Positions 1 to 64,000 of a stretch of 64,000 bases of DNA are shown here, piece after piece. The notes under the pieces were generated by a model, which had not been told where the DNA came from, ran no database searches, and saw only the letters and a list, made by a program, of their open reading frames with translations. A program made the position numbers and the translations under genes. Positions within the stretch are counted from its first letter, which is position 1. Each line of letters opens with the position of its first letter. The stretch covers positions 10,856,614 through 10,920,613 of the forward strand of contig NC_035171.2 in NCBI RefSeq assembly GCF_001659605.2, in the 5' to 3' direction. Origin of the DNA: Manihot esculenta. Taxonomy: Eukaryota; Streptophyta; Magnoliopsida; Malpighiales; Euphorbiaceae.

Positions 1-105
1 CAGCACTTGAGGCTGCCATTATTCCACCAGACCTGGAGCTTTCTTTAATTACTGCACAATCAAATTCCTTTGTTTAATTTGTTTTCAAGTAATTGAATAT
101 TATCA
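1..105 (+). promoter_or_regulatory. Partial upstream region and 5' leader of the chalcone synthase gene
   Basis: These bases lie directly before the CHS start codon and are truncated by the window edge. They are pyrimidine- and AT-rich, as plant 5' leaders often are. I see no convincing TATA box, G-box or MYB-type element here, so the core promoter is probably outside the window. The ATG at 106 is preceded by TATCA, giving an A at -1 and T at -3, a moderate plant start context. Confidence 0.5.
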
Positions 106-1564
106 ATGGCTGCATCAGTAGAGGAGATCAGAAAGGCCCAGAGAGCCCATGGTCCTGCCACCATCCTCGCCATTGGCACCGCCACTCCCTCTAACTGTGT
201 CAACCAGGCTGATTATCCTGATTATTACTTCAGGGTGACCAAGAGTGAGCATATGACTGAGTTGAAAGAGAAGTTCAAGCGCATTTGTACGTTTATTTTT
301 CCTTTTAAATCTTTTATTGCTAGATTTAAATTCGATTTTATTTGAGAATAAACTTTATAATTAATAAATAATAAATATTTATATTGAAATTTGACGTAAA
401 ATTAATTAAAATATATGAACATACAAATTTAGATATAATTTAATGATTATTTACTTATAGTTACATAAGCTTGAGCTAACTATTTATTCATATAAATTAA
501 AATGAAAATCTACATGTAGTCCATTTCTCATTATTATTATCCTATTTGTGGTAACAGGTGATAAATCTATGATTAAGAAACGTTACATGCATTTAACTGA
601 AGAAATCTTGAAAGAAAATCCCAATATCTGCACTTACTGGGAACCATCTCTTGATGCTCGTCAAGATATTATGGTGGTGGAGGTCCCTAAGCTAGGGAAT
701 AAAGCAGCAACTAAGGCTATAGAAGAATGGGGCCAACCCAAGTCCAAGATCACCCATCTTATTTTTTGCACAACCTCTGGAGTCGACATGCCTGGTTACG
801 ACTACCAGCTCATTAAGCTCCTTGGTCTTCGTCCCTCTGTCAAGCGATTCATGATGTATCAGCAAGGCTGCTTTGCCGGTGGGACGGTCCTCCGTCTAGC
901 CAAAGACTTGGCTGAGAATAATAAGGGTGCTCGAGTTCTTGTTGTGTGCTCTGAGATAACTGTTGTCACTTTTCGTGGTCCTGCTGATACCCACTTAGAT
1001 TCCTTGGTGGGTCAAGCTCTTTTTGGTGATGGAGCTGCAGCTTTAATTGTTGGAGCCGATCCTGACACTTCCATCGAGCATCCATTGTTTCAACTTGTGT
1101 CTACAGCAGAAACAATCCTCCCTGACTCTGATGGAGCCATTGAAGGACACTTACGAGAAGTGGGTCTCTCCTTTCACTTGCAAGACAGGGTTCCAAGTTT
1201 GATTTCAAAGAACATAGAGAAAAGCCTTGTAGAAGTATTCAGTCCAATTGGTATCAACAACTGGAACTCTATATTCTGGATAGCTCACCCAGGTGGTCCA
1301 GCCATTTTGGACCAGGTTGAAGCAAAACTTAGTCTAAAACCCGAAAAGATGAGAGCAACCAGGCATATTCTAAGTGAATATGGAAACTTGTCCAGTGCTT
1401 GTGTGATATTTATCTTGGATGAAATGAGAAAGAAGTCTTTAGAAGAAAGGAAAGTCACCACCGGAGAAGGATTAGAGTGGGGTGTTTTATTCGGATTTGG
1501 GCCTGGTCTAACGGTGGAAACTGTCGTGCTGCACAGTGTCCTCACAGAGACAGCAACGAAGTGA
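106..1564 (+). CDS. CHS: Chalcone synthase (type III polyketide synthase), two exons
   Basis: CHS condenses one p-coumaroyl-CoA with three malonyl-CoA to naringenin chalcone, the first committed step of flavonoid synthesis; family members act in the cytosol near the ER. Exons are 106-286 and 558-1564. The 287-557 intron has GT...AG ends and splits a Cys codon (residue 61) after its first base, the classic conserved CHS intron. The spliced frame is 395 residues, close to the usual 389-395. The catalytic triad is present: Cys165 in QQGCFAGG, His304 in AHPGGPA and Asn337 in EYGNLSS. The gatekeeper Phe in [11 protein letters not shown] and in LSFHL, the Thr of EITVVTF and the terminal [11 protein letters not shown] loop are conserved, so starter-loading, elongation and cyclisation residues look CHS-like. 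Oddities are [12 protein letters not shown] where CHS normally has GADYQLT, and some divergence before that. It could be a specialised CHS-like paralogue, but no break is visible. Confidence 0.95.
287..557 (+). other. CHS intron 1 (phase 1)
   Basis: 271-bp AT-rich intron beginning GTACGT and ending AACAG. It splits the Cys61 codon T|GT, the invariant intron position of plant CHS genes. Confidence 0.93.
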
Positions 1565-1705
1565 ATTACTTATTCAAAATGAAGATAATATGAACAATGG
1601 TTGCTGGATTTCGTGGTAGGCAACTTAAAAGGCAGAAACGAAAAGAAAAATTTTATAATAAAAAGATGACATGCCAATTTAGCAGTTGAATAAGTTTATT
1701 AGTGA

Positions 1706-1711
1706 AATAAA
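1706..1711 (+). terminator. Candidate polyadenylation signal of CHS
   Basis: AATAAA about 142 bp after the CHS stop codon, in AT-rich DNA and followed by a T-run. Position and motif fit a plant near-upstream element, but the actual cleavage site cannot be read from sequence. Confidence 0.4.
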
Positions 1712-2413
1712 TTCTTGATTTTTTTTTTTAATTTTCATTTTTATTTTGGTCATACATCTAAATTTCATTTTGGTCTCTCAACTTTCAGAATCGTGTCATC
1801 ACTGTCCCTCAAAATTTGCTTCTATATATTCAAAATTTCCATTATAACTATATACAAATTGTATTATTGTCTCCATTTAAAAATAAAATTTTACTTCATT
1901 AATTTATTAAAGCCTCATTTATTATACTCTAAATAAATACAAATATTTTTTTATTAAACTTAATAAATTAGTAGTCTTTCTAACTCATTACTTTGAAATT
2001 TTCTTGTTGAGAAGTAAATTTTTCATGAAATAATTTATTATTATTTTTAAATTCATGATAAATTAAGAGAAAATATTAATCAAATGAAATAAATATTTTA
2101 ATTATTATTTTTGAGAAGTTGAATACATTAATTTCATGGAAATTTTAAGATTTAATCCAAGCAGCTTTTGGTTTTATTATCAGAAACTCAGCAAGATATA
2201 TAGTGGATGGACGTGCTTCTGTCTTCTTGTGCTGTTCATCTTCAGTGGTAGAAGGCGTAGGCCTTCGATCAACGATTCAGTTTGTTATTTCTCGTGGAGC
2301 CATCAGGTCATGTTCAAAATTTGACTCCCTTCAGTTGAAACAATTGCTTTCAGCAAGTCCTTCTCATATTCATTAAGCAATCATTCAATAGCTTAATTCT
2401 CTCTGCTGCCATT
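1712..2413. other. AT-rich intergenic DNA downstream of CHS
   Basis: Very AT-rich, with no open frame showing coding character and no recognisable repeat. It ends at the CACTA-1 terminus at 2414. Confidence 0.6.
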
Positions 2414-2429
2414 CACTACAAAAATCTGT

Positions 2430-2845
2430 CGAAATAGTAACGGATATTAGTAACGGATTTAAATTCGTTATAAATTTATAACGGATTAGTAATGAATTTT
2501 ATATTCCGTTATTAATTTTTATTATTTAGTAACGGATTAACAATCCGTTACTAAATCTGTTACTTAATAAAATTATTTATAAATTTAATAACAGATTTTG
2601 AAATCCGTTATAAATCCGTTACTAAATTAGCTAAAAATTAGTAACGGATTTCAATCAGTTAATAAATTTGTTACTAAATCGGTTACTAAATAAATAAATT
2701 AAATAAATAAAATAGTAACGAATTTAATAACGGAATGCAATATATTATATAATTAGTAACGGATTTAGTAACGGATTTAATCCGTTACTATTTTTTTAAT
2801 AAAAAAATCAATTGTTTATTTTTTAAAATTCCAAATTTTTATTTT
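2430..2845. repeat. Left subterminal repeat array of CACTA-1
   Basis: Many copies of (A/T)GTAACGGATT and its reverse complement AATCCGTTAC are spaced a few tens of bases apart. The same motif fills the right end at 27480-27775, and its density is confined to the two ends of the transposon. Confidence 0.75.
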
Positions 2846-3300
2846 AAGTTTAGTAACGGATTTAGTCCATTACTAAATCCGTTACTAATATAAAAATTAG
2901 TAACGGATTAAGAAATCCATTACTAAAAGTTGGAGAATAATACCGTCTTTTTATTTTCGTTCGCCCGTGTTTTTTTTTTTTTAAAATTTAGTAACGGATT
3001 TAATACGTTACTAAATCCGTTACTAATCTAAAAATTAGTAACGGATTAAGAAATCTGTTACTAAAATTTAGAGAATAATACCGCCTTTTTATTTTTGTTC
3101 GCCCGCGTTTTTTTTAAAAAAATTAGTAACGGATTTAATTCGTTACTACATCCGTTACTAATCTAAAAATTAGTAACGGATTAAGAAATCCGTTACTAAA
3201 ATTTGGAGAATAATACCGCCTTTTTATTTTAGTTCGCCCGCGTTTTTTTTTAAAATTTAGTAACGGATTAAATCCGTTACTAAATCCGTTACTAATTCGC
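2845..3300. repeat. About 135-bp tandem repeat inside CACTA-1
   Basis: Three or more direct copies of a unit carrying paired AGTAACGGATT motifs, then GGAGAATAATACCG, then TTCGCCCG and a T-run. The TTCGCCCG landmark recurs near 2960, 3099 and 3233, giving a period of about 134-139 bp. Confidence 0.7.
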
Positions 3301-3893
3301 GTATTTATACACTCACCCATTTTATCTCCCTTCACTTCATTCATTTTCTTTCTCCCCATTTTATTTCCCTTTCATTTCATTCATTTTCTTTCTCCTCTCT
3401 CTCCTCATTTCTTCATTTCTCCCTTATCTTTTTTTTTTCTTAATTATTAACTCCAATTTTTTTTCATTTTCTTTCATTTCCTTCAATTTTCTCTTCAATT
3501 TTCTTTCATTTCCTTCAATTTTCTCTTCAATATTCTTTCATTATTGATCTTTCTTTTATCACTTGATTTTTGTTTTATTTTCTCTCATATTTTTTTCTTT
3601 CATTTTCTTATATTTTCTTTCATTTTCTTTTATTTTCTTTCATTTTCTCTTCCACTTTCTATCATTTTCCCTTCCTTTTTCTTTCATTATTCATTCATTT
3701 ACTTTCTTTTCTCTCATATATATACTCTAACCTTTTTTTTTACATTCTTTTGTATATCTTCATTTTCTCTTTATTTTTCTTTATTTTTTCTTCATCTTTC
3801 TCTCATTTTCTTTCTTTTTTCTATTTTTTCTTCCTTTTTTCTCATTTCCTTTAATTTTCCCTTTTTTCTTATTTGCTCTTCATTTTTATCATT
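3301..3893 (+). repeat. Polypyrimidine (T/C-rich) tract of CACTA-1
   Basis: About 600 bp dominated by TTTTCTTTCATTTTC-like repeats. It can be read as long Phe/Ser-rich frames, but these are low-complexity artefacts. The tract resumes at 27134 after element A, which shows it was continuous before that insertion. Confidence 0.65.
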
Positions 3894-3898
3894 ATTTT

Positions 3899-4392
3899 TT
3901 ATGACCGCTGGATTTCTTCACCCCGGATCAGGGGCTTGACCACAGCCAAAAGCCCATAACGTAGAGGCCCACGCACCTGATATGCACAACAAGTCTGGCT
4001 CATTCAACCTTCAAGACCGGGCTCAACCAAGCTTCTTCACTAAGATCGGCCTAGTCCGCGACCTGCAGGCCCTCTCCTCTCAGGCTCAGCGTCCGGCCCG
4101 ACTCTCGGCCCAGCCCAGTATCCAGAGCCATACTCAGACAGCCTAGCAGATCCGCTCGAGCGTACGCACGGGGAGAATCAGAGGCCGTTACGCATGGAGC
4201 AGGCGGCTGATACCCTCGTACGCCCGAATCTGTATGTCAGAGACGCGTGTCCCAATCATGGAGAGGCCTTTCCACGTCACCAGCAAGCATAGCGAAATGG
4301 ATAAAAGGGGAGTCCCCTCCCCAGAAAGTTCAAGTTTATTTTTCAATACCAAAACCCTTGTAAATCCTATTCTATTGGATCTCAGATCATCA
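3899..4392 (+). repeat. 5' LTR of element A
   Basis: Matches 26634-27128 over its length with about 14 differences. The first dinucleotide is TT here against TG in the 3' copy; it ends ATCATCA. GGATAAAAGG near 4300 is a plausible TATA-like element and reads GGATACAAGG in the 3' LTR. Confidence 0.9.
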
Positions 4393-4410
4393 ATTGGCGC
4401 CGTCTGTGGA
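4393..4410 (+). promoter_or_regulatory. Primer binding site of element A
   Basis: ATTGGCGCCGTCTGTGG follows directly on the LTR terminus CA, the expected place for a tRNA primer site. The TGGCGCC start is typical of plant gypsy elements. I do not assign the primer tRNA. Confidence 0.7.
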
Positions 4411-4467
4411 AAACGAAGGAGATCTTTTCATCACCGGAGTTTTCACTTTCAAAACCCACTGAGATCC

Positions 4468-7400
4468 ATGATGGCAAACCACCAAGAAAGTAACCTTAAC
4501 ATTCCAAATGACCTGAGCTCTGCCTAAGATGGGCAGCAGTTCTCCTTTTCTAGCCCTACAACGTTGAATAACCAAACGCCTATCCCTCTTAATCCCTCGC
4601 CTAGCTTGGCAGGGAATATTCCCACCGTGACTCTGTCTAACCAGGACATTCAAACCATGGCTCTCCAGCTACAGACTATTGCTCACTGGTTAGGGCAGAT
4701 AATGCAACAGAGGGGCCTTAGCACCCCAGTAAATGCACTCCCAGTAGTGGAGGAACCCAGAACCAATGAACCCCGACCTACCTCTGACCGCCTCCAAACT
4801 AACAGCCACGATGCCGGGGAAGAGGAAGAACTGGAGGCCCGAATCCATGGGAGAAGGGCAAGAGAGTTGATAGAAAATGAGGAGGCGGACAACTATTCTG
4901 CCGGAACAACTAGGGAAACGGGAACTGAAACAGAGGAGGAGGAATACAGCTGGGGCAAAGGATCCAGCCCGGAAGACGAGAAAATGAACCAAAAGCTGAA
5001 AAGGTTGAAAGAGCAGCTCTTAGCCGAGCTAGGTAAGAAAGATCAGAGCCAAACCTCCTTGCCAACTTCTTCTCCCTTCTCAAAGATAGTGCAGCAGGAG
5101 ACCGTTCCCAAGAAGTTTATGATGCCGCCGATGGCGGCCTATAATGGAGCTGGTAACCCGAGAGAGCATGTCATGAACTATAAGACCTTCATGGAGTTGC
5201 AAACCCTGTCAGATGCCTTAATGTGTAAGGTGTTCCCAACAACGCTCTCGGGACCAGCGCGGGCGTGGTTCAACAGCCTGGAGGCCGGAAGCATTAAAAG
5301 TTTTGGAGATCTTGCCACCCGTTTCATCAGCCGGTTCATAGCCGGGGTGCCAGCAGATAGGAAGACGAGCTATCTAGAAACAGTGAAACAGAAAGAAGGT
5401 GAATCACTCAGAGAGTATGTCGCCCGCTTCAATACGGAGGCCCTGCAGATTCCCGAGCTAGATGAAGGAAGGGCGGTGGAGGCCATGCAAAAGGGAACAA
5501 CCTCTGCCGAGTTCTTTGGTTCTTTGAGCAGGAAACCTCTGACCTCACTGGCTGAGTTGATGAAGAGGGCGGAGAAGTATATAAGGCAGGATGACGCCTT
5601 AGTGACGAGTAGATTTGCTAAAGGGATGGCAGGAAAAGAGAAAGCCCCAGAGGAGGGGAGGCCGGAGAGACACGGGAAGAAACATGGAAAGAGGCCTGAG
5701 CCGTACAAACAGGCCTGGGAGAGAAGGGATCAAAGGCCTCCACCTCCTCCTCGGGCTCTTGAACCAAGAGTGATCCCTCCTTGGGTTCCCGAGAAACCAA
5801 CCCCCCTCAACGCTTCCAGAGCCGAAGTGCTCATGGCAGTCCAGGATAAGGAGTTCCTCCAGTGGCCCAAACCCATGAAGTCGGAAGCAGATCAAAGAAA
5901 TCCTGACAAGTATTGTCAGTACCACCGGACACATGGCCACGATACGAATAACTGTTTTCAGTTAATCGCGGAGATTGAAAGGCTGATAAAAAGGGGGCAC
6001 CTCAAAAATTTTGTGAAGAAACCAGAGGGACAGAGGCCTCAGCCTGGTCCGACAACTCAGACGCCTAGGAGAATAGGAGCTGGACCAGTGAATGATGGGT
6101 CCAGTGGGACCATCAACATGATTGTTGGAGGAACGGGAGGACGGATGAGCCGTCGAGGAAAGAAGAGAAACCGGGAAGGAGAGACCAGCAATAGTGAAGT
6201 CATGCAAATCGTTGACCACTCTCCCATGATCATCACTTTCTCCTCAGAAGATGCTCAGGGTATTCAGATGCCCCATGATGACGCGCTTGTCATTGAAGCC
6301 GTCATTCATAATTATCGGGTAAAGAAGGTCTTAGTGGATGATGGGAGTAAAGTCAACTTGCTGCCATACCGAGTGTTTCAGCAGATGGGAATTCCAGAAG
6401 AACAGCTAGTTCGGGACCAGTCACCAATCAAGGGGATCGGAGGAGCACCGGTACTTGTAGAAGGAAAGGTGAAGTTGGCTCTTACCTTGGGAGAAGCACC
6501 CAGAGCTCGCACCCATTATGAGGTGTTTTTGGTGGTCAAACTCCCACTGAGCTACAATGCGATTTTGGGGAGACCGGCGTTGTTCGACTTCGAAGCTGTC
6601 ACTAGCATCAGGTATTTGGCACTCAAGTTCCCAACGGAAGAAGGAGTGGGAATGGTCCGGGGCAGCCAGGAAGAAGCAAGGGCGGTATACTTGGCCACAG
6701 TAACAGAGCCGAGCTCAACTGGAGAAGCACTCGACTCGGAAGTTCTGGAGGTTAGAGATGAAACAAAAGAAGCCCGAACAGAGCCAGTTGGAGAGTTGGA
6801 AACCTTCCCCTTATCAGAAGCAGATGAAAACAAGGCCTTCAGTCTTAATGCCAGCCTCACCAAAGAACAAAAAGGTGAAGTCATGGCCCTGATCCGAAGT
6901 CACGCGCCGACCTTCGCATGGAAGCCTTCAGACATGCCAGGAATTGACCCCAAAGTAATGACACACCGATTGAATGTCCTCCCCAAGGCCAGACCAGTAA
7001 AGCAAAAGAAGAGAGTAGTGGGAAGAGAGAAGCAGCAGGCCACCCGGGAAGAAGTGCAGAAGCTAAAAGAGGCAGGCTTTATTAGGGAAGTCATGTACCC
7101 ACAGTGGTTGGCAAATCCTGTGTTAGTCAAAAAAGCCAATGGCAAATACAGGATGTGTATAGATTTTACCGACCTAAATAAGGCCTGCCCTAAAGATTGT
7201 TACCCCCTCCCTGATATTAATAAAATGGTCGACTCAACGGCCGGTTTTGATTATATGTCTTCTTTGGATGCTATGTCGGGTTATCATCAAATCCCAATGG
7301 AAAGGTCGGATGAGGAAAAGACCTCATTTATAACTGAAGATGGAACTTGCTGTTATAGGGCTATGCCCTTTGGATTGAGAAATGCCGGGGCAACTTATCA

Positions 7401-8118
7401 GAGGTTGATGAATAAAATCTTTAAAAACCAGATCGGTAGAAATCTGGAAGTATATGTGGACGATATGGTGGTCAAAAGTTCAACTTTCCAACAACACATA
7501 GCAGATTTGAGAGAGATATTTGGGGTGTTAGATCAATACAGAATGAAGTTGAACCCAGCAAAATGTGCCTTCTTCATTAGGGGAGGAAAATTTTTGGGGT
7601 ACATGGTGAGTGGTAAAGGCATTGAGCCTAATCCGGAGAAAGTGGAAGCCATACTGAATATACCAGAACCGACCTGTGTAAGAGATGTTCAGGGACTAAC
7701 CGGGAGAGTAGTAGCGCTTAACCGATTCATGTCGAGGTCGGCAGAAAAGTGCTTGCCATTCTTCAAAAAGTTGAGAAAAGTACCGAATTTCGAATGGACA
7801 GAAGATTGCCAAAAGGCCTTCATAGAGCTTAAGAAGTATCTTAGCTCGCCTCACGTGCTCAGCAGTCCCATAAAAGGAGAAGAACTTCTGATATATCTGG
7901 CGGCCTCAGAACAAGCAGTCAGCACAGTGCTAGTAAGGGTGGAAGAAGAAGAGCAGAAACCTGTTTTCTACGTTAGCAAGGTACTCAGAGACACTGAGGT
8001 CAGATATTCGAACATTGAAAAATTGGCTTACGCCTTATTGCTAGCAGTCCGAAAATTCAGAGTTTATCTAGAAGGCCACCAAGGAGTCGTGATGACAGAC
8101 CAACCCTTAAAGAAGATT
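4468..8118 (+). pseudogene. Element A gag-protease-RT-RNase H, first part (split by element B)
   Basis: A long frame encodes the retroelement polyprotein. The natural ATG is 4468. Codon 20 is TAA (4525-4527), which by context was probably CAA, so translation is broken; the open part continues in the same frame from 4528. Gag lies around 5100-5600, followed by a Cys-His knuckle-like motif (CQYHRTHGHDTNNC) near 5910. The protease active site is VDDGSKVNLLP near 6330, a DDG-type variant. Reverse transcriptase spans about 7080-7640 with YVDD near 7453. RNase H starts near 7860. The frame runs into element B at 8119. Removing B and one AGATT copy puts 8118 in frame with 17899, so B interrupted a then-continuous gene. 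Confidence 0.9.
8114..8118. repeat. Target-site duplication of element B (left copy, AGATT)
   Basis: AGATT here and at 17894-17898 flank the TGTAAC...ATTACA termini of element B. Confidence 0.92.
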
Positions 8119-9253
8119 TGTAACGACCCGGAAATCCGACCCGTTACCGGCGCTAGGATCCAGATCGGCTTAAGGCCGCCGGGACCCGTAGCAAGCCTAC
8201 ATACCTCCTGTAAACCTGTGGAATCCCATACATAATAACATATACATGATCTGTAAAAATTTTTCTTTTCTATTATCCAAGCAAAACCTGTGCATGCACA
8301 AAATCATACATAAACCCCACACTGGAGTCCTCATCAAATACTCCAATGGGGTATCCTCATCATACATATCAGCCTGGATAATCATGGTCATTAACATCAT
8401 TACTCACTAAACACTCTGTACATAATGGGGATTCACACACCTCTAGGTCAAGCACTACTATAATCCTCAATACATCATCAAATCATTCATTACATTACAT
8501 GGTCATAAATACTCATTACATCATGTTCATGTCCACTACTATCTATTACAACATACATGACTTAACTTCACTCTAGCCGACTTCCTGATCTATCCTGTAC
8601 CTGCAACTCTGGGGATAAAGGGAGTGGGGTGAGCTACTAGAGCCCAGTGAGCAGAATAAAAAAAAACATCAATTTAAATCATGCTTTCATGTATGCGCCA
8701 TAACACAAACATTTCACAACAAGGATGAACTTGTCACCATTTAGCCCCTATCTCTCTTACTTATACATGCCGGGGGCGTAGAGCCGTAGCAGGCACACCC
8801 GGACTTCCATAATCTGTCATAGTGCCAGGGACGTAGAGCCGTAGCAGGCACACCTGGACTCACATAGGCTATCATGACATACAAGGGCTAATGGATCATT
8901 CAACATTCATCCACATCAACAACAAAGTATGCAATGCAACATATTCGTGAATTCTAATGCAAACAACCTAATATATCTCATGGCATTCATGATGCGTGAA
9001 TCATGCTAAAACATTTCATTAATTTGCTTTAAAACTTAAAGTTTATTCCACTCACCTCTGGCTAGCTCTGAAGAGACTCTGAAGCAGCTGGCTCACTGCT
9101 GGGGGTCTCGGTTCCTCGGGTCCGAACCTACACAGGTGGACTCAAATGAGGGACCAAACATACATGAATATGACTCTAAAATACTCCCCAAAAACCCCCT
9201 AAAACATCCTGAAAACCTCACATGAAAACATGCAAGAAATGGCTGGACAGGGC

Positions 9254-9450
9254 ACCTTCGGCGGCAGGTTCGGCGGCCGAAAGTCCCTCTGCAGCCGAAA
9301 GTCATGCAGGTTCGGCGGCACTTTCGGCGGCCGAACCTCCCAGACAGAGACGAAACTTGAGTTTCGGGGGCAGGCTTCGGCAGCCGAAACTGCCTCCACA
9401 AGGGGGTTCGGCGGCCGAAAGTCACTTCGGCGGCCGAACCTGAGTTTCTG
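9254..9450. repeat. Palindrome cluster TTCGGCGGCCGAA in the transcribed part of the B LTR
   Basis: Several exact or near-exact copies of TTCGGCGGCCGAA, plus half-sites such as TTCGGCGGCA and TTCGGCAGCCGAA, lie within 200 bp. On the element's strand this is downstream of the TATA box, so it would be in the RNA leader. The same cluster recurs in every LTR of the family here. Confidence 0.85.
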
Positions 9451-9941
9451 CCGAAGGGCAGAAACTTGGCTCCCTTGTGTCCACAGCCTCCAAAACGCCT
9501 CAAAACATGCATAAACTTGTTTCTACACATGCATACACATATAGGGGTCTCAAACTATAATATACCCTAACTACAACACATTTCCAACATACATTGTTCA
9601 AATCACAACATAAACCCATAAACCTAACAACAAGCCTAAACATGCATTCTACCCCATCAACTTGCATAAAACTTTCATAAAACATAAAAGAAGCATAGAT
9701 CGAAGCTTACCTCTTGAAGATCGAGAGGAAGAACGACCCTAGCTCGGAAAATGGAGGGATTTAGCTCCAAGACTTCCAAGCTCCAAACTTGCTTAAAAAC
9801 ACTCAAAAACTTTTGTGGAACCTTAAAACTCAAAGAAAATGGTGGGGATTGAAGGAAAAACACAAGATTTGGGAGAGGGAGGTCGGAAGCTTGCTGTGGC
9901 TGAAAATGGGAGAAAACTCTCCCATTTCGGCTAAGTGCCCC

Positions 9942-9948
9942 TTTTATA
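9942..9948 (-). promoter_or_regulatory. TATA box of the element B LTR promoter
   Basis: On the minus strand this reads TATAAAA within ACCTATAAAAGGGGC, about 360 bp into the LTR. The equivalent site is present in the other family LTRs (near 17530, 35750, 45058, 50300 and 54805), supporting a conserved promoter. Transcription would run toward lower coordinates. Confidence 0.7.
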
Positions 9949-9967
9949 GGTGGCTGGCCAGGCCACG

Positions 9968-10130
9968 TTCGGGGGCCGAAAGTGCCTCCGCATGCATGCA
10001 AGGTTCGGCGGCCGAACTTGGAGTTCGGCGGCCGAACCTGCATTTCCCTCACTCAAAATTTTCGGGCGCCTAAAGTCCCTCTGAAAGCATGCATGTTCGG
10101 CGGCCGAACTTCGGAGTTCGGCGGCCGAAC
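9968..10130. repeat. Promoter-proximal palindrome cluster in the B LTR
   Basis: Four exact TTCGGCGGCCGAA copies in two pairs, plus a TTCGGGGGCCGAA variant, lie roughly 20-180 bp upstream of the TATA box on the element's strand. Each contains the core GCCGCC on one strand, the core of the GCC-box recognised by plant AP2/ERF factors. Regulation by such factors is inference only. Confidence 0.75.
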
Positions 10131-10306
10131 CTGGGTTTTCCTCCAAAGATTTTTCATGCAAAAACTCATTTAATTTCTTACTTAAAAACATGAAATACAT
10201 GAAAACATTTCATAAAATCATAGTTTTACCCTTCTAGAGGTTTCCGACATCCGAGGTCCCACCGGACGGTAGGGATTCCGATACCGGAGTCTAGCCGGGT
10301 ATTACA

Positions 10307-10322
10307 TTCTCCCCCCCTTAAG
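10307..10322 (-). promoter_or_regulatory. Polypurine tract of element B
   Basis: On the minus strand a CTTAAGG(G)n-AGAA tract abuts the 3' LTR start, the expected plus-strand primer of reverse transcription. Confidence 0.85.
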
Positions 10323-10437
10323 AACATTCGTCCCCGAATGTTCCTCAACTAACATACAAAGCATGGCATCAATCATAACATACAACATAGCATACAATAT
10401 ATCATACATGCAACACATAGAACAACTAACACTCACC

Positions 10438-13400
10438 TCAAAACAGATGGGGGTATTGCTGGAGCATGGACTCCCGTGTCTCCCAGGTGCATTCTTCAAT
10501 ATTGTGGTGGTTCCAAAGGACTTTCACCATCGGGATTTCCTTGTTCCTCAGCTTTCTGATCTGAGTGTCTAGGATCCGCACTGGCTGTTCTACATAGGTG
10601 AGATCCTCTTGGATCTCTACATCAGGCTCACTAAGAACCTTGCTCGGATCTGACACGTACTTCCGTAACAGAGAAACATGGAAAACCGGATGGATTCTCT
10701 CCATCGAAGCAGGCAAGTCTAGCTTATACGACACATTACCGACCCTCTGAAGCACCTCGAAAGGACCGATGTACCGTGGAGCTAACTTACCCTTCTTCCC
10801 GAACCGAACCACTCCTTTCATAGGAGACACCTTGAGTAAAACCAAATCCCCCTCCTGAAACTCTAGCTGTCTTCTGCGGATATCTGCATAACTCTTCTGC
10901 CGACTAGCAGCAGTCTTGATCCTCTCTCTGATTATGGGTACCACCCTGCTGGTAAGCTCTACTAACTCCGGACCCGCAAGAGTCCTCTCTCCTACTTCCT
11001 CCCAGTAGATAGGTGATCTGCACTTCCTCCCATACAAAGCTTCATATGGAGCCATCCCTATGCTAGCATGATAGCTGTTATTGTAGGCAAACTCCACCAA
11101 AGGTAGATGCTGCCTCCAAGAACCGCCAAAATCTAGCACACACATTCTGAGCATATCCTCTATTGTCTGGATGGTCCTCTCTGACTGTCCGTCAGTCTGT
11201 GGGTGGAAGGCAGTACTGAAGTCTAATCTGGTACCCATAGCGTTCTGCAGACTCCGCCAAAACCTGGAGGTGAACTGGGACCCTCTATCTGACACTATAG
11301 ATACCGGGACCCCATGCAGTCTGACAATCTCATCTACGTACACCTGCGCCAACTTGTCCACAGAGTAACCACTCCTGCCAGGGATGAAGTGAGCAGATTT
11401 GGTGAGTCTGTCCACAATCACCCATATGGAGTCCAATCTGTTGGACGTCGCCGGTAACCCCACTACGAAGTCCATAGCTATATTCTCCCATTTCCACTCT
11501 GGAATCGGTAGTGGATTCAACATTCCAGCCGGCTTCTGATGCTCTAGTTTCACCCTCTGACACACATCGCAGGCTGACACGAACAGTGCCACGTCCTTCT
11601 TCATAGCTGGCCACCAATACACTCTCTTCAGATCCTGATACATCTTGGTGGCTCCAGGGTGAACACTATACCTGGTATTATGGGCTTCCCCCATAATATC
11701 TCCCTTCAGACCAATGTCATCTGGCACACATAATCTGTTCCCGTAGCGGAGGATCCCCTTATCATCAAACTTGAACTCATTACTCTGGCCTGACTGAACC
11801 GTTCTGGCTATCCTGACCAACTCTGGGTCCTCATGCTGTTTCTGAGCTACCTGCTCCAGAAACACGGGTGTCACTCTCATCTGAGCTACTAAGGCACCTG
11901 TGCCAGACAACTCCAACTGTAATCCCTCACTCATAAGTCTGTGGAACTCCTTCACCACCGGCCTCCTCTCTGCTGAAATGTGGGATAGACTGCCGAGTGA
12001 TTTCCGGCTTAGGGCGTCTGCCACAACATTCGCCTTACCCGGATGGTACTGAATCTTGCAATCATAGTCACTCAACAGCTCTACCCATCTCCTCTGCCTC
12101 AAGTTCAGTTCTCTCTGACTCAGGATGTACTGCAGGCTCTTATGATCTGTGAAGATCTCACACTTTACCCCATAAAGGTAATGCCTCCACATCTTGAGTG
12201 CAAAGATCACTGCTGCCATCTCTAGGTCATGTGTGGGGTAATTCAGCTCATGCTTCTTCAGCTGCCTAGAAGCATAAGCGATCACCCTCTCATTTTGCAT
12301 TAGCACACAACCCAGTCCCACACGGGACGCATCACAATATACTGAGAAGTCATCATCACTTTTTGGCAGAGCTAACACCGGTGCTGAAGTCAACCTCCTC
12401 TTAAGCTCCTCAAAGCTTTCCTCACACTGATCGGTCCATATGAACTTCTGATTCTTCTTTGTCAATTTGGTCATAGGAGCAGCAATCTTTGAGAAGTCCT
12501 GAACGAACCTCCTGTAGTAACCTGCTAAACCCAGAAAACTCTTGATCTCGGTCACTGTGGTGGGTCTAGGCCAGTTAGCTACAGCCTCTACCTTCTTGGG
12601 GTCTACTTCAATACCCTGTTCTGACACAATGTGCCCCAAGAATGAAATGCTCCTAAGCCAAAACTCACACTTGGAGAACTTGGCATACAAGCCATGCTCT
12701 CTCAAGGTCTGCAAAACTGTCCTCAGGTGATGGGCATGCTCCTCTGCATTTCTGGAATACACTAAGATATCATCTATGAAGACAATAACGAAGTGATCCA
12801 GATACTGACTGAATACTCTGTTCATGAGGTCCATGAATGTTGCAGGGGCGTTGGTCAACCCAAACGGCATCACAAGGAACTCATAGTGCTCATACCTGGT
12901 CCTGAAAGCGGTCTTCGGTACATCTTCATTCCTTATCCTCAACTGATGGTACCCTGATCTCAGATCTATTTTGGAGAAACAACCTGCTCCTGCTAGCTGG
13001 TCGAATAGATCGTCGATCCTCGGCAAAGGGTACTTGTTCTTGGTAGTGACCTTGTTCAACTGTCTGTAGTCGATACAAAGTCTGAGGGATCCATCCTTCT
13101 TCCTCACAAACAAAACCGGAGCACCCCAAGGTGAAGTACTCGGTCGGATGAAACCCTTATCTACCAACTCTTGCAACTGTTCCTTCAGTTCTTTCAATTC
13201 AGCTGGTGCCATCCTGTAGGGAGGGATAGAGATCGGTCTGGTACCAGGCATTAACTCAATCTCGAACTCTATCTCCCTAGCAGGTGGTAACCCTGGCAGC
13301 TCGTCTGGGAAAACATCTAAGAACTCACTCACCACAGGCACTGAGGCGGGCTCTCTGACAAGACTATCTAACTCCCTCACATGAGCTAGAAACCCCTGAC

Positions 13401-15423
13401 ATCCCCTCCTAAGCAACCTACGAGCCTGAAGAGCTGAGATCAGACCTCTAGGTGTACCCCTCTTGTCTCCTCTGAAGACGACCTCTGACCCATCCTGATC
13501 TCTGAATCTGACTACCTTGTCTCTACAGTCCAAGGTAGCACCATGGGTCGATAACCAATCCATCCCTGGAATGACGTCAAAATCTGTCAAATCTAGAACC
13601 ACGAGGTCGGCGGAAAGGCATCTTCCCTCTATGAAAACTGGACTACATTGGCAGACTGCCTCTGCCACTGACGGGTCACACTTGGGTCCACTGACCCATA
13701 GGGGACACTCTAACCCAGAGACCATCAATCCTACCCTCTCCACGACTCTCGGAGCAATAAAAGAATGAGATGCACCCGGGTCCATTAAGGCATACACATC
13801 AGAACAACCAATGATGAGATTACCTGCCACCACAGTGTTGGATGTGTTGGCCTCCTGCTGAGTCATAGTGAAGATCCGTGCCGGAGCTAATGGACCTTCA
13901 CCTCTGTATCCTGTTGATGAAGAGGCTGACCCTCTCCCTCTGCCTCTGCCACTGGCCTGCGTTGCGGCTGGAGCTACTGGCTGCACCACACTGCCGGAGG
14001 CTGTCTGCTGAGACGGTGCTGCAAAGGCTGCTTTAGGACAATCTCGAGCCAAATGACCCGCCTGTCCGCATCTGAAACATGTGTTTGTCCCTGCCAGACA
14101 TACTCCCTTGTGTGGTCTCCCACATCTCATACATGCTGTAACCTCTGCGCCAGAGCTTGAGCCACTGCCTAAACCCAGACCTGACTTGATCTTGTTCCAG
14201 AACTTATTCTTCTTAGATTTTCTGTGGCCTCTGTCCCACTTCTTACTGCCTGCAACTGCTGCACTCAGAGAAGAAGAGTCTAACCTTTCCCCACCTGGGG
14301 TCTTGGAACCAGAAGATTGTGCCACTGACTGTTTTACCTTCCCCTCAACGATAGCACTAGCCTCCATTCTCCTAGCCATATCCACTATGGCATGGAAACT
14401 CTCCCTCTCTGCTGACTGTATCAAAGAGGAATACCTGGAGTGCAGCCTCATGATATATCTCCTTGACTTCTTTTGATCTGTGTCCAAATTCTGCCCAGCA
14501 TATGGCAACAACTCCAGGAACCTGTCTGTGTACTCCTCCACACTCATCTGTTCAGTCTGCCTCAACTGTTCGAATTCTATCATCTTCTGCTCTCTAGAGC
14601 TCTCAGGGAAAGCCCATCCTGCAAACTCATTTGCGAACTCCCCCCAGGACATACTGTCCGCTCTCGGGTTCACATAGTTCTTAAACCAATCACGTGCCTT
14701 CTTGCACTCCAATGTGAACCCAGCCATCTGAATGGCTCTACTGTCATCAGCCCCTATCTCATCTGTAATAGTCTTGACCCTGCTCAGATACTCAAATGGG
14801 TCATCGCCTGCTCTGTACTGAGGAGCACCCAACTTCATGTAATCGGTCATCTTGACCTTGCTCCCTCCAGATGAGGTAGGTTTGGGTACTTGTGTTTCCG
14901 GGACAGTAGGTACTGGTGGTGGTGGAGGTGCAACATCCCCTGGGGTAGGGTTTGCTGTACTGGTATAGGGAGGTGGAGGTGGGTACATGGGGTACTGAGA
15001 GTATGGTGGGTAGTAAGGTGGGTATGGCATATGTGGAGGATAAGGGCTAAAACTGGGGTAATCCGATGTACCTCCCATCGAATACCCTGGATGGTGTGAA
15101 TAGGGTGGGTAGTGATGTGGCTGGACATAACTCGAGGCCTGAGCGCCTCCTTCTGATTCTCCCATGCCCTCTTCCGGCATGCTCACACCGAGACTGCCAT
15201 CCCTCCTCTGATCTACTTCCATATCCTCAGAAATTCCTCCCTGCACTGTTCCCCTTACTGATCTGCTTCTACCCAGATCCAAAGACCTTCTAGGGTCTCT
15301 AGCTACTCTGTCTCTGTTGGACCTACTGGACATTGCCCTAGGCAAAGCTGAAGGACGGGCATCAGCGCCCTCGTCCTGAGGTGGCACTCCAGTCAATCGT
15401 GCAGATCGACGAGTTCCTCTCAT
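10438..15423 (-). CDS. Element B gag-pol polyprotein with C-terminal chromodomain
   Basis: A single open frame of about 1660 residues. I choose the ATG at 15423 ([10 protein letters not shown]). An upstream in-frame ATG at 15492 adds 23 poorly coding residues, and the related copy D aligns from MRGTR. Order: gag; a CCHC knuckle [14 protein letters not shown] near 14070; aspartic protease [10 protein letters not shown] near 13780; reverse transcriptase with FIDDILVYS near 12770; RNase H with [10 protein letters not shown] near 12330; integrase with an HHCC zinc region near 11600 and the catalytic DDE core ([12 protein letters not shown] near 11290); and a chromodomain ending the protein (ECTWE near 10480), thought to steer integration to marked chromatin. 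No stop or frameshift. Protease D-P-G instead of D-S/T-G is odd but is shared with copy D. Confidence 0.93.
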
Positions 15424-15678
15424 TCTATCTTCTGAAAAACAGCACATAGTATAAGCAATCATTAGCATCATATGGTTCATGTGGAAACACATGAACCCTC
15501 ATCACATACATAGCATCACATCATAGCATTTATGCACATGCATATCATCATGGCATATCATATCATCATATAGACAGGACTCTACATCCTATCCTAGTGG
15601 ACATGATTTTCCTAGTGTGCTTGACCTTCTAGAACATCTATGAGCCCGACACTCTAGGTCCGACCATATGAACCTAGG

Positions 15679-15690
15679 GCTCTGATACCA
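15679..15690 (-). promoter_or_regulatory. Primer binding site of element B (initiator Met tRNA)
   Basis: On the minus strand TGGTATCAGAGC begins three bases after the 5' LTR end. This is the standard complement of the 3' end of plant initiator-Met tRNA. Confidence 0.9.
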
Positions 15691-15693
15691 CTC

Positions 15694-17893
15694 TGTAACG
15701 ACCCGGAAATCCGACCCGTTACCGGCGCTAGGATCCAGATCGGCTTAAGGCCGCCGGGACCCGTAGCAAGCCTACATACCTCCTGTAAACCTGTGGAATC
15801 CCATACATAATAACATATACATGATCTGTAAAAATTTTTCTTTTCTATTATCCAAGCAAAACCTGTGCATGCACAAAATCATACATAAACCCCACACTGG
15901 AGTCCTCATCAAATACTCCAATGGGGTATCCTTATCATACATATCAGCCTGGATAATCATGGTCATTAACATCATTACTCACTAAACACTCTGTACATAA
16001 TGGGGATTCACACACCTCTAGGTCAAGCACTACTATAATCCTCAATACATCATCAAATCATTCATTACATTACATGGTCATAAATACTCATTACATCATG
16101 TTCATGTCCACTACTATCTATTACAACATACATGACTTAACTTCACTCTAGCCGACTTCCTGATCTATCCTGTACCTGCAACTCTGGGGATAAAGAGAGT
16201 GGGGTGAGCTACTAGAGCCCAGTGAGCAGAATAAAAAAAAACATCAATTTAAATCATGCTTTCATGTATGCGCCATAACACAAACATTTCACAACAAGGA
16301 TGAACTTGTCACCATTTAGCCCCTATCTCTCTTACTTATACATGCCGGGGGCGTAGAGCCGTAGCAGGCACACCCGGACTTCCATAATCTGTCATAGTGC
16401 CAGGGGCGTAGAGCCGTAGCAGGCACACCTGGACTCACATAGGCTATCATGACATACAAGGGCTAATGGATCATTCAACATTCATCCACATCAACAACAA
16501 AGTATGCAATGCAACATATTCGTGAATTCTAATGCAAACAACCTAATATATCTCATGGCATTCATGATGCGTGAATCATGCTAAAACATTTCATTAATTT
16601 GCTTTAAAACTTAAAGTTTATTCCACTCACCTCTGGCTAGCTCTGAAGAGACTCTGAAGCAGCTGGCTCACTGCTGGGGGTCTCGGTTCCTCGGGTCCGA
16701 ACCTACACAGGTGGACTCAAATGAGGGACCAAACATACATGAATATGACTCTAAAATACTCCCCAAAAACCCCCTAAAACATCCTGAAAACCTCACATGA
16801 AAACATGCAAGAAATGGCTGGACAGGGCACCTTCGGCGGCAGGTTCGGCGGCCGAAAGTCCCTCTGCAGCCGAAAGTCATGCAGGTTCGGCGGCACTTTC
16901 GGCGGCCGAACCTCCCAGACAGAGACGAAACTTGAGTTTCGGGGGCAGGCTTCGGCAGCCGAAACTGCCTCCACAAGGGGGTTCGGCGGCCGAAAGTCAC
17001 TTCGGCGGCCGAACCTGTGTTTCTGCCGAAGGGCAGAAACTTGGCTCCCTTGTGTCCACAGCCTCCAAAACGCCTCAAAACATGCATAAACTTATTTCTA
17101 CACATGCATACACATCATACATCACACCTAGGGGTCTCAAACTATAATATACCCCAACTACAACACATTTCCAACATACATTGTTCAAATCACAACATAA
17201 ACCCATAAACCTAACAACAAGCCTAAACATGCATTCTACCCCATCAACTTGCATAAAACTTTCATAAAACATAAAAGAAGCATAGATCGAAGCTTACCTC
17301 TTGAAGATCGAGAGGAAGAACGACCCTAGCTCGGAAAATGGAGGGATTTAGCTCCAAGACTTCCAAGCTCCAAACTTGCTTAAAAACACTCAAAAACTTT
17401 TGTGGAACCTTAAAACTCAAAGAAAATGGTGGGGATTGAAGGAAAAACACAAGATTTGGGAGAGGGAGGTCGGAAGCTTGCTGTGGCTGAAAATGGGAGA
17501 AAACTCTCCCATTTCGGCTAAGTGCCCCTTTTATAGGTGGCTGGCCAGGCCACGTTCGGGGGCCGAAAGTGCCTCCGCATGCATGCAAGGTTCGGCGGCC
17601 GAACTTGGAGTTCGGCGGCCGAACCTGCATTTCCCTCACTCAAAATTTTCGGGCGCCTAAAGTCCCTCCGAAAGCATGCATGTTCGGCGGCCGAACTTCG
17701 GAGTTCGGCGGCCGAACCTGGGTTTTCCTCCAAAGATTTTTCATGCAAAAACTCATTTAATTTCTTACTTAAAAACATGAAATACATGAAAACATTTCAT
17801 AAAATCATAGTTTTACCCTTCTAGAGGTTTCCGACATCCGAGGTCCCACCGGACGGTAGGGATTCCGATACCGGAGTCTAGCCGGGTATTACA
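15694..17893 (-). repeat. Element B LTR, right copy (5' LTR of the minus-strand element)
   Basis: 2200 bp and nearly identical to 8119-10306. Visible differences are a handful of single bases and a short insertion near 17115. It has the same TATA box and palindrome clusters. Confidence 0.93.
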
Positions 17894-17898
17894 AGATT

Positions 17899-19829
17899 CT
17901 ACATAGGCCGGAAACTTCAGGGCGGATGTTGGCATGGTCTGTAGAAATTAGCCCTTACTGTCTAGAGTACCGACCTCGAACAACCATAAAATCCCAAGCT
18001 CTGGCTGACTTCATAGCGGAGTGCGCATTCAATGAGGAGAAAGGAGGATCATCCTCAGAGATATCAAGAAAGGGGGAAGAGAGAGAGCCCCCCCAAGAAT
18101 TTAGCTGGAAGCTGTATGTAGACGGAGCATCAGGTGCTGAGGGTAGTGGCGCTGGGATAATGCTTAAAGGGCTAGAAGGTTTTAAAGTATGTTATGCCTT
18201 GCGTCTAGAATTTACGGATTCTAACAATATGGCCGAATATGAAGCCCTGGTAAATGGAATGTTGGTAGCTTCGGAGGTAGGGGTAACGGACCTCGAGATG
18301 AATAGCGACTCTCAGTTGGTGATCAACCAGGTGACGGGAGTATATCAGGCTAGGGACCCCATCATGCAAAACTATCTTGATAAAGTAAAAACTATAGAAG
18401 CCGAGCTCACGGGTCGGGGAGTTATCGTCAGATTTCAAAGAATACCTCGGGATGAAAATGAGGAAGCAGACCTGCTTAGTCGATTGACCAAAGAGGAGTT
18501 AGAACAGCTTCCCGATGAAGTATATATACAGCATGTCCGTACACCTGCTTTTAAAAAGACAAACACGGTACTACAGGTAGAACAGAGCCCAACTTGGATG
18601 ACCCCATACCTGAGATACTTGGAGGAGGGTGAGCTCCCCGAAGATAAAGATGAAGCCAGAAAGATAGCAGCTCGTGCTGCCAACTACCAAGCAATAAGGG
18701 GAACCTTATACAGAAAAGGGAAGTCCAGCCCATGGCTCCGGTGTGTGAGTCCGGAAGAAGCTGCAAAGGTAATGGAGGAAATACATAGAGGCCTATGTGG
18801 GGCTCACGAGGGAGCAGGGACATTAGCCAACAAAATATTCAGGCAAGGGTACTACTGGCCCACTGTTAAAAAAGAAGCAGAAGAGTTTGTCCGAAGGTGC
18901 GACGTATGTCAGAGATTTGCTAACGCCATCAGAACCCCTGCCACTCCTCAAGCGAGCATATCCAGTCCATGGCCTTTCTCACAATGGGGAATCAACATCC
19001 TGGGACCTTTCCCCAAGACTACGGGGCAAAGGAAATTCGTGGTGGTGGCTGTGGAATACTTCTCGAAATGGCCAGAGGCAGAAGCAATAGCCACAATCAC
19101 AGCTCGCAAGATGATAGATTTCGTATGGGGACATATCATCTGCAGATTTGGCATACCTAGAGTACTTATCTCAGACAACGGCAGACAATTTGACTGCATC
19201 ATTTTCAGAGCCTTCACGACGAACATGGGCATATGGCATAAGTTCTCCTCTGTGGCTCATCCTCAGACTAATGGCCAAACAGAAGTCACTAACAGAGCTA
19301 TCCTTCAAGGATTAAAGAAACGGCTGGATGGCGCAAAGGAGAATTGGGCAGAAGAACTCAATAGCATACTATGGGCACTCCGAACCACTCCCAGAGCACC
19401 CACTAAAGAAACACTGTTTGCACTTGCTTATGGCACAGAAGCCGTAGTCCCAGTTGAATTGCAGATCCCCACTCATCGAGTCCAATTCGTTAGTAAGAAT
19501 ACTAATGAGGATAAGTTAAGAAGCAACCTGGATGCTCTTGAAGAAGTCAGGGAAGAAGCCCAAGTCTGAACTACCGCTTATCAACAACGAGCAGCGAGAT
19601 ATTACAACCAAAAGGTCAGAGAAAGAAGCTTAAAAGTGGGAGATCTGACCTTAAGAAACCTGGAAGCTACAGGAAAAAGAGCGGCCGCGGGCAAGTTAGC
19701 ACCGACCTGGGAAGGTCCTTTCAAGGTGACAAAAGTGGTCAAGCCAGGGGTATACCGAATCGAAGATATGCAAGGAAACCCCGAGCCCCACGCTTGAAAC
19801 ATCCAGCACCTAAAAAGGTATTTCCCTTG
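17899..19829 (+). pseudogene. Element A RNase H / archaeal-like RNase H / integrase, second part
   Basis: Continuation of the element A polyprotein after element B. A second RNase H domain (LYVDGASGAEGSGAG near 18115, NNMAEYEALVNG near 18225, then DSQLV) is the archaeal-type RNase H typical of the Tat lineage. Integrase follows: zinc region HEGAGTLANK...CDVCQ at about 18800-18910, then DDE core with LISDNGRQF near 19170 and HPQTNGQTE near 19260. The frame is open to a TGA at 19567, in a context where CGA (Arg) is expected. Homology continues past it to LKRYFP near 19829, with another TGA near 19795 where Trp is expected. Both look like single transitions. No typical gypsy chromodomain is visible after integrase. 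Confidence 0.88.
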
Positions 19830-20087
19830 AAATATTTGTAAAGAAAAACATTGTATTTTGACAAATATGAGTAAATAAAAATTATTTATACAAATATGAA
19901 TTATCTTTATGAATAACATTCCTCCATGAAAAAGAATAACATTCCTCCATGAAAAAGAAAGAACAGGGCTCAGAAAGATCCCTTGAAACAAGACCTCAGT
20001 TAGGCACAAAACCAGCTGAGATGACGAAGCGACAGTAAGGCCAATGAGCCTGAATCTTGTGCAAACACCTCAAGAAGACACAAAAAA

Positions 20088-20456
20088 CTGCCGGCGGGGC
20101 CCCGAGGTCACCCCGGAACGGCCGGTGAGGATCTTAAAGATGCCTCCCGGAGCATGAAGACCGGGATCCCCTAGAACTCCCGGGAAAACAAAACAAAAAA
20201 CTGCCGGCGGGCCCCGAGGTCACCCCGGAACGGCCGGTGAGGATCTTAAAGATGCCTCCCGGAGCATGAAGACCGAGATCCCCTAGAACTCCCAGGAAAA
20301 CAAAACAAAAAACTGCCGGCGGGCCCCGAGGTCACCCCGGAACGGCCGGTGAGGATCTTAAAGATGCCTCCCGGAGTATGAAGACCGGGATCCCCTAGAA
20401 CTCCCGGGAAAACAAAACAAAAAACTGCCGGCGGGGCCCCGAGGTCACCCCGGAAC
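20088..20456. repeat. 112-bp GC-rich tandem repeat in the 3' region of element A
   Basis: Copies begin at 20088, 20201, 20313 and 20425 (CTGCCGGCGGG...), period 112-113 bp; three are full and the fourth is partial. Each contains GAGGTCACCCCGGAACGGCCGG and CTCCCGGGA-like blocks, so each is rich in small palindromes. It lies between pol and the antisense gene. Confidence 0.9.
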
Positions 20457-21181
20457 AAAAACAGCCAGGGTCTCGTAAAGATCTTCTGAAAACAAAAATG
20501 GTCGGAGAAGGACTTAAGAGCCTCCCAAAATGAAAATTTCCCATATCATATGCAGGGACAACTTATAAAATACAGTTCCGACCTCACAAAAAAGAGAGGA
20601 GCCCAGAGCTACCAAGGTAAAATCAGGTTCCGACCTCCTGAAGAGGTTCGGGGCACAATAGCCAAGAAGCGCCGACCTCGAAATAGACGCTAACGCTAAA
20701 AGTTTGGCTATCGGGCAAAATACCGAGCTCCCAGCTCGGATAGACCTATATTAAGCTCAAGGTCGAGCTCCCAGCTCGGATAGACTTGCAAAGCCCAAGG
20801 TATGAAGGCCAAAACAAAAGGCCGGGCTCCCTCTTTCAAAAGGCTCATAAACGAAGAAACCTGTAAGAGGATAAATGAAGGAGAAAAAGGCTATACTCCA
20901 AAATCAGTTTATCGGGAACAGACATCCAAATTCATAACCAAGAAGGAAAGGCTAAAAGCAAAAAACAGACATGCTAGTCGCCATTAAAAGGTATGAGATT
21001 TGATCTCTCAAGACTATTAGCTAAGAGCTGAGCTCGCAACTTAAGATCAATTCGGAGCTTATGAATGAGAACACGTAGTGTACATTATAAATATGAAAAG
21101 TCGAGATAAATTCCAAGATATATAAAAAATAAGAGCAGTCTAAGAAGAAAACTGATATTTCATTAAAATAGCTGTTACAAT
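20457..21181. other. Untranslated spacer of element A
   Basis: No convincing gene. It contains two near-copies of GAGCTCCCAGCTCGGATAGAC near 20725-20790 and a purine-rich stretch. It may include the 3' untranslated region of the antisense gene that ends at 21182. Confidence 0.5.
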
Positions 21182-24100
21182 TTATCTCTCTGGCGAGGTG
21201 GGAGGATAAATAGTCCTTAAAGGACTTACATTAGTAGGAACATCCTCGCCTACATTATTTCTATTTACAGCCACATCTGAAGAAAGCTCGGTATCCCTTG
21301 GATCAGAGCTCTCAACATTAACAACAGGGGCAACCTCTGACCCAAGGTGGAGGTCCTCCTTCTCAGAGTCAGGGTCATCTTCCTCTGACCCAAGGACTTC
21401 CACGTCCTCCCCCTCTAGCTCGGATCCCTTTGAGGGAGACCCAGCTGGCCGGCATATGTCCCTCCGGCAATCTCCTCGGGGCATAGGGAAATCATCCTCC
21501 CCATACAGCACTGGCTCGCCATCTGAGTCCACTTCGTACTTGCGAAGCTCGGCCAAAGGAGTATCAGGAGCGTGTCTGGCTTCTCTTAAACCGCGATTGT
21601 AGCCGGTCACATACATACGAAAGGCTTTCTTAAGAATAGCCGATTTCATTTCACCAGAAGCCTTATATTCATCGAGATGTGCTTCACAGGCCTCAGCTAC
21701 AAATTCCTTAAACTCAGAAGAGTCCTTATAGTCCTGAAGGTGAGCCTCACAGGCCTGCTCGATCTTCCTTTTCAGCTCGTCAGACTCCTGATACTCCGCT
21801 ATACATTGTTCGCGCACCAGCGAAGCCTTGTCCTCACCATGTTTTACTACCTTGAGCAGGGCTAAACACTTACTTTCCAGGGTCCTGACTTCATGGTTGA
21901 GCTGTTGATGGCGAAGCTTGAGCTCTTCAGCCGATGAAGCCAGGTCTCTGATATGATCAGAGCTCGTACTCAATTCCTGCTCAAGGACCTTCACCCGAGC
22001 TAGGGCCATTTCCTTCTGAGCCTTCACTTCCTTCAGCTGAGCTTGAAGCTCTTCAAAATCAGCCTTTAAGGCCTCATATTGTTGCTGGACCTCAGCTTTT
22101 TGCCTCACGGCCTCATCCCTTTCGCTAAGGGCCTCCGTCATAGAGGACAGCTGCTTCAAAACTTCTTTACAACCAACCTCCACTGCAGCTGCCCTCTCAT
22201 CAGACGCTTTGAGAACCCTGCGAGCCTGAGACAGCTCTGCTTCTAAAGATTTGGTATGCTCTGCTGACTCAGCCGCCTTCTCATCAGCCTTTTTAAAGGC
22301 CTCTAGCGCAGAATGCAACTCCACCTGGAGGGACTGGATCTGCTCCCGAGCGGCTACCAGATTACCCCTCGCGTCATTGGTTGCAGATAAGTTCTCCTCC
22401 AGACGCGCCTCTTCAATCCGGCGGTCTACAGACTCCTGGAGGGAGCGATCACGGACGTCCACCTCCATAAAGAAGCCCATCACCTAGTACGGAAGAACAA
22501 CTGTCAAGAAAAGGAAACAAAGCAAACTGAAAAGAAGTGAAAAAAGTAATTTACCATCAGAAGCATTTCCCTGATCGTGGATCCGAGCTCCTCACGAGAG
22601 CGAGATCGGAAGGATGCTTGCTCCTTGGTAGAGCTGGCTAAGAGACCGGTCAGGGCAAGAAGGCATGGATCCGAGGCCTCTGTGATTCCGCCGAACATTC
22701 GCTCCCGGAGAAGTTCGGCAACAGCACTGGCCGGAGACTCGGAGGTAATGCCTGACGCGTTCAGAACATTGTCAGTAAGAGATAACGAAGGCATAGCAGA
22801 AACACCTTTCTCCTTCCCAATGGGAGGAAGAGCTGGAGAAGATCCTGCAGTAGTCTTGGACTTCTTCCGAGCAGGAGACGGGGCAGATGTTCCGGAGGGG
22901 GCTGGACGCTTGTCCCCGGTCTTTGATGAAATGCCTTCAGATCCCTCAGGCTCAGTCCTCGCAGGGGCAGGGGCATCTTGAGCAGAAACCTCTGAGATTT
23001 GGTCATCTAGGAGGATGATCTCCATCCCTGTCCCAGAGGCCTCCTTGTCTTCAGTAGCAGGGGATTTAGATTTTCCCCTTGGCACACCCCCAGGAGAATG
23101 GGCAATACCCTGCTCCACTTGTTCAGCACCTTGGGTCTGCTCCACTTGTTCAGCACCTTGGGTCTGCTCCACAATAGCTAGGGAGGCTTCCCTCACGACC
23201 TCTGAGGAGGCTGGAGCAGATCTAGACCCTTCAGCAGGCCTCGAAGTTGAGCTCGATCCACCTCGGCTAGACAGTCGAGATGACTTGGTGCTGCGAGAGC
23301 TCGGCTTCAAAGCTCTAGAAGAAGCTTTGGCGGGAGGTCGGCTAACCTTCTTGGAGGAAGCAGCTTGAACCATCTCCGTAGCAATCTCGGTCACTGAACG
23401 CCCATCCCCAAAGGCGTCGAAAATGGCATGCATATTATCCCGAGACAGGACGAAGTTCTTGGGGAACTTGATGTCATCCATTTTTACCTCAGAAGCTGCA
23501 AAAGAAACGAAATTATAAAGAATCAGCATACTTTCCGATATTATGAGCAAAGAAGAAACAGAATAGTCGGACAAGGCATTATACCCGTGTCCCGGATATC
23601 CCTAAGATTGGACGCGAACATACACTTCTCGACGTCATACTTCCTCTCAACGGAAGTCAGTCGAAGCAGCCCGACCTGCTCAATAAGACTCAATTGGGGC
23701 AGCTCGTTGCAACCCGGAAAGATCTCCCCCCAACTTAGATCCACCTCCCACGTTCGGGCGGACCCTAATTTTAACTCCGCCACAAGGAAGTTCTCCACCC
23801 ATCCCTTTATGGAGTCCTTGTACCCCGTGAAAAGAGATAACCCACTACGGGGGGAGAAATAATAGAAATTTTGAACCGCCCTAACCAGACGGAAAAAAGT
23901 GACAAACATACAGGCCGTGGGTGTAAAACCCCAACTCAAGCAGATAGACTCAAAACAGGACATGAACAAAATGGAGTTTGGGGATAACATCCGAGGAGTT
24001 ACCCCGAAGTATTCAAAGACCTCAATAAAGAAAGGGGTAAAAGGAAACGGTAGACCGAATTCTCTCTGCTTCAAGAAAAACACTATACGACGACCCTCTT

Positions 24101-24278
24101 GGAAATCCACCAAACCCGGAGGGGGAGGGTAAGGAAGGACTATCCTTTCATTAGAAAGAGGTGCTCGAATGAGATACAGCGGAGCATCTAAAAATCTCTG
24201 GGAAATATACTTAGTTATGTTGAAGGGTGTAATATGCGACTCAAGGTTAACAATATCAGGAAGCTTTGAACTTGCCAT
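21182..24278 (-). CDS. Antisense intron-containing gene of element A (putative plant transposon protein, 978 codons)
   Basis: Three minus-strand exons can be joined: 24278-23585, 23495-22555 and 22483-21182. The introns are 89 and 71 nt with GT...AG ends, and the joined length is exactly 979 codons including stop. Exon 1 encodes an N-terminal domain with PYPPPPGLVDF, FPFTPFFIEVFEYFGV and PNSILFMSCFE. It resembles the 'putative gypsy type transposon' domain of plant genomes (Pfam Transposase_28, from memory). Exon 2 is Ser/Ala/Pro-rich and probably disordered, with a short direct repeat EQTQGAEQV. Exon 3 is a long Ala/Glu/Lys/Leu-rich coiled coil ending in an acidic tail. Tat-like elements are known to carry extra antisense frames; function unknown. 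An upstream in-frame ATG at 24404 is possible. Splicing is inferred, not observed. Confidence 0.7.
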
Positions 24279-24448
24279 GGAAGAACAAGGAAGCGTACCT
24301 GAGAACACAATGGGGTGAAAAATGCAGAAGAAGTTGCAGGAAGACAGAGAGCAGAAAAGAGCTAGTTTCGTCAGAAGACAGAAGGAATTCGAGATGAAAG
24401 GCAATAATGAGACGGAACGTTGATCTGAAAAATTTTGTCTTGGAGCGG

Positions 24449-24720
24449 CGCGATCATTAATTACTCTCGAAGTTTACCCTCTCAACGGTTAGATAAATAA
24501 TCGGTGAGAAGGTAAAGGGGCAAAAAGATAATCGCTGGGCTTCTCCACATCCGTCAAGGGCCAGATCCGTGATTACAGCCCATCAATCAAAAGCCCATTC
24601 GCCACCTACATAATACAAGCCCAACTCGCCAGTCAGAGCAACTTAGCCCGCAAGAACAACTCAACCTGCAAAATTCACCACTTCACCACCTCCATGGTAA
24701 ATACCAAGGAAACAGAGGGG
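24449..24720 (+). repeat. Vestigial polypurine tract and LTR start inside element A
   Basis: GAGAAGGTAAAGGGGCA followed by GATAATCGCTGGGCTTCTCCAC resembles the true 3' junction at about 26611-26655 (GAGAAGGTGAAGGGGCA, then GATGACCGCTGGATTTCTTCAC). Similarity extends upstream to GCGCGATCATTA against GCGCGGTCATAA. It looks like an old, degraded copy of the element's 3' end. Confidence 0.55.
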
Positions 24721-25200
24721 CAAGTCATGAAAAGACTCAAAAGTACAAGCAAATGGGAGCATGATAAAGGTCAGACTTGCTCATCGTTTAAAAAGTTATA
24801 AGATTTGCCTTATCGTTATTGAACAAAGGCTGCGAGATCGGAAAGAGGCGACAAGGGCACCTCGGAATCATACAGAGCTGAGAGCTCAGAAATCAACTCA
24901 AGGATTAAAGACCGAGCTCACAGGTCGGATTAGTCCAGCTCGGAAAACATAACTTGAGAGCTCGGTCGGCTAAAGGAGGCTCAAAGCTCAATCCATCAAG
25001 TAAAGACCGAGCTCACGGGTCGGTTAGTCAAGCTCGGAAAAGTAAACCGACCGTCCAGTTGGTTAATTAGGCCCGAAGCTCGGCTCATCGACTAAAAGCA
25101 AGAGTTCGCGAAATATGGTCAGTTCAGCTCGGAAAAAACGAAATAAAATTTAGTTGGCTAAAGCTACGAAGAAAAGCAGTATCAGTACTTCATCCATGAC
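24721..25200. other. Spacer with degenerate GAGCTC-rich repeats (element A)
   Basis: No gene seen. Two near-copies of AAAGACCGAGCTCAC(A/G)GGTCGG lie around 24905 and 25000. The composition is like 20690-20790. Confidence 0.5.
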
Positions 25201-25339
25201 AGAGAAAGAACAAGTATGAGTAAAAAACAAGAATTTCATTAAAAGAAAAGTACATTACAGCACGTTACAAAGGCCTACACTACGGGATGAAAGACTATCC
25301 TTAAAGGATTTACATAACCACATACATTATCATCTACGT

Positions 25340-26278
25340 TTACATCACTGACATCTGTCCTACTATCTTAGTCTTAATTCCGGGGACTATCCTAGTACGG
25401 AAAGCGAGCTCTACAGGTCGGCTGAGCTCTGTCTTGTTATTATAGGGGAACTGAACAAGTTGATTCCCATAAGCATTTCTCACTGTTCCCCTAGGCAAAC
25501 GTTCGGTTACCCAAGTGTGATGCACGGTACATTCAGACAAGCTCAGATATTATATGCCGGCCGTGCACCACACATGAAAAACATAAGTCTTCGAGTTACG
25601 GCACCGAAGAGATCACAAAGCATACATTCGAAGAAATCGCTGGAGACTTGACTGAGCGCAGCTGATCTCAATCCCTCACAACGTAAGCACCCCACACTGA
25701 AGGAAACAATAAGCTGATCTTTCTCGCCACTTCCATTTATATCAAAAGAAGATAACAGGGGCATCGGAGAAATTTCTTTCTCCCTTTTGAGGGAAGGCAA
25801 AGTTAGAGCAAACTCCCCAACAGCCCAGAACCTCTTTGGAGCCCAGACAACAAACAGAGGAGGAGGCCGACCAGACGACCTGGGTAAAACAGTCTCAGCA
25901 GCTTGCCGAATAGTCCCACCCATCGGCCGCCCTACCAGAAGGATCTCCAAAGCACCGTCCAGACTCCTTAGAGGTAACATCAAATTTTCAAGAATTTTGA
26001 ACTGACCCATTCTTATCTCAGGTACTGCAAAAAGTTTCAAAACAGAGACAAGTCAGAAACAATTCTCCATCAAGATGATAAAAGCAAGATTAAAACAAAC
26101 CTCTGGGGCAACAAAGCAATACAAGCTCAAGCTCACCTCATTCCGTTTGAAGAAGGCGTCAAATGGATCCTTTGCAGATAAAACAGAACAATCAGAACAA
26201 TCAGAACAATCTCGCTGGAGGAAAGAAGCAGACAGAGAAACGGAAAGGAAGAACCTCTTGTTTCAGCAGAGGATTTGA
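25340..26278 (-). pseudogene. Second, shorter antisense gene-like region of element A
   Basis: Minus-strand frames at 26040-25543 (165 residues, PEIRMGQFKILENLMLPL near the start) and 25540-25340 lie just inside the 3' LTR. The low-coordinate end resembles the end of the larger antisense gene: TCCTTAAAGGATTTACAT near 25293 against TCCTTAAAGGACTTACAT near 21213, and TTACATCACTGACATCT against TTACAGCCACATCT. A TATATATC-type TATA box occurs on the minus strand near 26300. I do not recognise a protein domain. It may be a diverged, truncated duplicate of the first antisense gene or a second exon set. Confidence 0.4.
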
Positions 26279-26610
26279 GAATGAAGAAAAGTTAGCGTTG
26301 ATATATACCCGGAGCCTGAGGCCTTAGCACGGAGCAGAGCTATGCTAGACTCTAAGCTAACGGTGTCAGAATTTTAAAAGATAGTCATGGAAAAGGAAAG
26401 AAAGGACATGTCCAGATAATGATGACAGGAAAGCAAAGACAGCAAAGAACACGAAGAATGGAGAAAAGCCAGAAGGGGGAAAGAGCAGATAGGATTCGGA
26501 AACTGCACAACGACAGAAAGATGAAAGGATGTTATTAAGGCACCTGAACACGAACAGGCGCGGTCATAATGGTTCTTGATATTCACCCCCTCGGCAGTGG
26601 GAGCAATAAC

Positions 26611-26633
26611 TACCGAGAAGGTGAAGGGGCAAT
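26611..26633 (+). promoter_or_regulatory. Polypurine tract of element A
   Basis: GAGAAGGTGAAGGGGCAAT lies immediately before the 3' LTR start TGATGACC. Confidence 0.8.
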
Positions 26634-27128
26634 TGATGACCGCTGGATTTCTTCACCCTGGATCAGGGGCTTGACCACAGCCAAAGGCCCATAACGTAGA
26701 GGCCCACGCACCTGATATGCACAACAAGCCTGGCTCATTCAACCTTCAAGGCCGGGCTCAACCAAGCTTCTTCACTCAGATCGGCCCAGTCCGCGACTTG
26801 CAGGCCCTCTCCTCTCAGGCTCAGCGTCCGGCCCGACTCTCGGCCCAGCCCAGTATCCAGAGCCATACTCAGATAGCCTAGCAGATCCGCTCGAGCGTAC
26901 GCACGGGGAGAATCAGAGGCCGTTACGCATGGAGCAGGCGGCTGATACCCTCGTACGCCCGAATCTGTATGTCAGAGACGCGTGTCCCAATCATGGAGAG
27001 ACCTTTACACGTCACCAGCAAGCATAGCGAAATGGATACAAGGGGAGTCCCCTCCCCAGAAAGTTCAAGTTTATTTTTCAATACTAAAACCCTTGTAAAA
27101 CCCTATTCTATTGGATCTCAGATCATCA
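26634..27128 (+). repeat. 3' LTR of element A
   Basis: 495 bp, TGATGACC...ATCATCA, matching the 5' LTR; followed by the ATTTT duplication at 27129-27133. Confidence 0.92.
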
Positions 27129-27133
27129 ATTTT

Positions 27134-27790
27134 CTTTTATTTTCTTTCTTTTGTTATTTTCTCTTTTATATCTCATTTTTTTCTATTCTCTCACATTTTT
27201 TCTTTTTTTAAATTTTCTCATTTAATTTTATAATAATTTTCTCATAAAATTAATAAAATTTAAAATATTAAAGTTAATATTTAATATAAAATACAATGAA
27301 AAAATTAATAGTTTACCATAATTAAATTATTATCTAATGTAAAATATAATGAAATAAATTAATTCCATTTTAAAAAAATGAAATAAATTAATAAATTAAT
27401 ATAATTTTTAAAATTAACAATAGATTTAATAACGGAATATAAATTTAAAATATTTTTTTATTTTTTATTTTATCAAATTAGTAACGGATTAGTAACGGAT
27501 TTCTATCCGTTACTAAATTTTGTAACGGATGCAATTTATTTATATATTTTTAATTTTTATTAAATTAGTAACGGATTTGAAATCCGTTACTAAATTTTAT
27601 TACAAATCCGTTACTAAATCCGTTACTAAATCAATAACGGATTGCTAATCGGTTACTATTACATTAGCAACGAGGTTCATAATAACGGATGTAAATCCAT
27701 TACTAATCCGTTACTAAAATGGTTAGTAACGGATTTTTCATTGATTAGCAACGGAAAAATCCGTTACTAATCCGGAAAAATCTTGTAGTG
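27134..27790. repeat. Right part of CACTA-1 with subterminal repeats
   Basis: The T/C-rich tract resumes, then AT-rich DNA, then a dense array of AGTAACGGATT / AATCCGTTAC motifs at 27480-27775, ending TCTTGTAGTG at 27790. Confidence 0.75.
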
Positions 27791-29625
27791 TATCCCTTAT
27801 TTTTTCTTTTTCAAGTATATCTCCAGAAAAACTAACTCTTGTGCTAATGTGATTGCTTGTAAAGCAAGATTTGATTGTTTACCTGTGGATTAGCTTTCTA
27901 ACGGGATATAATACTCATGAATGAGTGTTTTTATTAAAAAAAAAAACGTAAATTATCCTTTAATCACATAACTTTAATATAATTAACATATCGATTTCTA
28001 TAATTTTAAAACAGAATACTTAAATTTCTATGTAATTAGTCCGTCCAAATAAAAAGTTATCCTATTTATTTTTACCGTTAAAAATGTAAAAATATTTTTA
28101 CTAATATTTTTAAAAGGATAAACTACACGTTAATTCTTAAGTTTTAGCATAATTATTGAATCGGTTACTATATTTTTAAAATTTAATACTTAAATATCTC
28201 TATAATCAGTTCATTTATATTCTAATTTTTTCGTTCATTTTTTACAATTAAAAGTATGAAAAAAAATTTTTATTCTTATAAAGATTTTTTTATTATTTCC
28301 TTTTAAATTAAAAACATTAAAAAGTTACGTTTGATCTATTTTCAAGCATCTATTGAAATTTAAATATTTTGATTTTTTTTTCATTTAAAAAAATAATTAA
28401 GTCCCTTTAACTTTTATTCAAATTATTATATTTAACTAAATTTTAATAATTATTATTCTTTAATTTCTGTTCACTAAAATACTCGATACTTGATATTTTT
28501 AAATTTTCAAAAAATATTTATAATTTTAATTATTTTTAAATGGTACTAAATAAATTTTAAATAAATTTTAAGTTTTTATAAAAAAAATTTTAAAAAGAAA
28601 TTCTACTTTCATACGTTTGACCACCTACTAATTTTATAAATGTAAAAATTATAATTTTATATGAATGGAATATAAAAAAATTTAAGAATCCAGTTTAAAA
28701 AATATAAAAATTAATATATTAATTATGTTAAAATTTAAAAGTTGAAATATAATTTATATAATATAAAATACTTTATTTATATTTAAATGTTTATAAAAAT
28801 ATTTTAAATATTTAAAATATTTTTTTATTTATTAAATAATAATATTATAAATAAAAATACGGATAAATCATAAAAAATTTTAAATATTTAATTTTAAAAA
28901 TATAAAAATCCACTCATGAATTTATAAAAAATGAGAAAGAAAAAACATACAACACCCATTAAAAGTCTCTCCTTTTTCCCACTCATATCCCGCATTTATG
29001 ACACGTTTGATTTGATTTATATCACACGTTGATTCGCGACCTATTAATTATTTTAACTCCCCAATTTACAAGGAAATCTTTGCTATTTTACTATTATATT
29101 TGGTTTTTGTTTTCTTCATTAAAATTTATTTAATTTATATATTTGTATAACAAGTTAAACATTATAATGTTTTGTAATTTTTTAAAAGTATTACTTAGTT
29201 AAAAATTGAAATATAAATTTATTTAATATTAAATAATTAAATTTTATATTTTCATTGAAATTAATATATAAATTTTATATAATATATTATTTTATAAAAA
29301 ATAAAAATATTAAAATGTATTAAAATATAAAATTTATTTATTTATTATGGTATTTGTCTCGAACTTGTGTCGGTGCTAATATCAATTGCTCCTTGATAGA
29401 TTGCTGCAACTCATCGTTTTAGAAAACGACTGGATATCAGTACCAGTACATGATGTAACATAAAATTGGAAGCTTGTTTATTTTTATGCCGTTGAAATTT
29501 CAAAACTGTTTTCTGTTTATCCTTATAGGGAAGAAAAGATCGACTTGATGATGGAATAGATCCCTCAATCCAGCACTATTTGAAAATTAAATTAAAAAAA
29601 TTTCATGTAAATTGTATAGGATTCT
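27791..29625. other. AT-rich intergenic DNA without recognisable genes
   Basis: About 1.8 kb of extremely AT-rich sequence with homopolymer runs. I find no open frame with coding character, no terminal repeats and no RNA gene. Confidence 0.6.
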
Positions 29626-31000
29626 TATTATTTCTAGAGACTTAAATTTTGATTTTCGGTGAATAATGTAATAAAAAATAATAAAATAAAAAAAGTACAT
29701 AAAATTTAATGAGTTCGGATCGATTTCTGTGAATTAAGGGATTAATATTTGATTGGTTCGGTTTGATATAAAATGAAAATGAAAATTTTAATATTTATAA
29801 AAATTGAATCGATTTTAATTAGAAATCAAATCGAATCGAACCGATCTGATTCAGTTTAATTCAATTCGATTTAATCGGTATAAATTTTTAATAAATTTTT
29901 TATTTTTTACGCCTTATTTTTAGTATTTTAAATTTTAATTGAAATATTTTAACCTTAATTATGATTTAATCTCTCTATATTATTAAAAATAATATATTAT
30001 TATCACTAACTGATTCGATTTTTGCAATTTTTTCTAATCAAAATCAAATCAAACTGAAATAAATAAAATTTTTGAAATTAAAAATCAAACTGAATAAATA
30101 AAAATCGAACTAAATTTCTGAATTAATTCAATTCGATTGATTTTTTCGATTTGAATCGAATACTGTTTACTCCTAGTCCTATGTCTAAGAAGAGAGAATC
30201 TTTTATTCACAAAGAGTTACTGAGAGAGAACAATCACACAAGTACAAACTCGATTACAAATCAACAAAAATGGCAGAGATACAATAATCACAACGCTTTT
30301 TCACTTTACGCACTTTTCACACCTAAAAGCAGAGGGACATCTTCTCCTTAAATAGCAGTTTCAACGACCTTAGCTTCCCCAAAGCAAAAGACTGAAAAAC
30401 CCCTCAAATATTTTCAATGAAGGCGGGAAAATAGAACGTCGTCGTTTCTTTTAATCCCTTTCAGACGTTTTGAGCACTTTAAAAAATCCGTGCATCAGAC
30501 CTTTTGAATACTTTGAAAGAATCCGTGCACTTTGAACTTCTGGACATTTTGAACTTCCACATCCAGGCTACTCTTGCCTTGGCGAGTCCTCAAGCTTCCG
30601 GGATACTGTCGCCCTCCAACCTTTTGGGCTTCCGAGTTCTCCAAGCCTTAGCAAGTCTTCAAGCCTCCGGTCTTTCCTTTCTGCCTTGCAAGCTTCCTAG
30701 TATCTGAGCTCTCTGAGACAACTGGCCTGCCTTGATGAGCATCTGGGCTCTCCCAGCCCTGTGAGCATTCCGAGCATTCCAGCCATTCTCTCATCAGGCC
30801 TGCCTTGCTTAGTCCTGCTTCCATTAGGCAAGTCGACCCTTCCTTCAGGCAAGTCTGCCCTTTAGCAAAACACCCTGTCAATAGGTCATCACACCTCGTC
30901 TTATCATCTGCCAGGCTATCTACTGGTTGTCTGATCTCTCTCTCTATTTTTACTAAGAAGTTTTGAGCTCTTTTGAGGAATTCGAGCATCAGTCCTATAA
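29626..31000 (-). repeat. Element E LTR, left copy (3' LTR), interrupted by a MITE-like insertion
   Basis: The first 27 bases align with the right LTR start, with mostly G-to-A or C-to-T differences. Homology resumes after about 440 bp of unrelated sequence and runs to CAGTCCTATAA at 31000. Polypurine tract AAGGTGGAGAA on the minus strand follows at 31001-31011. Confidence 0.75.
29735..30175. mobile_element. Putative MITE in the left LTR of element E
   Basis: About 441 bp absent from the right LTR. The ends resemble each other in inverted orientation (TAAGGGATTAATATTTGATT against TAGGAGTAAACAGTATTCGATT reversed). The interior is rich in TTCGATTTGAATCGAA-like short inverted motifs. I could not find a clean target duplication. 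Confidence 0.45.
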
Positions 31001-32990
31001 TTCTCCACCTTGCTTGAACTTCTTCAATTCATGTGAATCCTTATCCCTTCTTCGACCTAGCCCTCTTCATTCTTTGGTCAGCCTTAGCAAGCTTAACATC
31101 CTTTTGAACTTGTTAATAGATAAAGTCTTGGTGAGTGCATCGACAGGGTTTTCTTCTGTGTGAATTTTCAAAACCTTGACAATGCCTTTAGATATCAAAG
31201 CTCTAACTAAGTGTAATACGATATCTATATGTTTGGTTCTTTCATGATGCACGTTGTTCTTTGACAAATTGATGGCACTCTGAGAATCACAAAATACCTC
31301 CACTGTCTCTTGTTTGAATTCGAGCTCCTCCATCATACTTTTTAACTAGATTTCCTCTTTAATGGCTTCTGTTAATACCATATACTCAGTCTCTATTGTC
31401 GAAAGAACTATGACATGCTGCAGCTCGGACTTTCAGCTTATAACATTTCCACCAACAGTGAATAAATACCTTGATACCGACCTCCTTTTATCCAAATTGG
31501 TTGCATAATCAGAATCACAAAGACCTCTGACCTCCAGACTTGATTCCCTTACATAATTGAGTTTCAGCTTCTATGTACCTTTGATATACCTGAGTACCCA
31601 TTTCACATCATTCCAGTGATCTCTTTTTGGTTTGATCATGAACCTGCTGATAACTTCGACTGGATAAGCCAAATCCGGCCTTGTTCTAATCATAGTATAC
31701 ATGATGCTACCAACAACACTTGAGTATGAAACCATTTCTTTGAATAACTCATTAAACTCTTGCGAATCCTTGCTCGAACTTAGCTTGAAATGAGCTCCTA
31801 ATGGAGTATTCACAGCCTTTGCTTGGTCCATTCCAAATGTTGTTAAAACCTTCTGCACGTAATCCTCTTGAGATAGAGTTAATCAGTTTCCAAATTCTAT
31901 CTCTCTGAATGTTCATTCCCATGATTTTCTAGTAGACCCCAAATCCTTCATATCAAATTCCGATCCCAGCATTTCCTTCAATTTCTTGACCTCTGATTGA
32001 TCTTTTGCTGCTATTAACATATCATCTATATATATCCTTAGATATATTAGAGACTGATCTTCAAGCTTTCTAAAATAAATACAGAAATCAAAATTACTTC
32101 TCTAAAATGCATTATCTTGCATAAAATAGTCAAATCTCTGATTCCATTGTCTAGGCGACTGTAGACCATAAAGAGACCTCTGAAGCTGACAGACCCAATC
32201 TTTTTTTCATTTTTCCTCAAAACTCTCTAGTTGTTTCATGAAGATTTGCTCTTCCAAAGTTCCTTGTAAGAGCACAATCTTTACATCCATTTGTTCCAAT
32301 TCCAGGTTCTGATATACCACTGATGATAACAGAATCCGGATTGAAACAGGTTTCGCCACATGCGAAAAGATTTCATTATAATCTATTCCTTCTACCTACG
32401 AAAAATCCTTAGCAACCAGTCTTGCTTTGAATCTGGATTGTTTCATACCCGGAATGCCCGACTTTCTCTTTAAAACCCATCTACACCGTATAACCTTCTT
32501 CTTTTTAGGTTTCTCGATGAGAATCCAAGTCTTATTATGCCTCATGGACTTTATTTCTTCCTCCATTGCTTCTTTCCACTTTCTCTACTTTTTATATCGC
32601 TTGGCTTCTTGATATGACTTTGATTTTTCGATTTCAATTTCTTCTGCAGACGTGAAGGCAAAAGCCACAATCTTAGCCTCATTATATCTTGAAAGGGGTT
32701 TGATTGCTCTTCTACCTCTATCCCTTACAAGCATATAATCACTAAGATCTTCTTGCTCGGAATCCACCTCTTCCTCTAGTCTCTGTCCCTGTTCTGCATC
32801 TTCAATGTTCTCGGGTTCATCATCTGAAGAGATGTCCTTCTCTTTAGATCCGGATGAACTCTCGATTGTTCTATGAGGAACTCCACCTTGATCTTCAGTC
32901 CACTTACTGTTCTTGATCTGCACGGTAGGAACCTGAAGTGTAACAGTCTCCTTACCTGAGATTTTCTATGTAACCTCTCCCTCTTTCTCT
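31001..32990 (-). pseudogene. Element E reverse transcriptase and RNase H remnant
   Basis: Fragments in shifting frames. RNase H shows CDSDYATNLDKRRS near 31510 and VFCDSQSAINLSKN and HHERTKHIDI near 31210-31310, typical of Ty1/copia. RT shows VNTPLGAHFKLSS, SVVGSIMYTMIRTRPDLAY near 31690 and the YIDDM catalytic motif at about 32018-32035. An acidic linker lies near 32600-32920. Stops and frameshifts separate the pieces. Confidence 0.85.
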
Positions 32991-32999
32991 TCCTATAGG

Positions 33000-33875
33000 T
33001 CCTTGAACACTTGTTCTTTATTGAATCTGACATCTCTGCTAATGAGACACTTCTTCTCCTCCAGCAACCAAATCCTATAACCTTTGATCCCTTAAGGATA
33101 TCCAATGAATATCCCCTTTCTTGCTCTAGACAACAATTTACCCTGATCAGTATGGATGTAAGCCACACAACCAAACCTTCTTAAATGTGAATAGGAAGAC
33201 TCAGTCCTTGACCACATCTATTCTGGAACATGTAACTCTATAGCAGTAGATGGGGACTTATTGATTAGGCACACATAAGTAGATGCAGCTTCAGCCCAAA
33301 ATTTTTTAGATAAACCTGACTCACTGAACAAGCTTCTGACCTTTTCCATTATTATCCTATTCATCCTTTCTGCAACACCATTCTACTATGGTGTATAAGC
33401 ATATGTCTTATGCCTCTGGATTCCCAACTTCCTGCAAAATAATCAAACTATTAATTACAGAATTCAAGACCGTTGTCTGTCCTCAACGTCTTGATCTTCT
33501 TTCCTATTTGATTCTCCACTAAGCATCTCCATTGCATAAACTTCTCAAAGGCTTCATCCTTTGATTTCAGAAAAAGAATACAAACCTTTCTCGAGTAATC
33601 ATAAATAAAGGAGATGAAATACTGAAATTTTGTCAGAGAGAAAGGAATATTTGGTGATCCCCATAAGTTTGAGTGAATGTAGTCAAGAATTTCTTTTATT
33701 GTATGCTTTTCGGTCTCAAAGGAAAACCTGTGAGATTTACCAAAGACAGTTTTTAGAGAAACTTAGAGCTGATAGATTGGTACCTTGAAGTAGACCCTTT
33801 CTGACCATAGTCTCTATTCCCTTTTGACTCATGTGTCCAAGCCTGCTGTGCCAAAGACAAGATTGATTCTGAGCA
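33000..33875 (-). pseudogene. Element E integrase remnant
   Basis: The minus strand shows CLWHSRLGHMSQKGIE near 33830 (GAG-pre-integrase / zinc region) and TLRTDNGLEF near 33470 (the second Asp of the DDE core). Other fragments match copia integrase. It is interrupted by solo LTR F, whose GCCTC duplication is at 33876-33880. Confidence 0.8.
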
Positions 33876-35819
33876 GCCTCTGTAACGACCCGAAAATCGG
33901 ATCGCTACCGGCGCTAGGATCCAGATCGGCTTAAGGCCGCCGGGACCCGTAGCAAGCCAACCATTCATCCTGTGAACCTGTTTAATCCCATACATGATCA
34001 ACAACATACATAAAAATTTTGAACTTTTCTTTCCATTCAAACACCAAACTCAACCTGTGCATGCACTATTCATAAACATTAACCCCACCTTGGAGTCCTC
34101 ATCAATGCTCCAATGGGGTGACATAACATAAGTTAAGTTTGGTTTACAATAATCATCATTAAACATTAAGATCATGTACTAGAAAGGGATCAACATAATA
34201 CTATGGTCAAGCACAACTCTAAACTTTCATAAGCATCATTACATAACATTTCTATATCATACTTTTACATTACATCATATCCATGTCCACATCTAGCTAT
34301 TACATAACACATGACTCTACTCCTGCTGACCTCCTGGTCTACCCTGTACCTGCAAACCTGGGGGTTAAGGGAGAAGGGTGAGCTATAAAGCCCAGTGAGC
34401 AGAATAATTAAACATTCAATTTAAATTTCATGCTTTCATGAAATGCAACATATCACAAACAATCCACATCAAGGATGAACTTGTCACCAATAGCCCACTA
34501 CTCATTCCAATAGTGCCAGGGGCGTAGACTGGGCCTCACTGGTCTTTCTCTTACATTACATTCATAACATAACATTCCAATATGCCAGGGGCGTAGAATG
34601 GGCCTCATTGGTCTTTCTCTTACATAGTGCCAGGGGCGTAGAATGGGCCTCACTGGTCTTCCATACCGTATCACATCATATCATAACGTAGTGCGGCTAA
34701 AGGATCATCCAACATTCACCCACATCAACAATATATTATGCAATGCAACATATTCGTGAATTCTAATGCAAGCACCCTAATATATCTCATGGCATTCATG
34801 ATGCGTGTATCATGCTCAAGATTTATTTATTTACTTTGAAACAAAATAAGATATTCCACTCACCTCTGGCTGAAGCTCTAACAGACTCAGAAGCAGCTGA
34901 ACTCACTGCTGGGGTCCTCGGTTCCTCGGGTCCGAACCTACACAGGTGGACTCAAATGAGGGACCTAACATACATAAACATGACTCTAAAATACTCCCCA
35001 AAAACCCCTTAAAACACCTTAAAACAATCACATAAATCATGCAAAGGAGGGCTGAACAGGGCACTTTCGGTGGCAGGTTCGGCGGCCGAAAGGCCCTCCA
35101 GAGACGAAACTCATGCATGTTCGGCGGCACCTTCGGCGGCCGAAAGTCCTCTTTTGGGGGCAGGGTTCGGCAGCCGATACATGCTACCACAAACAGGTTC
35201 GGCCGCCGAAAGAGCCTTCGGCTGCCGAACCTGAGTTCTTCCCAAAGGGCAGAAACTCAGCTCAACATGCATAAACGCCTCCCCACTCATTCAATCATGC
35301 ATTTTCCTATTCTACAACATGCATACTCAAGCATACAAGCTCCCAGGGGATTCAAACTATCCTAAACCCCAACCAAAACACATCAACAACCCACATTGCT
35401 CAAAAACATAACATAAACCCATAAACTCAACAATAACCTAAACATGCATTTCTACCCCAAGAAACTTCATAAAACTTACTTAAAACATTAAAGGAGCTAT
35501 GGATCTACTCTTACCTCTTGAAGAACGAGAGGAGAGATGATCCAACTTGGAGATGGGAGAGATCTCAACTCTTTGGTCTCCAAGCTTCCAAAACTTGCTC
35601 TTTTTGTTCAAATATATTCCAATCAACATAAAGCTTGTTAAAACATGAAAGATCGAAGGATAAACATCTAAAATGAACCATGGGAGAGCAAGAACTCACC
35701 GTGGCCGAAAATGGGGAGAAAACTCGCCCGTTTCGGCCATGGAGCTCTTATATAGGGGCTGGCAGACCACCTTTCGGCAGCCTAAAGTGCCTCCACAACT
35801 CACACTACAAAAAAATTGT

Positions 35820-36150
35820 GAAATTGCGACCAAAATTAGCGACCAAATTTTTTTGTCGCTATATAGCTACCAATCAGCGACCATTCTGCGACTGAATGAA
35901 TGAAATAATATTTTTATTTAACAAAAAGCTTAACGACCAATTTTTGGTCGTTAATTGGTCGCTATTTAGCGACCAAATATAAAATGGTCGCTAATTTAGC
36001 AGGAATTAATGGCGCGAGTTATTATCGACCATATTTGCGACGAAATTGCGATAACTTTTTGGGCAGGGATATTTAACGACCATATTTAGCGACTAAAATA
36101 ATTAGTCGCTAAATAGCGACCAATCAGCGACTAATCAACGACCATTTTAT
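35820..36150. repeat. Left subterminal repeats of CACTA-2
   Basis: Repeated GCGACCAAATTTTT / TTAGCGACCA and the reverse complement TGGTCGCTAA, matching the right-end array at 41930-42400. Confidence 0.8.
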
Positions 36151-36268
36151 TTTTAAAATTTTAATTTAATTTTTAATTAAATTTTATTTTATTTAAAATT
36201 TTAAATTAAGTAATTTCAATTCGGTATATAAAACGACGTCGTTTTGACAATTTAAGGATGCTCTAATC

Positions 36269-36798
36269 TAGGGATGTAAACGGGTAGGGTACCCGTGAAA
36301 ATTAAACTATCCGAATTCGAACCCGATTTATATTAGTAATATCTGAACCCGTTCTGAATTCGATTAAAAATTAATTTAAACTATCCGAATCCGTTCCAAA
36401 CCCAATTATTCATATAAAAAATAAAACCCGAACCCGTTTAATTTTATATATTTTAATTAATAATTTATATAAAAAATATTTTTCATTAATAATTTTCATA
36501 TAAAAAATATAATATTTCTAAAGAATATTTAAATTTAAATTTTTAAATAAAAATATATAAAAAAAATTTTATAAATATTATTATAAAATATATTTTTTTA
36601 TATTAGATTAATTATTTATATAAACGAATTCGGATAGTGGATACCTGTACATAAAATCCGAATCTGATCCGAACCTGCAACGGATATTATTTTTAAAATC
36701 CGAACCCGTCCCAAACCCGATTATAACTACCCAAATCCGTCCTATTAGGGTTCGGTCGGATCGGATACCCGAAAATACCCGATCCGTTTACATCCATA
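36269..36798. mobile_element. hAT-like MITE, copy 1
   Basis: Ends TAGGGATGTAAACGG and CCGTTTACATCCATA are inverted repeats. Flanked by 8-mers CTCTAATC (36261-36268) and CTCTAACC (36799-36806), 7 of 8 matching. An 8-bp duplication and TAGGG ends suggest hAT. Confidence 0.7.
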
Positions 36799-36805
36799 CT
36801 CTAAC

Positions 36806-37020
36806 CTAATTCCTAATCCTAATCTCTAATCCCTAATATCTAATTAATCCCTAATCCCTAATAAAATTAAATCTAATTCCTAATTCCTAATTTGTAATCT
36901 CTAACCCTAATTCCTAATTCATAATAAAATTAACCCTAATCTCTAATTCCTAATCTCGAATTCCTGATCCCTAATTCATAATCCCTAACCCTAATCCCTA
37001 ATTTTAATCTCTAAAATAGC
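36806..37020. repeat. CTAATYCC-type simple repeat (telomere-like)
   Basis: Irregular repeats of CCTAATC, CTCTAAT and CCCTAATC over about 210 bp. It resembles but does not equal the plant telomere unit CCCTAAA. A shorter version follows the second copy at 37688-37745. Confidence 0.6.
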
Positions 37021-37161
37021 GATCAATCCGCGACCATTTTATTTTTAAAATTTTAATTTAATTTTTAATTTAATTTTATTTTATTTAAAATTTTAAATTA
37101 AGTAATTTCAATTCGGTATATAAAACGACGTCGTTTTGACAATTTAAGGGATGCTCTAACC

Positions 37162-37679
37162 TAGGGATGTAAACGGGTAAGGTACCCGTGAAAATTAAAC
37201 TACCCGAACCCGAACCCGATTTATATTAGTAATATCTGAACCCGTTTCGAATCCGATTAAAAATTAATTTAAACTATCCGAATCCGTCCCAAACCCGATT
37301 ATTATTATCCGAATAAAACCCGAACCCGTTTAATCTTATATATTTTAATTAATAATTTATATAAAAAATATTTTTCATTAATAATTTTCATTTAAAAAAT
37401 ATAATATTTCTAAAGAATATTTAAATTTAAATTTTTAAATAAAAATATATAAAAAAAATTTATAAATATTATTATAAAATATATTTTTTTATATTATATT
37501 AATTATTTATATAAATGGATTCGGGTAGTGGATACCCTGTACATAAAACCCGAATCCGATCCGAACCCGCAACGGGTATTATTTTTAAAATCCAAACCCA
37601 ATTATAACTACCCAAATCCGTCCTATTAGAGTTCGGTCGGATCGGATACCCGAAAATATCCGATCCGTTTACATAGCTA
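37162..37679. mobile_element. hAT-like MITE, copy 2
   Basis: Begins TAGGGATGTAAACGG and ends CCGTTTACATAGCTA. It is flanked by a perfect 8-bp duplication CTCTAACC (37154-37161 and 37680-37687). It is a copy of 36269-36798 through the tandem duplication. Confidence 0.75.
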
Positions 37680-37904
37680 CTCTAACCTAATTCCTAATCC
37701 TAATCTCTAATCCCTAATAATTAATCCCTAATCTTAATTGTACTATTAAAGGCAAAATTAATAAAAATATAATATAAAACATTTTAAATAATATAAACTA
37801 TAAAAATAAAATCTTAATTGAAAGATAAAAAATAAACATAAATAAACAAACCTGCAATCAAAATAACCCATAAAATTCAACCCTAAATCTCTCTCAACTC
37901 TCAA

Positions 37905-38090
37905 AGTCTACTGCTGCCCTCCCCTCCCCCATTCGGCCTCTACGTCACTCGTCTGGTGCGCCTCCCGCCGATCGTGCTCCACGCTGTCAACGTCGTTTCT
38001 GCGTTCGGTTCCTGCTCTTCTCCGCCGCTTCCTCTGCTCCAGTCTTGCTGTCCGGTGCTGCTCCTCGCCGCGTCCTCGGTCACTGCAGGT
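37905..38090 (+). other. GC-rich exon-like block in CACTA-2, possibly a captured 5' exon
   Basis: About 190 bp of C-rich, CpG-containing sequence stands out from the AT-rich surroundings. It ends GGTCACTGCAG|GTTTGTGAG, a plausible splice donor. I see no ATG-initiated frame with a recognisable product, so it may be a 5' untranslated exon of an unidentified gene. Confidence 0.4.
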
Positions 38091-38505
38091 TTGTGAGATC
38101 TATTTATTTCTTAAATTTGTGAAAATATTAAGATTTATGTGAAGTTTTCGTTTGTGAGATTATTGAAAATTATTTGTAATAAAGATTATTGTGAACGGAC
38201 TGAGAGTTGTTTTAGTGAGATTATTGAAAATTTTTGAAATAAACACTACCATTCAGAGTTGTTTTCGTGATATTGAGATGTGTTTTAGAATATTGTTAAT
38301 GTGGATTTTGTGTGAATTTTTTATTTTTTGTTTTTATTGTGATTATGACTTAATCGGGTTCGGTAGTGTCTGATATTAAGGGTTAATAGTAAAGAAATTT
38401 AATTTTTAAAGGAATTTTATGTTTGCTGGTCTATAATTCCTGTTTGCTGGTCTATAATTCCTGTTTTCTTTCTCTTACATCATTACATCATTATTGGGGT
38501 TTCAG

Positions 38506-40447
38506 AACATGGCTTACTATAAGATATCTCATGTTGATGGTCAGATTACTAATCCTGAACAACGAATTGCAAGTGATGTGCCAAGATTTTGTTCAGAGTT
38601 GAGTGAACTGGTACAGGAAGACCTGACAGCAGTTACTGATGGCCTTCTCTATACTTGGCGGCTGTGCTCTTATGCTAGCCCAAAATATATTTTTTGGATA
38701 TTGGTAATTTTTTATCTGAATTCTTGATATTCTTTATGGTATTTTATTCTTTTGAATGGCTTCTGATGACCTTTGAGCTTAATATGATGAAATTGGTCTC
38801 TTAAAAATTTTCCACTTGATAGTTGACACATGATGTTAATGTTCTCAGGCCTATGTGTTGGGAGCAGGGACCATGATTAGAAACTTTTCTCCTGCTTTTG
38901 GGAAACTGATGTCAAAAGAACAACAGTTGGAAGGTGAATATCGGCAGCTTCATTCACGTTTAAGGACCCATGCTGAAAGTATAGCATTCTATGGTGGAGA
39001 ACATAGAGAGGAATCACATATTGAGCAGAAATTTAAGGATCTTGTAAGACACATGAGAATTGTTCTTCATGACCATTGGTGGTTTGGCATGATTCAAGAT
39101 TTTTTGGTGAAGTATCTTGGTGCTACAGTTGCAGTTGTATTGATTATAGAGCCCTTTTTTTGCTGGCAATCTTAGACCTGATGCCTCTACTTTGGGAAGG
39201 GCAACAATGTTAAGCAACTTAAGATATCACACCAGTGTTATTATATCACTATTTCAGTCCTTGGGAACTCTTTCTATAAGTTCAAGGCGACTCAATTGTC
39301 TCAGGTGGTTAACAATATATTCTTGGCATCCTAGCCTCGAAGGAGGCCTTATTTGTTTGTTCACCTTCTCAATATCAGCTGTTTTTTCCCTTTGCCCCCG
39401 GTCCCCTCCCTCCATAAAACTGCTCTTGCTTCCTGATGTGGAACCTTCTTCTATCAGGGATTTTAGGAAGAAATTGAGGAAATTTAATTAGGAAGTAATA
39501 TTTAATTATATATTTTTTTAAAATTTCCTTGTTAATGTTGCTTGGATATACTTAGATAACATTGATTTACTATTTTGTTTATTTTGAGGTTCCTAGTATT
39601 AGTCTACAAGTACCTATGTAGTTATTAACTCTACCCAATTTCTTCTGAAAGAAGTTAGAACTAAAATATGTGGTAGAAGAAGGTTCCACATTGATTTAGG
39701 AAATTTAATTGGAAAGTAATGTTTATTTAATTAGTCAATGGTTTGATATTCCTAGTTAGCAGTGGTTTAGTATTTTCTTGCTTCGGGGTTCCTAATTCCT
39801 AGTATTAGTCTACAAATACCTATGCAATTCAGGTCTTTTGGAGTTATTGTTATAAAAAATTGAGGATTAATAGAGTTTTGTAAGTTTTGTTTCTTTCCCT
39901 TTGAATGTTCTATACTTCTATTTGTTCTACATCACATCCATGTTCCACTTTTCTCCAATGAAAATAATTTATGGAATGAAGTGAGAAAATTTTTTTTGGA
40001 GAGAAAAAGAGAGGAAGAGTGCAAAAGAACAAATAAAAGATTATTATTTTACTGATTAGTAGGGAACTTGATTGATTTGTCCTTGAGCATGCCTTACACA
40101 TGATTATAGTTATCCTCTAAGCCTAATATTTGTCTTATTGCAGTGGTTATGCTGATCGCATTCATGAGTTAATAGTAATATCAAGAGAGCTAAACTCTGA
40201 AGATAAAACATCTCTACAAAGAAGTGGAAGTAGGAACTACTTCAGTGAAGCTGATTATGTGGAGTTTTCTAAGGTCAAGGTACCCGAAAGTCAAAACTTA
40301 AGGAGTTCATTTCTTCATGTTGTTATTATTACACATTTTGTGTTGCTTATAGCAGTAATGCCTTCTAGGTTGTTACCCCAACTGGTAATGTTTTGGTGGA
40401 AGATCTGACTCTTAAAGTTGAATCAGGATCTAATCTGTTAATTACAG
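38506..40447 (+). pseudogene. Captured fragment of a peroxisomal ABC transporter (ABCD1/CTS/PXA1 type)
   Basis: Four coding blocks with splice-like borders: 38506-38703, 38849-39304, 40144-40279 and 40369-40447. They read colinearly as the first-half transmembrane domain of a plant peroxisomal full-size ABCD transporter, which imports fatty acyl substrates into peroxisomes. Landmarks are YYKISHVDGQITNPEQRIAS, TDGLLYTWRLCSYASPKY, SFGKLMSKEQQLEGEYRQLH-like text (here PAFGKLMSKEQQ), SIAFYGGEHREES, YHTSVIISLFQSLGTLSISS, GYADRIHEL and NVLVEDLTLKVESGSNLLITG up to its donor. Introns are retained, so the capture was from genomic DNA. A T7 run at 39155-39161 adds one base after IIEPFF and shifts the frame. 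The next expected exon, with Walker A, is absent, as is all nucleotide-binding machinery. It cannot make a working transporter. Confidence 0.9.
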
Positions 40448-41513
40448 GTATTTGTTCAACTTAAAAATTAAACTATCTCCATTTTTCAATTGCATTCTAT
40501 CAGTTATCTTTTCTTGCCATTTCAGTATGGTTCTTCACAGCTCTTAAAGTTTTTTTTTTCTATTAACACGAATATCTTATGTGAAATTCCCAAATTTTGT
40601 AACCTTTTTTTTTTGTAATATGCATACCTATTAATGGCCATCCCACAGGAGCTTTTTATGGTCAATCCCTTGTTGATGTCAAGTACTGGATTAGGACAAA
40701 CATTTAATATTTGATCAGCTTATCTTTGCGATCCCAATAGAAAAATGCTGGCCAATATTGGATTGGGCTTAACGGGATGGTGAATTTGGATTCATGGATG
40801 TTTTGTTTGTAATTTTCCTCTGATGCACATCATTACATAGTGAGAAGTAATGGGCTTGTTTTCTTTCTCTTAATTTTATACTGTATTTGCTGGTCTATAA
40901 TTCCTGTTTTCTTTCTCTTAACTTTTTTTCTGTATTAAGTATCACTTCCATCTTCCTATGAATATGTTAATTCCTTATCTATTTCTTTGTGTTTTTCTTT
41001 TTCTTTTCTGTCTGTTCATCTTAACACTCTCATTCTTGCTCATGCTAAACAAAGAAAGCTCCCAGTTATGCTGAAAAAAAAAAAGAAAATATTTTTTTTT
41101 GAGTTCGAAACTTATTTCTCATTCAACTGCTGGTAGTTTTTAATAAGAACTGTTATTAGCTGCATTAAGCACATTTGCCTTCAAATTAATTTTTTCCATT
41201 GTAATTTTTAATTGCCATATGCCCATATCATTGACTATGTAATTCTTGATATTTGCAATTGAGAATGGTTGTCATGAGCTGATTTTTCTTTTCTCTTCCG
41301 AGTTATAATTCAATTCTATCCCCCCCTTTTCATGTTTTATTTTTTTCTCACCTTTTCTTGCATCCTCTTTCCATTTTAATAAAACGAAAGCTAAGGTGTT
41401 GGGGATTATAGCCTTGCTTTCCATTTTCTTTTCTTCCAAAGTTATTATGTCTGATTTATAGCCTTGCTTTCGTCTTTTGAAATTCTAAAATGGAGTTTGC
41501 AAAACTTCTGCAG
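40448..41513. other. Intron-like DNA between the two captured gene fragments
   Basis: T-rich sequence beginning at the donor GTATTTG after the transporter fragment and ending at the acceptor TTCTGCAG before the GTPase exon. The join between the two donor loci must lie here. TTTGCTGGTCTATAATTCCTG near 40887 also occurs twice at 38418-38460. Confidence 0.6.
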
Positions 41514-41636
41514 GTACTAAACCTGGAGAATATGGACAAAACCAGGCATTGGAAAATCGTGGGCTGTAGCGCATACACAGGGGAGGGGCTGCTTGAGGGA
41601 TTTGATTGGTTGGTTCAGGACATGATGATATCTTAG
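41514..41636 (+). pseudogene. Captured exon of an ARL2/TITAN5-type small GTPase
   Basis: After a splice-acceptor-like TTCTGCAG at 41506-41513, the frame reads VLNLENMDKTRHWKIVGCSA and continues YTGEGLLEGFDWLVQD. This is the C-terminal part of plant ARL2 (TITAN5), a GTPase of tubulin-folding and cell division. It includes the G5 nucleotide-binding motif CSA. After QD it diverges to MMIS and a TAG, so the family's last residues are missing. G1-G4 are not visible upstream. The 5' exons were not captured or are beyond recognition. Confidence 0.88.
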
Positions 41637-41929
41637 GATCTAGTCAACATTAAGCAATAGAGTTAGGTTTTTTTTGTTGGCCCTCTCAGAGAACTGATTA
41701 AGGTCCATTTGTACTGTTTTATTAACTATCTTATTGTTGTGGAATTTAGTCAAGCTGTGAATTCGACAAAAAAAGAAAAAAGTCAAGTTGTGAAATTTTT
41801 TGGGTCAATAGTATTATTAAAACTTTCAATGGAAAGTTTGGGTCAATATTAGTGACTAATCACCCATAAAAGCAAATTAAATAACAAATATTTTTTTGAT
41901 TTTACTATTAATTTGCAACGAAATAACGA

Positions 41930-42400
41930 CCAAATGTTCTTTTTTGAGGCGATCAAATAATAACGAAATAGCGATCAAATTAGCGATCAAAACAGTGATC
42001 ATTTCGCGATTAAAATTTAGCGATCAAAAAATGGTTGCTGATTGGTCACTATTAAGTAATATTTAATTTGCCATGACACCAAATTAGCGACCAAAAAATG
42101 GTCGCTGATTGGTCGTTATTTTGTAATATTTAATTTGCCCTGACACTAAATTAGCGACCAAAAAATGGTCGCTGATTGGTCGCTATTTTGTAATATTTAA
42201 TTTGCCCTCACACCAAATTAGCGACCAAAAAATGGTCGCTGATTGGTCGCTATTTTAGCGACCAATTTTCAGATTGTCGCCAAAAAATTAGCGACTGGCC
42301 AAATACCGACCATTTCATTTTGGTCGCTAAATGGTCGCTATTTCATAATAGCGACCAAATTCTGCCTTTTAGCGACCAAAATTTTAGTCGCTAAATCACT
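41930..42400. repeat. Right subterminal array of CACTA-2 with a 67-bp tandem repeat
   Basis: Units beginning AAATTAGCGACC at 42081, 42148 and 42215 (period 67 bp), each with paired inverted GCGACCA/TGGTCGC motifs, preceded by a degenerate unit near 42010. Confidence 0.85.
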
Positions 42401-42700
42401 GTTTTTTTGTAGTGTCATGCAAGTTCGGCGGCCGAACATGAGGTTCGGCGGCCGAACCTTTGAAACTTTCGGAAGCCTAACTTGCCCCCCTAAACTATTC
42501 AATGTTCGGCGGCCGAACCTGGAAATGCCTCCTTGGTCTTTTTCGTTCAAAACTCAATTTCCTTTCTTGCATAAAACCATAAAATACATTAAAACATTTT
42601 AGGAAAACATGGTTTTACCCTTCTAGAGGTTTCCGACATCCAAGATTCGACCGGACGGTAGGAATTCCGATACCGGAGTCTAGCCGGGTATTATAGCCTC

Positions 42701-43101
42701 GGATGGATTAGCTTCACCAGAAACCGTTTTGCCTTGCAAAACGTATAGACCTTTTATTAGCTCTCCTTTCATGCTGACTCTACAGTCTTTGACAATCTTC
42801 ATTATGCCTTTTTGAGCCTTGTACCAGCAGTCCTGCAATTTAAGTGCACTAAGAGAAATAAGATTTCTTTTGAGCTCAAGAATATACCTCACTTTAGTTA
42901 ACATCACAATCGTGCCATCATGCATCATGATCCATACTGTTCCGACTCCTTTGACATTGCAGGTTGTGTTAATTCCCATTTTGACTCTGCCTCCATCTTT
43001 TTTTTCAAATGTGGTAAACCATTCTTTTCTCAGGGTCATGTGGAATGTGCAACCTGAATTCAATATCCACTGTTCTTTAATTTCTGACTCAGTGATGTAC
43101 A
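42701..43101 (-). pseudogene. Element E protease / GAG-pre-integrase remnant
   Basis: The minus-strand frame contains EQWILNSGCTFHMTLRKEWF (protease site; family D-S-G is here N-S-G, which would inactivate it), then NLISLSALKLQDC and the start of the GAG-pre-integrase region. It is bounded by the insertions of F (left) and D (right). Confidence 0.85.
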
Positions 43102-43106
43102 ATACT

Positions 43107-45390
43107 TGTAACGACCCGAAAATCGGACCGCTACCGGCGCTAGGATCCAGATCGGCTTAAGGCCGCCGGGACCCGTAGCAAGCCAAACATTCATCCTGTA
43201 TACCTGTTTAATCCCATACATGATCAACAATTACATAAAAATTTAAAACTTTCTCATTTACTCATTCATTCATTCATTCTTTCACCAAACTTAACCTGTG
43301 CATGCACAAATCATAACATAAAACCTCTCACTGGAGTCCTCATCAAATACTCCAATGGGGTAACATAACATACATTAAGCTTGGTTCACAATAATCATCA
43401 TTAAACATTTAAGATCATGTACTAGAAAGGGATTAACAACATACTATGGTCAAGCACAACTCTAAACTTCCATAAGCATCAATACATTACATTTCTATAC
43501 TATACTTTTACATTACATCATATTCATGTCCACATCTAGCTATTACATAAAACATGACTCTACTCCTGCTGACCTCCTGGTCTACTCTGTACCTGCAAAT
43601 CTAGGGGTTAAGGGAGAGGGGTGAGCTATAAAGCCCAGTGAGCAGAATAAATAAACATTCAATTTATATTTCATGCTTTCATGAAATGCAACACAGCACA
43701 AACAAATCACATCAAGGATGGACTTGTCACCAATAGTCCTCAACATAGTCCAATCATGCCAGAGGCGTAGAATGGGCCTCACTGGTCTTTCTCTTAACAT
43801 AACATAACATAGCATAACATTCCATAGTGCCAGGGGCGTAGAATGGGCCTCACTGGTCTTTCTCTTAACATAGTGCCAGGGGCGTAGAATGGGCCTCACT
43901 GGTCTTCCATACCGTATACCATAACATACGAGGACTAAAGGATCATTCAACATCCATCTACATCATCATCAAGTTATGCAATGCAACATATTCGTGAATT
44001 CTAATGCAAACAACCTAGTATATCTCATGGCATACATGATGCATGTATCATGCTCAAAATTTATTTATTTGCTTTGAAACGTAATGAGTTATTCCACTCA
44101 CCTCTGGCTGAAGCTCTAATGACTCTGAAGCAGCTATCTCACTGCTGAGGGCCTCGGTTCCTCAGGTCCAAACCTACACAGGTGGACTCAAATGAGGGAC
44201 CAAACATCCATGAACATAACTCTAAAATACTCCCCAAAAATCCCCCAAAACACCTTAAAACAATCACATAAATCATGCAAAGGAGGGCTGAACATGGCAC
44301 TTTCGGCAGCAAGTTCGGCGGCCGAAAGTCCCTCCAGAGCCGAAAGTCATGCACCTTCGGCGGCACTTTCGGCGGCCGAAGGTTCCCTCCAGAGACGAAA
44401 CTCATGCATGTTCGGCGGCACCTTCGGCGGCCGAAACTCCCTTCCAGAGCCGAAAGTCCACTTTCGGGGGCAGGGTTCGGCAGCCAAAAGTTGGCCTCCA
44501 CAGGCAAGTTCGGCAGCCGAAAGTCCCTTCGGCTGCCGAACCTGAGTTCTCCCAAAGGGGCAGAAACTCAGCTCCAACATGCACAAAAGCCTTCCAACTC
44601 ATTCACATATGCATTTACCTAGTCTACAACATGCAAACTCAAGCAACAAGCACTTAGGGGTTTCAAACTAACTTAAACCCCAACCAAAACACATCAAACA
44701 ACCCACATTGCTAAAAAACTCAACATAAACCCATAAAACCAACAATAACCTAAACATGCATTTCTACCCCACAAAACTCATAAAACTTGTTTAAAACATA
44801 CTAGAATGGCAGGATCGAAGCTTACCTCTTGAAGATCTAGAGGAGAAACGACCCTAACTTGGAGATGGAGGAGATCTCAACTCTTTGGTCTCTAATCTCC
44901 AAAAACTTGCTCTTTTTCTCAAATATCTTCAAATCAAGATAAAACTCATTAAAACTCTAAAGATCGAAGGAAAAACATCAAAAACGAACCATGGGAGAGC
45001 AGGGACTCACCGTGGCCGAAAATGGGGAGAAAACTCGCCCGTTTCAGCCATGGAGCCCTTTTATAGGGGCTGCCAAACCACCTTTCGGCAGCCTAAAGTG
45101 CCTCCAAAACTCATGCAAGTTCGGCGGCCGAACATGAGGTTCGGCGGCCGAACCTTTGAAACTTTCGGAAGCCTAACTTGCCCCCCTAAACTATCCAATG
45201 TTTGGCGGCCGAACATGGAAATGCCTCCATGGTCTTTTTCATTCAAAACTCAATTTCCTTTCTTGCTTAAAACCATAAAATACATTAAAACATTTTATGA
45301 AAACATGGTTTTACCCTTCTAGAGATTTCCAACATCCGAGATTCCACCGGACAGTAGGAATTCCGATACCGGAGTCTAGCTGGTATTACA
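43107..45390 (-). repeat. Element D LTR, left copy (3' LTR)
   Basis: TGTAACGACCCGAAAATCGG to GGTATTACA. It has three copies of the GCCAGGGGCGTAGAATGGGCC block (43755-43910), a palindrome cluster at 44300-44540, a minus-strand TATAAAAGGG near 45058 and a second cluster at 45118-45210. Confidence 0.9.
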
Positions 45391-45406
45391 TTCTCCCCCC
45401 CTTAAG
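45391..45406 (-). promoter_or_regulatory. Polypurine tract of element D
   Basis: Same C-run / CTTAAG configuration as in element B, immediately inside the LTR. Confidence 0.75.
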
Positions 45407-45488
45407 AACATTCGTCCCCGAATGTTCACAAAACAAACATAGCATGGCATAAAACATAAACATTCACATAAAACACATAACACTTACT

Positions 45489-48470
45489 TTAAAAGAGATG
45501 AGGATATTGCTGGAGCATGGACTCTCGTGTCTCCCAGGTACACTCCTCAATGTTGTGGTGATTCCAAAGGACTTTCACCATCGGGATTTCCTTGTTTCTT
45601 AGCTTTCTAATCTGGGTGTCTAGGATCCGTACCGGCTGTTCAACATAGGTGAGATCTTCTTGGATCTCCACATCAGGCTCACTAAGAACCTTGCTCGGAT
45701 CTGACACGAACTTTCTTAACGTGGTAACATGGAAAACCGGATGGATTCTCTTCATTGAAGCAGGTAAATCCAGCTTATACGATACATTCCCGATCTTCTG
45801 CAAGATCTCAAAGGGTCCAATGTACCGCGGAGCTAGCTTACCTTTCTTCCCGAACCGAATCACCCCTTTCATCGGAGACACCTTGAGCAATACCAAATCC
45901 CCCTCCTGAAACTCTACTTGCCTTCTGCGGATATCTGCATAACTCCTTTGCCTGCTCACAGCAGTCTTGATCCTTTCTCTGATTATGGGCACCACTCTGC
46001 TGGTGATCTCTACTAGCTCAGGCCCTGCTAAGGCCTTTTCCCCAACTTCTTCCCAACAGACAGGCGACCTGCACTTTCTTCCATACAAAGCCTCATATGG
46101 AGCCATCCCTATGCTAGCATGATGCCTGTTATTGTAAGCAAACTCCACCAAAGGTAGATGCTGCCTACAAGAACAGCCAAAATCTAGCACACACATTCTG
46201 AGCATATCCTCTATTGTTTGGATGGTCCTCTCTGACTGTCCGTCCGTCTGTAGATGGAAAGCAGTGCTGAAATCCAACCTGGTACCCATGGCATTCTGCA
46301 GACTCCGCCAAAACCTGGAGGTGAACTGGGGCCCTCTATCAGACACTATTGAAACAGGAACCCCATGCAGCCTGACAATCTCATCTACATACACCTGCGC
46401 CAACTTGTCCACAAAATAGCCACTCCTGACAGGGATGAAGTGAGCATATTTGGTCAGTCTGTCCACAATCACCCATATGGAGTCCAATCTGTTGAACGCC
46501 GCCGGTAACCCCACCATGAAGTCCATAGCAATATTCTCCCATTTCCACTCTGGAATAGGTAGTGGGTTAAGCATTCCAGTCGGCTTCTGATGTTCCAGCT
46601 TCACCCTCTGACATATTTCGCAGGCTGACACAAACTGTGCCACTTCTCTCTTCATAGCTGGCCACCAATACACTCTCTTCAGATCTTGATACATTTTGGT
46701 GGCTCCAGGGTGAACACTGTATCTGGCATTATGAGCTTCCCTCATAATGTCTCCCTTTAGCCCTACGTCATCTGGTACACACAATCTATTCCCATAGCGG
46801 AGGATCCCCTTGCTGTCAAACCTGAACTCTTTATTCTTGCCTGACTGAACAGTCCTGGCAATCTTCACTAACTCTGGGTCCTCATGCTGTTTCTGAGCCA
46901 CCTGCTCCAGAAACACGGGTGCCACTCTCATCTGGGCTATCAAAGCACCTGTACCAGACAACTCCAACTGTAGACCTTCATTGATGAGCTCGAAGAACTC
47001 CCTCACTACTGGCCTCCTCTCTGCTGAAATATGGGACAAATTGCCAAGTGATTTCCGGCTTAAGGCGTCTGCCACAACATTCGCCTTACTCGGATGGTAC
47101 TGGATCTTGCAATCATAGTCACTGAGCAGTTCTACCCATCTTCTCTGCCTCAAATTCAGCTCTCTCTGACTCAGGATGTACTACAGGCTTTTATGATCTG
47201 TGAAGATCTCATATTTTACCCCATAAAGGTAATGCCTCCACATCTTGAGTGCAAAGATTACCGCTGCCATCTCTAGGTCATGTGTAGGGTAATTCAACTC
47301 GTGATTCTTCAGCTGCCTAGAAGTATAAGCAATCACCCTTTCATTCTGCATCAGCACACAACCCAGTCCCACACGGGATGCATCACAATACACTGAGAAG
47401 TCTTCATTACTAGTTGGCAGAGCTAACACTGGTGCTGAAGTCAACCTCTTCTTAAGCTCCTCAAAGCTTTCTTTGCACTGGTCGGTCCACACAAACCTTT
47501 GGTTCTTCTTAGTCAGTCTGGTCATAGGAGCTGCAATCTTAGAGAAGTCTTGGACGAACCTCCTGTAGTAACCTGCCAAACCCAAGAAGCTCTTGATCTT
47601 TGTCACTGTAGTGGGTCTAGGCCAGTTAGCTACAGCTTCCACTTTCTTGGGGTCTACCTCGATTCCATTTTCTGACACAAAGTGCCCCAAGAATGAAATG
47701 CTCCTCAGCCAGAACTCACACTTGGAGAACTTGGCATACAAGCCGTGATCCCTCAAGGTCTGCAAGACTAACCTCAGATGATGGGCATGCTCCTCTGCAT
47801 TCCTGGAATACACTAAGATATCATCTATGAAGACAATAACAAAGTGATCCAGGTACTGGCTAAATACTCTGTTCATGAGATCCATGAATGCTGCAGGGGC
47901 ATTGGTTAACCCGAACGACATCACAAGGAACTCATAGTGCCCATATCTAGTCCTGAATGCTGTCTTCGGCACATCCTCTTCTCTTATCCTCAGCTGATGG
48001 TACCCAGATCTCAGATCTATTTTGGAGAAACAACCTGCTCCTGCTAGCTGGTCGAATAGATCGTCGATCCTCGGCAACGGGTACTTATTCTTGGTAGTGA
48101 CCTTGTTCAACTGCCTGTAGTCGATACAAAGTCTGAGGGATCCATCCTTCTTTTTCACAAATAGCACTGGAGCACCCCAAGGTGAGGTACTCGGTCGGAT
48201 GAAGCCTCTATCTACCAACTCTTGCAACTGCTCCTTAAGCTCCTTCAATTCTGCTGGTGCCATCCTATAGGGAGGGATAGAGATCGGTCTGGTTTCAGGC
48301 ATCAACTCAATTTCAAACTCTATCTCCCTAGCAGGTGGTAAACCTAGCAGCTCGTCTGGGAAAACATCTAAGAACTCACTGACCACGGGCACTGAGGCAG
48401 GCTCTCTGACATGACTATCCAGCTCTCTCACATGAGCTAGAAAACCCTGACAACCCCTCCTGAGTAGCCT
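45489..48470 (-). pseudogene. Element D pol, 3' part: RT, RNase H, integrase, chromodomain
   Basis: Aligns colinearly with the element B polyprotein. RT has FIDDILVYS near 47820 and RNase [11 protein letters not shown] near 47380. A TAG at 47181-47183 replaces the Gln that B has at the same place. Integrase ([12 protein letters not shown] near 46330) and the chromodomain (ECTWE near 45530) follow in an otherwise open frame. The 5' end is cut by solo LTR G at 48476. Confidence 0.9.
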
Positions 48471-48475
48471 ATGAG

Positions 48476-50667
48476 TGTAATGACCCGAAAATCGGACCGC
48501 TACCGGCGCTAGGATCCAGATCGGCTTAAGGCCGCCGGGACCCGTAGCAAGCCTGACATGAAACCTGTGAACCTGCTCAATCCCATACATGATCAACCAT
48601 CATACATAAAAATTAAAACTTTTCTTTCCCTCATACACCAAACTCAACCTGTGCATGCACTAATCATAGCATAACTTAAACATTAATCCCTCTGTGGGAT
48701 CTCATCAATGCCCCAATGGGCGATACATCATAAGTTGAGTTGGTTAAACGTAAACATCAATAGACATCAAGATCATGTATATAACAAAAGGGATTACAAT
48801 AGACTATGGTCAAGCACACTTCTAAACCTTAATATCATCATTACATAACATAACATTACATCATTTTACAATTTACCATGTCCACTATCTATCTATTACA
48901 ACATAAGACTTCATTACTCTTGCTGACCTCCTGGACTACCCTGTACCTGCAAGCCTGGGGGTTAAGGGAGAGGGGTGAGCTACAAGAGCCCAGTGAGCAG
49001 AATAGTAAAACATTTAAAACATATGATAACATGAAATGCATCACATCACAGCTAATCACATCAAGGATGAATTTGTCACCAATAGTCCCCTACATGGACC
49101 AACTGTGCCAGGGGCGTAGAATGGGCCTCACTGGTCTTTCTGTTACATAACATAACATAACATGGTCCAACTGTGCCAGGGGCGTAGAATGGGCCTCACT
49201 GGTCTTTCTCTTACATAGTGCCAGGGGCGTAGAATGGGCCTCACTGGTCTTCCGTACCGTATCATCATCATCATAGCATAGGGGGACTAATGGATCATTC
49301 AACATCCATCCACATCATCAAACATAATATGCAATGCAACATATTCGTGAGTCTAATGCAACACCCTATTATCTCATGGCATTCATAATGCGTGAATCAT
49401 GCTAAAACTGATTTATTTATTTAAAAGCATAAGAGTTATTCCACTCACCTCTGGCTGAAGCTCTACTGACTCTGAAGTGACTGACTCACTGCTGGGGTCC
49501 TCGGTTCCTCGGGTCCGAACCTACACAGGTGGACTCAAATGAGGGACCAAACATACATGAACATAACTCTAAAACATCCCCCAAAAACCCCCTCAAACAC
49601 CTCAAAACAAACATGCAAAAACATGCAAAGGAAGGCAGAACAGGGCAGGTTCGGCGGCACCTTCGGCGGCCGAAAGTCCCAGACAGAGACGAAAGTCTCT
49701 TTTCGGGGGCAACATCGGCAGCCGAAAGGCCTGCCTCCCCAGCCATATTCGGTGGCCGAAAGTGCCTTCGGCTGCCGAACCTGGTTTCTGCCAAAGGGCA
49801 GAAACTTGGCTCCTTTATGCACATTTTCCTCCCAACTCTTCCAACATGCATATAACTCAAATCATGCAAATATACATACATTGGCTCCTAGGGGCTTCAA
49901 ACTAACTTAAACCCCAACTACAACACACAACAACAACACAAACCAACATACATTGTTCAAAACATAACATTAACTCAAAAATCTAACTATGAGCTAAACA
50001 TGCATTCTACCCCATAGATCTTGCATAAAACTTACTTTAAACATAAAATGAGCTTAAGATCGACTCTTACCTCTTGAAGATCGAGAGAGAGACGTCCTAA
50101 ACTCGAAGGTGGGAGATTTTGAGTTCTTGAACCTCAAAGCCCCAAAACTTGCTTTAAACTCGAAAATCTTCAAAACAAGATGAAAACTAGTGAAAAACTT
50201 GAAAGATTTGAAGGAAAGAACTCAAGGATGGTGAGGAATGGCGGAAGGACTCACCTTGGCCGAAAATGGGGAAAAAGCTCGCCCGTTTTCGGCTAAGGGA
50301 CCCTTTTATAGTGGCTGGCCAGGCCAAGTTCGGGGGCCGAAAGTGCCTTCGCATGCATGCCATGTTCGGCGGCAGAACTTGAGGTTCGGCGGCCGAACCT
50401 GGACTTTCCTCACTTATGCCTTCGGGGGCCTAAAGCACTCCCGAAGTGCATGCATGTTCGGCGGCCGAACTTTGAGTTTCGGCGGCCGAACCTGAGTTTT
50501 CCTCCAAGGGTGTTTTTATTCAAAAACTCATTTCCTCTTTACTTAAAATCATCAAAAACATTAAAACATTTCATGAAAACATGGTTTTACCCTTCTAGAG
50601 GTCTCCGACATCCGAAATTCCACCGGACGGTAGGAATTCCGATACCGGAGTCTAGCCGGGTATTACA
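48476..50667 (-). mobile_element. Element G: Tekay-family solo LTR inside element D
   Basis: 2192 bp, TGTAATGACCCGAAAATCGG to GGGTATTACA. Flanked by ATGAG (48471-48475) and ACGAG (50668-50672); element B has ACGAG at the corresponding site, so the mismatch is a C-to-T change in one copy. No internal region, hence a solo LTR. TATA box near 50300; palindrome clusters near 49648-49790 and 50330-50500. Confidence 0.92.
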
Positions 50668-50672
50668 ACGAG

Positions 50673-52677
50673 CCTGTAGGGTTGATATCAAACCTCTAGG
50701 TGTACTCCCCCTGTCTCCACTGAAGAGAACCTCTGATCCATCCTGACATCTGAACTTGACTACCTTGTCTCTGCAGTTCAAGGTAGCACTATGGGTAGAT
50801 AGCCAATCCATCCCTAGAATGACGTCAAAATCTGTCAAATCTAGAACTACAAGGTCGACAGAAAGGCATTTCCCCCTAACAAAAACTGGACTATACTGGC
50901 AGACTGACTCTGCCACTGATGGGTCGCACTTGGGTCCACTGACCCATAGGGGACACTCTAACCCATAGACCATCAAACCCAATCTTTCGACGGCCCTCGG
51001 AGCAATGAAAGAATGAGATGCACCAGGGTCCATTAAGGCATAAACATCTGAGCAACCAATGATGAGATTACCTGCCACCACGGTGTTCGATGCATTTGCC
51101 TCCTGCTTTGTCATTGTGAAGATCCGTGCTGGGGCTGATGGACCTTCACCTCTAAAACTCGCTGAAGAAGAGGCTGCCCCTCTCCCTCTGCCTCTGCCAC
51201 TGGCCTGAGTCGCGGCTGGAGCTGCTGGCTGAGCCGCACTACCAGAAGTTGTCTGCTGAGACTGCGCCATAAAAGCTGCTCTAGGACACTCTCGAGCCAT
51301 GTGTCCCTCCTGCCCACATCTGAAGCAGGCTATCGTCCCAACCAGACATACACCATTGTGCGGCTTCCCACACTTCCTACATACTGCATTATCTGCACCT
51401 AAGCTCGAGCCACCTCTTAATCCCAGACCTGACTTGATCTTGCTCCAGAACTTGTTCTTCTTTGGCTTCTTGGTGGTACTGCTCCACCTCTTACTACCTG
51501 AACTCAGAGAAGAAGGGTCTAACTTGCCCCCACTAGGGGTCTTGGAACCAGAAGGCTGTGCCACTGACTGTTTAACTTTTCCCTCGATTATTGCACTAGC
51601 CTCCATCCTCCGAGCCATATCCACTATGGCATGGAAACTCTCCCTCTCTGCTGACTGAATCAAGGAGGAATACCTGGAATGGAGCCTCATGATATACCTC
51701 CTTGACTTCTTCTGATCTGTGTCCAGATTCTGCCCAGCAAACTGCAACAGCTCCAAGAATCTGTCTGTATACTCATCCACACTCATCTCATCTGACTGCC
51801 TCAACTACTCAAATTCAATTATCTTCAACTCCCTTGAACTGTCAGGGAAAGCCCATCCTACAAACTCATTTGCAAACTCCTCCCATGATAGGCTGTCCAA
51901 CCTCGGGTTCACATAGTTTTTAAACCACTCTCGGGCCTTCTTGCATTTTAGTGTGAACCCTGCCATCTGAATGGCTCTACTGTCATCAGCTCCTATCTCA
52001 TCTGTAATCGTTCTAACCCTCTCAAGGTACACAAACGGGTCATCACCGGTTTCAAACTGGGGAGCACCCAGCTTCATGTAGTCGGTCATCTTGACCTTGC
52101 TCCCTCCAGATGAGCTAGGTTTTGGCATTTGGGTTTCTGGGACAGTAGGTGCTGCTGGTGGTGGAGGAGGTGCAGCATCCCCTGGGGTAGGGTTTGCTGT
52201 ACCTGGGTAGAAGGATGGGGGTGGGTACATAGGGTACTGTGGGTACGGTGGGTAGAAAGGTGGGTATGGCATGTGTGAGTGGTAAGGGCTAAAGCTGGGG
52301 TAATCCGATGTACCTCCCATCGAATACCCGAGATTCTGAGAAAAGGGTGGGTACTGGGGTGGCTGAACAAATTCCGAGGCCTGAGTGCCTCCTTGGGACT
52401 CTCTCATACCCTCCTCCGACATACTCACTCCTAGACTGCCATCCCTCCTCTGATCCACATCCATATCATCCCTCACATCTTCTGACATTCCTCCTTGAAC
52501 TGTTCCCCTTACTGATCTGCTTCTGTTCATATCCAAAGACCTTCTGGGGTCTCTCACTGCTCTTTTCCTGCTAGACCTGCTAGACATTGCCCTTGGCAAT
52601 GCAGGGGGAAGGGCACTCATGTCCTCATCCTCCAGTGGTACTCCAGTCAATCGTGCAGATCAACGAGTTCCTCTCAT
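50673..52677 (-). pseudogene. Element D gag and protease, 5' part
   Basis: Aligns with the start of the element B polyprotein. The ATG at 52677 is followed by TGA at codon 6 (52660-52662) where B has CGA. A TAG at 51805-51807 replaces CAG of B within gag. A CCHC knuckle CFRCGQEGHMARECP (near 51290) and protease [10 protein letters not shown] (near 51030) are preserved. The frame ends at the insertion site of solo LTR G. A Met at 52650 could restart translation, but the later stop still breaks the protein. Confidence 0.9.
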
Positions 52678-52923
52678 CCTGTTTACTGAAAAATAGCACA
52701 CATCACATAAACATTAGTATCAAATGGTTCATGTACAAACACATGAACCCGCAACACATACATAGCATATCATTAATGCACATGTGTATAGTCATGGCAT
52801 TTCACATCATTATTCAAGACATGACTCTACATCCTATCCTAGTGGACATGATTTTCCTATTGTGCTTGACCTTCTAAAACATCTATGAGCCCGACACTCT
52901 AGGTCCGACCATATGAACCTAGG

Positions 52924-52935
52924 GCTCTGATACCA
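52924..52935 (-). promoter_or_regulatory. Primer binding site of element D (initiator Met tRNA)
   Basis: TGGTATCAGAGC on the minus strand, three bases from the 5' LTR end, as in element B. Confidence 0.88.
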
Positions 52936-52938
52936 ATC

Positions 52939-55143
52939 TGTAACGACCCGAAAATCGAACCGCTATCGGCGCTAGGATCCAGATCGGCTTAAGGCCACCA
53001 GGACTCGTAGCAAGCCTAACATTCATCCTGTATACCTGTTTAATCCCATACATGATCAACAATTACATAAAAATTTAAAACTTTCTCATTTACTCATTCA
53101 TTCATTCATTCTTTCACCAAGCTTAACCTATGCATGCATAAATCATAACATAAAACCTCTCACTGGAGTCCTCATCAAATATTCCAATGGGGTAACATAA
53201 CATACATTAAGCTTGGTTCACAATAATCATCATTAAACATTTAAGATCATGTACTAGAAAGGGATTAACAACATACTATGGTCAAGCACAACTCTAAACT
53301 TCCATAAGCATCAATACATTACATTTCTATACTATACTTTTACATTACATCATATTCATGTCCACATCTAGCTATTACATAAAACATGACTCTATTCCTG
53401 CTAACCTCCTGGTCTACCCTGTACCTGCAAATCTGGGGGTTAAGGGAGAAGGGTGAGCTATAAAGCCCAGTGAGCAGAATAAATAAACATTCAATTTATA
53501 TTTCATGCTTTCATGAAATGCAACACAGCACAAACAAATCACATCAAGGATGGACTTGTCACCAATAGTCCTCAACATAGTCCAATCATGCCAGGGGCGT
53601 AGAATGGGCCTCACTGGTCTTTCTCTTAACATAGTGCCAGGGGCGTAGAATGGGCCTCACTGGTCTTCCATACCGTGTCATCATCATACCATAACATACG
53701 AGGACTAAAGGATCATTCAACATCCATCCACATCATCATCAAGTTATGCAATGCAACATATTCGTGAATTCTAATGCAAACAACCTAGTATATCTCATGG
53801 CATACGTGATGCATGTATCATGCTCAAAATTTATTTATTTGCTTTGAAACGTAATGAGTTATTCCACTCACCTCTGGCTGAAGCTCTAATGACTCTGAAG
53901 CAGCTATCTCACTGCTGAGGGCCTCGGTTCCTCGGGTCCAAACCTACACAGATGGACTCAAATGAGGGACCAAACATCCATGAACATGACTCTAAAATAC
54001 TCTCCAAAAACCCCCTAAAATACCTTAAAACAATCACATAAATCATGCAAAGGAGGGCTGAACAGGGCCGAAAGTCCCTCCAGAGCCAAAAGTCATGCAC
54101 CTTCGGCGGCACTTTCGGCGGCCGAAGGTTCCCTCCAGAGACGAAACTCATGCATGTTCGGCGGCACCTTCAGCGGCCGAAACTCCCTTCCAGAGCCGAA
54201 AGTCCACTTTCGGAGGCAGGGTTCGGCAGCCAAAAGTTGGCCTCCACAATCAGGTTCGGCGGCCGAAAGTCCCTTCAGCTGCCGAACCTGAGTTCTCCCA
54301 AAGGGGCAGAAACTCAGCTCCAACATGCACAAAAGCCTTCTAACTCATTCACATATGCATTTACCTAGTCTACAACATGCAAACTCAAGCAACAAGCACT
54401 TAGGGGTTTCAAACTAACTTAAACCCCAACCAAAACACATCAAACAACCCACATTGCTCAAAAACTCAACATAAACCCATAAAACCAACAATAACCTAAA
54501 CATGCATTTCTACCCCACAAAACTCATAAAACTTGTTTAAAACATACTAGAATGGCAGGATCGAAGCTTACCTCTTGAAGATCTAGAGGAGAAACGATCC
54601 TAACTTGGAGATGGGGGAGATCTCAACTCTTTGGTCTCCAATCTCCAAAAACTTGCTCTTTTGCTCAAATATCTTCAAATCAAGATAAAATTCGTTAAAA
54701 CTCTAAAGATCGGAGGAAAAACATTAAAAACGAACCATGGGAGAGCAGGGACTCACTGTGGCCGAAAATGGGGAGAAAACTTGCCTGTTTCGGCCATGGA
54801 GCCCTTTTATAGGGGCTGCCAGACCACCTTTCGGCAACCTAAAGTGCCTCCAAAACTCATGCAAGTTCGGCGGCAGAACATGAGGTTCGACGGCCGAACC
54901 TTTGAAACTTTCGGAAGCCTAACTTGCCCCCCTAAACTATCCAATGTTCGGCGGGGGCAGCCGAACCTGGAAATGCCTCCATGGTCTTTTTCATTCAAAA
55001 CTCAATTTCCTTTCTTGCTTAAAACCATAAAATACATTAAAATATTTTATGAAAACATAGTTTTACCCTTCTAGAGGTTTTCGACATCCGAGATTCCACC
55101 GGACGGTAGGAATTCTGATATCGGAGTCTAGCCGGGTATTACA
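52939..55143 (-). repeat. Element D LTR, right copy (5' LTR)
   Basis: 2205 bp, matching 43107-45390. It has only two copies of the GGGGCGTAGAATGGGCC block (53583-53670) against three in the left LTR, and several small indels. Confidence 0.9.
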
Positions 55144-55148
55144 GTACT

Positions 55149-56133
55149 TTTAAAGTTTCTGCAGTCAAAGCTTCAGAATCTTGCATATTCTTATTTGTAA
55201 TTGCCGCTTCACCCTTCTCATTTTGAGAAGCCTTCTGATTGTTTTTCCTCGAGTAGCAGTCCTTCTTGAGTTGGCCTTTCTTGGCACAATACCAGCATTC
55301 AACTTTGCTCTTGGACTTCGATCTTGCCCTGATTTGCTCTTACCCTTGTTCTTGTTGTCTCTATACTTAGATCTTCCTCTTACTACCAGACCTTCACCCT
55401 GATTTCTTATACCCTTCCAAGTATTGAGCTCTGCTTCTTTGGACCTTGCTGCAGTCTTTACTTCTTCAGTCGTGATACTAATTCTTGAATATTTCAGAAC
55501 CTCCCTCAACTATTTATAAGGGGGAGGCAAAGAATTCAACAAATTCATTGCTTAGAATTCTTTCTCCACCTTAACCTGAAGATTCTGTAAGTTGGACATT
55601 ATCTTCTAAAAACGTCCAAATTCTCCTTAATGGTCTTACCCTCATCCATCATAAAGCCTGAAACCCTCTGAATCAGGTACATTATGTTAAGCAAATATTG
55701 TGCCAGGTAGTGTTTCCCAAAAGTCTCCAGATTCCAAAAATAGTCTTCTCATGGATCTTTTTTTTAAGAATCTAATCCGAGAGACACAAAACTATCAAGT
55801 TCCTAACCTTCTTACTTCTTTCTCTTCTTGACCATTTGACCGGCTCCTCGATTTCTTTTTCTTTGGATCTTGCTTCTTGATCTGAGATGATGATTGAAGC
55901 ACCTCAGAAGATTCTGAGGTTTCTGGAGTTAAATAAAGGATTCTTTTCGGGATTGGAGTTCTTGGTTTCCTTGATTCATTCTCTTCCTTAAGATTCTATT
56001 TTTCTAGATCATCATTAAGAGCATCTTGCAGCCCCATGATCTCGAGACTTATCTCAATCTTTTCCTTCCAAAGCATGAAATCTCCTCTCCTATTAAACTT
56101 CTCAATATCAAGTCTTTGCATCATTGATGCCAT
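55149..56133 (-). pseudogene. Element E gag remnant
   Basis: The minus strand has an ATG at 56133 followed by MASMMQRLDIEKFNRRGDF and MLWKEKIEISLEIMGL, then a TAG after about 45 codons. Downstream, in another frame near 55290, is a degenerate CCHC knuckle CWYCAKKGQLKKDC, with Gln in place of the usual His. Stops and frameshifts throughout; interrupted by element D. Confidence 0.8.
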
Positions 56134-56195
56134 TCCTTTCTTAACCAGACTTCAAGAAAACTGACTGGCGATGAACCTCCTCGCTCACAAACCTT

Positions 56196-56207
56196 GCTCT
56201 GATACCA
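56196..56207 (-). promoter_or_regulatory. Primer binding site of element E (initiator Met tRNA)
   Basis: TGGTATCAGAGC on the minus strand, two bases from the LTR end. Confidence 0.85.
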
Positions 56208-56209
56208 AT

Positions 56210-57241
56210 TGTTGTTGTTGGAGGCTTAAACTCCAATTTTCGGTGAGCAAAGTAACATAAAATAAGAAGAAAAAGAAAAGAAAGAAAAAACAAAGAAGAA
56301 GAAGAAACACAAAGAGTTTAACAAGATTATATCGAAACACAAAGAGTTTAACGAGTTCAAATCGATCTTTGTAGATCATCTCCACGTCTCAAAAGAGGAA
56401 ATCCTTTATTCACGAAGAGTTACAGAGTGAGAACAACCACACAAGCAAAAACTCGATTACAAATGAACAAAAATAGCAGAGATACAATAATCACAACGCT
56501 TTTTCACTTTACGTACTTTTCACATCCAAAAACAGAGGGACATATGCTCCTTAATAGTAGTTTCAATGACCTTGGCCCCCTAAAGTAAAAGACTGAAAAA
56601 CTCCTCAGATCTTTTAAATAAAGGTAGAAAAATAAAATATCATCATTCCTGTTAATGCCTTTCAGACGTTCTGAACACTTTAAGAAATTCGCGCATCAGA
56701 CCCTTTGAGTACTTTGAAAGAATCAATGCACTCTGAGCTTTCAAGCATTCTGAACTTTCGCATCCAGACTACTCTTGCCTTGGCGAGTCCTCAGACTTCC
56801 AAACTACTCTTGCCCTTCGGCTTCCAGGCTACTCTTGCCCTTCGGCCTTCCGAGCTTCCGGGTTCTCCAAGCCTTAGTGAGTCTTCGAGCCTCCGAGTTT
56901 TCCTTTTGCCTTGCAAGCTTCCGAATATCCGAGCTCTCCTAGACAATTGACCTGTCTTGACGTGCATCCGGGGGCTCCCCCAGTGCTGTGACCATCCTGG
57001 ACACTCCAGCGCTTCTCTCATCATGCTGCCTTACTTAGGCTTACTTCCTTCAGGCAGGTCGACCCTTCCTTCAGGCAAATCGGCCTTTAGCAAAACACCT
57101 CGTCAATAGGTTGTCACATATTGTTATGAATCGTCACTCGTCTTATCATCTGCCAGACCATCTATTGATCGTCTGATCTCTCTCGTTAATTTACTCAGAA
57201 ATTTCAAATTCCTTTGAATAATTCGAGAATCAGTCCTATCA
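56210..57241 (-). repeat. Element E LTR, right copy (5' LTR)
   Basis: About 1.03 kb from TGTTGTTGTTGGAGGC to CAGTCCTATCA; matches 29626-31000 apart from the insertion there. It contains degenerate short repeats around GCTTCCGAG / CCTTGGCGAGTC. Confidence 0.82.
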
Positions 57242-58600
57242 TTTTTAGCAAGAAATTCAAACTAGCTTAAGCTAATTAAAAGACAGTCTTATTGATTTTT
57301 TTTTTTCACTTTAAAATATAAAGAGTGAAGAGGTTCGTCTGACTCTACTAAAATTATTCAGACCTATAGTGAGAAAACCCTAAAACATTGAAACCTAATT
57401 TGAATTGAAAAAAAAAAAAAGCTAGCTTAAATTTCTTTTTTTATTTTTCAAGGATTACTAGTAATATATAATACTGTTAAATGACCGAAAGGAACTCATC
57501 ATTAAAATATTTTTACATGAAAATGTTTGTTTTTTTTTAAATTTAATCACAATGTTAGATTAAGGTTGTATTTATTTTACAGAAAATATTTTTTTAAAAA
57601 ATATTTTTTATATTTTTTAATGTTTATTATATTTAAAAAATTTAATTAAGGAAAAATATTCTTCTTTTTATTTTAAGAAAAATATTTTTTTTTACATTTT
57701 GAATATTTCAATAAAATTTTTTTATGTAATTTATTAATATATTTTATTTTTTAAATTAAATTAAATAATAGAAAATAAATTATCTATAAAAAATTTTTTA
57801 TAAAGAAATTTAATAAATATAAATTATTTTTCATAAATAAATGAAATATATCTATATATATTTATTACACATATAAAAATATTTTTTATATTTTAATAAA
57901 ATTGTTAAAATTCAGAAAACTATACGAAGTTGCATATCGTCATTGCATTATTGAGGATGGAGAAAACATGGCGCTGCATAAGACACGTTTGGCTGATGAC
58001 GAGCACGTGAACATTCAACATTGGAAGCACGTGAACATTCAACATTGGAAATTTCTGTATTTAGTGGCTGTAAAATTTATTGAAAAAAATAATAATAAAA
58101 ACTCGCTCGTGATGTACAACTCAAAAACTGAAAAAGTAAGCATTGTATATCATTACAGGATTTTTATTTTTATTTTTTTAAAAATTAAATATAATTTTTT
58201 AATTTTTATTATTTATTTCTTAAAAATAATTTTTTAAAAACTGTTTACATAAAAAAAATATAAATTTTTACATAAAAGTAAAAAATAAAATACTTATTTA
58301 AAATATAATATTTAATAATAAAATAATGATATAAATAATTCTATAAATGATTACTTGTAAAAATAATATTAAATTATATTTATACAGTGGTCTGCATTAT
58401 ACGGAGCTAAGCTATAATTGGTCAATTTACAAAAAAAAAAAATGAGTGGTTACGTCTACTATAACTATTCTGACATTCAAGTCAGTAAATAAAAGAAAAT
58501 GATGAGTGTAATGAATTGTTTAAAATTCAAGAATAATTATGTAAGAATGAGTATTTTAATTTATGTGTTCATCAGCTTTTATGTTGTAAGAATATGGGTT
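57242..58600. other. AT-rich intergenic DNA with one small unidentified frame
   Basis: Very AT-rich. A plus-strand frame at 57902-58237 (111 codons) contains a perfect 24-bp direct duplication at about 58004-58050 encoding HVNIQHWK twice, with the G-box core CACGTG in each unit. I do not recognise the protein, and its C-terminal half is low-complexity. It may be an exon relic or chance. Confidence 0.4.
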
Positions 58601-59061
58601 AGTTATCAAATCTCCTAAAAATTTGATTGGTACTGACTAATAGATAAGGGATCTTGCGATTTTAGGTGTAATGGGGATTTGCTGAATTGTGTTCTTTAAC
58701 GGTAACTTTCCGTGAAGTCTCATCCTGCTAAAGAGAGGGCGAGTCTTGATAAAAAAATCGAGCGCTACAGTGTTTGGATCTTTCTTTTTACGGATTGGAC
58801 CACATATCAGACCTTTACCACGTGACCCTATCTTATGGTAATAGCCTATGACTTACTTTAGGCAATTGTTGTGTCGCATCAGAGGTTCCTCGCAGGTCTT
58901 TGATTCTTCAAATTCGAAAATTAGACTTGTCTTCACGATTTTGGGCACGTAATATATCTAGATTGACTTTCCACGCTCGCGTCGCTTTGCTTGCTCTTGA
59001 TCATAAATGATGATTGTCTTGTTCCTCGAGCGGCATTCAAAACCTGTAGTCGAAATCGTCA

Positions 59062-59068
59062 TATAAAA
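59062..59068 (+). promoter_or_regulatory. TATA box of the antisense gene of element H
   Basis: TATAAAA lies 127 bp upstream of the ATG at 59195, in a pyrimidine-rich leader. It suggests this gene had its own promoter opposite to the retrotransposon's transcription. Confidence 0.55.
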
Positions 59069-59194
59069 ACCATTATTTTTCTCTCCAATTCCTACTTTTG
59101 CTCATACTCATCTCTGCGATTTAGAAAAGACTCGACCACTCATCTTCTTCATTTCCTCACTTCTTTACTCAAGGTAATTCCTTCTTTTATATAA

Positions 59195-61076
59195 ATGGAT
59201 AGGGATTCTTCTTCTTCTTCTTATTTCTCTTTCTCTAGTGGAAGTTCAACCTCAAGCTCTTCCTCCGACAGCCCCATTCGCGCTTCTACACCCATCATTC
59301 CACTGTTGGTGGTCCATAACAGCGAAAGTATCCTGGTAAACGACATCCCCTTTGTACTGACCGAGAAGGATATAGACTGCCTTCACGATCATTATCAAAT
59401 CTCTCGAGAACTCTTCCGTGTTTACGCTCCATCTCCTAGCGTTTGTATAGATGATCAGATCCTAGCAGATGATACTATCATGGTCTACGAAGAACAGCTG
59501 AAGGCGGGTCTTCGGTTTCTAATGCATCCATTTTTCACTGAAGTCCTTCTATTCCACAATATGGTAGTCGCCCAACTACACCCCAACAGCTGGAGGATTT
59601 TAGTGGCATTCTGATTTGTTTGCTTTAATAACAATATTGAGCCGAGCATATCACTTTTCTCTCAACTATATCAGCTGGGCACACGAAAAAATAAAGAGTT
59701 TTGGTTCTTTAGTGGGAGGAAACGACAAACACTATTCGACTAGATACCCTCATCCTTAAAGCGCTGGAAGGAAAAAATTTTCATTTTTCGCCGTAGGATG
59801 TTCGGGGGTTTTAGTCCTTTTCATACAAGCAGGAATATATATGTGGAGTTGAGAAAGGTTGGGGTCCAGCCACGAAGGAGTGAGGAAGAGGTTTTGGACT
59901 TTCTTCAGATGATGGCCATGTCTCAAAAGATAGATATCACTATGGCAGTGAGGAATGCTATTTTATCTTGGTAGATCCATCCTCAGGTGAATTAAGCTCG
60001 GGCTCCTCATTCGTCCAGCCTTTGAAACCTTTAGGAAAGCACACCCCGTGCTAGTGAGTAGCGTATTTTTCTTTCTAACTCTTTTCACTTTTCAAACTAC
60101 CTTACCTTTTATTTTGTGCAGATATGACTGGGTCAAGAAATAAGTTCGCCGAGGCAACACGTGCCGCTCATAAGGGCAAAGTGGTTGCTGGAAAGACTAG
60201 TCCACCTTTTAAATGGGCTCACTGTACTGAGGAGATTATCATGCTTCCTCCTCCTCCACCCCTTCCTGCAATTGAAGAATCAACTCCTACTCATCTCGAG
60301 TCTTCTACAAGGGGCGCTTCTGCAACAGTCCCTTTCACTGTCCAACACCTGGCGCTGGCACTAACTCGGATGACCTCTCTTCTTGAGGAACCCAGCCTAT
60401 CAGCCCTCATAGCCAATAATGCTTTGAGGACCTGGGATTGTCATCGTTTGAACGAGATCAAGATGATGACCTCTATGACAACATCATGCACTCCGCCATG
60501 GAGTGTCCTTTGCTCATACATGGCCAAGGAGCAAAATAAGGCTCCGAGGCAAGAATTCAGGGCCTAAGAGATAGAAAAATGTCTCCTACAAGAGGACTGC
60601 TTGAGGCTAAAGGCTCGGGTTAATGAAGTGGAGGGCATAATGAAGGAGACGCTGGAGTCAGTGGACAAGCTCTAGGAGAACCTTAACAAGGCCAATGCTT
60701 CAAAGTTTGCCCTTGATAATCAGGCAAAAAATGTCGAGGATAAAGTGGCTATCCTCTAACAGCAAGTCCAAGAGTTGCAGTCTCAGGCTGAGGAAAACCG
60801 AGCCGCCTCCACCAAGATCATTGTGTTATAGGCGAAACTTCAAGAGACAGTGGTTCGAGGAGGAGAGATATTCGTTGAGGGCCAAGGCTCGATCAAGAAA
60901 GAGCTGATAAGGCATTTTCCTATCGGATTGATGACATCTTCCCATAGGAGGAGGGAGAGGAAGAGCAAGAGGAGGAGAGAATTGAAGACATCGACTAGTC
61001 TAAGCAAAAAATATAATAGACGTAGAAAATGTAAATATAATAGAGATTCGGGAGGAGGAAACTGAAGATATCCCTC
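59195..61076 (+). pseudogene. Antisense intron-containing gene of element H (putative plant transposon protein)
   Basis: Starts MDRDSSSSSYFSFSSG. LRFLMHPFFTEVLLFHNMVV and LHPNSWRILVAF match the pattern of FPFTPFFIEVFEYF and LSPNSILFMSCFE in the antisense gene of element A. Exon 1 is frameshifted and has stops after 59614. A canonical small intron lies at 60054-60121 (GTGAGTA...TTTTGTGCAG). The next exon reads MTGSRNKFAEATRAAHKGK and leads into a Glu/Lys-rich, probably coiled-coil region broken by in-frame TAG codons up to about 61076. Same organisation as in element A: N-terminal domain, intron, linker, coiled coil. Function unknown. Confidence 0.65.
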
Positions 61077-61329
61077 CTCCCATGTAATCTTCTTTGATAT
61101 AATGAAAATTTGTCTTCTATACTTTGTCTTTATTTTTGTTAAGTGTTGATATGCTTGGTGTTCGACCATAACCCTCGTCCAACCATTGCCAAATAAAACT
61201 CAAATAATTTCTAAAAAATTGCTAAGTATGATTAACACCCAACCAAATATCTTACAATCTCTACCTTTTGCCATAAAATGACTTAAACAGATTCATCAAT
61301 AGGACTTAACACCCATTCATCATCCTACT

Positions 61330-61770
61330 GAATGCCCGCTTCATGGCTATGAAATAATTAACTTGGACAAATTATTTATAAAAATGTGTACTAACACCCA
61401 ATCGTTAGCCTGGTGAATACCTGCCTTGTAGGTAGGACAAAAAATGCCTTAATCATTTTACAAAATGGGGCTAACATTCAGTCGTGAGCTTAGCAAATAC
61501 CCTTTTGTGGCTTGGGTATAAAATGCCTTAATCATTTTACAAAATAGAACTAACATCCAGTCGTGAGCCTAGTGGATACCTGCCTTGTGCCTTAGGCATA
61601 AAATGACTGAATCATTTTACAAAATGGGACTAACATCTGGTCGTGAGCCTGGCAGATATTCGTCTTGTGGCTTGGGCATAAAATGCCTTAATCATTTTAC
61701 AAAATGGAACTTACACTAGTCGTGAGCCTGACGGATATCCACCTTGTGGCCTTTTCGCAAAAACAAATTG
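61330..61770. repeat. About 90-bp tandem repeat between integrase and antisense gene of element H
   Basis: Four to five degenerate units, each with AATCATTTTACAAAATGG, then ACTAACA and AGTCGTGAGCCT, then CTTGTGGCTTGGGCATAAAATGCC. It occupies the same place as the 112-bp array of element A but has an unrelated sequence. Confidence 0.8.
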
Positions 61771-61884
61771 ATGAATGATCTTTAATCTTTTGAAGAAGGC
61801 AACCCATCTTTCTTTGTAATTGAATAACATAACATATAAAAAATGCCTCGTTAACTGTTATTGATAAAATTTCCTTAGATTAAA

Positions 61885-63818
61885 AATATTTCAGGAATGG
61901 GGAATGACTCGGCCATCTAACTTAACCAACTTATAAAACCTTGGGCGAATAACCTTCGAGACCCTAAATAGTACTTTCCAGTTTTCATCCAACTTACCAG
62001 ACCCGACACTACCGTCTGTTACATAAGTTCTTTTAAGGAGTAAATTGCCAACATTAAAGGCATATGACTTGACTCTATTGTTGAACATTCTATTCATGTA
62101 AACTACTATTTTGATTGCAGCCTGTTCTCATAAAAATTCGGATTGATCCAAGTTGAACTGCATTTCTTCAAGATTTCCTAAAATTTCAAGGTGTTGTGTC
62201 TTAAAACTGCTTACTTGGACTTCCACAGGGATTACTGCTTCAGCCTCATACATCAGAGAGAAAGGGTTTTCCCCTATGGCTATTCTCGAGGTTATTCTGT
62301 ATTGCCAGAGTATATAAGACAATTCATCAGGCCAGTTGCCTTGGGCTTTATTGAGTCTTTTCTTTAACCCTTGTAAGATCGTTCTATTTGTAACCTCGGT
62401 CATTCTGTTGGTTTGAGGATGATAGGCCAAACTAAATCTTAAGTCAATCTTCTATTTCCTATAGAAATCTTTAAACTTAGAACTCGTAAATTAATTTTCA
62501 TTGTTAGCAATTTCTACTTTTTGAATTTCAAAGCAAGTGAAAATGTTCTTGCTAACAAAAGAGATCGCCTATTGGGTGGTAATGGATTGAACTGCCTTAG
62601 CTTCAGCCTACTTGCTGAAATAATCCACTGCTAAAATTATAATTTTCTTAACCCAATTGCTTTTGGGATCAGGCCAATGATGTCTAGCACTAATTGAAAG
62701 AAAGGCCAAGGGCTTCCAATCACTGCATGCATCTCTCTAGAGTCCTTGGACTCCTTGCATGCACTTGACATTGACGACACCTTTAGACAAGTTCTTTTGT
62801 ATCTTGCATTATCATTGGCTAGTAGTATCCTTGTCTGAATTCTTTTCGGGAGATCGTTCGAGCCCCTTCATGACTTTCACAGTCACCTTAATGAATGTCT
62901 TTAAGGATTTCTCAGCCCTCATCTTTCGTTATGCATCATAGCCATGGTTGAGTTGAGGATCTCCTATACAACCAACCATTAATTAATGCATATTTAGATG
63001 ACTTTCTTATTACCTGTTTAGTCGATAATTCATCGACCGATAGTTCATCGATCGATAGTTCATCCTCTCTAAAAAACTTGTACACAGGTTTCATCCATGG
63101 TCCTCCTTCCTCTATAGGAAAATACTCTTTCTTATCAGTTGCATGAGTAGTTCTTCGAATTGAAATGGTTGGGTCAAGTGTTGTTCACCTACCACTGCCA
63201 TTTTGGCTAGAAAATTGGCTTCTTTGTTGTTACCTCTAGCCACCTGGTGAAGCTCATAATTACCCTGCCTGTCCTTGATCCTCGTCATTAAGGAGTGAAC
63301 CTTCTCTTCGTATTTGATAAGATTCAGTTCTCGGATTTTGAACTGTCCCTGCAACTGATTAACAATCAACTTTGAGTCACTAAAAATAATAAATTTTTAT
63401 ATACCTATTTCTGTGATGATTTTTAGTGCCACAATCATAGCTCATACTCGGCTACATTGTTGGTAGTATTGAAGGCGAGTTTTGCCGTGTAGTGCAACTT
63501 TATCCCAGTTTGACTCTATAGGAGTATTTCAATTTCGAAATTCCCAGCTCTGCAAGCACCATCCGCCTATACCTTCCACTCCTCGATAGGTGATTCTGAG
63601 GTCTTTAGAGGCAGAGTCATGTCTGCAATGAAATTGGCTACTGCTTTGGGCTTTCATCATTTTTCTTGGGACATATCTGATATTGGAAGCTGACAATATT
63701 ATCGCCTAGGTGGATAGCTGCCCTGATAGCTTCGGCTTATCAACACCTTTTGTGATGGATAATCTGTTTTGACTTCTATGGTGTATGACTCAAAATAGGG
63801 ACGCAACTTTGTGACAGA
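61885..63818 (-). pseudogene. Element H RNase H / integrase remnant
   Basis: Minus-strand fragments: KLRPYFESYTIEVKTDYPSQ near 63770 (end of RNase H), NTTNNVAEYE near 63445 and YELHQVARGNNKEANFLAKM near 63220 (archaeal-like RNase H), IGSPWPF near 62720, then YHPQTNRMTEVTNRTILQGL near 62400 (integrase core), and an integrase C-terminal segment near 61900-62090. Frames are broken by many stops. Similarity of wording to element A integrase (TEVTNRAILQGLKKRL) supports the same lineage. Confidence 0.82.
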
Positions 63819-64000
63819 TGTAATACCCGACTAGATCTCGGCATCGAAATTCCTACCTTCCGGCTGAATCTCCGTTGGAATCCGGAATTTCTCAAATGTC
63901 AGAGCCTTCTAGAAGGGTAAAATAAAGGTTTTCTAAAATGTTTTATATGTTTTATGGTTTTAATAAAGAAATAAAATTGAGTTTTGAAAGAAAATGTTTT
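63819..64000 (+). mobile_element. Start of a Tekay-family LTR, cut by the window edge
   Basis: TGTAATACCCGACTAGAT...CTTCTAGAAGGGTAAAAT is the reverse complement of the end of the other family LTRs (ATTTTACCCTTCTAGAGG...TAGCCGGGTATTACA), so this copy is on the plus strand. It is more diverged than the others. Only 182 bp are in the window, so solo LTR or full element cannot be told. Confidence 0.85.

Follow-up and report, generated by a model that had tools for sequence, protein, structure and literature searches.

Arabidopsis Pack-CACTA (Pack-TYPE) elements were reportedly the subject of a study by Catoni in 2019. Tgm-Express1 of soybean is a CACTA element of 5.7 kb that holds five host gene fragments (PMC1947982). 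For Arabidopsis Pack-CACTA, a published capture model has two neighbouring insertions remobilised as one unit (PMC8903248, PMC13317346). Pack-MULEs of rice and maize and Helitrons of maize likewise capture and spread gene pieces, and these pieces can feed small RNAs and an epigenetic conflict with the donor gene (PMC13317346).

The locus described here lies in a 64-kb stretch of cassava DNA (the window, in its whole length) and is a CACTA transposon of 6612 bp (35803-42414) that carries pieces of a CTS/PXA1 (ABCD1) gene and of a TITAN5/ARL2 gene. We consider it probable that it is a Pack-CACTA into which the CTS piece was copied once, by break repair in an older TITAN5-carrying element, before the product spread in trans to four sites. 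None of the papers listed by our searches on Pack-CACTA and captured fragments was seen to describe this cassava family.

Borders, class, and interior of the element

We searched the window for the 13-bp end CACTACAAAAAAA and found two occurrences, against 0.02 expected by chance. They form the perfect inverted ends, flanked by a TCA duplication, that a preliminary description of this DNA had reported. That description had also named an empty site in a homologous LTR; when the two element flanks were joined with one TCA and aligned to the LTR relatives in the window, two LTRs showed the site, each with a gapless junction. Both borders are fixed to the base. The features are as follows (coordinates, strand, feature; a dot marks no strand).

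35800..35802,., target-site duplication TCA, left copy, flanking the element
35803..35815, +, left 13-bp CACTA terminal inverted repeat, from the CACTACAAAAAAA search
35803..36125, +, left subterminal region with GCGACCAAA-type repeats, from sequence repeats
36126..37725, +, ~0.72-kb direct repeat in two copies (36126-36845 and 37018-37725)
37880..38411, +, GC-rich leader and intron-like stretch, common to some relatives
38412..38490, +, left capture junction filler: two TGTTTGCTGGTCTATAATTCC copies and TGTTTTCTTTCTCTTA, then CATCATTA repeats
38491..40861, +, continuous CTS/PXA1 (ABCD1) piece: four exons with introns, best match contig C6
38506..38703, +, CTS exon block 1, AG/GT borders kept
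38849..39304, +, CTS exon block 2, frameshift (extra T in 39150-39156)
40144..40279, +, CTS exon block 3, AG/GT borders kept
40369..40447, +, CTS exon block 4, AG/GT borders kept
40862..40881, +, right capture junction filler, containing a TTTTCTTTCTCTTAA copy
40882..41407, +, family segment, kept at 99% identity from end to end in four relatives
41408..41412,., deletion point, where five relatives hold ~0.2-0.9 kb extra
41413..41623, +, TITAN5/ARL2 piece: last exon, preceded by the tail of the last intron
41620..41840, +, two further pieces, of sequence that lies downstream of the TITAN5 parent gene (L032, 3466-3603 and 3603-3646)
42017..42256, +, 67-bp subterminal tandem repeat
42402..42414, -, right 13-bp CACTA terminal inverted repeat, from the CACTACAAAAAAA search
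42415..42417,., target-site duplication TCA, right copy, flanking the element
44821..45388, +, homologous LTR with empty target site (91.6%, junction gapless)
54567..55144, +, second homologous LTR with empty target site (90.3%, junction gapless)

The inverted repeats starting with CACTA, the 3-bp duplication, and subterminal repeats in both orientations (of GCGACCAAA type at both ends) are those of the CACTA (En/Spm, CMC) superfamily. Host coding DNA lies inside with its parents elsewhere in the genome, several copies occupy unrelated sites, and the unspliced frames of 35803-42414 contain no ORF of 120 aa or more. By these features, the element reads as a Pack-CACTA without recognisable transposase, an already known kind. 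The ~0.72-kb repeat unit includes, judged by eye, a MITE-like piece with GGATGTAAACGG ends, and the whole repeat region is common to relatives; a 0.9-kb internal unit occurs in duplicate in the element. A fifth relative retains only 41178-41407 of the family segment. The extra sequence of the relatives at the deletion point includes a further TITAN5 exon in four of the five, and ~560 bp are missing at the join of the two TITAN5-downstream pieces.

Source genes, copies, and family

The CTS piece (2371 bp) is unbroken and collinear with a gene on contig C6, introns retained. Its four colinear blocks lie on the plus strand with AG/GT at their borders, much as first described, and blocks 1 and 2 match plant ABC transporter D family member 1 (E 2e-134). 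The six candidate places for this piece in the genome, all scored, are four elements, the C6 gene, and a paralogue on C12 (82%). The C6 locus (L008) matches only 38491-40861, and the 10 kb read there hold no element ends. The single ARL2/TITAN5 block reported on the same strand is a last exon whose reading frame (41514-41636) matches ARL2 (E 2e-8); homology to the parent gene stops at 41623, and the captured exon breaks off within the ninth codon ahead of the stop in the parent. A gene on C1 (L032) fits this exon at 98% over 211 bp and its paralogue on C2 (L033) at 87% over 174 bp. The nearest source genes are thus on different contigs, in agreement with the proposed origin of the two fragments from different loci.

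Genome comparison also turned up the CTS unit on C10, C1, and C15, which, with C11, makes four copies with the same interior and the same ends. Their different target duplications (TCA/TCA, ATT/ATT, GAA/GAA, and ATA/GTA, imperfect in the C10 copy only) speak for mobility as a unit, and among the ten elements read at both ends, nine have perfect 3-bp duplications. The capture junction fillers are common to all four, allowing small length changes (the window copy has a right filler ~10 bp shorter than that of the other three). Because four full copies share these junctions, the CTS piece would have been captured once.

Of 263 candidate places in the genome, its own among them, 40 were scored for the left end (35803-36060), and all 40 matched it at 96-100%. 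The 13-bp ends do occur with different interiors in the family, a pattern that the preliminary description had named as speaking against capture; capture is not refuted by it, because four copies retain this interior with these ends. Besides the two genes, the TITAN5 exon has at least 46 places in the genome (counted by hand), and all nine that were read are inside family elements. The five TITAN5-bearing relatives that we read all lack CTS and have other sequence in that position (the left border of L023 was unseen), and the TITAN5 piece is the older of the two in the element lineage. The family is one that swaps cargo, and several of the members inspected have pieces of other genes. One, in L039, we take to be MTP-like, and another, in L025, is presumably MINPP-like; no support was found for the former in Pfam, PDB, or NCBIfam or for the latter in Pfam or NCBIfam, an LRR match of L025 fell under Pfam's cut-off, and a 97-aa ORF in L039/L040 had no Pfam match above cut-off.

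A public gene model of 173 aa is the CTS reading frame, halted by the frameshift in exon block 2; it takes in the CTS piece only. The chimeric RNA of both pieces that the preliminary description had proposed would need a transcript reaching beyond this model. The frame stands in the public annotation with three member sequences on two contigs. The CTS piece is likely no working transporter, and we read the cassava model MANES_10G053150v8 as transposon cargo, and probably MANES_16G051400v8 too.

Capture of the CTS piece

The ancestral flanks of the break are seen in L024 on the left and in L022, L024, and L025 on the right. In the left filler, element sequence that begins at 40882, to the right of the break, stands as two short copies, and the right filler holds a copy from this stretch as well. 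Filler that repeats adjoining element sequence at both CTS junctions favours break repair with template switching. We infer the repair step from these short templated copies, together with the loss of the ancestral interior that once lay between the two junctions. The starting state would be an older CACTA element already holding the TITAN5 piece. A DNA break inside it was likely followed by strand invasion of the CTS gene and copying of ~2.4 kb, and end joining with template switches would have left the fillers. Transposase from another element would then have mobilised the product in trans to four sites.

The CTS piece differs from C6 at 53 of 2370 aligned bases. All four copies share 44 of these differences (2.17%), some of which adjoin indels at about 40540-40600 and are alignment-dependent, and 3 further ones are common to the three copies that retain that stretch. 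The C6 gene is the nearest gene and not the exact donor. Capture probably came shortly before the spread: the columns fixed in the four CTS copies relative to L021 and L024 number 5 of 2192 in the 5' part, 2 of 676 in the 3' part, and 0 of 509 in 40882-41407. We reject a long history between the two events, the family parts of the CTS lineage being almost stemless. The 2.2% is too much for the time since capture and calls for either a diverged donor allele or copying with errors. A diverged allele fits better because the 44 differences resemble ordinary divergence (24 transversions, 9 C-to-T, and 11 T-to-C), and the donor was likely a CTS allele that differed by ~2% from C6 as assembled here; error-prone copying could also have produced them, with a poorer fit.

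Two other accounts of the locus place the host sequence differently. An ancestral gene locus as the origin of the host-like blocks, with CACTA ends there by chance or by a separate insertion, has practically no probability: intact splice borders are all that we found in its favour, set against the inverted ends, target duplication, and empty site, the same unit with the same ends on C10, C1, and C15, and best-matching genes elsewhere in the genome. The coding blocks were not found at an ancestral syntenic locus free of CACTA ends, and the four-copy comparison already refutes this account. Tandem insertion, in which two family members flanked the CTS stretch, lost their inner ends, and left as one element, is unlikely but deserves more weight. 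This route has been put forward for Arabidopsis Pack-CACTA and also for further Pack-TYPE elements (PMC8903248, PMC13317346); the left and right parts could derive from two different family members, and with another allele as the true donor, an intact C6 locus would carry little weight. Nevertheless, C6 retains the piece with no element remnant in the 10 kb read, and a left filler that doubles right-side sequence, with a right filler from the same stretch, fits polymerase template switching at a single broken element. Break repair stays our preferred reading.

C-to-T changes, rival histories, and known systems

C-to-T change is ~10 times commoner in the 5' part than in the CTS cargo, in CG, CHG, and CHH contexts. 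Among the four copies, transversions number 16 of 10455 in the 5' part and 8 of 9025 in CTS (p 0.22), and C-to-T changes relate to transversions, in a ratio independent of age, as 55:16 vs. 5:8 (p 0.008); these p-values and those below are uncorrected, treat changes as independent, and concern regions chosen after the divergence contrast had been seen. The TITAN5 piece is intermediate in C-to-T (0.89% per G/C base). This record suggests that the ends have been methylated more than the CTS cargo. The 3' part counts against a clean methylation reading. Its transversions exceed those of CTS (0.27% vs. 0.09%, p 0.02; p 0.11 minus the 67-bp tandem repeat), and reverse changes among the four copies about equal C-to-T (9 vs. 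8), perhaps because majority polarity fails where C15 is the odd one out. Both C-to-T and transversions are more frequent in the 3' part than in the middle of five relatives; minus the divergent L025, C-to-T still differs, at 18 of 1357 vs. 9 of 2003 (p 0.009), whereas transversions no longer do so significantly (p 0.18).

Capture from two loci, as the preliminary description had it, stands, and the four copies add mobility as a unit with the ends. The further proposal in that description, small-RNA control of both parents, is weakened for CTS because the C-to-T record suggests far more methylation on the ends than on this cargo; for TITAN5, whose record is intermediate, as noted, it may hold. 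It is conceivable, although rather improbable, that the cargo acts as a shield: pieces of indispensable genes would be hard to silence because small RNAs against them would strike the parent gene too, only the ends would be methylated, the cargo would stay clean, and the TITAN5 subfamily could thereby have spread to dozens of sites. Equally doubtful is a partly different history of cargo and ends, with the ends replaced from other members by gap repair or conversion after a single capture, which would make them look older and more scarred than the cargo. Variable columns among the four copies (80 of 2192 in the 5' part vs. 15 of 2026 in CTS) agree with this, as do the few columns uniting these copies against relatives and the 3' part of C15, which is 2.58-3.82% from other CTS copies and 2.40-5.88% from relatives; imported ends would also carry their own C-to-T scars. 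However, the grouping of C10 with C1, then C11, outweighs conflicting patterns in both ends, the CTS piece backs the same groups (by one site each), the 5' part shows no significant excess of transversions, and its C-to-T to transversion ratio differs from that of CTS. Least probable of these, and very much so, is a domesticated chimeric gene under selection whose 173-aa piece acts on the peroxisomal transporter or yields a regulatory RNA. The frame is annotated and identical in C11 and C10, with one residue different in C1, and exons diverge from C6 less than introns (11/868 vs. 41/1464; exon limits are 1 base off at four of eight borders, which leaves the comparison unaltered). Yet young copies are expected to be identical even without selection, constraint on the donor gene alone predicts lower exon divergence, C15 lacks ~300 bp of the frame, and six of the nine exon differences polarised with the C12 paralogue fall on the element side. 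The case for selection on the 173-aa frame is weak. Capture by break repair, followed by spread in trans, remains our reading.

Down to the base, the locus documents how a single CACTA family of a staple crop took up genes in series: TITAN5 came first, followed by CTS in one lineage and by different genes elsewhere in the family. Source genes and junctions are in hand, and such resolved cases are needed to decide between repair-copying and tandem-insertion models. The contrast in C-to-T between ends and cargo, for which none of the papers listed by our searches was seen to give a counterpart in a Pack-CACTA, is a testable trace of host silencing of elements carrying host-gene copies.

Tgm-Express1 is alike in being a CACTA element of similar size with several unrelated host gene fragments, exons and introns included; it differs in that its fragments are spliced into a host transcript, as shown by cDNA (PMC1947982). 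Species and genes also differ, and the cassava element has its source genes, shared junctions, and four copies resolved. Pack-MULEs and Helitrons belong to other superfamilies with other ends and mechanisms, and, in contrast to the conflict described for them, the C-to-T record of the cassava element suggests that the CTS cargo is largely spared (PMC13317346). For Arabidopsis Pack-CACTA, the proposed route is tandem insertion and remobilisation, and the elements are few, whereas the cassava junctions resemble break repair with templated filler, and the cassava family is larger, with 263 candidate left ends, 40 of them scored (PMC8903248).

Borders and source genes of the element

The CACTA element with pieces of two genes that the preliminary description reported is real and was well described, and its borders are exact: the 13-bp inverted ends occur nowhere else in the window, TCA flanks the element on both sides, and two related LTRs align gaplessly across the insertion point, giving the empty site. 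The element is a Pack-CACTA, a kind already known. We add its source genes, the order of captures, the capture junctions, the family size, a misfit with the C6 donor, a public gene model that is transposon cargo, and a contrast between ends and cargo.

Features of the window (G000:C11:10856614-10920613)
108-1564: chalcone/stilbene synthase-type gene, seemingly two exons
2414-27790: second CACTA-like element, of another family
35803-42414: Pack-CACTA element
36275-36798 and 37165-37675: by eye, a MITE-like unit whose GGATGTAAACGG-type ends are inverted
38491-40861: captured CTS/PXA1 (ABCD1) piece
40882-41407: family segment right of CTS
41413-41623: captured TITAN5/ARL2 exon

We searched the whole genome with the CTS block and scored all six candidate places: four are elements, one is a paralogue on C12 (82%), and one is a gene on C6. 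The C6 gene matches the CTS piece only, no element surrounds it within the 10 kb read, and the two form a single collinear alignment with all introns kept, 53 of 2370 bases differing. By PDB comparison, the encoded protein is plant ABC transporter D family member 1 (E 2e-134) and that of the TITAN5 piece is ARL2 (E 2e-8). A genome search with the Arabidopsis TITAN5 protein returned two genes; the captured exon is 98% identical to the one on C1 over 211 bp and 87% to the one on C2 over 174 bp. Different loci, as proposed earlier, thus supplied the two fragments (CTS nearest the gene on C6, TITAN5 fitting best on C1). The TITAN5 exon is cut within the ninth codon before its parent's stop and joined to sequence ∼560 bp further downstream; this capture was therefore itself rearranged afterward.

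The MITE-like unit is common to the family and owes its two occurrences to the duplication of a ∼0.9-kb stretch of the element. Elsewhere in the window, the second CACTA-like element begins with CACTACAAAAATCTGTCG at 2414 and closes with ...TCTTGTAGTG at 27790, and has AGTAACGGAT as subterminal repeats. Nested LTR retrotransposons seem to interrupt it, and the 3 bp on its two sides (ATT and TAT) differ. About 850 bp from its start lies the chalcone/stilbene synthase-type gene, whose ORF at 548-1564 matches PF00195 and PF02797.

Family members and order of captures

Besides the window element, C10, C1, and C15 each carry a full copy that includes both pieces. CTS was captured once, because the four copies share their junction fillers, small length changes aside, as well as 44 bases at which they depart from the C6 gene.

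Target duplications of the four copies
C11: TCA/TCA
C10: ATA/GTA
C1: ATT/ATT
C15: GAA/GAA

In the genome, TITAN5 end blocks greatly outnumber CTS pieces. We scored 40 of 57 candidates for this block, and a hand count of the protein search gave 46 places with the C-terminal exon besides the two genes. All five TITAN5 places without CTS that were fetched (L021-L025) are family members, four of which retain one extra TITAN5 exon, and other sequence occupies their CTS position (in L023, the left border falls outside the stretch seen). In L022 (G000:C16:11434500-11442099), the cargo at 1977-2477 is part of a plant gene that is uncharacterised (99% identity to LOC110608210) and most likely corresponds to gene model MANES_16G051400v8 (152 aa). 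L025 (G000:C15:27801700-27809299) contains, at element positions 1090-1410 and 2474-2713, an LRR-like fragment below the Pfam cut-off and a second coding-looking piece, which may resemble an inositol phosphatase.

We scored 40 of 263 candidate left ends; for 16 of the 40, a listed TITAN5 exon lies on the same strand and no more than 10 kb away. Left ends without one nearby are also common, and three of four fetched (L038-L041) are complete elements with perfect duplications; L038 has retroelement ORFs beyond its first 1.1 kb, and its right end was not found in the stretch read. L041 (G000:C5:12341150-12350149) carries a calcium-dependent protein kinase piece at 2766-3279 on the opposite strand (E 1.2e-23). 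L039 (5335-5619) and L040 (4873-5163) share an ORF of ∼97 aa near the right end, with a coiled-coil look and no Pfam match above the cut-off; it may be what is left of a protein encoded by the family itself. Since other members hold other gene pieces or lack a nearby TITAN5 exon, the family gains and swaps cargo, and the window element is one lineage of it.

Capture junctions and the CTS donor

The ancestral left flank runs on past 38411 in L024, and the right flank is visible before 40882 in L022, L024, and L025. Between them, L024 has ∼1.1 kb that is absent from the CTS copies. In the left junction, TGTTTGCTGGTCTATAATTCC occurs twice and TGTTTTCTTTCTCTTA once, and each is also present just right of the break; the right junction holds a further copy of TTTTCTTTCTCTTAA. 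The number of left-junction CATCATTA repeats (window 38478-38493; also read in copies L009 and L010) is two in C11 and C15 and higher in C10 and C1, so this filler is itself unstable. Break repair with template switching leaves short templated filler flanking a copied donor segment. Because such filler stands on both sides of the CTS piece, we infer entry by repair copying, in which a broken element would have copied ∼2.4 kb out of a CTS gene. A possible alternative is the tandem route, in which two nearby insertions leave together as one element; it is the capture model for Pack-CACTAs in PMC8903248 and PMC13317346, where neighbouring insertions are mobilised as a single unit.

The C6 gene does not fit as the exact donor. 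The 44 common differences fall in 2026 comparable columns and include 24 transversions. Yet the four CTS copies are united against L021 and L024 by only 5 of 2192 columns of the 5′ part, against L021-L024 by 2 of 676 columns of the 3′ part, and against L022-L025 by 0 of 509 columns of segment 40882-41407. The CTS lineage is therefore almost without a stem, and its 2.2% distance to C6 is not a capture age. This leaves two readings, a different CTS allele as donor or error-prone copying; PMC9299708 describes cassava as highly heterozygous. The C12 paralogue allowed nine exon differences to be polarised, of which six map to the element and three to C6.

Coding frame, C-to-T record, and parallels

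The CTS piece has a frame of 173 aa, which starts at an ATG in the first exon and is ended by a stop that an extra T creates. The protein is identical to public MANES_10G053150v8 (three member sequences, two contigs); the frame is the same in C10, has one residue changed in C1, and lacks ∼300 bp in C15. That gene model is transposon cargo; being annotated does not prove that it is expressed, and a transporter fragment that lacks the ATP-binding part is probably not functional.

Divergence among the four copies is 0.21-0.44% in the CTS piece vs. 0.8-2.5% in the 5′ part, where single-copy changes are mostly C-to-T/G-to-A. In regions picked after the contrast had been seen, such changes number 55 on 3116 G/C bases (5′ part) vs. 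5 on 3086 (CTS; p 9e-12), and 28/1700 vs. 3/2534 in CHH context (p 7e-9). Transversions are 16/10455 vs. 8/9025 (p 0.22), and the age-independent test, the ratio of C-to-T to transversions, gives 55:16 vs. 5:8 (p 0.008). The contrast is weaker in the 3′ part (8/960 without the tandem repeat, p 0.004); in four relatives without CTS, C-to-T changes are 18/1357 there vs. 9/2003 in the middle (p 0.009). Small-RNA-directed methylation acts in all sequence contexts, and the most economical reading of these substitutions is that the ends were methylated in all contexts and the CTS cargo much less. Against a clean methylation reading, however, reverse changes in the four copies' 3′ parts are as frequent as C-to-T, transversions there are raised while the tandem repeat is included, and the TITAN5-derived block falls in between (0.89%). 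Exchange between elements may also have affected some ends, because the C15 3′ end is no nearer to the other CTS copies than to the relatives.

If the cargo was much less methylated than the ends, strong small-RNA silencing of the CTS parent by the element, one part of the control suggested earlier, becomes less plausible. The C-to-T reading would fit the conflict over captured genes in maize, where, according to the review PMC13317346, a captured piece is silenced only to a limited extent if its donor gene is required. For the element itself, soybean Tgm-Express1 (PMC1947982) is a close parallel.
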